A DNA stretch of 64,000 nucleotides from Melanopsichium pennsylvanicum (lineage: Eukaryota > Basidiomycota > Ustilaginomycetes > Ustilaginales). The notes under the pieces were generated by a model, which was not told where the DNA came from, searched no databases, and worked only from the letters and a program-made list of their open reading frames with translations. Location of the stretch: positions 930,001 through 994,000 of the forward strand of contig OAPG01000003.1 of assembly GCA_900208305.1 (NCBI GenBank), written 5' to 3'. A program made the position numbers and the translations under genes. Positions 1 to 64,000 of this stretch are shown piece by piece. How positions within the stretch are numbered: position 1 is the stretch's first letter; the number at the start of each line of letters is the position of its first letter.

Positions 1-1407
1 CATACGGTCAAAGAATTTGTGACCGCCTATCATCCTCGAGTCGATTCCACGCGCTTGCAGTTCGGCTTCGATGGCACGTGAGAGATAGTTGAAGCGGAGG
101 AGGATCACAAAGTCGTTGTAATTAAGCATGCATCCAGAGTGTGCAATCAAGCGTTTGATCTCGGATGCGATGTATGCGGCCTCCAGCTGGGCTGAGCCAT
201 GGCACTTCAACACAACGGGTAGCCCACGGGGGTGTGAGGTGTAAAGACCCTTGTCTACACGCGAAGTGTCCTGCTGGACCACCTTGAGAGCGAGTTCGAG
301 GATGGCACCGGTGCTTCGATAGTTCTCCTCGAGTCGGGCTTGCTGTGTCCCTTTGAACTCTTTTGTCATCTTGTCCAGGTTGCCAATCTCTGCGCTGCGC
401 CAGCCGTAAATGCTTTGATCAGGGTCTCCCACGATACTGACAGCTTGTGATGAGCGAGCGACCAGCCGCATGAGCTCGTACTGGGTGATGTTAGTATCCT
501 GAAACTCGTCGACCAAAACATGTCGGATGTTGCTCACCACTTGGTTTTGATGACGAAAGAGTTGCACACCATAAACGAGGAGATCGTCGAAATCCAAAGC
601 ATTGGCCTCTACGAGTTGCTGTTGATACATGGAGTAGACGATCGCCATGATTGCCTTGAAAGGCGCTGAGCCGGTGAATTGCCTGCCGCCAGGGGCCTTC
701 TTCGACTGATTTTTGGATGATTCTGCATTGGCGAGCGCCTTGTACATGATAGGGTCAATCTCCTTTGCCTTGGATTTCGAGATCTCGGACATTGCGTCCT
801 CTGGCTTGATAGTGATATGCTCCTTGTCAGTCTCTGATTTGAGATCTTTGAGGATGGCTTTTAATGTGCGTTTTGCGTCGTCTGAATCAATGATGCTGAA
901 GTTGTTTGGTAGCGAGATTAGACGGCCGTACTTGCGCAAGTACCTGGCGCAGACCGAGTGAAAGGTGCCGATGACGAGGTTATCGACTCGCTCTTTACCG
1001 ATGAGCTTGACGAGACGCATCTTCATCTCGTTGGCCGCCTTGTTGGTGAAGGTGACGACTACGATATCTTCGGGCTTGAGCTGATTGGCAGTGTCGAGGA
1101 CGAGCCAGGCGACGCGTGATGTGAGCACTCGGGTCTTGCCCGAGCCTGGTCCAGCTAAGATTTGAAGGCATGATGTAGGAGGGTGCGTAGCAGCAGCCAA
1201 TTGAGATTTGGAAAGAGATCGAAGGTACGCGGTTACATTGTGGGGCTCGGCCTCGAATGGAGCGGCGTTGACATCTCTGCTACTACCCGGCTGGGGTAGA
1301 ACCTCGTCCGGTTGTGAGGCAAGGCTTGTGGCAGTGTCAAGTGTGGCGCTGGGAGACATCGGGTCGGCTTTGCTACCGAGAATATAGCTTGGCTCGGAGT
1401 CTTTCAT
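1..1407 (-). CDS. SRS2: Srs2/UvrD-type DNA helicase, 5' part (C-terminus outside window)
   Basis: This is a superfamily 1A 3'-5' DNA helicase. Fungal Srs2 strips Rad51 from ssDNA in the nucleus and limits recombination during replication. The open frame runs from an ATG at 1407 to the window edge, giving 469 codons. Visible motifs are the Q-motif-like SQLAAATH (about residue 70), Walker A GPGSGKT (about 86-92), motif Ia TFTNKAANEM, Walker B VDEFQDTN, motif III VGDPDQSIYGWRSAEI and motif IV EENYRST. All belong to the UvrD/PcrA/Srs2 family. The second RecA domain and the Rad51/PCNA-interacting tail are outside the window, so Srs2 itself rather than another UvrD-like helicase is an inference. 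A second in-frame Met lies at codon 17. No intron is needed in the visible part. Confidence 0.85.
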   Translation of the reverse strand, partial: MKDSEPSYILGSKADPMSPSATLDTATSLASQPDEVLPQPGSSRDVNAAPFEAEPHNVTAYLRSLSKSQLAAATHPPTSCLQILAGPGSGKTRVLTSRVAWLVLDTANQLKPEDIVVVTFTNKAANEMKMRLVKLIGKERVDNLVIGTFHSVCARYLRKYGRLISLPNNFSIIDSDDAKRTLKAILKDLKSETDKEHITIKPEDAMSEISKSKAKEIDPIMYKALANAESSKNQSKKAPGGRQFTGSAPFKAIMAIVYSMYQQQLVEANALDFDDLLVYGVQLFRHQNQVVSNIRHVLVDEFQDTNITQYELMRLVARSSQAVSIVGDPDQSIYGWRSAEIGNLDKMTKEFKGTQQARLEENYRSTGAILELALKVVQQDTSRVDKGLYTSHPRGLPVVLKCHGSAQLEAAYIASEIKRLIAHSGCMLNYNDFVILLRFNYLSRAIEAELQARGIDSRMIGGHKFFDRM

Positions 1408-3543
1408 ATAGTATGGGGACGTTGGAGCTGGGAGGATGAGTAATTGAAATCGGAAGCCATCCGAAAGGCTGAAGTGCTTTTGAGCAGTCGAGTCGTAAAC
1501 AGTCCTGCGATGAGGTTACGGTGCTCCCGTCGTGGTTGGTGATCGCATCGCTGGATCCGAAAATGTGAGATATACGAGTCGAACTTAGCTAGTACCTGTG
1601 TCAAGGTCGATCACACCTGCGTATAGGTGGTTGAAGGTGCGTTGGGTTCAATCAAGATTGGGTCATGGTAAAGTTGTATGCAATTTTCCTCCACTTTTTG
1701 TGTCACTTTTGCTGAACTCGACCCCTTGTTCCCGATGTTGGTCTTTTTTTTTCGTTTTGGCAGAGTCAGCGCGCGAAATTCCAGCCTCCGCGTCTGTCGT
1801 GTAACCAGAAGGTCCCGGCACTCCGGATAGCACTTGAAATCCTACCTTGGGGCCTCCTCTCAATACTCGACTATACAGATGACTGACATTCGATCACAGA
1901 TGCTGACACCTCGGAGCCGACTCTGCCAACACTCACACTGGTGTCTGTGTGAAGCGATCAAGGAATGTGGGCTTTTTGAGTCTGAGTGGCTTTACAGTCC
2001 CTACAGTATAGTACCGTTTCACGGTCGCAGCCCGACGTCACGCGTCACCACTCTGACAATCTCTGCATCAAAATGAACTCAAGCCGCCCTCAGGCAAAGT
2101 GGAAATCCGATTTGATTCCTGCGAATGTGCGTACCATGTGTGGCATGTATGAAGGGAAAGCAAATTCGGCGTCTGGCTTTTCGTGGAGTGCTGCATGGAG
2201 GTTCCACACCGACGAAATGACCCACCTCGCACTCCCACTCGACAGGCTGCTCAGTGACTCAACGGATGAGTGAGCCCACAATGGTCGCAGTATGACACGA
2301 TGTAGTCGCCTTGAGTTGATGAGCCGTAGTGAATGCTCACCAAAGACTAGTTAGTGCTGACCTTCTCGCACGACGCTTGTTAAGCACAGACTGTCCAATT
2401 TGTTGGCACGACAGCTACTGTACATACCGCAAGACCTTGCAATCGTGCTATTCCCCCCTCATCTTCCAAGCTAAGTCTCCTCATTTTCCCAAACTAAATT
2501 TGACTGATACTTTGAAAGAGATGTAGACCTCCACCTTCCCCCTTCCTTTCGTGGCTTTCGCCTTCAGCTCCCGTGTTGCCTGCATTGTCGCACCTTACAA
2601 GTTCCACCCCGGCCACCTGTTGCCGATCCCGACAATGTTACGGAGAAGCAGCCCCAATCCGAGCCTACACACTCCGAGAGGGCCTGGGCTCCTTCGTTGA
2701 GGGACACAAACAACAGCGTTGGAGGTGAATTCAATTGGACTCCCCGTGCTCTTGGCAGCAGTGTCGGTGTGCAACACAAGGATCAGAAGATTAAAACCCG
2801 GATCTACCATCATGGAATGAAAAGTGAGTGACTGAGATGAAGTCTTGCTGACCGACAAACCTTGCAGACTGATAAGGGTGAGGAGAATCATTCTTCAAAA
2901 TTGTAGCAGGACGTAAAGGATGCAGGTGAGATTCAGTACATGGACGGAAAGCCTTATGCAAACGATAAGCCCGTCTATCTGGAGTCTCCTACTTGAGCGG
3001 AGAATAGACTTTTCGAAGAGCATCTTGGACAGTGACTATCAAGCTTCTTCACCGAGTTGCGACTTTGTCATTCACTGGAAGAGAAACTGCTCTCAGCTCC
3101 TCGCTCCTTCTATATTCTTGAGTGTGCTGTCTTCGATTCGTTACCATCACCGTAGTGCGTCATCCTTTTGGCCACCTTACTATTCTCCAATTTTATCTCC
3201 AATTCTACTCACACTCATAATCGTTTCACATACAGTAATTTGGGAGTTCGGTTCGCTTCAAGCATCTTTGACAAGGGACTGTCAAAAAAAGGAAATGTCG
3301 GAGCTCTGAGTTGGGCCATGATCTTAGCTTCAAGTTTTTATCATGTATCATTCATAGACGCATAGATGCTGTGTGACAGCATTAGATGTGAAGAAACGCG
3401 TGTCTGATTGCCAAAGAAAAAAGAGTGGAAGACTGATATAAATGATATACGTAACGACAGAGTCAATATGGCGCACATGTGTATTTACTGCTAACACCAC
3501 TTCCGTCAGCTCCTTTGTCGGTGTTTGGCCCAGTAGCTTCTCC
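1408..3543. other. Intergenic, 2.1 kb, no supported gene
   Basis: No frame here has a recognisable domain, consistent splice sites or protein-like composition. The open frames are short and Ser/Cys-rich. The stretch lies between the 5' end of the helicase gene and the 3' end of the secreted-protein gene. It holds short A/T runs and several copies of the 7-mer TACAGTA or its complement (near 2003, 2418 and 3233). A non-coding transcript cannot be excluded. Confidence 0.5.
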
Positions 3544-4932
3544 CTAGACTTGCCCAGTGCCGGTGCCAGCACCGCTTGTCAGCCCATAGCTTTCTCCCGC
3601 GCCACGTCCACCACTTGCGCCTGTTCCACTTCCAGCATCGACAGCACTCTCACTCCCACTTGCAGGACTGCCCTCCGAGAGTCCCACATCCACACCACCT
3701 CCAAGTACAGCATTACTTTCTCCAGACCCTGCATTACCACCTCTAATGCCACCACTGTCTACACTCTCATCCTGTCCGCCACTGCTCATACCACCACTGC
3801 CTGTAGTTTCACCTTGTCCACCAACTTGTGCGACACCCCCGTTTGCTGTATCACCTTTGGCAGCACTACCACCGCCATCACCCGCACCAACTGCAGCTGC
3901 CCTCGCATTCCCCTTTCCAGCCTCACCTTGTCCTCCTTGCCCTCCCGATGCTTTGGGGGGACTGCCAACCAATCTTCCCGCATAGCTCGGCAAACTTACC
4001 CCTTTATTTACCTCTCCATCAGCACCATAGATCATTCCGGGCCAAGTTTGGCCTGCATTTGCAAACTTTGCTTCCTGTTCCTGGATGAGTTTGGCCGTAT
4101 GGGCTCGGAGCATTTCTCTCGTCTGTTTGTAATACTGAGCGTTGATTTGAGAGTTGTAATATGATTTCTGGACATTGTAATTGGTAACAATGCCTAAAAC
4201 GGACAACATGGTCGGGACAGCAAGCAGAGCACCGTAAAATCCCATCCATTCAATATCTCCTGGTATTCCAGGAAGTCCACGTTTGGTAACAATCGTTTTG
4301 GTATTTTTGGTGCTGGTGTTGGTGTCACTAGGTAGTCCTTTCCGAGGATCGTCGCTTTTGTTACCAGAAGAAGGTTTTTTGGAGGCCTGCTTTGAAATGA
4401 ATGTGTGATCAGAGGATGGAGGAGGAACAAGACGTGATTTGCCTAGAACCTTCCGAAAGCGACGAGTATTTTCGAGACTTGCCAGAAGAGTGTTTTCTAG
4501 ACTTGTAAGAAGAGGAATGAGGTCTCGATGAGATGCGGACCCATGATGCGTGGAGCTGAAGTGATTCGAGGTGGACTTTAACTCTCTCTGCTGAGAATAG
4601 TGTTTGTCGCGAGACTTGTGGTGATCGACTGTCTCACTGTTTAAGTCATGTCCGTGGGGATGCTTGTATTTGTTGTGCACAAAATTCGTGTGGTGCGAGG
4701 AAGCCATCTCGTTGGAAGTACGTGCGTGGTGTTTGTAAGTCATGTCTTTGCGAGACGAGTCTTCATGGTGAGCTTCTCGTGATGAGTATGACCTGCGTCG
4801 CGATGATGACCTTCGACGGTGTTCGCCATGTTGGCCATGAAAGTTAGTATCGCGGTCAGTGGCTGAAACAATATTCGTCCAGAGGATTATCACGACCAGA
4901 AAATGAATCAGGTAATGACCGAAGCAAGCCAT
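3544..4932 (-). CDS. Putative secreted or membrane protein with Gly/Ser-rich tail (unknown)
   Basis: I do not recognise a family. The open frame extends upstream to 5067, but I chose the ATG at 4932 because it begins a textbook signal peptide: [18 protein letters not shown], then a small-residue region ending near VSA and a hydrophilic mature part. This gives 462 aa. The first about 180 residues after the signal are rich in His, Ser, Arg and Lys. A dibasic KR, a possible Kex2 site, precedes [12 protein letters not shown] hydrophobic segment follows (about residues 226-248, containing [16 protein letters not shown]). The last about 130 residues are Gly/Ser/Ala-rich low complexity. Smut effectors are often cysteine-poor orphan secreted proteins, but the internal hydrophobic segment could equally make this a type I membrane protein of the secretory pathway. 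Long flanking intergenic DNA is consistent with an accessory gene. Confidence 0.6.
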
Positions 4933-5741
4933 CTTGACCCGTCGAGAGCACAAAAACAACGTGCCAGAGTTGCACTTTGGAACGAGATGTGGCAAGAATA
5001 TGCGGATTCGGCAACGATCTTGTATCGCAAAAGGGGATCTGTGGAGAAAGATGTAGGCAGAGCTCAAAAGCGAGTGCTGGTGGGGCGATCAGAGGAGTGA
5101 GCATCACCTCTACTGTATTTGGCTAGCTGTTGACTTCACCTCAACTTCATTCCCACTCTCTTCATTTGAGCAATTCAGCCACTCAACCTTCGACTTCTGC
5201 GCTGTGCGCTGTGCGCTGTGCTGTACTCACCCCGAAAGGAGGAATACCCTCCTTCGTATCACGGCTTCTATGATACAGTATAGTACAGCACAGCCCAGTA
5301 CAGTTGAATCGATCTTGGGGATGACCTACTGTAGCAACGTCCGGAAGGCCAGCCTTGATTCTGCCGGTCCGCTTTCCGCACATGCCCTCTTCAGCCAGAA
5401 TGATGACACTGCTGTACAGTAGTGTGAGGTCATTTTCCAGACACTATGTGGGCTTGCGAGCGAAGTTCATGAGATGGGACCAATACGACACATAATCCGC
5501 AAACAAGATTGTTAGAAGGTAAAAAGACGCCTGCTTTGGGGCGTCAAGGTTCAAGCTCCTGAATAGATTGAAAAGTGAGACCAGCCAGAGGCCGTGTTGA
5601 CTACCATCTGGCAATGATGCAGTGTGTGTGTGTGATTGTCTAACTACAATACCTACCACAGCGCATGGGGATGCAATACCATGAGAAGGGGACGGAATGG
5701 AGTAGGTCGGATATAGCTCCTGCGAGGCTCCGTGTGCCTCA
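4933..5741. other. Intergenic, promoter side of the secreted-protein gene
   Basis: No coding potential was recognised. The stretch holds a short tandem repeat of an eight-base GCGCTGTG-like unit at about 5201-5223. It also has a cluster of TACAGTA/TACTGTA 7-mers (near 5275, 5328 and 5412). The right end is the 3' flank of MEX67. Confidence 0.5.
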
Positions 5742-8105
5742 TCACACGGATTGAGCAAATGCCTGAGGAGGGATGGCATTGCTGGCTTTCAAATTCTGGA
5801 AGTTGCTAAGCGCCAAATTATAGTCCCAACCGTTTTCTTGCAAGCACTGGACTGCGAAAGGGTAGATGAGACCTGTTTGCGTTGCCAGCTGAAGTGACAT
5901 GGCGTGTTGTTGTTCGTTGATGCCCGCTGCAGGAGCTTGATTCTGCAGGTGAGGCGGCAAGGCAGTCGCGCTGCCGGGAGCCGTGGGGTTCTCGACGCTC
6001 CCAGGTGCAGCAACACCTGGTTGCTGGGGGACGACTGAAGCCTGTCCGTTCTGCCGCGCCGCTTGTAAAGCCTGTTGCTGCTCAGCATTCACATCGCCTG
6101 TAGGAAGACTGTCGGGTGCCCATGCGGAAGGGCTAGAGTAGTGACGGACGACGAGCTGGTCTGAAAGGATAACGCAAGGCCAACCGGCGGCGGCGGCAGG
6201 GCTATCTGGTGGTGTGGGTGCTACTGCAAAGGTTCGGTCGAACGATCGAATGCCTTTTTTGGGCACCTCGGCATACTCGCCATGGACGTTGATGTAAAGC
6301 AGTGCTTCAGGTCGCTCCTCTCCCTTGAGGCGGGCACCGATGACATTGTTAGGCAGTACCCAGGCATCAACGACAAATTTGGACGCGTCGTTGAGCGGGT
6401 GTGATGTCTTGGGCAGCTTTCTGAGGCATGCAAGAATGGATGCCACTCCGTGATGCAGAGACTGGTGTCTTGCCTTGGGTGTGTGAACGCGCATCAGATT
6501 GCGATTGCCGTTGTCAAGGTATCGGTCAAAATTGAGCTCCTTTTGATGGGGCATCGTGTGGATGAAACCCGCCGCACGGGCCCGTGGGGGGGGGACGACA
6601 TTGAGACAGAACGAGAACTGCGCCAAAGGTGCATATGCTTCGCTGAGCTGGCTTCGATCAGAGTCGTAGAGTGTAAAGTATTGGGAGAGGAAGTTGGGCA
6701 TAATGGACCCGGCTGCTTCGTCGACAAAGCCGGGCTTGTTAGGAACGGGAAAGTTGCGCAATGGAACCTGTGCTGCATCGGCATCGACTTTCTTGGACTT
6801 TCCGCCGGATGACGGCAAGTTGGCAAAGCCCGACTCTGTTGGTGTGACTGGTTTCTGGTCGAGGAGCGTCAGGTTGCGGAACTTGGAGAGGACTTCGCGG
6901 CGATAGCCCTCTTCGTTACCGGCAGCAAGAGCACTGGCGTGGACGGGGTTGCCTGTGAGCAACAATTCTTTGAGGTTTGTGAGCTTGTGCTTTCTTGAGC
7001 CGTACGTGTCGAGATCCTTTGTCCACTTGAGCTCGTTGCCCTCAAGGGAGAGGTTTTGAAGGTGGGGGAAGTAGACCGGTAAAGAACTGACTGGTCCCAA
7101 GCTGCGGAAACCGTTGTTGGCAAGAGAGATGGTGACGACGTCGGGACAAGTCTCAGAGCATAGCTTCCATATGACGTTGCCGAGCTCCTTTGGGCAGCCT
7201 ACAACACCTGGTGGCTTGATGCCTTCTGCTTGGAGGATGGGGTCCGCGCGCATGTTCTGCAGGGAAAAAAAGAAGATCAGAAAGCAGAGTGAAGTTATGA
7301 AGAGAGAGAGAGCAGGGAAGCAGCGTCAGTCGATAATTCAATGAGGAGTGCTGTGTGATTCGATGAGATACGTACTTCTAAATTCAGAAACTTTGCTTGA
7401 GGGTTCCATCGTGATTCGAGGAAACGCTTGATGAGAGAGACCACATTCTGCGTCTTGGGCATGTCGTTGCCGGAAAAGACGATCCCGCCGCCGCCAGGTA
7501 TGCGGCCACCTCCTTGTGCTTTGGATGAGGAGATGCTCTTGAGAAGTGAAGCGGTGTTGCCGGCTCGAATGCCATCATTGACGTTGATGGCAGCCTTCTT
7601 GCCCTTTGCAGGTGGACGGTTGCCGAATGGGTTTGCACGCTGGCGTGCGATACGCCCCTGAAGCGAGCTGCCGGACCCATTCTATATTCAAGGTGAAGGG
7701 GTAACAACATCGAACGGGATGCGAAGGTACGTGGGCGGACGGGAAGCAAGTGCGATGAAGCAAAAGTAATTAGTGTGGTTGTTCTAGCTGCAGGTTGAGA
7801 GACCGTTGGCGCACATTATGATTATATGGAGCCAAGATTGCGGTATAGTCTGTCACAGCTCGAAGGTCGTTGTCGCCGTCGATAAGACTTGCTGTGCATC
7901 GGAGTGGATTGTCGGAATAACTTACGGTATTGGATGGATCAACTCCAGCATTTCTACCTGCCCTTCTGCCACCGGCTCCTCCGGTACGGCTCCTGCTTGG
8001 GCCAGCAGCATCCCGCATGCCCACATCACCGTCGGTCACGAGACCTGCATTGCGCAGAGCAGCACCGGCGATGGTGTGACCACCACGTCCACCTCTTCGA
8101 GACAT
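5742..8105 (-). CDS. MEX67: mRNA export receptor Mex67/NXF1
   Basis: Mex67 (with Mtr2) carries mRNPs through nuclear pores by binding FG-nucleoporins. Three exons assemble cleanly: 8105-7926, 7681-7376 and 7256-5742. The introns begin GTAAGT and GTACGT and end ATATAG and CTGCAG, both in phase 0, giving 666 aa. The N-terminus is Arg/Gly-rich. Exon 2 leads into leucine-rich repeats at about 200-270 (SLANNGF, NLSLEGNELKW, LKELLLTGNP). An NTF2-like domain follows from about 350 (FLSQYFTLYDSD), the module that pairs with Mtr2. The last about 55 residues form the UBA-like TAP-C domain (LATQTGLIYPFAVQCLQENG), which binds FG repeats. The NTF2 and TAP-C domains are separated by a Gln/Ala/Pro-rich linker. 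The domain order and length match the family (Mex67 about 600 aa). Confidence 0.92.
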
Positions 8106-8842
8106 TGTGTGCGCTGAGTTCAGACGTTCGAGTTTGCTTTGTACGCGAAGAAAGTCTGGCGAGAATGTGGATGATGCCGTATGCGAATTTTAAGCCAGCA
8201 AACCGATTTTGCAGGTGGTGACGAGTAGGTTTTGCCTAATTTGATGGATGGCGAGTGGAGAAGGACGCAGGAAGTTGAACATGCGACCTTGCGTGGATGT
8301 CAAGGCCTGTGAATGGGTCGCAAAGTCTCAAACCCTTATCGAACTGATTGACGATCAGGTAGGAACGGAGGGGCTCGGAGTTGTTATAGGCGTGCGCTTG
8401 TGTAGAGTAAGGAGAAGCTGCAGACGAAGAATGACGGCGAGTGAAACGGTGGTGGTGACACACAAAGGTTGTGCCGGCAGATGGAACGCGGTGCTCAGTT
8501 TAAGATTGACTTTATTTTTTATGTACGACAAAAGCAGGCACCCAGAGCCAATTTTTAGCCCTTGACTTCCCTTTTCTGTGCCTTGTATTTTTGGTTTTTT
8601 TTTGGGAATTTTTCTTTTTCTCTTGTCGAATGTATACACAGACGGAGATTTTTTTCCCTCCACATACAGAGTAGATTCTTGTCAAAGGGCCTCTTTACGG
8701 TCTCTTCTCGATCCACGGCGATGAGCCTAGCACACATAGGCAAGCGAACCAACGCTGAGGATCAGCATAAGGGATATATATGAATGTAAACTAGAATACA
8801 ATGACAGCAGAGAACAGCAAAGAGGCTAGAAAGGCGGGTTGG
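8106..8842. other. Intergenic, MEX67 promoter and RBG2 3' flank
   Basis: No gene recognised. T-rich runs occur at about 8589-8625 on the plus strand. The frames across it are short and without domains. Confidence 0.5.
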
Positions 8843-10055
8843 CTACTTTGTAAAGATACTGACAACGTCGTCAGCTGCGACGACGTGGTTGAGACCCACC
8901 TTTTGGGAAGTTGGGAACTTGCTGCTCTTTCCATATACAAGCGCATACTTGAACTTTTCGGCAAGCGCCCTGTGCACTTGATGACATACGTGCTCGATTG
9001 TCGCACCTTTGCGCACCACCAAGGGATCTGAAAGATCGGGTCTCTCACCACGCTTTTTGGTGTAGATGCGGTTGATGCCTAACTTGTCCCACATGGTATC
9101 CTTCAAATAATCAATGTTGAGATCCTTCTCGACCGAAATCACGACGGAATTGGGCTGCCTGGCAAGCTTGTCCATTTGTTCCATGCTGATCGAGTCAATC
9201 TTGTTGTACACATAGAGACATGGAACGTAGTTACGGTTGCCAAGTACCACATCGATGAACTCGTCCACAGTGATATCTTCCCTGAGCATGACATCGACGT
9301 TGTGCATCTTATAGCCCTGCAATATGGATCTGATCATCTTTTCGTCGATCTTGGTGAGGGTGAGACCCATGGCCTTGGTGATGACAATACCGCCGGTGTT
9401 CTTTTTGCGAAGGCCGACGTCTGGTTTGGTCTTGTTGAGACGGATGCCGACAGCCTCGAGTTCCTTTTCAAGCAGTGCACGGTGTGTGTCGGGTTTGGTG
9501 GCATCGAGCATGATGATGATCATGTCTGCCGTCTTAGCGACAGCAACAACTTGACGACCACGACCTTTTCCTTCGGAAGCTCCTTCGATGATACCGGGCA
9601 AATCGAGGATCTGGATTTTGGCTCCTTCGTACTCGAGCACGCCGGGTTGACAAGTGAGGGTGGTGAATTCGTATGCGGCGGCTTCCGATTTGGTATCTGT
9701 GACTTTGGAGAGGAAACTCGACTTTCCGACGGATGGGAAACCAATGAGAGCGACTCGAGCATCACCGGATTTCATGACATCGAAACCCTCTCCAGGTTTT
9801 CCCGACTTCTTTTGCGGTTCAAGAAGCTCATGACGGAGCTTTGCGATTTTGGCGCGCAGCTGACCAAGGTGATATCTGCAGATAGTGGCAGAAGGGCAGG
9901 CGGAGAGCAAGAACATGGTTCACGTAGTTAGTAACGGATGAGATGGGAGCTTGAGCTGTGACTGTGGGACGCAGGTGCACTCACTCTGTTGCCTTGTTCT
10001 TTTGAGTCCTGGCGACCTCATCTTCGAGCTCCTTGATCTTTTCAACGACACCCAT
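8843..10055 (-). CDS. RBG2: Developmentally regulated GTP-binding protein 2 (Rbg2/DRG2)
   Basis: This is a cytoplasmic OBG-HflX-type TRAFAC GTPase. In yeast Rbg2 works with Gir2 in translation and the amino-acid starvation response. Two exons: 10055-9985 and 9875-8843. The intron starts GTGAGT and ends CTGCAG and splits the Glu codon of the conserved ATEYHLG stretch, giving 367 aa (human DRG2 is 364). Motifs are the N-terminal ARTQKNKAT, G1 GFPSVGKS, G2 region YEFTTLTCQPG, G3 DLPGIIEGA, GKGRGRQV, G4 NKID and a C-terminal TGS domain ending DDVVSIFTK. The EYHLG and KSGDARVALIGFPSVGKS signatures favour DRG2 over DRG1. An ATG-initiated frame starting at 9916 exists within the intron, but it lacks the conserved N-terminus, so the spliced form is preferred. 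Confidence 0.94.
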
Positions 10056-10772
10056 ATTTGGGAGAGATGTACGGGATGACTTGCGCTATGTGTGATGCGT
10101 TGGTGGCGGTACGAACGAGGAGATTGATCAACAGGCAGCGAGAGTGATGATCAGATACAGAGTGCTCAGCATTGTGGCTGGTATCCTATTTGATTGTTAG
10201 ATTGGATTCAAAGTTGATGTTGTTAAGCCTTGGCAAGTAATTGTGATTTTTCGCGAGCACGTGACTGCTAAGTGAGGACGCCCACATGTGAGCGTATGTG
10301 ATCACAGGAGATCAACACTAATCACTGGCCGTTGCCGCTAGGGCAGTGTATTATTGTATACACTCTCACACACGGCAAACGAGCGTAAATGTACTTTTTG
10401 ACGAACAACTGGTCAACCGCAGGTTCAAGGCTGGAGCGGATAGGTCAACCGTGTCAAGAGTACTGTAGTGAGAAATTGAGCCATCACATCAATACTCTCT
10501 TTCCCTACCGTGTTTGGCAAGAGACGAGATAAGTAAAAGCAGAGCAACACACACACACACACACGCCCACACACACACACGCCCACACACACACAAACAC
10601 ATACACACACATGTCCCTGCTTTGCTCGAGCCACACCCCAGAAAACATCGCTTACTTTTGTTCTCCCTCAAACTCTCTCGTATCCGTATCAACGTGTTTT
10701 CATCCAACACCGCACATCATCATCTAGCTCTCTCTCTCTCTTTCACCATCTCAACTCCATCACTGGTTCGGC
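10056..10772. other. Divergent promoter region of RBG2 and the CBS-PB1 gene
   Basis: This 717-bp divergent intergenic region has no coding potential recognised. It contains the CA microsatellite listed separately and, nearest the plus-strand gene, pyrimidine-rich DNA (CT run at about 10728-10743) typical of fungal core promoters. Confidence 0.5.
10547..10611. repeat. Interrupted (CA)n microsatellite
   Basis: The run is CA dinucleotides broken by two GCCC interruptions and a few A/T substitutions over about 65 bp. It sits about 160 bp upstream of the CBS-PB1 gene start, so it may lie in the promoter or 5' UTR. It is probably length-polymorphic between strains. Confidence 0.9.
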
Positions 10773-13055
10773 TTGACGTGGATGTCGCGCATCCCTCTTC
10801 CCGTACCAAGTCGTCACGAGGACTCCCCTGCTAGCCCACTTCAAACATCCACCAACCTTCCACGATCCACATCCATCTCCAACATGTCCAGCACCTCTTC
10901 CTTCCGCACCGATGCCACCGATACTCGCAAGCGTCAATCCAAACGCGATGAGGCCATTCGAAAAAAAATTGAAGGAGAACTACAGCGCAAGTCCGGCAAA
11001 CCTTCCACCCCCGTCTCTTCCCGCCGTACCAAACGCACCGCTCGCCCCCCCGCTGCCGCTGCAGGTACTGTCTCTGCTCTCCGACCACTTCCGGCGCTGA
11101 CCGTACCTCAGTCCATCAGTGTGGCTGATGCAAGTCAGCTATGTGCAGCCAAGCGTACCGACTGCGTGTTAGTCGTCGACGAAGATGAGCACTTGGCTGG
11201 TATCTTTACCGCCAAAGATTTGGCTTTCCGCGTCGTCTCGGCTGGTCTGGATGCACGAAACACCCCAGTCTCGGCCATCATGACTCGCTCGCCCATGGTC
11301 ACTCGCGACACCACCTCTGCGACCGAGGCCCTCAACACCATGGTCACCCGTGGATTCCGTCACCTTCCCGTCTGCAACGAAGATGGCGACGTCGTCGGTC
11401 TTCTCGACATCGCCAAAGTATTTTATGAAGCCTTGGAGAAGCTCGAACGTGCTCATGGATCTTCACAGAAGCTCTACAACGCTCTCGAAGGTGTTCAGTC
11501 CGAATGGGGCGGTTCCGCCGGTCCCCAGCAAGCCATGTTGCAATACATCGAAGCACTCCGTCAGAAAATGTCCATCCCTGACCTTTCGTCCATCCTCGAC
11601 TCTCGCACACTTCCTTGCTGCGTTGGCGTACGTACCACCGTCCGCGAAGCTGCTCGCTTGATGAAGGAGCACCACACTACCGCCGTCTGCGTCATGGAGT
11701 CCACCGGTTCCGGTCCTGGCACAGGTCAGATTGGCGGAGGAGGTGCCGTCTCTGGAAAGATTGCCGGTATCTTTACTTCCAAAGACGTCGTTCTGCGTGT
11801 CATCGCTGCTGGACTTGATCCCAAGACGTGTTCAGTGGTCCGCGTCATGACCCCTCACCCTGACACTGCTCCCCCGTCGTTGACGATTCAGGAGGCGCTC
11901 AGGAAGATGCACGATGGCCGATATCTCAACCTCCCCGTCGTCGACGTCGATTCGCGCCTGGTCGGTGTGGTAGACGTGCTCAAGCTCACCTATGCAACCT
12001 TGGAACAGATCAACAGCATGAACGACGAACAGGGAGCAGACGGCGGAGCGGCGGGCGGACCCATGTGGAATCGCTTCTGGAACTCTTTCGGCCAATCCAA
12101 CTCGATTGCCGGTGACGACGAGAGTGCCGTATCTGGCAGCATGCGTCACTCGGAAAGCCAATTCGAACCCCCTACACCTTCCAAAGTCGGCGTTGGTATA
12201 GCAGACATCTCGTCCGACCTTCACCCCAACGACTCTGCGAGTGCTGTTGGGCAGCACCAGATGAACGGGGATGATGAGGCAAGTGCCATTGGCCTACCCA
12301 TTTCTGCCGCTGCTGTCGAGGCAGACGATGGAACATACTTGTTCAAGTTTGTGACCCCCTCGAGTCGAACTCACAGATTCCAGGCGAGGTACGATAGCTA
12401 CGAGACCATCCGAGAGATTGTCTGTATCAAGCTAGGCGGTGATCCGTTCTTTGAACCTGCGCCCGCGCCATCTACACCTGCTGTGGAAGATAGCGAAGCT
12501 GAAGTTGCGCCGTCGTCGCAACAGCGACAGCAGCAGAATGGCGAGGTGCCCGATCCCAACGATTTCAATCTGGCGTATACTGATGATGAGGACGATGTGG
12601 TTTTGATCACGGCGGATGGTGATGTTCAAGATGCAGTCAAGGTGGCACGCAAGCAGGGTCGTGATCGTGTGGTTCTGTTGTTGCAAGGTGGGAGGGGTTG
12701 GGAGGATGCAGCTGCTCGCTCGTCTGCTTCTACCGCTGCTGCGAAAGATGCATCCAATGCTGCTGGGTTGGGTTCGAGGAAGCGTCAACAGGCAAAAGAG
12801 GCTGTTGAGACTCAACTGCAGAGTGTAGCTGAAGAGGAAGAGAAGGAAGGTCAGAACGATGATGAACATGATGAAGAGGAGGCACCCAGGAAGAAATCGC
12901 TCAAGAAGACGGGAAAGGGTTCTGGTGCGGATCAAGAGTTGCTGTTCGGTGTGTTGCCGAAAGATTTGGCATTGCCAGCTGCGATTGGATTCTTGGGTAT
13001 TGCTGTGTTGGCAGCGGTAGCTATCACAAAGAGCGGTGGAGGTGGTCAGCGATAA
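10773..13055 (+). CDS. CBS-PB1 domain protein with C-terminal membrane anchor
   Basis: A single-exon gene of up to 760 aa. Two CBS pairs (Bateman modules) lie at about 102-220 (DCVLVVDEDEHLAGIFTAKD, RGFRHLPVCNEDGDVVGLLD) and 270-412 (GKIAGIFTSKDVVLRVIAAG, YLNLPVVDVDSRLVGVVDVL). Such modules usually bind adenine nucleotides. A PB1 domain follows at about 520-635 (TYLFKFVTPSS... ending DRVVLLLQGG); this fold mediates dimerisation through acidic and basic faces. After an acidic and lysine-rich linker there is one hydrophobic segment (about 734-754, AAIGFLGIAVLAAVAIT) close to the C-terminus, as in a tail-anchored protein. The architecture equals the fungal CBS/PB1 family typified by fission yeast Mug70, whose biochemical role is unclear. 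The true start may be the internal Met near codon 38, just before SSTSSFRTD. Confidence 0.85.
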   Translation: MTWMSRIPLPVPSRHEDSPASPLQTSTNLPRSTSISNMSSTSSFRTDATDTRKRQSKRDEAIRKKIEGELQRKSGKPSTPVSSRRTKRTARPPAAAAGTVSALRPLPALTVPQSISVADASQLCAAKRTDCVLVVDEDEHLAGIFTAKDLAFRVVSAGLDARNTPVSAIMTRSPMVTRDTTSATEALNTMVTRGFRHLPVCNEDGDVVGLLDIAKVFYEALEKLERAHGSSQKLYNALEGVQSEWGGSAGPQQAMLQYIEALRQKMSIPDLSSILDSRTLPCCVGVRTTVREAARLMKEHHTTAVCVMESTGSGPGTGQIGGGGAVSGKIAGIFTSKDVVLRVIAAGLDPKTCSVVRVMTPHPDTAPPSLTIQEALRKMHDGRYLNLPVVDVDSRLVGVVDVLKLTYATLEQINSMNDEQGADGGAAGGPMWNRFWNSFGQSNSIAGDDESAVSGSMRHSESQFEPPTPSKVGVGIADISSDLHPNDSASAVGQHQMNGDDEASAIGLPISAAAVEADDGTYLFKFVTPSSRTHRFQARYDSYETIREIVCIKLGGDPFFEPAPAPSTPAVEDSEAEVAPSSQQRQQQNGEVPDPNDFNLAYTDDEDDVVLITADGDVQDAVKVARKQGRDRVVLLLQGGRGWEDAAARSSASTAAAKDASNAAGLGSRKRQQAKEAVETQLQSVAEEEEKEGQNDDEHDEEEAPRKKSLKKTGKGSGADQELLFGVLPKDLALPAAIGFLGIAVLAAVAITKSGGGGQR

Positions 13056-13670
13056 GGAAATCCTGTCTTTTGATTCTCTACTTTTTCGATCAGAGAGGAA
13101 AGAGGGAGACCTTTGATTTGCAGAAAACATGCTCAAATTGTGATGGCACTAGGTTTTCATATCGTCATGTCAATGATTTAAGAATTATCTTTCTGATGGT
13201 TTTTCGTTGTTCCAAAAAGTGAAAATGAATGACTTTTTTGGGTTCCAGCTGCAGTGAGGATGTAATCAAATGTAACTGACTGAGTGCAATTGCCGGCCAC
13301 TTTCCGATTGACGTGCGCTTAGATCGCCGTGAAATTGGCCGGCTTCACAGTCATATTTCGGTTTTGCGAAGGATAGATGGAGACGTGACAAGAATCTCAC
13401 TCATCATAGTTCGTCATCTTGACTACGCTTCAGCCATGCGAGCTAGTGTGGTCTCACGGCATCTTACAGTTTTGAGGCTTGTCACGAGGTACAAGTATGT
13501 TGCTGACTGTGTCGTACGCCAAGCAGAGCACGGCTGCATCGAAGTACGACCTTCTTCTCGCGTCTTCTAATGTGAGGATTGGATCTAGTCATCAGATGCG
13601 GAGACGTATACGTTACATTCTTAGACTCATACTATCATATTGATATTCTCACATCGATCAAAGCAGCACG
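13056..13670. other. Intergenic, 615 bp
   Basis: This is the 3' flank of the CBS-PB1 gene followed by the promoter of the OBAP-like gene. No gene, repeat or clear regulatory element was recognised. Confidence 0.5.
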
Positions 13671-14507
13671 ATGGTCAACAGATTTGCTCCGGTCGACAAG
13701 ATCCACCAAGCGCTGCACGCCTATCACGTCGTGGCCGATGAACGAGGCGAGATTGTGCCCTCAGTCCACTACTGCTCCTGCAACGCAGCCAGCGATCACT
13801 TCCAATGTCTCATCTACGAATCTGACCAAGCGGATGCAAAGCTTATCGGTGTTGAATACATGATATCGGAGGAGAAATTCCTGCAACTGCCACAAGAGGA
13901 GAAAAAGTACTGGCATTCGCACGTTTACGAAGTCATGAGCGGTTCGTTGGTCTTAATTGGCATTCGAGTCGGAGCTGTGGCCGACGCTACAGCAATTGCA
14001 CTCAAGAGCGCCGAGAACGCTGTGCAATCAGTCGTCGGATCGGGTGCGACCGGCGGATCTGTTCCTGATGCTGCCGAGCTCGCAGCGCTGGCCAGGGTTC
14101 GCAAGCTCTACGGAAAGGCAATGTGAGTTATCTTACAATCACAATACAATGAGTTCAAGACTGTCCAGACGAGGAAGAAAGTTGGCGGATCCAGCTGATA
14201 CAAAGCTGCTTCTTTCACCCTTCTGCATTTCGAACGCGGTAGCCACCTATGGCATCCTCCCTCATCGGATGTGCCGATGGGCCCACCTAAACTCATGATG
14301 CCCATCGATCCCAAATACGACGGCGTTCCCGACACAATGATTCAAGCCAGAGATGAACGGTACGGCATCAATACAGAACGCAAGAAACAGCAGAGGCAGC
14401 TAAACCTCTCCGAGACGTATGTGCCTATCAATGCCGCAGACCAATACCTGCAGTCGGGAAAGACACTGCAGTTTACAGCGGAGGAGCGAGGTATTCGACC
14501 TGCTTAG
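13671..14507 (+). CDS. Oil-body-associated protein-like (DUF1264 family)
   Basis: Two exons, 13671-14122 and 14243-14507, with a GTGAGT donor and a GTAG acceptor. The junction completes an Ile codon, so YGKA runs into HLWHPPSSD. This gives 238 aa, the usual length of the family. Diagnostic stretches are IHQALHAYHVVADE, HYCSCNAASDHFQCLIYES, LIGVEYMISEEKF and EEKKYWHSHVYEVMSG near the N-terminus, and PMGPPKLMMPIDPKYDGVPD in exon 2. Plant members (OBAP1/2) locate to seed oil bodies; fungal and bacterial members are uncharacterised. In a smut a lipid-droplet role would be an inference. The neighbours do not suggest a pathway. Confidence 0.82.
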
Positions 14508-14640
14508 TCGGTTGCCAAGTATTGTACACCGTCAATTCATTCTTGTCGAAGCATCAGAAAGGAATCGCACCAGTCTCAGATAGGACATTAGTTGTGTATC
14601 TTTGATATTGTGTCAGCAGAAGGATACTTTAAGGACAGTG

Positions 14641-16518
14641 CTACGTGTGGCTGGCAACACCGCCAATCTCTTTGTGCACTAACCTTTCTTGCAAATCTCT
14701 GATCCCACCTGTGCTTGCTCCTGCTAACAACCCAAGCTGGAATACTCTCACCGCAGATGGCTTTGGCAACCTGTACAGCGCTGTCGCAGCTGCAGCCGTT
14801 CCAACTCCTGCCAGAGCACCATCAGTCCAGTGTCCCAGCAGCCTTAACCCGTACTTTTCGTCCGGCTTGAATTGCCTGAGGATGCTGCTTCTTGTCAGCT
14901 CGGCAAAACGTTCGACTAAACAGAACCCGGTAGTCCAGATCCCGAGCCTTACACCCTGCCTCAGGCCACCCTTGGCCGCACCCAGCAACACCTTGTAATT
15001 CTTGGTCTTCGAATAAAAGTACCATCCCTGAACCGTATCTGGTAGCCTATGCGCATTCTCTGCCATGAAAACCAGCCCCGCCCTCTTACCCGATGTCATC
15101 ATCCCCGAAACGAGACCCAGACCGAACGCTGTAGATGGCAAGACGGGTGAGATGGCAAGTAACGAGCGGGACAACGAAGCCGACTCAAGCGTGTTTCTTT
15201 CCAAATCCTCCAACTCAAGCGGCGAATGAACGCCATATGAGCGCGAAGGAGCAGCAATCGCATCATTAGAAGCATCGATGCCGGCAAACCTCCGTTGAAC
15301 CTCGTAATCTCGTTCGGTATCGAGTTGAAATTTGAGCGTGGTAACCCACTCTTCGAAACTCGATGCGTTGCTGAGATCGGTCAAGGCCTCGTCCACCGAT
15401 TTTGGCGCCGATGCATTCAATGTTGTGCCCGAACTTCGTTGCAAATTCTCTGCATCGCGAGACACGCGCAAGTGAGGCGCAGCACCTTGCAAACTCGCCT
15501 GGCCCTTCTGTCTGCTGGGAATGATCTTTGTCATGGCTACCACAAATTCGTCCATTGTCTCGACGCCCAGAAGTCGCTTGGTCACCTCCATGGCAGTGAG
15601 TGTAGTGAACGTGACGATGGATGTGGCGATGAAGAACGCTTTCAGTGACAGCCCCACTGGAGATTGAAAGAATCCTCGAGGTACCTCTTGGCGCGCTGCT
15701 TGTTCGTCAAGGGCCTTCATCCGTTCCTGCTCTTCATGCGGAATGGGCGAAGACAAGCCCAAAAAGTCGAGGGTCGAGTCCATCTCCGAGTAGTCGATCT
15801 TTGTATCGCTGGAATTCGGAAACGTTGCTGTTGCAGACGAGCTGGTGCTGGTGTTGGACGGGTTGAATGTCAAATTACTTGCCGCCAGGATCGGCGCGGA
15901 GTCCGCAGTGAAGCTTGACTTCGAGCTTGGGCTTGTGGATGATGCAGTACCAGACCGACGTCTACGAAGCACACTCGGCAGATCTCCAGTCGCATCGTCG
16001 AACACTGAAATTGGCGCCTTGCTGGTAGGACTCTCCGGGTTTAATTTCGAGCGTTTCGAAGGATTGAGATTGGCTGCATTCATCTGGCGGAACAAAGCGT
16101 AAGCATTCGTAGATTCACTTGTGTCGCTCTCCTGATCTTCCTTTCTGACCATCCGGTCGATACGCTGCACTTTGGCTGCCGGATGAGCTATCAAAAGTGA
16201 GCCGGGTACGGAGGCACGAGCTTGCAATGTGATTGTAGCCCCGCTCGCCGAACTCAAACCGGATTGTACATGGCTTGCAGATGCCTCTGCAAGTTCCTGA
16301 GCCTCCTTGAGAGCCTGCAACTTGGCTTTGCGCAATCCGTAAATGGTGGCACTGGTGAGACCGACAACGAAAGCGGTTCCTGAGAGCGTTGCGATAAAGG
16401 TTTTCTTGTCGGGAAGCTGCGTCTTGTAACTTGTGGACGCCTCCAAGGAGCCTTTCGAGTCGCGAGGGGATGCAGCCTGAGTGTCGTCGATCTGTAGCGA
16501 GGACATGATACCGTTCAC
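14641..16518 (-). CDS. Predicted multi-pass membrane protein, possibly mitochondrial, with Tim17-like C-terminus
   Basis: Not firmly recognised. The 625-aa frame starts MNGIMSSLQIDD; the Met at codon 5 is an equally likely start. Hydrophobic segments lie near residues 40-62 (FIATLSGTAFVVGLTSATIY), in the middle (SLKAFFIATSIVTFTTLTAM), and in a C-terminal block of about 180 residues. That block contains LPSTAFGLGLVSGMMTSGKR, GGLRQGVRLGIWTTGF, DGALAGVGTAAAATALYRLP and LGLLAGASTGGIRDLQ. The Gly-rich, evenly spaced helices recall the Tim17/Tim22/Tim23/PMP24 superfamily. The first segment plus the following charged helix recalls small TMEM242-like mitochondrial proteins. The middle is Ser-rich and probably disordered. 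A role in the mitochondrial inner membrane is an inference. It converges with the OBAP-like gene (133 bp apart). Confidence 0.6.
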   Translation of the reverse strand: MNGIMSSLQIDDTQAASPRDSKGSLEASTSYKTQLPDKKTFIATLSGTAFVVGLTSATIYGLRKAKLQALKEAQELAEASASHVQSGLSSASGATITLQARASVPGSLLIAHPAAKVQRIDRMVRKEDQESDTSESTNAYALFRQMNAANLNPSKRSKLNPESPTSKAPISVFDDATGDLPSVLRRRRSGTASSTSPSSKSSFTADSAPILAASNLTFNPSNTSTSSSATATFPNSSDTKIDYSEMDSTLDFLGLSSPIPHEEQERMKALDEQAARQEVPRGFFQSPVGLSLKAFFIATSIVTFTTLTAMEVTKRLLGVETMDEFVVAMTKIIPSRQKGQASLQGAAPHLRVSRDAENLQRSSGTTLNASAPKSVDEALTDLSNASSFEEWVTTLKFQLDTERDYEVQRRFAGIDASNDAIAAPSRSYGVHSPLELEDLERNTLESASLSRSLLAISPVLPSTAFGLGLVSGMMTSGKRAGLVFMAENAHRLPDTVQGWYFYSKTKNYKVLLGAAKGGLRQGVRLGIWTTGFCLVERFAELTRSSILRQFKPDEKYGLRLLGHWTDGALAGVGTAAAATALYRLPKPSAVRVFQLGLLAGASTGGIRDLQERLVHKEIGGVASHT

Positions 16519-17075
16519 CTCCTGAAATGGTCAGAGGATGAACAAGAAAGTTTTGAAATGAGAAAATGCAAGCTAAAAGCCACACAAGGTGCGAACGCTA
16601 CTGTGGCCTTTTCCCTTTTTTGTGGCGGTATTCGGAACGCGGGCTGCTCTTCATTCGTGATTGGACTTGTTCAGTTCATTAATCAAAGATGCTCAACGTC
16701 TGCTATAAGCATTCGACACGTAACTCAGAGAGCGGTTCGCTCAGGTTCGGATCTTCACGCTTTGGCATGTTTAGTGTGACGCACCGTACAGCTCAACGAT
16801 ACACGACATGCAGTGACAGATAAAAATGTCCACCAGCACTGTTGAATCTCTAGTCAGGCTTGAAAGACGGTTGGACTAGAAGTGCAAACTTTGGTCTTGT
16901 GTAGGTTCTGCAACATGCTCCGCGCCCATTGAGCCAGATCGAACTTTCACAGCTGGCAGCAAGATACGGTTCTAGGAGACCAGGTTTGTTTCTCGAAAGA
17001 GGGACTATACAACCAAAGTTGAAATACGAATTTAAGCTTCTACTGGTGGGCCTTTCCATTTCGCAGCAGACAACC
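16519..17075. other. Intergenic, 557 bp
   Basis: Promoter side of the membrane-protein gene and 3' flank of NDUFS3. Nothing further was recognised. Confidence 0.5.
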
Positions 17076-18144
17076 TTACTTCTTGTCTTTGCCCTCCTCC
17101 TTTGGCTTGGGTGGAGTGAGCTTGAATGCGTTGGGTTTGTAACTCTCACCTTCGCCCACTTGCTCCCAAGGGCTGTTAGCTTCAAAGTTTCTGAAGGCCT
17201 GCGTCAACTGTAGAGGCTCGCTGACAACACGCTTCTTCTCCTCGTCGTACCTCACCTCAGTGTAACCTGTCAATGGGAAGTCCTTCCTGAGCGGGTGACC
17301 CTCGAATCCGTAATCCGTTAAGATCCTCCTCAAATCAGGGTGACCGATGAAAAACACTCCGTACATGTCCCAGATTTCTCTCTCATACCAATCAGCACTG
17401 CGGAACACAGCAGTGGCACTGGGCACGGGGTGAACTTCGTCTGCGTAGGTCTTGACACGGATACGCGCGTTGTATTGGACCGAAAGAAGGTGGTATACAA
17501 CCTCGAAGCGCTGAGAACGGGTGGGGTAATCGGCTCCAGAGATGTCCATGCATGCGCGGAACTGCGTCTGGGTGTGGTCGCGGAGGAAAGTGAGGGTGGG
17601 GATGATGGCATTAGGTGCAACGTAAAGCGTTAGTTCGTCTTTGACTACCGAGAACTGTTGAACGAACTTTGGCAAGCCTGCAAAGTTCGGAATTGCGTGT
17701 AGCAATATCAGTGGTGTTGATTTAATGCAAGCCGGTCATACCAATGCAATCGGCAGTACGTGTCATAAGGTGCGGGTATGGACGATCAACAAGGTGAAAA
17801 TATGGTCAGTATTACAGCAAAAACATAAGTAACGTTCGGTTTGGTGGTGTATTGCCGTCCAGAGGAAACCTACAGCTTGTGATGTAAGATCCAAAATCAT
17901 GCAAAGGTCCAGCAACATCCTTGTACTTCTCAACAGGGTTCATTCCTGCGGGCTCCACGAACGGACTGACTGGGTTGACCCTGTCGCCCTTCCCATCTCC
18001 TTGAATGGTGGGCCGAGCGGAGGACCTGGCGAAGGTAGATGAGAAGGAGCGAGCTGCTGAGACCTTGAGAGTGGAAGTGGTGGCGTTGCGAGCAGAAGTT
18101 ACGCTGCGGAGAAAAGAGTTAGTTGCGAGGCTGCGGGCGGCCAT
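17076..18144 (-). CDS. NDUFS3: NADH:ubiquinone oxidoreductase 30 kDa subunit (NDUFS3)
   Basis: This is a core subunit of the complex I peripheral arm in the mitochondrial matrix (NuoC family). Two exons, 18144-17874 and 17677-17076, with a GTAGGT donor and TTTGCAG acceptor. The junction restores the Cys codon of the conserved stretch [12 protein letters not shown], giving 290 aa. The start at 18144 opens a mitochondrial presequence rich in Arg, Ser and Ala ([14 protein letters not shown], ending [12 protein letters not shown]). The family signature is intact: [40 protein letters not shown] and [18 protein letters not shown]. The C-terminus ends in a Lys/Pro-rich tail. The gene is divergent from SPF27 with a 572-bp shared upstream region. 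Confidence 0.95.
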
Positions 18145-18716
18145 GATGGAGCGTTCACCGAAGGTTTCGGGGGGTCGAATGAAAGGTGAAGGGATGATGG
18201 CGGAGCGGTGATGAAGATGCGAGATAGTGACGAGGTGGACAGGGTCAGCAGCCTCGTTGTTACTGTATTGAGGAATTGGATGACAAATTGGCAAAGGCTG
18301 CAGAGGGGAGAAGTGCCCTTTGGGGGGCGATCGCAGGTGCAGCCTTCGCGCTGCAAATCGGTTCCGAGCGCTTCAGCCCATAGAAAGGCTCTGCTACGGC
18401 CGAAAATTGCACACTCTAACATCTCAACAAATTCAAACCTCGGAACACGGATACGGGACTGACTTCGTACCGTGACACCTACTCTCGATGAACTTCAGTA
18501 CATTTCTGTGTTCTAGTGCACAGTGTACTGCACATTACATGCTTCCTCCTGGTCACGGATCTTACAACCTCCTCGAATCTCTTTTTCTCTCACAGAGCAC
18601 ACCGAGACAAGTGCGCTAATACGTAGCGGCGAAAACTGCCACAGTCGCCGAATTTTTGACTACGCATCGCGCTCCTCCCTGCTTAGATACCTTCACGGAG
18701 GTTGCGTCAAAATATC
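18145..18716. promoter_or_regulatory. Shared upstream region of NDUFS3 and SPF27
   Basis: This is a 572-bp head-to-head interval. Frames across it are only continuations of the neighbouring exons beyond the chosen starts. No specific factor site could be assigned. Confidence 0.4.
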
Positions 18717-19520
18717 ATGGCAAGAGCTCGAGGACGATCAAACGGCTCAACCGCATCCGTCAATGATGCAGTACCATCAATATCCACCATTCAGCCATCT
18801 GCAAATGGAAATCACGAAGCTTCCCCCGATGCAGGATCCTCTCGCGACACATTCAATTATCGTTCAGTAACACTAGCCGCTACCGATGCACTACCCTACT
18901 ACGACAGAGAGCTAGAGTTACAACCAGGCCTACGTTCCCGTGTCGATGCCTTGATAGCTTCCGAACAGGCTACCCTTCCACTGCTAGATGAATCACGCTT
19001 ACCACCAGCATATAAACCGTTCAGCAATCGCCCTGATTTAGCTGCTGAACTCGAGCGCGTAGCCTCTGGTGCTCCACCGTCCCCTGCCCTTGATACTAGC
19101 CGGTATACCCTGCCCTCACCTCCCGAAGGAGAATCTGCCTCGCTAGAACTTTGGCAAGCAGCGGTTGACTCAGCCCATGCCCAACTAGGTCACATGGACG
19201 TTCGACTCAAGAACATCGAACTTCTCAAAAAGTACGGCTCCAACCACTGGCGTCTATCAAACTTTCAACAAGAGCAAGATATCCGTCTGCTTTCCGAACA
19301 AGTCGAAGCTGTCAAGAGCGAGACGAACGAGATCAACAGATTGAGGCAAAAAGATCAAACCGCAGCCGGGACCAAGTTGGGCATCTTGGAGAAGCGATGG
19401 ACCGATTTGATATCAAGAGGCCTTCAGTTGGAGGTTGCGAGGATTACCACCGAAAGCGAGATCGAAGGGTTACGGACAAAGAAGAGGAAGCTGGAGGGGC
19501 AGCTTGCTCAGATGCAGTAG
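18717..19520 (+). CDS. SPF27: Pre-mRNA-splicing factor SPF27 (BCAS2/Cwf7)
   Basis: A component of the Prp19/NineTeen complex of the spliceosome. The frame is open from 18702, but the Met at 18717 (MARARGRS) is the likely start, giving 267 aa. The BCAS2 domain begins at DALPYYDREL, the family hallmark. It continues through a helical C-terminal half (HMDVRLKNIELLKKYGSNHW, then a coiled coil with ILEKRWTDLISRGLQLE and IEGLRTKKRKLEGQLAQMQ). The length and architecture match BCAS2 (about 225 aa) with an extended disordered N-terminus. It converges with GID5, with 139 bp between stop codons. Confidence 0.92.
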   Translation: MARARGRSNGSTASVNDAVPSISTIQPSANGNHEASPDAGSSRDTFNYRSVTLAATDALPYYDRELELQPGLRSRVDALIASEQATLPLLDESRLPPAYKPFSNRPDLAAELERVASGAPPSPALDTSRYTLPSPPEGESASLELWQAAVDSAHAQLGHMDVRLKNIELLKKYGSNHWRLSNFQQEQDIRLLSEQVEAVKSETNEINRLRQKDQTAAGTKLGILEKRWTDLISRGLQLEVARITTESEIEGLRTKKRKLEGQLAQMQ

Positions 19521-19659
19521 TTGAGCCATAAACCAAACCCTTCGCACAGTCGCAATATCGTCATGTTCAACAATGTTTTGTATTTCAATGTTACCCCACA
19601 CTGCCACTTCTTACCATATTACAATCATCGTAAAAAGCCGTCCATACACGACACTGACT

Positions 19660-22600
19660 TTACTTAGCATCAAGCTTTTGAACCGCATTCCTTGCCCGCT
19701 CCCTCACATCCAATTCCAAATCTCCCTGTGCCAGCTCTCTCAACTTGACATCCAACCCAAAAGCTCTCATCCTGTGTTTCGCCTCCTCGTACAGATCAGG
19801 TTCCCCAGTCACCGCCCCTATCTCTGCTCTTGCACCATTACCACTTGGATCGTCTGTACCCGTGTTGGCATTTCTTAATTTGGACCAACGAGAGAGGAGA
19901 TTTCCGCAGCACCTAGCTCCAGCCACTCTAAGCACTGCCCAGGGATGGTTGCAGAAAAATACAAGCGCATCCATGATATTAGGACATCTCAAAATGCCCC
20001 TCATGTGAGCTTCTGTTCCCGTCGCTACGTTGACTAACATGTACGCAGCTTGCTCGATTACCGCTGTTCCCACCTCGCCTGCCTCGCGCGCTTCCCAAAT
20101 GCATGCGTCGAGAAGCTCCATCAACCGGGCCATTCCTCCAATGTTGCTGACCGTATAGGATACGTCGACTTCACAGGACGCAGCCAGGTTACGGAGGATG
20201 TTCAGAGCTTGTTCCTTGAACGGCATTACAGAGGCAGTCGTTGGAGAAGAGAGGAGGGAGATTAAGAAGGGAAAGGTGAGTTTGCTCATGACGAGTTTTT
20301 TGAGTGGGGTATCCGAGTGCGAGAGGAGGTTTTTGAGTGCCCAAAGAGCATGCAGGCGCAACTGCTGACTGCCAGAGAGGCCGGTATGGACAGCACCTAT
20401 CGTGCGAGTTTTCCTACTTGTTGCAGTGCTAGTGGTGCTAGGTGATATCGTGGCAGAGATCTGCAGCGCGTAGTATTTGGACTCCTCGTCCTCATCGGCG
20501 CCCTGCGAAGAGTGTGTGGAGCCGCCATTGTGAGCAAGGTCTACAAGCGCATCCAACCCACCGAGGTCAACGACAGTCTTTTTCATCGGGCTAAAGTCTA
20601 GAACCAGGTTACACACAGCTGCCACAGCTTCTCCCCTGACCACCTCCTCCTCGTCTGAGTCCTTGATGAGCTCAACAAGCTTTTGAGCAACACCAGCATC
20701 AACAATGCTGGTCCTAAGGATACTGATGCTCCTCGACAACGCCCTGGTCAGTCTGCACGCAGCCACTCGGACGCCCAATGCAGGAAAGACGAGACTCGAC
20801 ACGACCAGAGGGAGCACCGGGGGCGAAACAGTGTCGATTAACTTTCGTCGCGGTTCATCGTGTTGGAAGGTGAGAGCAGCGAGGGCCGTCAGTGCCGCTT
20901 CTCGGAGTCGGATACTTGGCTCGTCGATTGTCGGCGGGGCCAGGCCTATAGTCGTATCGGTCCTGGCATATGTCACGGCAATATTGCCAAGAATCATCGT
21001 CGGAGCGGTAGCGATTGCGGCTTTGCCTCCAGCTGGCGACTGTGCACGGTTACAAGCCATTTCAAGGAGCGTTGTGAGCTTTTGCAGAGCGTTGTAATCG
21101 TCTACTGCCCACGTTTGCAACGTCACGTTATCAGCAACCAGTCTGGCCACAGCGAGACTGGCTTGAATCTGAATCTCGACTCCACCCACTGCGCCAGTGC
21201 TCCCTAATGAGTTTGGCTGAGTTGGTGTATCAAGCAGCTCCATGAGAACTTCCAATACGCATTGGTTCGTTTTTGCTGTGAACCGGTGGACCTTGATGAT
21301 GTTAGCTAAACAGCTAAATGCCGCAAGTCTTACGTTGGGAGAGGAAGCGGCGCGGAGGTTTAAAAGCACGGTTGTGGGAAGGAGGCCGGAAGGGGTTGTA
21401 CAGCGGAAAAGCCGGAGTGATGCCGAAGGTTGGTCACGAGTCAATTCGGAGAGGCAGCAGAGCGCGGCTTCCGAAGTCTTAGGGAAGCCACATTCGGCGC
21501 TGCTCAGGAGAACGTCGAGGATGGTCTCAGGGCCGGCAGACGCGAGATCTGATTCAAGAAGTAGATCGGAAGCTCCATCTTCATCCCAAGTTGGCAGGCA
21601 AAAGGTCGACATACTATCGACGTCTTTCATACGCGAGCGAGAGCGGGAACCTTTGCGGATGACCTCAGCTTGTAGCGGGAGTGCTGCGGTCCGGCCTCGT
21701 GAGGAGGAGAGAGTCGGAAAGTAGGAAGTGGAAAAGGGGCTATCAGCGACGGTGAAATTGAGGACTCGTTCGCGGCGCTGAGAGATGTGTTCGGCGTAGG
21801 AGACAGGTATGTCGCTGGTGGAAGAGGCAGGGCAGCCAGGGATAAAGATTGTACTCGACAGGATGGAACAGACCATCTCTATGACGCTAAGAATCTTGTT
21901 TTTGGTCGCCATTGGGAGGCTTTCGACGTCGACCTTTGCGCCATCTAGTTCGCTTGGGGTTGAGGTGGACGGAGGAGGTCCAGGATGCTTATCCATAGGC
22001 GCTTTCAATGGCGGAGCAGCTGACGAACGCCCAGAAGGTCCCTGGCGTCGAGGTACAGCACACATGAAGAGCGAACCGATCAGCAAGGACAGATTGGGTG
22101 CATCGTAGACCTGAGCGAGGAAAACCCTCGAGAGACGCCGCAACTCTCTTTGCTGTTGAACGTCTATCTCTGACTTTTCTTCCTTCGCCTTTGCCCTTAG
22201 GTTGTCGTGGCTCGCACTGCTCATCAAGATGTCTCGCATCGGCGTAGAGACAGCGGAGAATGAGCCTCTCCTGCTCTTACCAAAGATCTTTGCGCTAGCG
22301 CTGTAAGATCCCGGACGAGCAATTGAAACGCCAGAAGCGGCTGCTTTCGTTCCCCAGCTCGATCCAATGCCCCACCTCGGGCTTGCGGAAAGCTGATTCG
22401 CTACTGACAGAAGGATGGATCGCAAAGCCCTCAGTACAGATTCTAGGAGTTTCAGTGCGTCGAACGATCCCTCTCGTTCCTCCAGCACGTGCCGCTTCGT
22501 TCGGTTGAGCTCTTGGGCAAGATTGCCAAGACAGCAGATTAAGGCATCGTGGGTCCCGGATCGTATCAGCTGGAACAGCGTAGACTGTGCAGGCGTGTTG

Positions 22601-22866
22601 GCGAGAGAAGCAATGATGGTGGCAGCGAGACTGATCAGATCTGAAGCACAGGCGTTGGAGGCAAGATCAATGCGAAGGAGCTGTACGAGTTGCTTGACGA
22701 TGCCGGTATGGACTAGATTGGACTTCTTGGTTCGTGAGCCAATGACAGAGTTGCGAATGGCTTTGAGTTGTGCTATTGCGTGTTCTGTGTTGTCCAAGTC
22801 GAGCTGCATGGATGTCTGTTGAGGAAGGGCGGGACCTCCAAGAAGGGGAGGTAAAGCCATCGTCAT
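19660..22866 (-). CDS. GID5: GID/CTLH ubiquitin ligase subunit Gid5 (ARMC8/Vid28)
   Basis: An armadillo-repeat scaffold of the GID/CTLH E3 ligase that presents the substrate receptor Gid4. The frame is open from 23079, but the Met at 22866 (MTMALPPLL) precedes the conserved part, giving 1068 aa. The N-terminal repeat AIAQLKAIRNSVIGSRTKKS corresponds to the ARMC8 start. Later ARM repeats include RLREAALTALAALTFQHDEP, VAACRLTRALSRSISILRTS, AVAAVCNLVLDFSP, LHALWALKNLLSHSD and EQAAYMLVNVATG. Serine-rich, probably disordered loops (about 190-420) make it longer than human ARMC8 (about 670 aa). The C-terminus (LRELAQGDLELDVRERARNA) also fits. The GID complex degrades gluconeogenic enzymes in yeast; the smut targets are unknown. 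Confidence 0.85.
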   Translation of the reverse strand: MTMALPPLLGGPALPQQTSMQLDLDNTEHAIAQLKAIRNSVIGSRTKKSNLVHTGIVKQLVQLLRIDLASNACASDLISLAATIIASLANTPAQSTLFQLIRSGTHDALICCLGNLAQELNRTKRHVLEEREGSFDALKLLESVLRALRSILLSVANQLSASPRWGIGSSWGTKAAASGVSIARPGSYSASAKIFGKSRRGSFSAVSTPMRDILMSSASHDNLRAKAKEEKSEIDVQQQRELRRLSRVFLAQVYDAPNLSLLIGSLFMCAVPRRQGPSGRSSAAPPLKAPMDKHPGPPPSTSTPSELDGAKVDVESLPMATKNKILSVIEMVCSILSSTIFIPGCPASSTSDIPVSYAEHISQRRERVLNFTVADSPFSTSYFPTLSSSRGRTAALPLQAEVIRKGSRSRSRMKDVDSMSTFCLPTWDEDGASDLLLESDLASAGPETILDVLLSSAECGFPKTSEAALCCLSELTRDQPSASLRLFRCTTPSGLLPTTVLLNLRAASSPNVRLAAFSCLANIIKVHRFTAKTNQCVLEVLMELLDTPTQPNSLGSTGAVGGVEIQIQASLAVARLVADNVTLQTWAVDDYNALQKLTTLLEMACNRAQSPAGGKAAIATAPTMILGNIAVTYARTDTTIGLAPPTIDEPSIRLREAALTALAALTFQHDEPRRKLIDTVSPPVLPLVVSSLVFPALGVRVAACRLTRALSRSISILRTSIVDAGVAQKLVELIKDSDEEEVVRGEAVAAVCNLVLDFSPMKKTVVDLGGLDALVDLAHNGGSTHSSQGADEDEESKYYALQISATISPSTTSTATSRKTRTIGAVHTGLSGSQQLRLHALWALKNLLSHSDTPLKKLVMSKLTFPFLISLLSSPTTASVMPFKEQALNILRNLAASCEVDVSYTVSNIGGMARLMELLDACIWEAREAGEVGTAVIEQAAYMLVNVATGTEAHMRGILRCPNIMDALVFFCNHPWAVLRVAGARCCGNLLSRWSKLRNANTGTDDPSGNGARAEIGAVTGEPDLYEEAKHRMRAFGLDVKLRELAQGDLELDVRERARNAVQKLDAK

Positions 22867-23537
22867 GGTCGGCGTTAGGCTTTGCGACCACCTTTTGGTG
22901 AGCTTCCGATGGCGAGCTTTCGATGCTACTCGTGGTACGGAATCTTTGGGCCTGTTTGTGCTGCGCTGCGTTGAAGGCTGAATGGGAGAAAGCAGAAAAG
23001 ACTGGAAGGAGTTGTATGAGAATGGCGATCTAGACAAAGGCAGGAAAGAGGCTTCGGTACCGCCACGAAAAGGGACCAAGGTCGTCCGCCCGGGACTCGC
23101 AGACCATCGCCTAAGGCGTTGTTCTCCCCCGCAATTGTAAGTTACAGTAATTTACTTATAAATTATACATTTCAGTAAGCCTGACGTGTGGTGCCGCCCA
23201 TCGATCTGCAAGGTTGCGGATAAAACTCATGTGGAGCATTCCAAGCCTACGCAAAAACTCTCAAGACGGATTTTGACGTGTTCTTCTACAGTACATCTTT
23301 ACAGTACCCTTCAGACGAGGGCGAGGAGTTCAACAATCGCACAATCCTCAGTCGCATTTCACTTCCTAAGTCATGTAGGCAACAGAGTCGTTTCAAGATG
23401 ATTCTGGCATTCGGGAATGGAAACTAGTACGAGTGACCAGAATGAACCTACAGAGAAACTATGAGAGATAACGAGGATCCAACCTTAAAGTGATGTTGGC
23501 ACGACGCACTCGGGGGTATATTCTCTGAGAGACCAAC
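22867..23537. other. Intergenic between GID5 and MCM3
   Basis: This is the promoter and 5' UTR of GID5 plus the 3' flank of MCM3. It contains three TACAGTA copies (near 23146, 23288 and 23301) and an AT-rich patch at about 23136-23176. No gene recognised. Confidence 0.5.
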
Positions 23538-28606
<5,069 letters not shown>

Positions 28607-30091
28607 ATGCTTGAACAACAAGAGTCTCATGTATTCACCCGCTCGAGTTCGCCTTCGCTGCAACGCCCTCCTCCCACACAACAGCAGCCACTGCCGCGCA
28701 GCATACTTAAGAAGTCGCACTCTGATTCTGCGCCTACTTCTACTTTCTGCTCGTCAATCTACCCGGTGTCGTCCAACTCTTCGCCCACAATGTCGCCTAG
28801 GTCTGAAGCTTTTTCACTACCAGCTTATCAACCAGATCATTGGACCTTGGTTGGCATTGCAAGAGCTCAACAACGCACACGCTTCATTGCCAGCTCGACA
28901 GCCTCTGCGATAAAGAATGCTGGTCTTACAGTGACCCTGCTCTACGTACCAACAGAAACACTCTTTGCCTGGCCTTTCAACCTGTCCTCGCCCGAGTCCA
29001 AAGGAGTATGCTTCGAGACGTACTCAGTGAGCCAACAAGACGGTATGGTTCGAAGACCTCCAGATGGAGCTATGAGCACGAGTCTGCGGCTTCTAGCCGA
29101 AGTGATCCGGTGCTGGATGAAAATTCAGAGAGAACGCGCTGCCCAACACAAACGCAGTGGTTCAGACGGCTCGGATGCCAGCCGTACCAACATACCAAGA
29201 TCTTCCGTAGATGCGATAGTGGACAACGACGAGGTGGTTGATCGAATTGTAGAGACTCTAGGTCTGATCCAGCTGACCCCCTTGGAGAGGTCGCTCCACC
29301 TTCTGCGTCAAGTTCTGCCCGAGCAGTGTTCGCCCGAGGATGATGATCGAGATGAACGAGGGCACGCACTATCACTAGCAAAATCTAGCAGCTCTGCAGA
29401 ATCCGATGAGGACAGAGAGCGGCAGCGATGGAGTGAATCCTCTAGCTCTAGCAGGGCTAGCACCGTCGAGCCCAGTATCTTTGCAGATCAACCATCGCCG
29501 CGGAAGGCTTCCTGCCCCAAGCTGCCAAAGATCAACACTGCTGTACCGAGCCAAGAGGCTACTTCCGTGCCGCAGATTCGTCTGGTTGAGGCGACTCCGC
29601 AGGAGTTACAGTACGCAGAGCGTGACCGTGCCTTTGAGATGGGAACTGCTAGTCGTAATAGCACCTTCAGCGGGCGAGGCATGAACACGGTGCATGAGGA
29701 CACCTCCGAAGATACTGAAGTAGAAGCGACATCCACATACGACAGCGGAGAAGTAATTTTCATCAAGGTACACTCCTGCAACCAGAAAGACGTTTCAGAA
29801 GAACCAGAATGCCGAAAGGCAGCATCTGCTGAAATGTTTGACGCGAAGAAGGCTTCTCAGATCAACAAGGAGGCACCCAGCATTTCGTCAAGCAAGGTTT
29901 TTTTCCGCGACCCCTTCAAGAGCGTTAAGCGACGCAGTTCCAAGCCCAACATTGTTCGCGTAGAAACCATCGAGTCTGGTAGCCCCGAGTCTCTTTCGTC
30001 GTCGGTGCTGAAGAGCAAATCTACAAAAAGGCCGTCGTTCGAAAGTCTGCGCTCCGTGTTCGGTGGTCAGAACAAGTTGCAGAGTAAATGA
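28607..30091 (+). CDS. Hypothetical protein with possible PP1-docking motifs
   Basis: I do not recognise a family. The single-exon frame encodes 494 aa. A compact region at about 78-170 looks folded (DHWTLVGIARAQQRTRFIAS, AGLTVTLLYVPTETLFAWPF, RLLAEVIRCWMKIQRERAAQ), followed by a second helical segment near 205-240 (IVETLGLIQLTPLERSLHLL). The rest is Ser/Glu-rich and probably disordered. SILK at residues 32-35 and KVFF at 430-433 match the two classical protein phosphatase 1 docking motifs, in the usual order. A basic, Ser-rich C-terminus (KSVKRRSSKP, TKRPSFESLRS) could be a phosphorylation target. A regulatory role in phosphorylation is speculative. Confidence 0.65.
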   Translation: MLEQQESHVFTRSSSPSLQRPPPTQQQPLPRSILKKSHSDSAPTSTFCSSIYPVSSNSSPTMSPRSEAFSLPAYQPDHWTLVGIARAQQRTRFIASSTASAIKNAGLTVTLLYVPTETLFAWPFNLSSPESKGVCFETYSVSQQDGMVRRPPDGAMSTSLRLLAEVIRCWMKIQRERAAQHKRSGSDGSDASRTNIPRSSVDAIVDNDEVVDRIVETLGLIQLTPLERSLHLLRQVLPEQCSPEDDDRDERGHALSLAKSSSSAESDEDRERQRWSESSSSSRASTVEPSIFADQPSPRKASCPKLPKINTAVPSQEATSVPQIRLVEATPQELQYAERDRAFEMGTASRNSTFSGRGMNTVHEDTSEDTEVEATSTYDSGEVIFIKVHSCNQKDVSEEPECRKAASAEMFDAKKASQINKEAPSISSSKVFFRDPFKSVKRRSSKPNIVRVETIESGSPESLSSSVLKSKSTKRPSFESLRSVFGGQNKLQSK

Positions 30092-30780
30092 ACTATTCAA
30101 GCTACTCGTTTGCCTCCTCTCTATACTCCCAGGAACAAATACAGTCCCCTTCTCTACAATCTTGTTGTCACAATTGTCCTTGCACTCTTATGTTCTAGTC
30201 CACAAAGCATCTCGTAAAGTTTCAATGTCACCATGTCGTTTCCTGTTCAGGGCATTTTCTACTTAGGGATAGTTTGAGGTCTTCCTTTGCTTTTGATTGA
30301 TCTACTTTTTTTATTTACAGTATTTTATTTTCACGGTTCGTTGACAGCTGACTCACGACATGCTGTGTAACATCATGCAGACCTGCAGCCTCGCGTCACA
30401 AAAAAAGCCTCCGCCAGGGACCATGTTGTCGCCATGATCTCATGACGTATCCGGCGTCGAACCCTGCTTGTTTCGCCGGCTTTGATCACCGGTTGTGAAC
30501 GAGACAGCTAGGCTTTCGCGTGCTCAGATCACAGAATGAAGGTTGTGGAACGCAAAATAAGAGACCCTCACTTCTCCGAGCATACTTGGGTTAAGTTAGG
30601 TGCTCTGTGTGTGTGTTCCACCATGTTTTTCCATGTTTCTTGGCGGCTCTGTGCACCGCAGGGAAGTTGCCCGTGCTGAGTCCGATGGACTACCTGAGAC
30701 TGTATTAGTATGAGCCTTTGTCACGATTGTCAACACCGTCTTCACACCACCATATACACATCTAACTCTACAAAAAAATC
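30092..30780. other. Intergenic, 689 bp
   Basis: 3' flank of the preceding gene and promoter of the small gene. It includes T-rich DNA and short repeats of CCATGTTT near 30620-30640. No gene seen. Confidence 0.5.
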
Positions 30781-31262
30781 ATGTCCTTCAACGACCCAAG
30801 CAGCAGTGAGTCAAACACTTTGCAAACAAACACCAATTCGTGCTCATTGGACGCATCTTCGAATGCATACTTACACTTTGAAAGACTGTCATCGCGGCTG
30901 CATACTCTGAACCCACCCGATGGCTTCCAACAGACACTTCCGGCACACAGCCTCTCTCGGCAGGAGATGACCGTCTGCATTCGGACAACAACTTTACCGA
31001 CCAGTCCTCTGCACACCCAAATCCAGCAGGAGACCAGCCATCCGAGAGCGGTGAGACGATTGACCAAGGTGGCTATGGCCTCTCGGCTTCGGGCGGTGAT
31101 CAATTTGCCAAAGAGAACCAGACCGGCCAAGGCTTTTCATCCACCCAGCCAAGCGGAGGCCAATTCAAGCCCAGCGTTCAGGACTCGGCCGCCAACGAGA
31201 CTTCGCGTTCTGATGCGCCTCAAGATCCTGGCTCGATCTCTCACCGAGCTTTCGACCTGTGA
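30781..31262 (+). CDS. Small hydrophilic protein, two exons (unknown)
   Basis: This model is not an uninterrupted ORF. Exon 1 is 30781-30805 (MSFNDPSS plus one base), the intron 30806-30933 has a GTGAGT donor and CAACAG acceptor, and exon 2 is 30934-31262. Splicing moves into a frame that encodes 117 aa of Ser/Gly/Gln/Asp-rich, very hydrophilic protein ending SISHRAFDL. The composition (SGETIDQGGYGLSASGGDQF, STQPSGGQFKPSVQDSAANE) resembles small stress-type or intrinsically disordered fungal proteins, but I cannot name a family. The competing unspliced frame gives 163 aa of Arg/Thr/Leu-rich sequence that looks non-biological. The canonical donor and restored frame favour the spliced model. 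Confidence 0.6.
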
Positions 31263-31971
31263 GGTTTCCTAGCTCGTTTGAGTCGAAAGCAAATGATCAC
31301 CATTTGTGGCTATCCCGTTGTGAGAAGGATTAGATAGATCTTTCATTCTTTCAAAATTGAGCTTTCTGTTAGAGCTCTAATAGCGACAATTTCAAAAATC
31401 CGGTTGCGCGGCTCGTCGGGACTCAAAATTTGAATGTTGATTCAAACTTACAGCATTGGTGTTAGACAGGGTCGTGCGGCCTTAGGTGTGATCTTTGAGT
31501 GGAGCTGCTCCTCTCCAAATTCACAATAATTTCGGGCTGCGCTGGCCTGGGTTGGGTGTTCCATTGGTTCCACATTTTTTTTGTGACTGGTCTAAAGAGG
31601 TGGCGATTGTCCCACAATTGTGAATTACGACAAAATCACACTCACTCACACAGTCCAACACAAAAGCTTTAGCCGCTTGGTTTCAACTTTTGCTCTTCCA
31701 CCGTGTCCTCCCACCATCATCCACACCTATCACGTTCTTGCAGCGCATATTTGCTAAGCAACATTCTCCGACTGTAGACGACATCTGTGTGCGCATTAAG
31801 GCAGCTCCTTGAGCCTGGACACCGCTTTTCTTGGACGACTACACGGTACATACTCACGCATTCGATCATTTCCTGTCGTCTTTGGTCGGCTTCAATCTTC
31901 ATTGCTCTTTTCACCACTTTCTACCACACACTACCCTTGCATACACCACCAGTGGCACGGCGCCAGAAGCC
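31263..31971. other. Intergenic, 709 bp, promoter of CUT8
   Basis: No gene recognised. Pyrimidine-rich DNA and A/C-rich leader-like sequence lie in the last 300 bp. The open frame of CUT8 continues upstream to 31831, but that part reads like 5' UTR. Confidence 0.5.
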
Positions 31972-33612
31972 ATGTCAGCGTTTTCGATAATGTCCGCTTC
32001 GCCATCCCGCTCATCCTCCCCCACAGTGACAGCTAACCCCAATCACCAGATACCCTTCAATTCAGCGCCCGTTCATCATGCACCTAGTCCGCTCGGCTTT
32101 GGGTTTGGCTTCGGCTCTTCTTTTGGCAACAATAACTCTCCCGGCCCAACTGCCAACCATAATGCTTCGCCCATGTCTGGGTTTGGGTCCGCCCCAACTT
32201 TACAGCAACAACCACAACAGCCGCTACAGCCTGCATCGTCTCCATCGAGAAGATCTGATGCGAAGCGCAGAAGGGACACTGATGATGTGGACGAAGAGGT
32301 AGACGACGATGAAGAGATGGGTCATTCACACAAAATCAGGGCATCCGCAGATGTATTTGGTTCCAACCAACGTTTGGTGTTGCCGAAACGCATCCGCGCA
32401 GGGCTCGGGTTCGGTCACATGCAAGCTGGCGAACCTCTCGCATCATCATCTTCCTCTGCCTTATCGCCTCACGCACTTTCCGCACCGTCAAGCTCGACAC
32501 ACCAACAATCCCATGCATCCAAACGACCAGCCTTGAATCGCCTCGGCACGTCCATGGGAGGCATCGATGTTGACATTGGCAAGATGCTCGCGTCTATGGA
32601 CAAGCCCTCGCTTCTATCGATGCTCTCGTCTCTCCTTACCCAATCCAAGGATGCCACGCTGCCCGCACAGATCCTCTCGCTCCTCCCCACCCCTTCACTC
32701 GATTCCGTCGAAAGCTCTTTGGATGAGCTTGAAAAAGCCATCCGATCCGCTGTCCCCTTTGTCGCAGACGGGAGCAGTGTCAGGCAAGAATACACGTGGT
32801 CTCGTCTGCGCGCTCCCGTGGCTGCCTTTGTCGATGCCGCCCTCGGCTACTTGCCTTTCTTTGTTACTGAACTCGATAGCGAGCGAGAGCAAAGGCTCAA
32901 AGAACGAGACCCTCGGCTACAGGCGGATCGAGAGGAAGTACACCCAGCGACCACCTTTACGTTCCTCCTCATGATCACGTCTCGAGTCCTTCGCATCGAA
33001 GCCATGTTGCCCTCCGTCACCAAGTCCAGCCTTGCATTCAACCTCTTCACCGCTTCGATCCAGCAGACGAGCTTTGGTTTTGGCACTGCAGCCACTTGCT
33101 CTACGCCAAATTCTCCGGCTAGACACGATGCCGATGCATATGGCAAGCATAGCAATCTAGCATATATGCTCGGAACCGACTTCGCATCCCCCTCAAGCCC
33201 TGATGCGCTGATGACGGTGCTGATGCCGGCGATCTTGAAGCAGTGGACGACGCTGTTGCACAGGTTGGACAAGAGTGTGAATGGAGATGGGCGCATGTTT
33301 AGTCAGGAGCTGGTTCTCACTTGGGCACGAGCGTTGGAGACTACTGGATTCAGCGGTGCTAACAACAACGTTGGAGGCAGTTACGGTTCGGTCTTTAGCC
33401 AGCAGGAGATCAAGAAGGAGGAAGCAGCATCACAGTCACGGCCAAAGGCGGAAGAGATGTTAATCAGGAAGGCGATGGATGAAGTTAGGAACCGGCTGGA
33501 AAGGGATTTGGCTTGGTTGGTGGGTGGGGTGAGCCAACCACAGAAGGTGATTATGGGGACGAGGAGGGAGAAGCGTGTCAGGGGGGCTAGCATGAGTGAT
33601 GGCGAGGAGTAG
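31972..33612 (+). CDS. CUT8: Nuclear proteasome tethering factor Cut8/Sts1
   Basis: Cut8/Sts1 anchors the 26S proteasome in the nucleus, and in fission yeast it is needed for anaphase. I chose the Met at 31972 (MSAFSIMSASPS), giving 546 aa. The N-terminal 200 residues are Ser/Gly/Phe-rich with basic stretches (AKRRRD, LPKRIRAGLGFGHMQ) that fit nuclear import and the Lys-rich proteasome-binding tail. The Cut8 core follows (about residues 215-400): MLASMDKPSLLSMLSSLLTQ, LLPTPSLDSVESSLDELEKA, YTWSRLRAPVAAFVDAALGY and LPFFVTELDSE. The C-terminal helices (ELVLTWARALET, KAMDEVRNRLERDLAWLVGG) also match. It is longer than yeast Sts1 because of low-complexity additions. Confidence 0.88.
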   Translation: MSAFSIMSASPSRSSSPTVTANPNHQIPFNSAPVHHAPSPLGFGFGFGSSFGNNNSPGPTANHNASPMSGFGSAPTLQQQPQQPLQPASSPSRRSDAKRRRDTDDVDEEVDDDEEMGHSHKIRASADVFGSNQRLVLPKRIRAGLGFGHMQAGEPLASSSSSALSPHALSAPSSSTHQQSHASKRPALNRLGTSMGGIDVDIGKMLASMDKPSLLSMLSSLLTQSKDATLPAQILSLLPTPSLDSVESSLDELEKAIRSAVPFVADGSSVRQEYTWSRLRAPVAAFVDAALGYLPFFVTELDSEREQRLKERDPRLQADREEVHPATTFTFLLMITSRVLRIEAMLPSVTKSSLAFNLFTASIQQTSFGFGTAATCSTPNSPARHDADAYGKHSNLAYMLGTDFASPSSPDALMTVLMPAILKQWTTLLHRLDKSVNGDGRMFSQELVLTWARALETTGFSGANNNVGGSYGSVFSQQEIKKEEAASQSRPKAEEMLIRKAMDEVRNRLERDLAWLVGGVSQPQKVIMGTRREKRVRGASMSDGEE

Positions 33613-33888
33613 TTGTAGTAGCGGCAACAGTCAAATTATCGATCGAGCATTATTCAAGGTTTGCATCGAGTTCCATTCACATATATACACAGTAGATCCA
33701 TCAATACCCCATTTCTTAAATTTCACGTTCTCCAAGCAATGCGTTGACAAGGACGGGCCTCGATGATTTTGGGTCTTGGGGCTGTGATCTCAGGACTGTG
33801 GGTTTTGTATGGCGAATGTGTTTTGAAAGTGTCACTCGGGAAGGGGGTGAGGATCGGTGTTTGTGACAACTGGCATTGATGCGAGAGG

Positions 33889-36588
33889 CTAAGGTGACAA
33901 CGTATCTTTGCACGTTTGGTGGTGGTTCACATGAAGTGAATCTTGTGAATCTCTTTTATTTTGTTTTTTTTTTTTACGTTTAGCCTCTTGAGATCGACCG
34001 AGGTTCTGTACTTTTGCAACCGACTCGATCAACCTTTCGATGTCTTGAATTGCATGTTTGTGATGCTTAACAAACCCACCTTGATTGTTTTCAAGATTAA
34101 TTTCATAAGTGGATCGAATCTTGTCCAAATGATACTGCTTCTTTTCAATTAGTGTTCGTTTCACTTTGAGCAAAGTATGTTCAAAACGTCTCCGGTTTGT
34201 CGTTGACAAATGCAACATGAGCGGAAGAGCAGAAGAAGAAAAAGAAGAAGATTTGGCGTCGAAACGGTGGAGAATGTCGGTGAGCGTTAAGTCCAAGATC
34301 GACTGTTTGATAATCGGACCTCGAGTCTGCGACATTTTCAAACGAGGAGTGCCGGAACAAGAAATTTGGTCAATTTGATTCTTTTCAGTTGCCTGTTTGC
34401 GCAAACGCCGACCCCGACGGCCACTTGCGATGACGTGTTCTGCCTGTGGAGCCGTATGTGACGACCCCGTCAAGGAAGGCTCGGAAGGAGCATCGGCAAC
34501 AGCATTGGCAGCAGGATTGACAGCAGGATTGACAGCAGGATTGACAGCAGGATTGACAGCAGGATTGACAGCAGGAGTAACGCACTTGTCGATAATCATG
34601 CGGAAGGTCCGACCTGAAAGTTTGGTGTTGGGGAAAAGTTGTCGGAACTCTTCCACTAGTTTGCGTGTCCAAGAGGCACGAAAGAGTGGATGACCGACTT
34701 TCTTCAGTACCAGAACGAGTGACTCTTCGTTCGGCACAATAGAGTTGATGCTGCTCCTGTTATTGTTGCTTCTGCTGCTTCTTCTGCTTTCCATGGGTGT
34801 AGCACTCCTTTCGTCGTGACCCTGTGTTGCAGACGGCTTCAAGTGCGACTTCCCATCATCCAAGGTCGGCGGAGCGATGACCGCTGGACCAGTGATGCCT
34901 ATCCCCAGCTGTGACCTTGTCAGATTGTTGAAAATTCTGAGTGTATCTGTCAGATTGGCGCCTCGGTTCTGTACACAAGCGACCAGTGCCAGATTGAGGA
35001 TGTTGGTGGTTCCACCACGGATCAGAACATGCTGTTCGAGAGCGGACTTCTCTGACAGCGCCAACTGCACGATTCGAACAGTCGATGCCGTGTCGCCTCT
35101 TTCGGCAAGTTGTGTCAGCACTGATTGAAGGAGCCAGATCGGCGTTGTTGGCTCTGTGGAACTGGTCTTGGTTTGGTGCGAAGAGTTCGAGGTTCTGCTG
35201 CTTTGCTTGGGTGTGCTGTTGTATCGCAACAGGTGGGGTAGAAGCTGCTTAGTCACCGATAGCTTTGCCTGCGCTTGCGCTTCGCTTTCTTTCGCCTTCC
35301 TCAACGTTTCCTCTTCGTTGCCCGCTACAAGTATCTTAGATGAAGCTTCTGGTATTGAACCTTGTGCAAAGACTGTCGACGAATTCTGCAGGCCTGTTTC
35401 GGGTGAGGTGGTGGATACTGCATTCTGGACATTGACATTCTGCACGCTTCCCAAGCCGAAGCGGAGGAGATTGCCCCATCCGATCGAATCAAGAGCCGAT
35501 TTTGAGCGAGATCCTGGAGCAGCATTACGACGTACACTGGACACAGGTGATACCTTTCCGGAGCGTACGTTGGTTTGATTCAGGAGATCATCCACTTTGA
35601 CCCAGTCACCCTGCCGAGCCGCAAAAGCCACCTTGAGGTTGTAAGCGAGACGAAGGGGATCCTCATTTGGTTCGGGCCAAATGCAAACGCCATCCACGTC
35701 CATGGTGCCCAACTCCTTGGGCGACAGAGAGGACCTGGCCGATCTGTTTTGGTTGAATTCCGAAGACGTGCGAGTAGCTCGAGTTTCGATGCGGACGAGT
35801 GAGCGAAGGTCATTGCGCTGATATGCATAGCGGAGGAGCATCGAGAGACTCTGAGGCGATTCAATCTTTTCCGAGCCTAGTGCCTGGCGCTGAGTGGACC
35901 ATACGAGATCCTCGTACCATGCCAGTACTGTGCTCGGAGCATGTGAGCGTGCTGATTGAATCCGTCGGAAGATTTGTAAGAGCAGATTCGCTTGAGGTTT
36001 CGTCAAAAGGGGGTACGCCATTAGGCAGCGCTCCAATTTCTTGTTGGATGCGAATTTTATCGAGTCAGATTGTTTGCGTGAAGCATTGTTGGGCCGAGAC
36101 GATGGGGAGTTGTTCCGTAAAGCAGACACATCAGCCTCGTCTTTCGGGCGAGGAGTGACCTCAGATTGACGTGATTGTTTGGGCTGCCAGCGTCCAGTGA
36201 GAGAGGCTGCCTCTTTCCCGAGCTCCTGCTTAAAAGATTGGTCGCGCTCGAAGCTGCGTTGAAAGCAATCTGATATTGAGACGCCCGGGACTTTCAGATG
36301 AGATCGTTGCGGCTTGAAATCAGCTTGTGCTGTCGATGATTGAGAAGAGAGCTGGTCTGAAGATTGGCGATCCAAGCGGAAAGACGGTTCATATGAAAGC
36401 TGTGCCGATCTGTTGCCGTTTTGACTTTTCGAAACCTCCTCCGATGCAGTAGATGTCGATTTGATGGGGCTACGAGCTGAAGCGCTGTAGCTAGGCGAGG
36501 GCAGCGGGACGTGCCGAGGGATATAGGGACGCTCTAATGATCTGGATGCCTCTGCAAGCCCTCTGTATAGCTGTGAGGCATGCCGCAT
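33889..36588 (-). CDS. Large basic protein, probably organellar, with NPAV repeats (unknown)
   Basis: No family is firmly recognised. The single-exon frame gives 899 aa. The N-terminus (MRHASQLYRGLAEASRSLER) is an Arg/Ser/Ala-rich amphipathic segment without acidic start, like a mitochondrial presequence. Helical segments such as LERCLMAYPLLTKPQANLLL, RIQSARSHAPSTVLAWYEDL, NLALVACVQNRGANLTDTLR and IFNNLTRSQLG recall the helix-turn-helix spacing of PPR-like fungal mitochondrial RNA proteins, but no clean 35-residue repeats are visible. A tetrapeptide NPAV array near residue 680 is encoded by the minisatellite at 34511-34570. The C-terminus is very basic (EAKRKKKKQNKR). A role in mitochondrial gene expression is a guess. 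Confidence 0.6.
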   Translation of the reverse strand: MRHASQLYRGLAEASRSLERPYIPRHVPLPSPSYSASARSPIKSTSTASEEVSKSQNGNRSAQLSYEPSFRLDRQSSDQLSSQSSTAQADFKPQRSHLKVPGVSISDCFQRSFERDQSFKQELGKEAASLTGRWQPKQSRQSEVTPRPKDEADVSALRNNSPSSRPNNASRKQSDSIKFASNKKLERCLMAYPLLTKPQANLLLQIFRRIQSARSHAPSTVLAWYEDLVWSTQRQALGSEKIESPQSLSMLLRYAYQRNDLRSLVRIETRATRTSSEFNQNRSARSSLSPKELGTMDVDGVCIWPEPNEDPLRLAYNLKVAFAARQGDWVKVDDLLNQTNVRSGKVSPVSSVRRNAAPGSRSKSALDSIGWGNLLRFGLGSVQNVNVQNAVSTTSPETGLQNSSTVFAQGSIPEASSKILVAGNEEETLRKAKESEAQAQAKLSVTKQLLPHLLRYNSTPKQSSRTSNSSHQTKTSSTEPTTPIWLLQSVLTQLAERGDTASTVRIVQLALSEKSALEQHVLIRGGTTNILNLALVACVQNRGANLTDTLRIFNNLTRSQLGIGITGPAVIAPPTLDDGKSHLKPSATQGHDERSATPMESRRSSRSNNNRSSINSIVPNEESLVLVLKKVGHPLFRASWTRKLVEEFRQLFPNTKLSGRTFRMIIDKCVTPAVNPAVNPAVNPAVNPAVNPAANAVADAPSEPSLTGSSHTAPQAEHVIASGRRGRRLRKQATEKNQIDQISCSGTPRLKMSQTRGPIIKQSILDLTLTDILHRFDAKSSSFSSSALPLMLHLSTTNRRRFEHTLLKVKRTLIEKKQYHLDKIRSTYEINLENNQGGFVKHHKHAIQDIERLIESVAKVQNLGRSQEAKRKKKKQNKRDSQDSLHVNHHQTCKDTLSP
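34511..34570. repeat. 12-bp coding minisatellite (5 perfect units)
   Basis: Five exact head-to-tail copies of GCAGGATTGACA lie inside the 33889-36588 gene, with a degenerate copy on each side. On the coding strand each unit encodes the four residues NPAV, so length changes stay in frame. Confidence 0.95.
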
Positions 36589-37486
36589 GGGCTACGAGCA
36601 AGCCAGCACCGCAGTCGCTGGTGTTCTAGTTGTGGATTAGGACACGGACACAGCTGACATGAGCTTTGATTTCGGAGACATTGAAGGGGTGAAATGCCTC
36701 TTCGGGCTTAGGACACTGACTAGATGCGATTCAGTGCTCAAAGTCCTTGTGACCAGTCTGTGAGATGTAGATGTGTGTGGTGATATATAGTATAGAAATG
36801 AGGCCAATGGTTCAGACAGCATGATTTTAAGAAGATCTGAAAGGAAGGTCTTGTGTCCATCTGGCCATTTTCTCCTTCTTGGGCCTCAATTTCCGCCTAA
36901 TTTTGGCGGAAGCAGAGCACTTGCTCGTTTTGAGCCTATACTACCATCACGTGTGATTGCCAAAGTCCGATTTCCGAAGATGAATCCTCGGTCAACAAAT
37001 TCACAGGACCGAGTTGCTACTTGACTCAAGCGAGGTCTGTCCCACAGCCAAACAGAGCTTTCAATCCCCACGCACAGCTCATACACGAAACCAGGCCGAG
37101 CCCAACAGTGCTGTTAGAAAGAACTGAAAATGAAAAAAGGGCATTGCATACTTGTACAGAGGGGAGGCAACAGAAGGAGAATGTCGACATGGACAGGGGA
37201 GGATGTTGCGGTGAAATGGTTCAAAGAGCACATGGAGAATCGAGGTTATATTTATTCAAGAGAGATACGACAAGCTATGACCGACAGCTGTCTTTCTGAA
37301 AGGTTCCGAGCACTTGTCTTCCTAAGCTGTCTGTGCAGCAGAGGACTCCAGCAAGACCCAAATCATGTGCGGGCTGTGTTCGCGATTGCTGCTGCGCATA
37401 CTCAGCTGATCCACGTTGTATGAGGTTGGGGCTACATAGATGGTATTGCTTCTACGTTTTGAAGTATTTTGAACCATCATCACGCC
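36589..37486. other. Intergenic, 898 bp
   Basis: Promoter of the NPAV-repeat gene and 3' flank of CDK5. Short frames are present but none has protein-like features. Nothing else recognised. Confidence 0.5.
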
Positions 37487-38473
37487 TTAGTTAACAGGCT
37501 GACCGGGCACGCCTTGCTGATAGGAGCCCTGCTGTGCACCACCTCCGCTGCCAAGGTTGAGCTGACTGTTGCTTTGTGGGTGGCTGAGGCCAGCGATCGC
37601 CGCCGATGTGGTGAAGTAAGGATGACGGAGGGCTTCATCTGCTGAAATACGTTGGGTAGGGTCGAATTTGAGCAACTTGTCGAGCAAGTCAACGGCGAGA
37701 GGATGCGCCTTGGGAAACATGTTTTGGAACGGCACCCTAGGAACGCGAGGGAAAGGTCGCACTTGAATCTCTGGCGAATCGTTGACTAGTCGCTTCATTG
37801 TGTTGTCGTCTGGAGTACCGAGGATGCGCAGGATCTGATTCAGCTGGTCATTGTTGTCGCGCCCCCGGAAGAGTGGGAGACCAGATATCATCTCGGCCAT
37901 GATGCAGCCTGCACTCCAGATATCGATGGATGTCGAATAAGTGCGAGAGCCCAGAAGGACGTCAGGCGCACGGTACCAAAGGGTGACAACTTCGTTGGAG
38001 AAGGTGTTGACTGGAATACCAAACGCTCGTGCAAGACCAAAGTCGGCAAGCTTGAGCTCGCCGCGCTTGTTGATGAGCAAGTTCTGAGGCTTGAGATCAC
38101 GGTGAAGTACTCGATTCTCGTGGCAGAAGGCAGTTCCCTTGAGAAGTTGGAACATGAAAGAGCGCACAGTGACGGGATCGAGTGCGAACCTGTGACCGTG
38201 GATCTCCATATACTTTTTCAAGTCCTGCTCCATAAATTCGAAAACTAGCATGAGCTTGGACTCTGTGTGAATGACGTCGTACAGGCGGACAATGTTGGTG
38301 TGACGCAGCTCCTTCATGAGCGAGATCTCACGGATGGCTGTTGACGGTGTTCCCTCTTCGGCATCAAGATGGATCTCCTTGAGCGCAACGATCTCGTTAT
38401 TAAGCCGCGATCGACCCTTATATACAGTGGCGTAGGTTCCTTCTCCAAGCTTTTCGAGCTGTACATAGTTCAT
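37487..38473 (-). CDS. cdk5: Cyclin-dependent kinase Cdk5/Pho85
   Basis: A Pho85-type CDK of 328 aa, single exon. The glycine loop is [11 protein letters not shown] (10-20), the cyclin-binding helix is PSTAIRE (about 43-49), the catalytic loop is HRDLKPQN and the magnesium loop is [19 protein letters not shown] marks the P+1 region. The T-loop ([20 protein letters not shown]) has Ser rather than Thr at the usual activating position, as in Pho85 and Cdk5, which do not need that phosphorylation. In Ustilago maydis the Pho85-like kinase Cdk5 is essential and links cell polarity to the cell cycle. The C-terminal tail of about 35 residues is Gly/Gln/Ser-rich. It is divergent from UTP5. Confidence 0.95.
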
Positions 38474-39289
38474 ATTGGATTGTGATGTGCACTGGCGTGT
38501 TCAGAGCGGTGATGCGGATTTGTGAAAATAGCTGTTTAGCTAAGTCAGAGATCGTCGACCGAATTGAGCAGCTGAAGTAATGATCCTTGGGTCGATTCGC
38601 TTGATGAGACGTGCCAAGATGATTGCTGCGAGGGAGAGAGAGATGGCGAGGTTACCGTGGGCAAGGTGAAGGTGATGGATGCGGCGGAGGAGAGGGGTCG
38701 CAGAAACGAGATATGATGAGTAGGTAGCTCAGCTGTGCATCAGAAAAAGGACCCGACGCAACAGCCACCCTAGAAACGTGTGACACCCAAAGTGTCGGTT
38801 TCAGCCGCGGCGTGTGTCGCGAGTCCCTGCCTGTAGAATGGGGGGTACAGTAAATCTAGGGTAAATCTTACAAAGTTGACAGCTCCTTGCCGCTCCAAAA
38901 TGAAAAAGTGGCCAACAGGCGAATGTAGACAAGTCGAAATACGTATATGCAACTTCAAACACCCTATAATAATTACGCCTAGTTTCTAATAATTACACGT
39001 AAGCATGTGTCATACCAATTAGCCAAGGTGAAGATCTGATTCTATGGCCTGTTCCAATATTAATGTACTCTGCAGCAAGAAGAAATCTTCAAAGGGGAAA
39101 GAAAAAAAAAAGTTGTAAAAGGGTTTTGGTTGCAGCTCCACAGAGAAATTCATTCGTGTAAAATTCTTATTCGAGCCATCTTCTTGATCAAGCTGAACCA
39201 GTACGTTGACTCTCTGTGCTACCCTGTTCACCTGCATCGCACACCACCACATTACATATCCTCCTTCACGGACGAAGACGACCGCAACC
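38474..39289. promoter_or_regulatory. Shared upstream region of CDK5 and UTP5
   Basis: An 816-bp divergent interval. An A tract occurs at about 39100-39117 and CACACCACCAC-type pyrimidine/AC-rich leader DNA lies just before UTP5. One TACAGTA lies near 38846. No defined factor sites can be assigned. Confidence 0.45.
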
Positions 39290-41911
39290 ATGGCCAAGAA
39301 CAAGGCCCCCAAGCCATCCAAATCTCGTCCCGTCTCTACCTCGGAGCTCAATCAGCCCTTGCTCCCCTCGTCCGGCTCGGTCTCGGCATCCACTGTTTCG
39401 TGCTCCTTCTCCCCAGCTCCTGACTCCACGCTCTTTGCTCACATCAGCAATCAGGTCCATCAACAGCGCTTGCGAATCTACAATGCTACCGCTTCAGCAG
39501 CTTCAAGCTCCCAGCTTGTTACCGACTTCTTGCTTGCCTCCTTGGGTGGAGCCGAATGTCTCTCGTCGCATTGGGTTCGCCTCTCCTCGCAGCCGTCCAA
39601 GTCGGCCAAGCGAAGAAAGCATGACGCTGATTATAGCGAAGATGTCATCTCTTCTGGGTCGTCGCAGCTTCTATTGGCGCTCGGTTTGAGTTCTGGTCAG
39701 GTGCATCTCCTCAGCCCCGCTCTTGCTCAGTCCGTTGCCATCCTAGATGCTTCGTCTGCTTCGGGCAGCAGCACTCCTTCTGCAGCCAATGCAGGCATTG
39801 TCTCTCTCTCCTACTCGGAGACCAGAAAGACACTCTTTGCCTGCTCCAAAAACGGTTGGGTCTCGTCGTTCGCTCTCGACGACGTCAAGCTTGGTGACCA
39901 GCCAGCCCCATTGCGGCCCTTCTCGTCCTTCCGCCCCGACGCAAAATCGGCTGTTCAGCTTATCTCCTCGCGCAATAATCTTGTTCTGACCGCGCATCAT
40001 AGCATTAGCCTGAGCGACGCCGCTCAGTCCGACAATTCGCTTCGTGCAACCTTCACAGGCCATGCCTCACCAGTCACACATCTTGAATGGCTAAACGACA
40101 ACTCGTTTGTGTCTGCTGCAGAAGGCGACCGTATCGTCAGTGCGTGGACGTTTGATTCAAAAGCAGGCAAGGTTGTCGCAGGTCGTGCTTTTGCCACTGC
40201 TGCCCTTGATGGCCCCGTTCGAGCACTTTCGGCCAGCTCCATCTCGGCTCAGCACCCACGAACCCTCATCACCATCGTCACACAGACAGGAAGCGTACGC
40301 ATCTATGGTCTCCCCGCTGAAGCTAAGGCCGAAGCCTCGCCACGTAAGAAAAAGTCCGCTGCCCTACCGTCATTGCAGCTTTTGACCCAATCGTCGACAG
40401 AAAGCGACGGAGCATCCGTCGAATGGATCGACGCCAGGCTCGTCTCGGACAAGCTCCTATTGGCTCGACTCATCCGCGGTGCCAAGGTATCGATCGACGA
40501 GACCAACGTGCTCAGTGGAAAGGACGGACAATTGCAAAAGACCTTGCAACTCCCAACGGCTGGCAACAAGCAAAGTACCTCCAACGGTGGCATCCTGGCT
40601 GCCGATTCTGACGAGGCTCAGCTCACAGGTGGTGCTGCCGATACACAAAGGTACATCGACGCACCCTTGCGACCACGGGAGATCGACGATGCTGTGCTTG
40701 AGGCCGGTCTCCAGGATGGTGGGTTTGCTGCTGCCGGCTCTTCGACGCGAGGTGCCGAAATGGAGCCCACTCTCGCTCAAAGGCTGAAGGATTTAGGGTT
40801 CGGCGATCCCTCGTTGGCAGGGCGAGAAGCGGAGGAAGACGATGCTGACGTGCCCAGCAAGAAGCAGCAGTCGTTGATGAGCGAAGCTTCTCTCGCTTCG
40901 TCTCTCTCCCAGGCTCTTCACTCTGGCGACACCAGCTTGTTGACCAGCTGTCTGAATCACAATGACCCTATCCTGATCCGCAACACCGTTCGCAAGATCT
41001 CTGGCCCTCTGGCTGTGAAGCTGCTCGAGGAGTGCGTCAACCGACTCAACGGAGTTGGCGGCAAACACGTCAGCAAAGGCAGCATGGGTAGTCAGAAGGC
41101 GAGGGGACTCATGGAATGGGTGCGTGCCACTCTTCTCAACCACATGGGCTACCTCATGTCACTGCCCAACCTTGTCAGCCGACTCTCTGGCCTTCATGCT
41201 ACTCTGTCCAACCGTCTTGCTACACACGAGCGTTTGTTGGCACTCAATGGCCGACTCGAGCTGGTCCTGTCGCAGATCGAGGCACGTGCCGCATACATGT
41301 CACAGGCTAGCAACAATCAGATTCGCGTGCAGGGTGTCAAATTCGGCAAGAAGATGCAAGGCGATGGTGTTCAGGTCAACAATGCTGTGGACAAAGAAAG
41401 GAGGAAGGGCAAAAAGTGGGTGGAAGACTCGGACGACTCTGACTCGGATGAAATGGCAGTGGATGGCGACGACGGTGTTCTGGTTCGCGGTGATGACAGC
41501 GAAGACGGTGATGTGCAAGACATTGCTCTCGGAGCTGATGACGAAGAGGATGAGGATGACGAGGATGACAGCGATGACGATGGTCCGGTGCGCCGTCGTC
41601 GACGTGCCAAGAATGCTCGTGCGTCGGACGGCAATACCTCGGCCGACTCTGATGGTGATTCTGAAGATGACGAGGACGAGCAAGATGAGGACAGTGATGA
41701 CGTTGAGGATATCGACGAAGATGACGAGGACGAGGACGAGGACGAAGATGAAGAAGAGTTGCCAGATGAGAGCGACATCGAAGAAGAGGGTGCTAGCGAT
41801 ATGGAGGATGACGATGAGGAAGAAGAGTACGATGAGGAGGGCGGAGGTGGGCCTAATGGCATGTTTGACCTCGAAGCCGAGGAGGGTACCGATGAGGATG
41901 ATGAAGAGTGA
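39290..41911 (+). CDS. UTP5: U3 snoRNP/t-UTP subunit Utp5 (WDR43)
   Basis: A component of the t-UTP/UtpA subcomplex that starts 18S rRNA processing in the nucleolus. The frame is open from 39206; the Met at 39290 (MAKNKAPKPSKSRPVS) is the natural start, giving 873 aa. The first half is a WD40-type propeller (FSPAPDSTLFAHISNQVHQQ, RATFTGHASPVTHLEWLNDN, FVSAAEGDRIVSAWTFDS). A Utp12 domain follows at about 540-690 (ASSLSQALHSGDTSLLTSCL, IRNTVRKISGPLAVKLLEEC, VRATLLNHMGYLMSLPNLVS). The last about 150 residues are almost pure Asp/Glu/Ser with a short basic break (RRRRRAKNAR), typical of nucleolar assembly factors. Confidence 0.9.
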   Translation: MAKNKAPKPSKSRPVSTSELNQPLLPSSGSVSASTVSCSFSPAPDSTLFAHISNQVHQQRLRIYNATASAASSSQLVTDFLLASLGGAECLSSHWVRLSSQPSKSAKRRKHDADYSEDVISSGSSQLLLALGLSSGQVHLLSPALAQSVAILDASSASGSSTPSAANAGIVSLSYSETRKTLFACSKNGWVSSFALDDVKLGDQPAPLRPFSSFRPDAKSAVQLISSRNNLVLTAHHSISLSDAAQSDNSLRATFTGHASPVTHLEWLNDNSFVSAAEGDRIVSAWTFDSKAGKVVAGRAFATAALDGPVRALSASSISAQHPRTLITIVTQTGSVRIYGLPAEAKAEASPRKKKSAALPSLQLLTQSSTESDGASVEWIDARLVSDKLLLARLIRGAKVSIDETNVLSGKDGQLQKTLQLPTAGNKQSTSNGGILAADSDEAQLTGGAADTQRYIDAPLRPREIDDAVLEAGLQDGGFAAAGSSTRGAEMEPTLAQRLKDLGFGDPSLAGREAEEDDADVPSKKQQSLMSEASLASSLSQALHSGDTSLLTSCLNHNDPILIRNTVRKISGPLAVKLLEECVNRLNGVGGKHVSKGSMGSQKARGLMEWVRATLLNHMGYLMSLPNLVSRLSGLHATLSNRLATHERLLALNGRLELVLSQIEARAAYMSQASNNQIRVQGVKFGKKMQGDGVQVNNAVDKERRKGKKWVEDSDDSDSDEMAVDGDDGVLVRGDDSEDGDVQDIALGADDEEDEDDEDDSDDDGPVRRRRRAKNARASDGNTSADSDGDSEDDEDEQDEDSDDVEDIDEDDEDEDEDEDEEELPDESDIEEEGASDMEDDDEEEEYDEEGGGGPNGMFDLEAEEGTDEDDEE

Positions 41912-42864
41912 AGTTTTGTCGCCCAGTCTCGTTATCGGCACTCCTTTTTTCCGTCACGATATCGATGTTCCTCTAGCATGATCACCATTCGTACCCCATC
42001 TTTTCGATTCAATCCATAGTCACAATGTCGTTTGCGTGCTTGTCATTGTGTGGAAGCAGTCAGATCATGGTAAGAATCCCGCCTTCACGGGGTTTGTCAA
42101 TAACAGGTGAGATTTTTTTCCAATGACAAAGTTGTTGTAGGTTGTGCCCTAACATTCCGCGATGGCCGGCCAAAAATCGATCACATTGAAGATGGAACTC
42201 ACGGACAGAAAAGGCCTTTTTTTCGTTCTATTGGCTGAATTTCGCCGTTCTCCGCATCGCTCGGTCGGAACTCTCCGTGCAGCCCGGCGAAGGAAGGAGA
42301 CAGGTATATTTTGGTTGGCCGATCTGCTTTTGCCTTAGAAGCTCGCACTGTCCAACCCCGATCCCTCCGAGCCTCCTGTATCAAATCCTTGGCCTAGCGA
42401 GCCTTCTTTGCATTCATGTCGTTTCAAGTCGGTGTGAAACTGAGTGTAGCAATGTCAAACTTACAGATGCTGGCTGATCTTGAGGGAAGAGACCATAACG
42501 GTCTGGTCCACGCAACAGGAAAGTGAAATTGCGCTTAGAGGGAAAAGGAAAAAGCTTTCTCTGTTTGAAGGGAGTGTTGCTGCCTCTGTGTTCAGGGTGG
42601 GTGTGTGGCAGAGTTGGATTATTTCCCGGAACTAAGCGAAAGGTTAGCGGAAATTGCAAGTCAAAAAAGCAAGGCAGCCGTGTCCCGATCTCATGGCATA
42701 CCTATCACCACGCATTCGGAAGCCTCCGTCAACCATAGTCAGAATAGGTGTCAATCTTCCAACAAGCAGCAACAACACACTCTATCCACCCTCGTCCTCC
42801 TCTACTTACCATCCACACCTCGTCACCACCACCACCTCCTCCCTCATTCTCCGCATCGCACAAC
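41912..42864. other. Intergenic, 953 bp
   Basis: 3' flank of UTP5 and promoter of LSC1. A-, C- and T-rich leader-like DNA lies before LSC1. The LSC1 frame stays open upstream to 42748, but that part looks like 5' UTR. No gene seen. Confidence 0.5.
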
Positions 42865-43857
42865 ATGTTCAAGCACGCCGCAGCATCCCTATCGCGACCT
42901 TTGGCCCGTGGCTTCTCCAGCTCGGCCGCTCGCGCTTCGTACGAGGACACAATCAAGAACCTTCTCATCAACAAAGATTCCCGCGTCATCTGCCAAGGTT
43001 TCACCGGTAAGACCGGTACTTTCCACTGTCAACAGGCCCTCGAGTATGGCACCAAGCTTGTCGGTGGTGTCTCGCCTAAGAAGGCCGGTCAGACCCACCT
43101 GGGACTTCCCGTCTTCGGCAGTGTGAAGGAGGCCGTACGTGAAACCAAGCCTCACGCTTCCGTTCTTTACGTCCCTCCCCCTGGTGCCGCTGATGCCATC
43201 ATCGAGGCCATCGAGAACGAGGTCCCCCTCATCGTCGCCATCACCGAAGGTATCCCACAAAAGGATGAGATCCGCGTCGCCGCCGCCTTGCGATCGCAGT
43301 CCAAGTCTCGTCTTGTAGGGCCCAACTGCCCCGGTGTTATCAACCCCGAGGGCTGCAAGATCGGTATCATGCCCGGTCACATTCACACCCCCGGTCGCAT
43401 CGGTATCGTCTCGCGTTCCGGTACCCTCACATACGAAGCTGTCAACCAGACCACCCAGGTCGGTCTCGGTCAATCGCTTTGCGTCGGCATCGGAGGTGAC
43501 CCTTTCCCCGGTTCCACTACCCTCGACCTGGTCAAGCTGCTCTTGGACCACGACAAGTCCGAAGGTATTGTCCTCATCGGCGAAATCGGCGGCTTCATGG
43601 AGGAACACGCCGCAGAGTACCTCGCCAAGTACAACAAGACCAGAGCAAACCCTAAACCTGTTGTCGCTTTCATCGCCGGTCGCACCGCTCCGCCTGGAAG
43701 GACCATGGGTCATGCAGGAGCGATTGTTGAAGGAAACAAGGGCACGGCAGAAGGTAAAGTGAAGGCGCTCACCGAGGCCGGCGCCATTGTCGCCGACTCG
43801 CCTGCCCAAATCGGCACTTTGATGAAGGAGGCCATGCAGAAGGCCGGTCTTGCCTAA
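42865..43857 (+). CDS. LSC1: Succinyl-CoA ligase alpha subunit, mitochondrial
   Basis: This TCA-cycle enzyme interconverts succinyl-CoA and succinate with substrate-level phosphorylation in the mitochondrial matrix, as a dimer with the beta subunit. From the Met at 42865 it is 330 aa. The N-terminus [20 protein letters not shown] is a presequence. A CoA-binding Rossmann part follows ([54 protein letters not shown]), then [20 protein letters not shown] and [10 protein letters not shown]. The phosphorylated active-site His lies in [12 protein letters not shown]. The length equals that of other eukaryotic alpha subunits. The start at 42865 is preferred because the upstream frame is low-complexity His/Pro. 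Confidence 0.97.
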
Positions 43858-44682
43858 AAGTGACTTCTCCTGCGCTTTTCAATCAATTGTCTCCTCGAAG
43901 CGGCGCAATTTTATATAAAGTTCTGCTGTTGGATACGTTCTTCTTTTGCCGAATAGCACTCAAAGTTCTGCTCTCCATACTTTTGTGTTTGTGTGTGAAG
44001 TGGAAGTGCTCTTCCAAGGGTTGTCAACATTGGCAATCAGCTTCTTTTGTTGTTGCTGTCTTCTTTATGTAGACTGCACAACTCATATGAATTTGTTCAG
44101 GCACAGGCATTTTTTCACATACACCTGTCCTGTCCTTGCAGTCATGCCAGCACACCCAAAATTGCTCTCACAACAAGAAGGATGTACGCTACCATCACTT
44201 TCAACATATATCTTTTCTCGAATGTGTGTTTGAGATCATGTTCTCGCCACACTTGCCACCACTAGGAATACATGATGTCATCCAAATCCTTTTCCCAACT
44301 TTTTCCTTTTGAGCTACAGCCATCTGGTGCACTCTGTGGTGAGCCTCCTCTTGCTGTACCACAAAAGATGTAGAAATCATCATGCATTACCATTAGTTCT
44401 CAATACAAGGGCATTTACTACATACAAGACCCAACAACACATGGACAATGAAAATGCCGCTGTCACAGGCCAGATCAACACTTGTATTAGGTGGATGCTC
44501 CCTGCAAATTTCTACTTGCATTACAACCTGGCAAATAGTCAATTTAGGGTCAAATGGCAACACTTCTGTGGTTTGCACTGTCACCAGGCAACAGCTGGCT
44601 CCACTTGACACTACAAGACATTGTTGAGCATGCAGATGGCAACCCACTTGACAACCAATTGTCATAGCAGAGAGACTGCTCT

Positions 44683-44684
<2 letters not shown>

Positions 44685-44719
<35 letters not shown>
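44685..44719. repeat. (TTG)n microsatellite
   Basis: About 11-12 tandem TTG units, inside the CpG-depleted stretch. Confidence 0.95.
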
Positions 44720-44720
<1 letters not shown>

Positions 44721-45471
44721 CTTCTCATCACCTCCCTGTAGTGCCACTTCTCTTCCATGCTCACCAACATATCCCCTTATCCACACCTCATGTATTACTA
44801 AGTTTGCTTAATAGCAATTTGGTAGATTATGCCTGACCCCCAACCAATATTGGTTGTTCATTGTTACAATCCCTCTCTACCCAGCTGCCCAAACTGGTTG
44901 TAGCTGCAGTGCAGTAACTCAGACCCTACAGCCTGAACAGTGGTTCTATTGGGTTTTGGTATAAAATACCAGTGGCTTTACAACAGTACCAAATTGCAAT
45001 ACACAATGTTGCCTCACAATGCTTGCAGAAGGTAGCTTTGACAATGTGTATTCATCAACATTACAATTGTTTGTTGAGAATGTTTTTGGAACCAACAATT
45101 CAACTTAGCCCATCTTGTACTTGTAGTATTTCACCACCAGTCAAAAAAAAACCAATGGTTGGTTTCCAATATTCCCATTGGGGTGACAATTCCAATAGGG
45201 TGCATCAAGCAAGGGTTTTTTTGCTACCTTCCCCATGCAGACCAGCCAAAAGTTCCCACACCACAGCAGGAACAGGGGTTAGCTCACATCAATTCTCAGT
45301 AATCCAACAGCTGGTTACACAACCCAAAATGCTCCACAACAATATGGGCAACTATCATAGCAAGGCAATAGTTGGATACATAGACCTGCAGTTGGGTCTC
45401 ATACAGAATAAGGTATTGCATATGTTCATCATAATGCCTCAACACTTCACAACTATTCTGTCTACCACCAT

Positions 45472-45476
45472 CAAGC
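45472..45476. repeat. Target-site duplication (left), CAAGC
   Basis: CAAGC directly precedes the left LTR, and the same five bases follow the right LTR at 53039-53043. A 5-bp duplication is what Ty3-type integrases make. Confidence 0.95.
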
Positions 45477-46486
45477 TGTCAGCGGTCGCGTGCCAGAGAT
45501 CCGAATTCCCGTGAGAAAGCGCGACTCGCCGGATTTCAGTGAATTCCGGCGGTTAAGCTTGGCCTCAACGGATATCGAAGAGAATCCCGCGAGTGGCGAT
45601 CTCTCGACGGATATCGGCTGACCGCTGGTGACACTCCGTACAGAGGTAACGCGGCAAGCTCGGACGGGGTATTCGGTCGACGCGAGTGTCACGACGTCGA
45701 CGGGATACTGCTGATGGCTGGGTTAGACCTCAGCCGTCGTTGTCGGTGGAGTTATGAGGGACTGGTTGTGGTGCCAGGCCGCGGTTGAGGTTCCGCCTGT
45801 AGTTGAGGTGCTACAGCGTCGATTGTGGTGTCGACAACGTCTATACGTTGTTCTCCGTTCACCGACGGGGACACAGACTATATGGATCGCAATAAATGGT
45901 ATTGCGATGTGCGACGTGTGAAGAGTATGGTAAGTACGACGTACTGATAACTATGTGTGACTGAGATATAAGATAGAGTGGATGAGCTTCCGCTCATCCG
46001 ATAGCGGGGAACAGAGTATTTATATATATGTATTGTGTGCGAGGTCCATCGGTACTGTACGACCTGCGTGCGTCGAGCTTGGACCCCCGCACGATAAGAC
46101 TGCCCCCTAGTCCTTCGGCAGGGTGCTTCCGAGCACGCCCGCGTGCTCCCTCTCCGTTGCCCCCTGGGCGTCGATTGGCCCACGTGTCGTTCCGGCGTGG
46201 CGTTGGTTGCCGCCATTGCAGATGCTCCCCTTGCCATCGATACCTTCGATATCCGGCGAGTCACTGCCACTCGCCGAATTTCCGTGAGATCCGTTGAGAC
46301 CTGCTCTCTCACCGGATTTCGTCCGATTCAACTTCTTGGTCCTGCGCTAACCTTAAATCCCATGAGCCCACCAATATCCACCAGATCTCCCTGAGATCCG
46401 TCGAGACATGCTCTCCCACCGGATCTCAGCCGATTCAACATCTCTGGTCTGCGCAGACCTCTTCCTTGGGACCCACTCCCGTGACA
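45477..46486 (-). repeat. Left LTR (3' LTR of the chromovirus), 1010 bp
   Basis: It begins TGTCAGCGGTCGCG and ends CCCGTGACA on the plus strand, so both strands start TG and end CA. It differs from the right LTR at 12 of 1010 positions. Ten differences are at CpG, one is a non-CpG C/T and one a C/G. In this copy the three mutated CpGs are C to T on the plus strand. Confidence 0.95.
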
Positions 46487-46500
46487 CTACCCCCCCTTCG
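46487..46500 (-). promoter_or_regulatory. Polypurine tract of the chromovirus
   Basis: Reading the minus strand, CGAAGGGGGGGTAG lies immediately upstream of the 3' LTR. This is where plus-strand DNA synthesis would be primed. It fixes the element's orientation independently of pol. Confidence 0.8.
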
Positions 46501-46588
46501 AGAGCCAAGCTCCGTTGAGGCTTAAATAGGGTCGGCGGGTGTTCCCCCGACTTGTTCTTCCACCAACAGCACCTTCTAAACCGTCAAG

Positions 46589-47746
46589 ATGTCGAACCAC
46601 TCGAATAATGCCCCTTCCGCTGCGTCATTGCGACCAGCGTCGACACGACTGCCTGCCCTCAGGGCAGAAGAGCCTGTGCGCCGTAGCGCCAGGCTTCGCA
46701 ACCGAAATCCTGCCACTTGGGCAGTGACAACACCTTCGGCTGTCGGCCTCGAGGCCACAGCTTTGTCGTCCCCTGCTGCTGGCGAGCAGCCCATCGAAAT
46801 TGTGGCTGCCGAGCAGCTCGTCGCGTTGCGGTCAACGCCGCGACCACTGGAGCCGTTGTTCCTGGGGAGCGATGCCGCAGGGGAGGAGGAAGAGCGGCTG
46901 GAGGCAATGGAGGTGGAGGAGTCGGTTGTAGGGAGGGTGAGCGAGGCCGGGGAGGACCCTGTCGCTCTGCTTGTTGGGCCTCGTGTGCCAAACCACCTCG
47001 AGATCGCGCTGTGGGCGGAGTCTTTTATCGCTCCGGTGTTGCTGGTATTCGTGGCGTGCGAGGCCTGGCCCCCTACTTGGGAGGTATCGGAGGGTTCCGT
47101 GACGGCCGGTCGGCTGCATCGTTTGGTCCTCCTTCGACTGACTGAAGGCTGCATGCCTTGGCCGAGCTGGCAATGCGCCTGATGCGCGAAGCTTGGTATA
47201 CCGTAAGTACTACTGCTCCCTTCTGCGTTCGATACTCGTGTCCGTTCGATACGCATTGCTGACCGTGGTTCTCCCCTTTTTTGTCCCAGTTGTTTTGCGT
47301 CGGCTTTTGCTGACGTACTTTCTGCCGGTGGCAAGGGCAGGACTCCGCGCGCTTGTGTGCACTGCCATCTTGGCGGCCACAAGAAGTGCATGCGAACTGC
47401 GAGGGCGTTGCCGACGACGGTATACGCTGGCGACGCTCCTCCTTGCCACCTGCATTGAGGCGAGCGTGGCGTCGAGCGAGCTCACGTCACGGGAGCGGGA
47501 GGTCAAGGATTGGGAGAGGTACGTAGGATCGACCGTGACTCAAACGGTGTGGAGGACCCAAACTGGGCGTACGCGATGCGTATCATTTGGTCCGCTTCGC
47601 CTCGCAGTCGGCGAGTCCCGGTGCTGACAATGATCGAGGAGTACCTCGATCGTCAGCGACGAGTGCGGTCTATGCGCTCGCCTTTCGAGGATCTCGAGCC
47701 TTCTTCGGTGCCTGGGCCTTCGTCAGCCCCCGAGTCTGCGGAATAG
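46589..47746 (+). pseudogene. Antisense two-exon gene with cysteine clusters inside the retroelement
   Basis: This gene runs opposite to pol. Exon 1 is 46589-47202 and exon 2 is 47290-47746. The intron (47203-47289) is canonical: GTAAGT, a CTGAC-like branch site and a T-rich tract ending CCCAG. Both exons stay in one frame when joined (356 codons) except for TGA at 47180-47182 and 47456-47458. Each TGA would be CGA (Arg) before a CpG transition. Around the junction the cysteines form C-x2-C-x6-C (first TGA inside it) and, about 20 residues on, CVHCHLGGHKKC (C-x2-C-x7-C). The N-terminal part is Ala/Arg-rich, then acidic. A TATA-like TTAAATAG lies about 65 bp upstream, just inside the LTR border. 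Paired Cys clusters of this type occur in many basidiomycete orphan proteins; function unknown. It could also be a captured host gene. Confidence 0.6.
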
Positions 47747-48182
47747 TCTGTGCCCGCTGGCTGTGTTGACTTGTTGCAATGACAGTGCCTCGTTACCCAT
47801 CCAATCCCCGTGTGAGCTTGATTGTGTGACTTCCGGTGTGCCACAGGTGCAACGACTCTGAGAAATATACTCGTCGACTCGCGTCGCCCATTAAGGCCTG
47901 AGATCCTTTGGATCATGCATTCCTCGGCGAATTTCGTGACTTTTAGGTTCTCGTTACCCCGCAATTTTTTTAATTTTTTCTCTGAGATCCGTTGAATTCT
48001 GCAGTACTCGGCGGATTTTGTGGAAATTCCCTGAGTTGGGGTCATTGTCCGGATCTCGATTCCTGCAACCTTCTACCTTCGCCGCTCGACATCGTCCTTG
48101 TCGAGCTTCGTCCTTGTCGAGCTTCTCGCCATCTTACTCTCCTGTGATGGCATGCATCGCGGCTCGCAAGATCCTCTTCGGC
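47747..48182. other. Spacer between the convergent antisense gene and pol
   Basis: 436 bp with no gene. It contains degenerate copies of the palindromic CGGATTTC module (near 47926-47945 and 47985-48033) and an A/T-rich patch near 47965. Confidence 0.6.
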
Positions 48183-51100
48183 TTAGTGTCTCCGTCCCCC
48201 CGCCGATTCCTCATACTCCCGGATGAGGTCTGGGCAGTTGAGACAGTCTGTCGGTTCCCACGAGGCTGCCTCCTTGGGGTAGCCCCTCCATTGGACTTTG
48301 TACTGCACTTGCCTACCCTGTTTTCGCTTTCCTACAATAGCCTCTACCTCGAATTCTAGAGTGTCGTCCGGTAGGGGCGGCGTGACTTCGAGTGTGGAGC
48401 GCTGTGGGAGTGAGCTCGCCCTTTGAGGCTCGAGCATCGAGACATGGAAAACGTCGTGTACGCGCAAACTTGCTGGGAGTTGGAGCCGGTATGCTCTTCT
48501 GCCGATTCGTTCGAGGATGGGGAACGGGCCTGCTAACCTTGTGTCGAGTTTGGGACTGGGTCGAGCTGTCTTCCAGTTCTTTCGGTTGACGTAGACCATG
48601 TCTCCAACTTTGAACTCGATGTCCATCCGTTTGCGGTTATATTGCTCAACGGTTCGGCTTTGAGCGTACCTGATTTGCTCCTGTAGATACTCCGTAAATT
48701 CTTTTCTTCGGGTGGCAAACTCTTTCCTCTTGGGGTCGAGCACACCGACTTGTTCTGGGAGATCGGGGTGTGACTTTGGATTCCACCCGTAGCAAGCAAA
48801 GAAAGGCGAGACTCCTATGCTGCTGTGGACCGTGTTGTTGTAAACGAACTCGGCCATCGGCAGCCAGGTTACCCAGTTGTCCTGCTCGTAGTTGCAGTAC
48901 ATACGGAGGTACTGCTCGACAACTTGATTGACTCGCTCCGTTTGCCCGTCCGTCTGTGGGTGGTAGGCTGTGCTGAGCGAGTGGTGGATGACCAGCTTGT
49001 CGGTGAACTCTTTCCATGCTGCCGAGACGAATTGTTGGCCGCGGTCTGAGACAATGTGCTCCGGTACCCCGAAACGGGACATAACTTGGTCTTTGAGCAT
49101 CTTTGCCGTCTGCTCCGACGTTATTGTCTTGTACGTCGGGGTTAAGATGGCATATTTGGTCAACCGGTCGACCACTACGAAGATCGAGTCATACCCCTCC
49201 GATTTAGGTAACCCTTCAATGAAATCCATCGAGATGGAATTCCAGGGTCTTGACGGCGTCGACAGCGGCTGCAAAAGGCCATATGGTCGGTGTCGCGGTG
49301 CTTTATATCGAGCGCACACTGGGCAGCTTGCTACATAGTCAGCAACCCATGCCGCCATATTTGGCCACCAATAATGCCGCCTTGTGAGCTCGAGGGTGGC
49401 GTCTCAACCTGCATGGCCAGCGGTAGCGCCGTCGTGGCATTGGGACATTACCATGTACCTCAGGTGCTCCACCGAGAGCGAGCGATCTTTGGCTTCGGCG
49501 GCACTCCGAGTGTTGCGTTGACCTTTCTTACCTGGTAATGTGACTCGCGGCACCACTAGCCGACCGTCGCGATACCACAGGCCATGTCTAACTTCGAAAG
49601 GTTGCTTCTGATGAAGCTCTGCGAGCTCGGCATCGAGCGGCTGGAAAGTCTTTACGAGTTGGACCAGCCCTCCCTCCGCGATATCGGACATCGTTGGCTT
49701 TAGCATATTTATTTGAGATTCGGCGAGTTGCTCCTTCTTGGCGGATTTCGGTGAAATCCGCCGAGTTGAGTCCACTTGGCGGTTTTCGAAATCCTCGGCA
49801 AATACTCGTGCCGGTAACAGCTGTCGGACGTTGTGTAGGTCTTCTTCTGCGGTCGGCTGCATATCACTTTGTCGTGTCAACGCATCTGGCTCTCCCGCTT
49901 TATCTCCCGGTCTGTATTGGAGTACGAAGTTGAAGTCAGCAAGTAACACTGACCATCGAGCCTGCCGACCTGTGATCTTCCGCTGCGACTTAAAGTATTT
50001 GAGCGCCTCGTGATCAGTGAGAATAATGAGCTGACTAGGTAGTCCTGCAAGCATGTGCCGCCAGTGGTTGAGACAGACGACAACAGCGAGGAGTTCCTTG
50101 TCATGGATCTCGTAGTTCTTCTCCGCCGATGCCATCTTACGCGAGTAGAATGCTATTGGGTGCCATCGTCCATCGTGCTCTTGTTTGAGTACTCCAGCGA
50201 GGGCGAAGTCGCTTGCGTCCGTTTCCAACCGGGTAGGACGATGGTAATCGAAGTGTTTGAGAACCCCAGCGGTGGTGAACATTTCCACCAGCTTGTGGAA
50301 AGCAGCGCGAGCGTCGTCAGGGAGGTCGAACTTCTTGAATTGCTCTGTGGGCTTAACGAGGGAAGTGAGCGGTCTCGCTATACGTGCAAAGTGAGAGATG
50401 AATCTGCGATAGAAGTTGGCGAACCCGAGGAAGCGTTGGATGTCGTGTATAGACTCCAGCATCGGCCATTCCTTGATAGTCCTGATCTTGTCGGGGTCCA
50501 TCTCGATACCTGACGGCTTGATGATATAGCCGAGGAACTCAACAGTATCGGTATGGAACACGCACTTCGAGAGTTTGGCGAATAACCGCCATACCTTGAG
50601 CCTACTGAGCACCGTCCTGACGTGCTCGATGTGTTCCTTCTCGTTGTCGCTGAAGATCAGGAAGTCGTCAAGGTATACTACCACGTATACGCCAATGATG
50701 TCGCGGTAGATGGTGTTGATGAGCGATTGGAAGTGCGCGGGCGCATTTGCCAATCCGAATGGCATGACCAGATACTCATACAGTCCGAGTTGAGTTCCAA
50801 ACGCGGTTTTCCATTTGTCCGCGTCGGCGATCCTAACCAAGTTGTAAGCTGCCTTTAGGTCCAGCTTGGTATAGATCTTCGCTTTTCGTAGGAGGAACAG
50901 CTGCTCCTCGATTAAGGGCAGTGGTGCTTGGTTATTAACCGTGACCTTGTTGAGACCGCGGTAGTCTACGCAGAGTCGCAGGCCGCCGTCCTTCTTAGGC
51001 ACAAAAAGGACGGGGGATTGCGCCGGGCTCTTTGAGGGCCGAATGAATCCCTTCTCAAGATTCTCTTCGAGGTACTTCCTCAGCTCGGCCATCTCCTTAG

Positions 51101-51356
51101 GTCCCTTGAGATATAGCGGACCTTGAGGTGGCGTCGAACTGGGTAGTAGCTCGATGTGCAAGTCGTGCTTTGTGTGAGGGGGAAGCTTGTCCGCTTTGAC
51201 CTCGTCGAATACATCCTTGAGGGGGTAGTACGGGGCTGGGATTTCGACGGCAGTGGGAGGCTCTTCTAGTGTCGTTTCCATCTCTATGCCTTTGTCGCCT
51301 CCCGTGGGGACAAAGCCAAACAACGGGAGCGACGTCGGAGGAGCGCTGATTAGCAT
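48183..51356 (-). pseudogene. pol: Chromovirus pol: RT, RNase H, integrase, chromodomain, one in-frame stop
   Basis: This polyprotein frame starts at the Met at 51356 and, apart from a TGA at 49406-49404, is open to 48183 in the same frame. Reverse transcriptase: LRLCVDYRGLNKVT, KLDLKAAYNLVRI, MPFGLANAPAHFQ and the catalytic VVYLDDFLIF. RNase H: RLETDASDFALAGVL, EIHDKELLAVV and LTDHEAL. Integrase: an N-terminal HHCC finger (around CHDGATAGHAG and CPVC, spanning the stop), then the DDE core SMDFIEGLPKS, IVSDRGQQFVS and QTDGQTERVNQVVEQ. The C-terminus is a chromodomain (EFEVEAIVGKRKQGRQVQYK, then WRGYPKEAASWEP), which defines chromoviruses and targets heterochromatin. The stop lies between RNase H and integrase and would be Arg (CGA) before a CpG transition. 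No protease motif precedes RT. Confidence 0.93.
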
Positions 51357-51594
51357 GACCCCTATGGGGCCATCCCGTAGTGCCGCCTGAACGAGCTTGT
51401 TGGCGTCGACGAACTCGTAGCCATGTACTACTAAGTTTGCTCGAGATTCGGCAGATCAGCCGGTCTCGGCGGATTTCGGTGAAATCCCTTGAACAACCGC
51501 GTCTGACCGGATCTCGTTGGGTTTTCCGAAATCGAGCTGTCCAGTATCCCAATGGACCCTTGGCTGTAGGCGTCGCTTGTACGATCCACTCTAA

Positions 51595-53038
51595 TGTCAG
51601 CGGTCGCGTGCCAGAGATCCGAATTTCCGTGAGAAAGCGCGACTCGCCGGATTTCAGTGAATTTGTTAAGGCTGTAGGGTCTAGATACCGCGGGCGGCTA
51701 CAACCGGGATGGAGGCTACGGGTACGGAGAGGTCGTAGGCGGGGCGACACAGGCGGTCGGGGGTCAGAGCACACTACTGCGTTGCTATAGAGCTAACTAA
51801 GTAATACATGCGACGAGGTCCGGAGGCAACCTCATGTCAGGCGGGGGCGGGGTGGTAAGGTACAGGAACTATCGGTCACTTCCCACCGCGGCGTTACAAT
51901 GTTAGGTTGCCGACGGTCGTATCCTACGTACGGAGGGGCCAGCCGCGGTTGGGCGGTAGGAGGATTGTGTCAGGCCGACCGCTCCGCTGCAAGGGGTCCG
52001 GAGAGGGTCGGTCGGGGCCCGATCACGACGATCGCTCAATTGGGGGGGGGCCGAGCACCCCCTCTTTGGACTCCGGTTGGTAGGCACTAACAGAATTCCG
52101 GCGGTTAAGCTTGGCCTCAACGGATATCGAAGAGAATCCCGCGAGTGGCGATCTCTCGACGGATATCGGCTGACCGCTGGTGACACTCCGTACAGAGGTA
52201 ACGCGGCAAGCTCGGACGGGGTATTCGGTCGACGCAAGTGTCACAACGTCGACGGGATACTGCTGATGGCTGGGTTAGACCTCAGCCGTCGTTGTCGGTG
52301 GAGTTATGAGGGACTGGTTGTGGTGCCAGGCCGCGGTTGAGGTTCCGCCTGTAGTTGAGGTGCTACAGCGTCGATTGTGGTGTCGACAACGTCTATACGT
52401 TGTTCTCCGTTCACCGACGGGGACACAGACTATATGGATCGCAATAAATGGTATTGCAATGTGCGACGTGTGAAGAGTATGGTAAGTACAACGTACTGAT
52501 AACTATGTGTGACTGAGATATAAGATAGAGTGGATGAGCTTCCGCTCATCCGATAGCGGGGAACAGAGTATTTATATATATGTATTGTGTGCGAGGTCCA
52601 TCGGTACTGTACGACCTGCATGCGTCGAGCTTGGACCCCCGCACGATAAGACTGCCCCCTAGTCCTTCGGCAGGGTGCTTCCGAGCACGCCCACGTGCTC
52701 CCTCTCCGTTGCCCCCTGGGCGTCGATTGGCCCACGTGTCGTTCCGGCGTGGCGTTGGTCGCCGCCATCGCAGATGCTCCCCTTGCCATCGATACCTTCG
52801 ATATCCGGCAAGTCACTGCCACTCGCCGAATTTCCGTGAGATCCGTTGAGACCTGCTCTCTCACCGGATTTCGTCCGATTCAACTTCTCGGTCCTGCGCT
52901 AAGCTTAAATCCCATGAGCCCACCAATATCCACCAGATCTCCCTGAGATCCGTCGAGACATGCTCTCCCACCGGATCTCAGCCGATTCAACATCTCTGGT
53001 CTGCGCAGACCTCTTCCTTGGGACCCACTCCCGTGACA
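51595..53038 (-). repeat. Right LTR (5' LTR of the chromovirus), interrupted
   Basis: The LTR is 1010 bp after removing the 429-bp solo LTR at 51664-52092 and one copy of its GAATT duplication, exactly the length of the left LTR. Relative to the left copy all seven of its own CpG changes read G to A on the plus strand. Confidence 0.95.
51664..52092. mobile_element. Nested solo LTR of a second retrotransposon family, 429 bp
   Basis: The insert has TGTTA...TAACA ends (TG...CA) and is flanked by direct GAATT copies (51659-51663 and 52093-52097), where the intact left LTR has a single GAATT. It has no coding frame, so it is a solo LTR left after recombination between the two LTRs of an element. 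It is GC- and CpG-rich, which suggests it is recent. Its family and orientation are unknown. Confidence 0.9.
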
Positions 53039-53043
53039 CAAGC
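53039..53043. repeat. Target-site duplication (right), CAAGC
   Basis: Identical to 45472-45476, immediately after the right LTR. Confidence 0.95.
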
Positions 53044-53380
53044 CTATATAAATTGCATGATAGGCTCACCTCATCATGGTCCTTTATCAAATCACATTCT
53101 CACTTAGACTTACACAAACTCACTCTGTCCAATCCAGCTGTTGGGTCTTCCATTCCTTTGTTGATTCCTCACACTGCTTCCACCTTCTGCACCCTTCTGC
53201 ACAAGTGTCACTAACCTGCCATTGGGTCTTTGGAACCTCACCTAAGACCTTCCAACATGTCAGTCTCAGATGCAATAAATATTGTACAAGATTGGTCATT
53301 GAACCTGCATTGTTCTTGAAAAGTGATGCATCCATACCTTTGTGGACTCAAATCATCTCTCATACTGTAGATTTACATTG
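53044..53380. other. CpG-free stretch right of the retroelement
   Basis: No CpG occurs in about 337 bp; CpG resumes abruptly at 53380-53382. The composition is that of the left flank (43955-45476), so before the insertion both were one block. A TATATAAA-like box lies at 53044-53051. No gene is visible. The block ends about 120 bp before the VPS3 stop codon. Confidence 0.75.
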
Positions 53381-53503
53381 CGCGGTCAGCTCGCTTTGTT
53401 TTCGTAAACACCATGTCGTCTCATGGGTGCGATCAATTCTATCCAGTCACATTCAAAGGGAAGCTGATGCATGCAAATCCAAAGAAGATGGGTTCGATTG
53501 TAG

Positions 53504-56500
53504 CTATCCAAGGTCGCCGACATCGTCCACCTCAGCGTGAACTGCGGCCGACTGAGGTATCTCATAGCCCGCAAGTACGTTGAGATCGATCCTGGCTTCC
53601 TTCCCGAAGGTAGCATCTTCTTGCGTCGCATGCGAGCTTCTTTGCTGCTGCGTCTTCTCAGCGAGGTTGGTTGCATCGCCCTCTTTCCAATCTTCAAAGC
53701 TTGTCGCATCCACTGGGACGTCTCCGCCTCCAGCACCATCAACATCCAGATCAGTGTCTTGCAAGATACCACCCATTGCTCGTTGTCTCGCCCACAGATC
53801 CTCCGCGACGTCTAAGTTGCGGCCCTTGGCCACCTCGCGCAGGATCTGAGCCTCCCGCTTTCGATGCAGCTGTCGACGCAAGCTCTGAGTTAAGAATGTC
53901 TCAAGCGTCTGTAGCGGCCAGTCCTTCGGCATTAGGTCGAGCACTTGCCGATTATCTAGATGCAGTGCTTGTGTGTTGAGCAGGTGCGCGGTGGCAATTC
54001 GGAACTTTGCCTCTGCTCCGTTGGCCATGTACACTGAGAGCAGCTGCTTCAAGAGCTCCTCTTTGCGCTGCACGCCCGATAGCTCCCGATGTGCCGTTGC
54101 TTTGGCATGCGCTTTGATACGTTGCGTGTAGGTACGACTGAGCATGGCCGCAAACGGCCGCAATGCCTCATGGTCTTCGGCGATCGAAGTGGCGAGCATG
54201 GGCGAAAGCACTTCACCATCTTGTGAACAGTACGCTTCCGCGCTGTTGGCGTCTCGCAGATGCACGGCAAGCAGAGACAGGGCTTCGGCGTCACGTCCGA
54301 GCCTGCCTAGGATGATGGCTTTCTCGTACACCAGCGTCTCTAGTGGATTGATCGTGTCCAGCAACGATTCATAGTCGAGCACGGTGGAGCCTTGCAGGAG
54401 CATGCCGAGCTTCAAGCGATCGACGTCTGCTGATGACCCATTGCTTGCTAGTGCAAGGTGTGCAAAGAAGGATTCGGCATACGACCCTTGGGCATATTCG
54501 CGAGCTACAATTTGCATCCGTTGACGGTAGTCCTTCAGCTTGAGATGGTCTCTGATGCGTCCTAACAACGCTGCTGCCAGCTCGCGATGCATCTGCTCAT
54601 CTTGTACTTTGGTGGTCGACAGCGCGACAACCTCTAGGTATCTGGTAGCCGTGTCGGCATCAATGTCGCGCAGCTCATTGATGGTCGCTTTATGTGCCTG
54701 GACGGCTTCCAGCTCTTGCGCCTTGCTTCGTGGTGTCGACTTCTTTGACGTGTCGGCTGTATGCGTTGCTGTTTGTTTGGTGAGGATGCGAATACCGGCT
54801 TCAGGATCTTTCGTCACCAACCACCTTCCGTAGCTGGAGAGCAAATTCTGGTCGCTTTGATCAAGCAGCAGGTCTGTCACTTTGGACAGCGCCTTAGATG
54901 CATCGATCGTCGGGTGAAGGGCGTCGCTCATTTTTCCATCGATCAAACCAGACCAGATCTTCAACGCTGCTTCCACATTTCCATTGCGTTCGTGATGCTC
55001 TGCGAGCAAGCTTAGGAAGTGCTTGTCCTGCAAGACCGCTTCCACCAAGGATGGCGCGCAGGCATGCTTTGAGGCCAAGAACGATTTGAGCTCGTCCTCG
55101 ACGGTGAATTCGCCCTGGTCGTATATCCCACGCCGCTGAGCGATGACATGAAGATAGGCGGAGTCAACGCAGGCATTGACGTTGATCAGCATTTGTTCGT
55201 CCATCAAGGCGCCTGCCCAGAAACTGAGACGGGCTTCGTTTTTGCCAGCTGCAGACGTCGAGTCGATGCGCCACGCTTGCAAGAGACTGCGCAGCATCAC
55301 ATCCGCTCTGTGCAACAAGTTGCTCCTCAGCTGGCCGAGTGTTTTGTCGGTGGTCACATCCAAAGGCGGGGAATAGTTCAGAGTGAGGTTGGAGGTCACG
55401 AGCTCATCGACACTTTGCAGCCTGTCCTCTTCCCTGTGCTTCAGCTTTTCGAGGCTAGACAGGACGGCGAGTGGCAAAATAGCTTCTTGATAGTTCGAAC
55501 CGCCCCGGCTGAGGGTCGGAAACAGCGCAACAAAGAATCGCGGGTCGATGTTGGCATGTCGCAGCGCATCGCCAGCTGCTGAAAAGTCTGCACGATGAAG
55601 CAGCTCGACACCGAGCAATGCATGCGCCACGGAGGACTCGAGAGGGGTTTGTCCGGCATCATCGCCCTCCGAGTGGAACGCCCTACTGCTTCTGTATGAG
55701 TTCAGGTTCTGTCGCAGATTACGCAGTCGGCCTCTGTGCAGCTGCTGTGTCGTCCAATCTACGAGCGGGTCTTGCTGGACGGCTGATGTCGAGTTTCTTC
55801 CGCAAAGGAGGATCTGGCTCCGCAAAGAAGAGGACGTGGATGTAAACTCCCGAGTGCGACGCAAGACTGTATAGTTTGAGCTATCTAATCGAGAAAGTGA
55901 TACCTTGACGATGTCCAGGGCGTCGTTGGAAGTAGCTTTTCCTTCCGCTCCGTCTGTCATTATTCTGTGCGCGGAGGGAGTCGGGTCTTGGACTGGTTGA
56001 AGGAAGCGTGGATCCAGTCCCGGAGGCAGCTGCAGCGTTTGTACCTTATCGACGGAGTCTTGGCCAAGGTCGTGAATCTCGACCGTGTCATTTCGGAGCA
56101 GCGAAACGAGGTGTTGGCCGTCAAAGGTGACAGAGCGAGGATGAGAGGGCCACTCTAGCAGCTTGGGTGCCGGCTCGCCCGAAGGCTTGACAAACACGCC
56201 GAGAGTGATGGAGTCGCTGTGAGAGGTGACCAGGAACTCGCACTTGGCCGGAGCTGAGTGGAATCCGGAGCGGTCAGCGGCAGGAGACACGTCGCCTTCT
56301 CTGTTGTGTGAAGCATGCACGGGTACGGTGACGATGCTGGGTCGCACTTGTGCTGAGGGGGACTCGCCGGTCTGACTGATGGGGAGTTGCAACTGGGTGA
56401 TCTTGCCCGAGGACAGATTGACGAGGCTGTATTCGGTGGCATTGGCGATGCAAAGGGTATCAGCAAAGCGTCGAGCAAAGATGGCACCTCCAGGAAGAGG

Positions 56501-57112
56501 AATGTCCTTGACGGTAGTCCAGAAAAGGTCGGATCTCCGCTCTGCACCGATCTTGCCCAAGATGATGTTCTTTCTTCTTACGATGCAGATGCTAATCATC
56601 CCCGCTCCGTCTGTACCTGTGCCATATTGAGTCTCTGCATCGTCAAGGACAATGGTGCTCACAGCTCTGATGGATGGCAGGCTGGGTATTGGTGACCAAT
56701 CGGGAAGCGAGAAGAAGCTGACCACACCCTCGCAAAGGACAGCGGCAGCATTGAACGAGCGGAACAGTACAATCTTTTCGACTGGTTTCGCGTTGTTCGA
56801 TATCAAACGACTGCCTCTGAGGCTATATTCCGGCGTTTGGGATGCGAATATAGAAGAGGAGGAGGCGTTGAGAGTTCGAACGCCTACTTGGAAAGAATGA
56901 ATCAGACCGTCGGAAGTGCCAATGTAGAGATAGCAGCCGTCGGACTCTGAGCAACGAATGGATCGTTGTGAGTTTTGCTGTATCGCGGCAGGCGACTCTG
57001 GATTCGGCGAGCCCACAAACTCATCGATTGGTAAGGCAGGGAAGAGCAGCGGCGCCAGAGCATAGGGTGGCACAGGCTCTTGCGAGCAGGAATCGCTTCG
57101 AGCCGAAGCCAT
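53504..57112 (-). CDS. VPS3: CORVET subunit Vps3 (TGFBRAP1-like)
   Basis: Vps3 is the Rab5-binding subunit of the CORVET tethering complex on early endosomes. Single exon, 1202 aa. The N-terminal CNH (citron) propeller shows GCYLYIGTSDGLIHSFQV, KPVEKIVLFRSFNAAAVLCE, ICIVRRKNIILGKIG and EFLVTSHSDSITLGVFVKP, close in pattern to TGFBRAP1. A long clathrin-heavy-chain-like alpha-solenoid follows (for example ALLGVELLHRADFSAAGDAL, ALLGRIRDHLKLKDYRQRMQ). The Vps39/TGFBRAP1 C-terminal region contains LNTQALHLDNRQVLDLMPKD and ETFLTQSLRRQLHRKREAQI. There is no RING-like zinc end as in Vps39, so Vps3 is preferred, though Vam6/Vps39 is the alternative. The stop is about 120 bp from the CpG-free repeat block. 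Confidence 0.8.
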   Translation of the reverse strand: MASARSDSCSQEPVPPYALAPLLFPALPIDEFVGSPNPESPAAIQQNSQRSIRCSESDGCYLYIGTSDGLIHSFQVGVRTLNASSSSIFASQTPEYSLRGSRLISNNAKPVEKIVLFRSFNAAAVLCEGVVSFFSLPDWSPIPSLPSIRAVSTIVLDDAETQYGTGTDGAGMISICIVRRKNIILGKIGAERRSDLFWTTVKDIPLPGGAIFARRFADTLCIANATEYSLVNLSSGKITQLQLPISQTGESPSAQVRPSIVTVPVHASHNREGDVSPAADRSGFHSAPAKCEFLVTSHSDSITLGVFVKPSGEPAPKLLEWPSHPRSVTFDGQHLVSLLRNDTVEIHDLGQDSVDKVQTLQLPPGLDPRFLQPVQDPTPSAHRIMTDGAEGKATSNDALDIVKVSLSRLDSSNYTVLRRTREFTSTSSSLRSQILLCGRNSTSAVQQDPLVDWTTQQLHRGRLRNLRQNLNSYRSSRAFHSEGDDAGQTPLESSVAHALLGVELLHRADFSAAGDALRHANIDPRFFVALFPTLSRGGSNYQEAILPLAVLSSLEKLKHREEDRLQSVDELVTSNLTLNYSPPLDVTTDKTLGQLRSNLLHRADVMLRSLLQAWRIDSTSAAGKNEARLSFWAGALMDEQMLINVNACVDSAYLHVIAQRRGIYDQGEFTVEDELKSFLASKHACAPSLVEAVLQDKHFLSLLAEHHERNGNVEAALKIWSGLIDGKMSDALHPTIDASKALSKVTDLLLDQSDQNLLSSYGRWLVTKDPEAGIRILTKQTATHTADTSKKSTPRSKAQELEAVQAHKATINELRDIDADTATRYLEVVALSTTKVQDEQMHRELAAALLGRIRDHLKLKDYRQRMQIVAREYAQGSYAESFFAHLALASNGSSADVDRLKLGMLLQGSTVLDYESLLDTINPLETLVYEKAIILGRLGRDAEALSLLAVHLRDANSAEAYCSQDGEVLSPMLATSIAEDHEALRPFAAMLSRTYTQRIKAHAKATAHRELSGVQRKEELLKQLLSVYMANGAEAKFRIATAHLLNTQALHLDNRQVLDLMPKDWPLQTLETFLTQSLRRQLHRKREAQILREVAKGRNLDVAEDLWARQRAMGGILQDTDLDVDGAGGGDVPVDATSFEDWKEGDATNLAEKTQQQRSSHATQEDATFGKEARIDLNVLAGYEIPQSAAVHAEVDDVGDLG

Positions 57113-57884
57113 GCTGGTCGAGACGCTAAGGCCTCCGCGCCGCCGCCAGTTCTTAAGAGTGGGAGGTCGAGTTTCGGACGGACCGAAGCATCACCGAGCC
57201 CCAAAACTGGTGGTATGGTTGTCAGTGATCAGAAAGAGCGCCCGTGGTGCAATGAAGAAGTCAGAATCAATCGGTAGTAGTAGAGAGGCTCTTTCGATTA
57301 GAGTGCAGTAAAGTATCTCGGATCTCGGTCTCATCGTAAGCCTGTTCAGTCAGCCATCAGCGCGAGCTGCTATGTGCCACGAGTCGGAAATTCAGATCGA
57401 GTGTCGCAGTGCCTTGAACCAGCCAGAGACCCCGCTTGAATTGACCGTAACTCCACAACAGAAGGCCCACGCTCGGCGAACCCAGGAACCCTTGCCAAGG
57501 CCCACAAACCCACACTAAATGACAGAGTCTGAGCGCAGCCACCAGCAGCAGCAGTAGGTTGTCGCATCTCGACATCCTTGCAGGGCTCTCGTCTCTTGTC
57601 CTTCCAGCTGCCATCCCCTCTCTAACGCCGTGCTTTCTCCCTACCAACAGAGTACGTCTGAACCGCCAATACTCAGCGCTCGCTCAGCACCCGACTTCCT
57701 CCCCACGTTGCAGCTTAGCTCTCTAAGGCATTTCATCTACTCGACTGCTCCTAAAAAATCGACAAGATTGTGAAAGTGACGGTGGGGCTGCTCGATCTTA
57801 TCATCTTGACCGAGGAGGCTATACAAGCACCACACCTTCCAAACACACACCTTCCACTCGAAACATCAACTTACACAAACCACC
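57113..57884. promoter_or_regulatory. Shared upstream region of VPS3 and VPS4
   Basis: A 772-bp divergent interval between two endosomal trafficking genes. Pyrimidine- and AC-rich leader DNA precedes VPS4. No specific factor site can be assigned and no other gene is visible. Confidence 0.45.
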
Positions 57885-59624
57885 ATGGCCAATTCGGACT
57901 TTTTGAATGTAAGCACTCGCATGATCTTCGAATTGGCACCGTTTGTCCGCCTCACAGCGCTTCCAGCATACTCATCAAGCTTTTGTTCTCTGCTGTCTCG
58001 CTTTCGCCTTTTAACACCGCTCAGAAAGCGATCGAGATCGTGCAAAAGGCCATCGATGAAGACGTCAAGCAAAACTACCAAGAAGCGTACAAGCTCTACC
58101 AAAACAGCTTGGATTACTTCATGATGGCGATGAAGTGTAAGTGGGACAACTTGGCAGTCGCAGACCGTGATGTCCACCGATTCTGAACTTTCTCTTCTCT
58201 GAACCTCTTGAATCTCTTTTTCGCTGCGCAGACGAAAAGAACGACAAGCTCAAAGATCTCATCCGCAAAAAGTTCACTGAGTATCTCGACCGAGCCGAAA
58301 AGCTCAAGGAACACCTTGCCAAAAGCTCCGAAGACCGAAGCAGGGCTGCTGTAGGCGCAAACGGTGCCGAAAAGGGGGTCGGCGGAAGCACGGGCGGAAG
58401 GAAGGATGGCGAGGACGATGACGTCGACCCAGAAACCAGGAAGCTCCGTGCAGGCTTGTCGAGCGCAGTCCTTTCAGAGACTCCCAACGTACGATGGGAT
58501 GATGTTGCCGGTCTACACACAGCAAAGGAGGCGCTCAAAGAAGCCGTCATTCTGCCCATTAAGTTCCCACAGATGTTCACCGGGAAGAGAACGCCATGGC
58601 GTGGTATCCTCATGTATGGTCCACCCGGTACCGGTAAATCGTTTCTGGCAAAGGCGGTCGCGACGGAAGCCAAGTCGACCTTCTTCAGCGTCTCCAGTTC
58701 GGATCTCGTCAGCAAGTGGATGGGAGAATCGGAACGATTGGTCAAGCAGCTGTTCCAGATGGCACGTGAGGCAAAGCCATCAATCATCTTCATCGACGAG
58801 GTGGATTCGCTCTGCGGTACCAGAGGAGAAGGAGAGTCGGAAGCATCCCGGCGTATTAAAACCGAGTTTCTGGTTCAGATGAACGGTGTCGGTAACGACG
58901 AGACAGGGGTGCTTGTGCTCGGCGCCACCAACATTCCATGGGCGCTCGATCTGGCCATCAAGCGCCGTTTCGAGAAGCGCATCTACATCCCGCTTCCCGA
59001 TCTTGAGGCGAGGAAGCGCATGTTTGAGCTCAATGTTGGCGAGACACCCTGTGCTTTGGAAAGCAAGGATTATCGCAAATTGGCATCCTTGACGGATGGA
59101 TATTCTGGTTCCGATATCAGTGTACTGGTACGAGATGCGCTCATGCAGCCCGTGCGAAAAGTAACGGGCGCTACCCACTTCAAAAAGGTCATGGCGCCTG
59201 CAAAACGGAAGACACAGCAAGAAAAGGCCAGGAACGGTAGTGCTGATACGGGTGCGCACGGCGATGCCGCTCAACAGGATGGCGATGATGCTTCAGCCGC
59301 CGAGGACGAAGTGGAGGAGATGAAGGAGTTCCTCACACCCTGCTCTCCCGGAGACCCTGATGCCGTGGAGATGACCTGGGATGACATTGAGGGCGAGCAA
59401 CTCTTGGAACCCAAGCTGGTGATGAACGACTTCCTACGAGCCATCCAGGCCGTGCGTCCCACCGTGACAAAGGCCGATAGTAAGTTGCAGCGGGTGATGA
59501 TCCTCTTGTCCATTTGTTTGGGACCGCGTACTGACATATACCTCTGCACTCCTCTTTTTTTGCGCTCGTCATCTCTACAGTTGAGAAGCACATCGAGTTC
59601 ACCAACGAGGCTGGCCTCGAGTAG
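57885..59624 (+). CDS. VPS4: ESCRT-disassembly AAA ATPase Vps4
   Basis: Vps4 recycles ESCRT-III at endosomes and in membrane scission. Four exons: 57885-57908, 58025-58136, 58232-59479 and 59581-59624. Donors are GTAAGC, GTAAGT and GTAAGT; acceptors are CTCAG, GCGCAG and CTACAG. The junctions restore [21 protein letters not shown] and KAD-IEKHIEF, giving 475 aa. The N-terminal MIT domain (1-75) is followed by a Gly/Asp-rich linker. The AAA core has Walker A GPPGTGKS, Walker [11 protein letters not shown] and the arginine finger region [19 protein letters not shown]. The C-terminus carries [20 protein letters not shown] and the final FTNEAGLE helix. There is an unusually long Lys/Ala-rich insert (about 345-380) before the Vps4 C-terminal domain. 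Confidence 0.96.
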
Positions 59625-60154
59625 CCGCATCGGCCATGTCACATGTACATTGATTCCCTTCACATCAGCGCCAATAGATCAGATGTGATTGAACTGGTAT
59701 CCTCTTGTAGCCATGTGCGTGTTACAAACATTCATTTGAAATAGATGTGAAAGTGGTACGGAGCAAACCCGGATCGGCGTGGGCAGAAGAAGAAAAGTGA
59801 CACCAAAAAAACAACGTCTTGGCAGCCTGAAAGGTGGAAATCCAACACATCAATAAAAAAAGCCGGCAGCCAGACGCGAATTCCGAAAATCAGCAGACAG
59901 GCAGGCACGACCAAAGACCACATGTGACATCCAACGCTCGAATCTCAATGCTCTAACCAACTTGAACTCGTACCTCCAACACCTCTGCCACCATTCTGTT
60001 CTGTTTGATTGACGCATCGACCACCCCTTCTTGAAGCAGCAGTCTCAGCTGAAAGGCAATCTGGTCGCTGTTCACCGACCTCGCCGATTCGGACCAAATC
60101 TCGATCAGGCAAGCACAAGTACAGACCCCGGTCGCACGAGCATACAAACTCATC
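59625..60154. other. Intergenic, 530 bp
   Basis: 3' flank of VPS4 and promoter of MTR10. Nothing recognised beyond short A-rich patches. Confidence 0.5.
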
Positions 60155-63076
60155 ATGTCGACCACACCAGGTCCAAGCTCAACTGAGCAGCAGGCCATTC
60201 AGGCCGTCATGCAAGCGCTGAACACCCTCTACACCAATCCCAGCAACCAAGCCAAGGCTTCTGCCAATGAATGGCTCCAGAACTTTCAGCAGACGTCCGA
60301 GGCTTGGCAAACGGCCAACTCTTTGCTCCTCGCGTCCGAGCTACCCCTTGAACCACGCCTCTTTGCCGCCCAGACTTTCCGTACAAAGATTACCTTTGAC
60401 CTCGAACAGGTCCCGAGCCAGCAACGTGTTGCTCTCCGCGACACTCTTCTCAACGCACTCTCCGCATACGCATCAGGTCCTCGCGTGATTCAGACGCAGC
60501 TGAGTTTGGCGCTTTCGGGCCTTGCTATTCAACTTGACGAATCCGATTGGCCGACCGTGATCCCAGGAATGATAGAGAGGCTCGGCTCCAGCCCGGAGAC
60601 GGTCCCAGTGCTGCTCGAGTTCCTCACTGTCCTGCCAGAGGAAGTGATCACAAATCACCGCATCCCCATCGATAATGACTTTTACAATGCTCGATGCCAC
60701 TTTTTGCTCTCGGCCGCAGCTCCCGAGATCCTCAAGCTGCTTGCCATGTATGTTCAGGCCTCCGGCTTGACGTCGCAGATTCAGGCCGGTATCTTCCAGT
60801 GTCTTCGTTCATGGCTCAAGAGCGGCGAAGTGTCAGCAAGCCAGATGGCCGATACACCCCTCTTTGACTTATCCTTCGACGCACTTGCTTCGGACGAGCT
60901 CTTCGACGTGGCTACAGATGTGGTCTGCGACTTGATCAGCGAGACGCAGGAGGTTGAAGAGAATATGGACGTCATCCAACGTGTCCTCGCCCGTCTCCAA
61001 CCCTTGCGTCAGGAGCTGTCAGTCGCAGGCGATGATGAGGACAAGGTCCGTGGCCTTTGTCGTATCTTCGTGCAAGCTGGAGAGGCGTACCACCGCATAA
61101 TTCTGCGCCATTCCAACGAGCTCTACCCAGTCGCCGAGGCTATTGCCGAGTGCACCGCATATCACGATCTCGACATTGTTCAGATCACCTTCCGCTTCTG
61201 GTACTTGCTGTCAGGGGCTCTCTCGCACGCCTGCGATCATCCAGAGGCGTATCGATTCTACCCGCTCTACGAGAGGCTACTCGAGATCATCATCCGACAT
61301 CTTCGCTTCCCCGATGATCCTGATGCGCTCACAGGTCAGGAGCGCGATGACTTCCGATCTTTCCGGCACTTTATGGGCGACACGCTCAAGGATTGCTGCC
61401 ACGTTCTCGGCTCACGGCAATGCCTTTCAAGGTCGCTCCACCTCATCCAGACTACCATATCGCAGTCTACACCCGAAACGCTCAAGTGGCAGGACGTGGA
61501 GGCTCCCCTTTTCAGCATGCGCGCCATGGGCGCCGAAGCCGACCCTCGCGATGACGAGGTGCTCCCTCAGATCATCAATATCATCCCGACCCTTCCCGAC
61601 CATCCCAAACTCAAGTATGCGGGCCTTCTCGTCTTGTCGAGATACACTGAATGGATCGACTTGCATCCCGAGCAGATCCCCGCGCAGCTTTCGTACATCA
61701 GCGCCGGTCTTGAACGAGCCGATCCCGATGTGACAGCAGCAGCAGCGCAAGCCATGAACTTCCTCTGCCAGGATTGCCACCGCCACCTGGTGCCCTTCCT
61801 ATCACAGCTCTACGATTTCTTCCGCTCGGTTAATGACAAGCTCGGCCCAGACGATCTCATCTCCATCTCCGAGGGAATAGCATACGTCATTGCGGGCATG
61901 CAGTCAGACGAGGCACCACAAGCGCTCATGCAATTTGCGCAGCCTCTGCTCGAGTCGCTGAGCCAAGTTGCGACGCTTCCAAATGCAAGCAAGGACCAGC
62001 TTAGAAGATCGGCCGACAGGATGGAGCAGTTGGAAAAGATGCTTGCGGTGATCGGGACCTCGCTTTCGGATCATCTGCCAGAAGCGTGCTCCAAGACCTG
62101 CGAGGAAGCCTATTCGGTCATTGACCGAGTCCTCGCCTCGCACGGCAACGTGTTTTTCATCTCGGAGCGATCCTCTGCCCTGCTTCGTCGCGGTCTGGCT
62201 CTGTTCAGTTCACTGGCCGCTTCGATCTTGGTGCCCTTGTTGGAGCGACTGGCCTCGTGCTTTGAGCAGACGGGATTCTCAGGCTACGTGTGGATCGTGG
62301 GCAAGTGCATCGACCAATTTGGTCGCGATGGCAATATGGCTGTGAGAGCAGCTCTACAGGGAGCATCGGAGAGGGTCAATGGAAAGATGGTCCAGTTGCT
62401 GGAAGACACCATGCCTGCCGAACTGGGCGATGTGCTGGACGACTATGTCCACACGTGCCTCGCAGAGCTCAACAACGTGCCTTCTATCCTGTTCCTGTCG
62501 CCCCAATTCCCTCAGGTGTTTCGAGCGGCTCTTGTAGCCTTAACGCTGCTCAAGACCGAAACGGTTGGCACCGCACTGGATCTCGTTCTAGGTATTGTGG
62601 GACACGATGCACTGATGCTGCCCGTGACCGCGTCTCAGCCCGGCACTCCGATGCCCGCAGCAGGCACGCCGAACGCGGACGGCTCGCCATCGATGGAAGA
62701 CCTAGCAAGCTACGCTGCAGCCATCCGCCACGCTGTGGGGCAGCAGGGTTTCCAGCTGGCGTCTGTATTGCTCAACGGTCTGGTGACTCAATTCAGCCCC
62801 GAAGTCATGCCCGTGGTCGTGACGACGCTCAAGGTGCTCTCTGGCGCATTCATAGGAGAGATGATCTTGTGGGTACCGGGCATTGTAGAGCAATTGCCGA
62901 CGAGTTACGTGCCGGACAAGGATAAGAACGCTTTCGTCGAGCGTTATCTGCAGGCAGCCCACGGAAAGAGCTTTGATCAGATCAAGCAGGCTCTCAACGG
63001 TCTCTATACAGCTTCGCGGAAGGCAAGGGAGAGATCTCGTCTTGACAAGGGACCTGGTGCTCTGCTGGAGCGTTGA
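60155..63076 (+). CDS. MTR10: Importin-beta family receptor Mtr10/TNPO3
   Basis: Mtr10 (transportin-3) imports SR-type mRNA-binding proteins such as Npl3 into the nucleus. Single exon, 973 aa, the normal family length (about 920-970). The first HEAT repeats have the TNPO3 pattern ALNTLYTNPSNQAKASANEW then LQNFQQTSEAWQTANSLLLA and FAAQTFRTKITFDLEQVP. Later HEAT repeats include DWPTVIPGMIERLGSSPETV, FLTVLPEEVITNHRI, EILKLLAMYVQASGLTSQIQ and GIFQCLRSWLKSGEV. The central region carries FYLLSG-like (FWYLLSGALSHACDHPEAYR). The C-terminus has ASRKARERSRLDKGP. Together with MEX67 and SPF27 it forms the mRNA-related set of the window; nothing ties them physically. Confidence 0.93.
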   Translation: MSTTPGPSSTEQQAIQAVMQALNTLYTNPSNQAKASANEWLQNFQQTSEAWQTANSLLLASELPLEPRLFAAQTFRTKITFDLEQVPSQQRVALRDTLLNALSAYASGPRVIQTQLSLALSGLAIQLDESDWPTVIPGMIERLGSSPETVPVLLEFLTVLPEEVITNHRIPIDNDFYNARCHFLLSAAAPEILKLLAMYVQASGLTSQIQAGIFQCLRSWLKSGEVSASQMADTPLFDLSFDALASDELFDVATDVVCDLISETQEVEENMDVIQRVLARLQPLRQELSVAGDDEDKVRGLCRIFVQAGEAYHRIILRHSNELYPVAEAIAECTAYHDLDIVQITFRFWYLLSGALSHACDHPEAYRFYPLYERLLEIIIRHLRFPDDPDALTGQERDDFRSFRHFMGDTLKDCCHVLGSRQCLSRSLHLIQTTISQSTPETLKWQDVEAPLFSMRAMGAEADPRDDEVLPQIINIIPTLPDHPKLKYAGLLVLSRYTEWIDLHPEQIPAQLSYISAGLERADPDVTAAAAQAMNFLCQDCHRHLVPFLSQLYDFFRSVNDKLGPDDLISISEGIAYVIAGMQSDEAPQALMQFAQPLLESLSQVATLPNASKDQLRRSADRMEQLEKMLAVIGTSLSDHLPEACSKTCEEAYSVIDRVLASHGNVFFISERSSALLRRGLALFSSLAASILVPLLERLASCFEQTGFSGYVWIVGKCIDQFGRDGNMAVRAALQGASERVNGKMVQLLEDTMPAELGDVLDDYVHTCLAELNNVPSILFLSPQFPQVFRAALVALTLLKTETVGTALDLVLGIVGHDALMLPVTASQPGTPMPAAGTPNADGSPSMEDLASYAAAIRHAVGQQGFQLASVLLNGLVTQFSPEVMPVVVTTLKVLSGAFIGEMILWVPGIVEQLPTSYVPDKDKNAFVERYLQAAHGKSFDQIKQALNGLYTASRKARERSRLDKGPGALLER

Positions 63077-63470
63077 GGTATGATCAACATGGCTTCTATG
63101 TTTACAGTCGTAGTTCTATCGATAATTCTTCCCGTCTAGCATCCTATGTGAGAAAATAATCGATAGAATCATCCATGACCTAAACAGTGTTTTGTTCAAT
63201 AGCATTAACACAGACAGCTGAGTTGGTATGGCAAGGATCATCATGAGGGAGCGAATGAAGGAGCAATGCGAAGGCCAGAGGTGGCATAGGATACCGTCTC
63301 ATGCTATCAATGTCAGCCACAGATTCAGGCGGCGAAGGCTGTATATTCGCGGGCGCGGTGGTGCCCAAATGTCGACGGCACCAAAGTCATGCGAGATGAG
63401 AAAATTAATGTCTCGTTCCCGGGCCGGTTGGATTTCACAGCAGATAAAAATCAAATTGAATTGAATAATT

Positions 63471-63510
63471 GAATAAATAAATAATTGAATAAATAAATAA
63501 ATAAATAAAA
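63471..63510. repeat. (AAAT)n microsatellite
   Basis: Tandem AAAT/TAAA units, interrupted once by TTG. Confidence 0.9.
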
Positions 63511-63742
63511 TCGTCTTGTCCTCCACACTCTCGGACAAGCGTAGCGAGACGTGGTAGAGTGAACCTTTACGCTTGCCATACCTCTGTGTCTCGGGCAACC
63601 TTATGTCGCTGACGGAGAGCCCACTCACTAACTTACTGCATTGCTCCTACATCAGTCCACCTTCCGCGGCATGAGCCTTATTCTCCGAACTCTTTTTCTG
63701 AACGCATGCCCGCCTTACTCACAGCCGGCCCGGGGTCATTGT

Positions 63743-63772
63743 CTCCCCTCCCCTCCCCTCCCCTCCCCTCCC
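63743..63772. repeat. (TCCCC)n pentanucleotide repeat
   Basis: About six tandem TCCCC units, C-rich on the plus strand and so G-rich on the minus strand. The G4 runs could form a quadruplex. Confidence 0.9.
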
Positions 63773-64000
63773 CACACCCAGGCACACTCTGACCTTCGAA
63801 TCTAATCCTCATCACCATTCATTCGCCACCCTAACCCCATCTTCTACTTCCATCAATATTGCACTTTTTCACGCGTTGACGTGTGAGACAATCGTAGTGC
63901 TCTTTGCCTATCCATCATCACTCTCTTCTTTTCGCTTTCACATAGTCCGCGCTTTAGGCGACGATCCACCTGATTAAGCTTCATCTGTGCCGCTCGCACT

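Follow-up and report, generated by a model that had tools for sequence, protein, structure and literature searches.

An intron-containing antisense gene conserved among chromoviruses of the smut fungus Melanopsichium pennsylvanicum and highly diverse within one family

HBZ, the antisense gene near the 3′ LTR of HTLV-1, is spliced and encodes a regulator. Copy-number control of Ty1 uses p22, a protein made from the sense gag frame. The HTLV antisense promoter lies inside the 3′ LTR, according to a review (PMC7264820). The same review describes a group of plant antisense ORFs, aORF-3R, situated between pol and the 3′ LTR and represented by Grande gene23, RIRE2, Retand and PvRetro13; these ORFs are conserved over copies, have no database homologs and are of unknown function, and for Grande gene23 an own promoter and a nuclear protein have been reported (PMC7264820). 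The LTR retrotransposon Cer1 of C. elegans also has an accessory protein, CERV, which is reported to be needed for nuclear export of genomic RNA (PMC10309623); the host is different, and the case serves here only as an example of an accessory role. A further paper (PMC9603552) was a background source only.

We describe a gene of smut fungi for which the plant aORF-3R group is the closest published kind in the literature searched, the smut gene being an intron-containing version with a conserved cysteine domain. Like its plant counterparts, it is antisense to pol, is located between pol and the 3′ LTR and is kept across most copies of its family (family 1). It differs from them in its fungal host, in a six-cysteine domain, in high, recombined allelic diversity and in a spliceosomal intron within the coding frame, introns not being mentioned in that review (PMC7264820). 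With HBZ it shares the antisense orientation near the 3′ LTR; however, its putative promoter appears just inside the LTR edge rather than in the LTR, and a bZIP domain is not among the Pfam matches of its product. The first-pass annotation of this DNA had called such a gene no standard part of a chromovirus. For fungi this holds in the literature searched, where we found no antisense intron-containing gene in an LTR element (subscription papers were mostly outside reach); plant elements have antisense ORFs at the same place (PMC7264820).

The window analysed is a stretch of 64,000 nt of M. pennsylvanicum DNA (GenBank assembly GCA_900208305.1, contig OAPG01000003.1, positions 930,001 to 994,000); all coordinates below count from its first letter. 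It contains a Ty3/gypsy chromovirus whose sense direction is the minus strand. On this strand we located the 3′ LTR (45477..46486, 1010 bp, ends TGTCA..TGACA) by repeat search and LTR matches in long copies, and the adjoining polypurine tract (46487..46500, plus-strand letters CTACCCCCCCTTCG) from the sequence; a similar tract stands at the LTR edge of a second family. The 3′ part of pol, with the integrase core, SH3_Tf2-1 and the chromodomain (48183..49358, minus strand), was found with Pfam, and the reverse transcriptase and RNase H part (49404..51356, minus strand) with Pfam and by comparison with full-length copies. The 5′ LTR (51595..53038, minus strand; repeats and long copies) is interrupted by an insert and is 98.8% identical to the 3′ LTR over 947 bp. 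The window copy is decayed: relative to full-length copies, gag and the start of pol are gone. A full copy, L009, codes for a gag of 456 aa with a zinc knuckle (CCHC) and a pol of 1280 aa with PR, RT, RH, H2C2, rve, SH3_Tf2-1 and Chromo domains, i.e. it has the gag, the PR-RT-RH-IN order and the C-terminal chromodomain of a chromovirus. The insert in the 5′ LTR of the window copy (429 bp, 51664-52092) is flanked by a 5-bp duplication and resembles a small solo LTR, and the LTR of another copy, L013, has a stretch related to it (about 86%) at its side.

The antisense gene occupies the plus strand between the polypurine tract and pol. It has 356 codons and a stop, with the start ATG at 46589, 102 bp inside the LTR edge. 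Exon 1 (46589..47202, plus strand, 614 nt, 204 codons and 2 nt) and exon 2 (47290..47746, plus strand, 457 nt, ending at TAG), both delimited by ORF translation and a 34-copy alignment, are separated by a phase 2 intron of 87 nt (47203..47289, plus strand, GTAAGT...CAG), seen in the sequence and in the same alignment. A TATA-like box, TTAAATAG (46522..46529, plus strand), precedes the ATG by 60 bp; the sequence CTTAAATAGGG is identical in all 32 copies holding the site, the region being absent in 2 of the 34. Translation and copy alignment place two cysteine clusters in the product. Cluster 1, C-x2-C-x6-C (47174..47293, plus strand, codons 196-206), spans the intron, and cluster 2, C-x2-C-x7-C, lies at 47354..47389 on the plus strand (codons 227-238). 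In the window copy, two in-frame TGA codons interrupt the frame, at codons 198 and 261. TGA-198 (47180), private to this copy, breaks cluster 1, and TGA-261 (47456 in the window) was found in 8 of the 34 copies, the window copy included. The first-pass annotation had described this structure from the letters alone, and each of its elements (the ATG, two exons in one frame over a GTAAGT...CAG intron for 356 codons, two TGA codons, paired cysteine clusters and an upstream TATA-like box) is present where it was placed. The copies with TGA-261 stand on different allele backgrounds; the stop is either a recurrent mutation or a recombining truncated allele.

A search of the M. pennsylvanicum genome (21.1 Mb) gave 42 gene matches. 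We aligned 34 of them (the window copy and 33 others) and left out the remaining eight, which are fragments; L001-L008 repeat the window and L009-L015 and were excluded from the counts. L019, with a gene sequence the same as that of L018, was omitted from the counts of shared and singleton changes, the N/S test, the LD and four-gamete analyses, the allele classes, the pair count and the bootstrap, while the 16-copy comparison of dS and dN includes both. L018 and L019 (G000:C14, about 11.5 kb apart) carry the same 5′-truncated gene and look like a tandem segmental duplication; L034, a third family-1 copy at the same spacing, has a quite different, full-length allele.

In the gene frame, 15 stops are spread over 14 of the 34 aligned copies, against 128-232 stops, affecting 34/34 copies, in the other two forward and the three reverse frames over the same spliced columns. 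Intact copies, which the first-pass annotation proposed to look for, were found: 16 of the 34 are complete and free of internal stops, 14 have stops and four are truncated without stops. The splice donor reads GTAAGT in 28 copies, GTGAGT in five and ATAAGT in one; the acceptor CAG occurs in 34/34, and the whole pattern GT(A/G)AGT...CCCAG in 33/34. All six cluster cysteines are kept in all 34 copies, save for codon 227, lost in L029 (33/34). Where complete, exon 1 measures 614, 605 or 593 nt and exon 2 457 nt, and the intron varies between 70 and 94 nt. Compared with the window copy, the exons have two distinct indels (9 and 21 nt, both in exon 1; none internal to exon 2), the intron has nine, none of them a multiple of three, and the downstream region 20, of which five are multiples of three. 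Random decay in other copies of the frame, the cysteines and the intron borders, or absence of the segment itself, was the outcome that the first-pass annotation named as fatal to the gene; the family-1 copies do not show it.

The gene frame is open far beyond chance and is under purifying selection. Its dN/dS is 0.284 (561 pairs), compared with 0.90 and 1.53 in the other forward frames and 0.94, 0.41 and 1.71 in the reverse frames; we take the value of 0.41 to be a shadow of the gene's own third positions. Divergence at the three codon positions is.073/.048/.135, and.110 in the intron. With a mutation spectrum drawn from the noncoding parts, neutral change would give an N/S of 2.01, while the observed values are 0.96 for shared changes (p 2.8e-9) and 1.06 for singleton changes (p 5e-4). 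Singletons are thus as constrained as shared changes and do not come purely from decay after insertion. The dN/dS of 0.28, the frame-preserving indels and the cysteines kept across families together show that selection acts on a protein.

The window also has a minus-strand ORF (46576-47391, 271 aa) overlapping exon 1, the intron and the start of exon 2, so that the antisense frame could be imagined as its shadow, or as a frame open by chance. Yet in 20 of 32 copies the length of this ORF is not divisible by three, so that its frame is broken, and only 5/32 are stop-free to its end; the ORF is not conserved. Selection follows the antisense spliced frame instead, and the multi-copy alignment refutes the chance or shadow explanation, whose probability we consider negligible.

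Constraint on the gene can be compared with that on gag and pol. In one set of 16 copies, dN/dS is 0.24 in pol, 0.23 in gag, 0.31 in exon 1 and 0.23 in exon 2, so by this measure the antisense gene is held about as tightly as gag and pol. The same counting restricted to shared changes gives 0.32 for the gene versus 0.20 for pol and gag, i.e. the gene is somewhat looser.

Searches of Pfam, NCBIfam and PDB found no match above cut-off for the antisense protein. Its AlphaFold model is poor (mean pLDDT 48.9), with no fold match in PDB at E <= 0.001. The clusters of Gal4-type Zn(2)Cys(6) proteins have a middle loop of about 5-12 residues. The six cysteines of the smut protein, C-x2-C-x6-C ... C-x2-C-x7-C, resemble this type (PF00172), but the loop between the half-clusters has 18 residues in family 2 and Ustilago and 20 in family 1, and the PF00172 score is 8.4 bits against a cut-off of 21, over 12 residues only (for the first member of a set of five proteins, all five of which match weakly). 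PF00172 is absent from the Pfam matches of a 31-member protein set at E<=1. We therefore rejected membership in the Zn(2)Cys(6) Gal4-type family, since the profile cut-off is not reached and the loop length is outside the pattern. Judging from the cysteine pattern, the protein may bind zinc.

The gene belongs to the element rather than to single copies. A pol-based search, in which the best 40 of 112 candidates were scored, yielded 35 full-length matches. The gene segment, complete or partial, is found no more than 2 kb away on the expected side in 32 of these and about 10 kb away in two, and is missing from one. Conservation near 34 of the 35 full-length family-1 pol matches (best 40 of 112) is the kind that defines plant aORF-3R. 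The gene recurs, at the same place, in a second family of this genome. Its representative L042 (G000:C4:388500-396500) is a young copy, with LTRs 99.6% identical, nested in a family-1 copy; its gene codes for 439 aa and has an intron of 71 nt (GTAAGT..TTGTAG) at the same codon as the family-1 intron. Family 2 and family 1 have about 73% DNA identity over 1162 bp of pol.

Profile searches for the antisense protein detected 36, 81 and 5 proteins; with about 8000 candidates, those sharing most words, scored in each, they may have missed distant relatives. All labelled matches come from Melanopsichium or Ustilago and none from outside the smuts (some are unlabelled metagenome proteins). The labelled Ustilago sources are hordei, nuda, tritici, bromivora and two unnamed Ustilago, and their proteins are 28-42% identical to the Melanopsichium protein P0002. 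Four models that are Ustilago or unlabelled (P0034, P0035, P0036 and P0054) break off at precisely the codon at which the Melanopsichium intron begins, which is what models reading into GTAAGT would do, and P0069 opens with unrelated residues just before CFASAF. Judged from the gene models, the gene is present in Ustilago. All six sequences compared (family 1, family 2 and Ustilago) have the pattern C-x2-C-x6-C-x18/20-C-x2-C-x7-C without change. Ustilago models that lose part of it exist, e.g. P0033, and are perhaps decayed copies or wrong models. Among viral contigs, 21 matches to the pattern were obtained, none of which was confirmed. Three smut proteins named 'related to monocarboxylate permease' or 'related to Mig1 protein' (P0053, P0064 and P0066) also match the antisense gene family; the names are probably misannotations or reflect fused models.

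The first-pass annotation had left two options, a gene captured by the element or an accessory antisense gene of the family. An antisense intron is as expected of a captured host gene carried as a passenger by one element, and public annotation, labelled Melanopsichium pennsylvanicum, holds spliced gene models matching the antisense product. Purifying selection, however, refutes the passenger part of the idea, the gene occurs in two families and in Ustilago, and the matches of a protein search of the own genome, read by eye, all fall at places of family-1 or family-2 gene matches. No non-element homolog was found in the own-genome protein and family-2 gene searches, and capture is in our judgement quite unlikely. 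The accessory option is supported by the 34 of 35 pol matches (best 40 of 112), by purifying selection, by the second family and by the Ustilago models; the gene-less junctions of family 2, described below, qualify it.

The gene is also unusually diverse within family 1. The pol, gag and tile analyses used the 21 long copies only (the window copy and L009-L028). Tiled along the element, nucleotide diversity reaches 0.05-0.09 in the gene, compared with 0.01-0.04 in LTR, pol and gag. In 50-bp steps, it climbs at the ATG from 0.04 to 0.165 and is back at background some 200-250 bp past the stop; low diversity resumes on both sides, in the LTR and leader on one and in pol on the other. In the same 16 copies as above, dS is 0.176 for both exons, three to four times that in pol (0.053) and gag (0.045). 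The gene/pol ratio of dS is 2.88 (2.46-3.27, bootstrap over copies), the gene value being the larger in 178 of 190 pairs. Shared and singleton synonymous changes stand at 114:50 in the gene, compared with 133:111 in pol (p 0.003) and 28:24 in gag (p 0.045), the excess being weighted towards changes found in at least two copies. Singletons per synonymous site are more frequent in the gene too (0.175; pol 0.126, gag 0.078), so a modest local rate effect is possible. The LTRs of a copy differ by 0-3.4% in 14 of the 15 measurable copies (6.9% in L025), mostly over about 300 bp, and most allele differences should therefore predate the insertions. As a source of the diversity, we rejected hypermutation of single-stranded minus-strand DNA by the polypurine tract: C>T and G>A are balanced (shared changes 42:34 in exon 1 and 24:27 in exon 2), the boundary is abrupt and there is no gradient.

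Alleles have been shuffled, both against the rest of the element and within the gene. Pairwise divergence of the gene is barely correlated with that of pol (Spearman 0.06-0.21), LD decays within the gene and the four-gamete test fails at 244 of 561 transversion site pairs. Each of eight blocks has 4-7 allele classes at 5%, combined in many ways (28 copies, six duplicate or truncated ones being left out). L016 and L024 have a pS of 0.163 in exon 1 and 0.017 in exon 2, and their own LTRs show no difference over the 328 and 297 bp compared; this contrast, with zero LTR differences, indicates that shuffling is recent or ongoing. The antisense gene is a recombining multi-allelic locus of the element population.

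According to the main rival explanation, the protein is real, but a gag-pol backbone swept recently and old gene versions were recombined onto it, diversity being a by-product without selection for it. Several observations are in favour: identity with L009 is 95-98% for the other 34 full-length pol matches and drops to 74% for the next relative listed (best 40 of 112), mosaics are abundant, and family 2 has no diversity excess, its four full-length gene copies being 99% identical, so that the high diversity of family 1 is not general. After such a sweep, however, the LTR U3 beyond the gene should also be diverse, yet low diversity returns on both sides, and donor backbones with intermediate pol, the intermediate subfamilies that could have supplied the alleles, are absent among the pol matches listed (best 40 of 112 candidates). 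We regard a sweep of this kind as a serious possibility and lean against it.

We favour the reading, with a probability of roughly 0.55, that this is a genuine spliced antisense accessory gene of a smut chromovirus lineage, with a trans-acting zinc-binding product and with allele diversity kept by selection. The conserved frame and splice borders, the six cysteines, the TATA-like box, purifying selection, the occurrence in two families and the Ustilago homologs are observed parts of it. Transcription of the gene would start from a promoter of its own, situated between the polypurine tract and the ATG, and splicing would follow. The antisense orientation hides the intron from splicing of the sense genomic RNA and so lets it persist through retrotransposition. 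The predicted zinc-binding product may act in trans on element RNA or DNA, possibly resembling in this a retroviral antisense regulator or a plant aORF-3R protein; by analogy with Ty1 copy-number control, element-encoded self-limitation would be one possible role. Divergent allele classes are recombined onto nearly uniform gag-pol backbones, most simply by template switching. Selection would maintain this diversity, the likeliest reason being that homology-dependent control (RNAi or self-repression) misses rare variants.

The genome has one Piwi (Argonaute) locus and three RdRP loci, so antisense transcription could feed RNAi. An explanation by RNA alone can be built on this: antisense transcription forms dsRNA with the genomic RNA and feeds RNAi, the frame being incidental. 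The limits of the diverse zone are in its favour, as the zone opens at the ATG, immediately past the TATA-like box, and has faded some 200-250 bp beyond the stop; but the dN/dS of 0.28, the frame-keeping indels and the cross-family cysteines are marks of selection on a protein. An RNA effect can thus be added to the protein reading, and as the whole explanation it is unlikely. Within our preferred reading of a selected protein, escape from homology-dependent silencing agrees with a diversity zone that coincides with the putative transcript and extends to synonymous and intron sites in addition to amino acids. We tentatively suggest, as one specific possibility, that the gene is kept polymorphic like an immune or incompatibility locus, rare alleles escaping siRNAs from the antisense/sense duplexes of other copies or a homotypic protein. 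If so, frequency-dependent selection would be at work within a transposon population. That old, recombining alleles are in roughly three-fold excess in this one gene suggests that allelic diversity may be maintained by transposons as it is by pathogens or mating loci. The analysis also identifies a set of 'uncharacterized' Melanopsichium proteins as products of transposon genes and suggests the same for the Ustilago relatives. Smut fungi can be grown in culture, and the antisense gene is therefore open to testing.

Family 2 also exists without the gene. A query over the LTR-pol junction of L043 (G000:C10:183900-188900) had 20 uninterrupted matches, i.e. gene-less junctions (two of them in tandem in L043), and gene-bearing copies match it only as separate halves, six of each. 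Gene-less junctions (20; L043 2540-2620) thus outnumber the gene-bearing copies (about six with flanks). They are 99-100% identical, and the deletion extends from just before the ATG to about 36 bp before the stop, between imperfect 20-bp repeats, as template switching would give. The RNase H-integrase-chromodomain frame of L043 is open. With 20 near-identical gene-less junctions, the gene is evidently not needed in cis for recent amplification. In the form represented by L042, gag, PR, RT and the antisense gene are kept and the chromodomain end survives as DNA, but a stretch of pol of about 1.8 kb, with most of RNase H and the integrase, is gone. The pol junction of L042 is common to two other gene-bearing places (C12 and C13), which makes mobilisation of this form in trans probable. 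As a single genome holds the element both with and without the gene, dependence in cis or in trans can be tested directly; if the gene is indeed kept polymorphic like an incompatibility locus, the gene-less family-2 elements would be escapees, or cheats living on the product of others. Two more distant relatives of the family-2 gene, at G000:C23:281578-282387 and G000:C4:4846-5227, have 68% and 73% DNA identity to it and perhaps represent an older third family.
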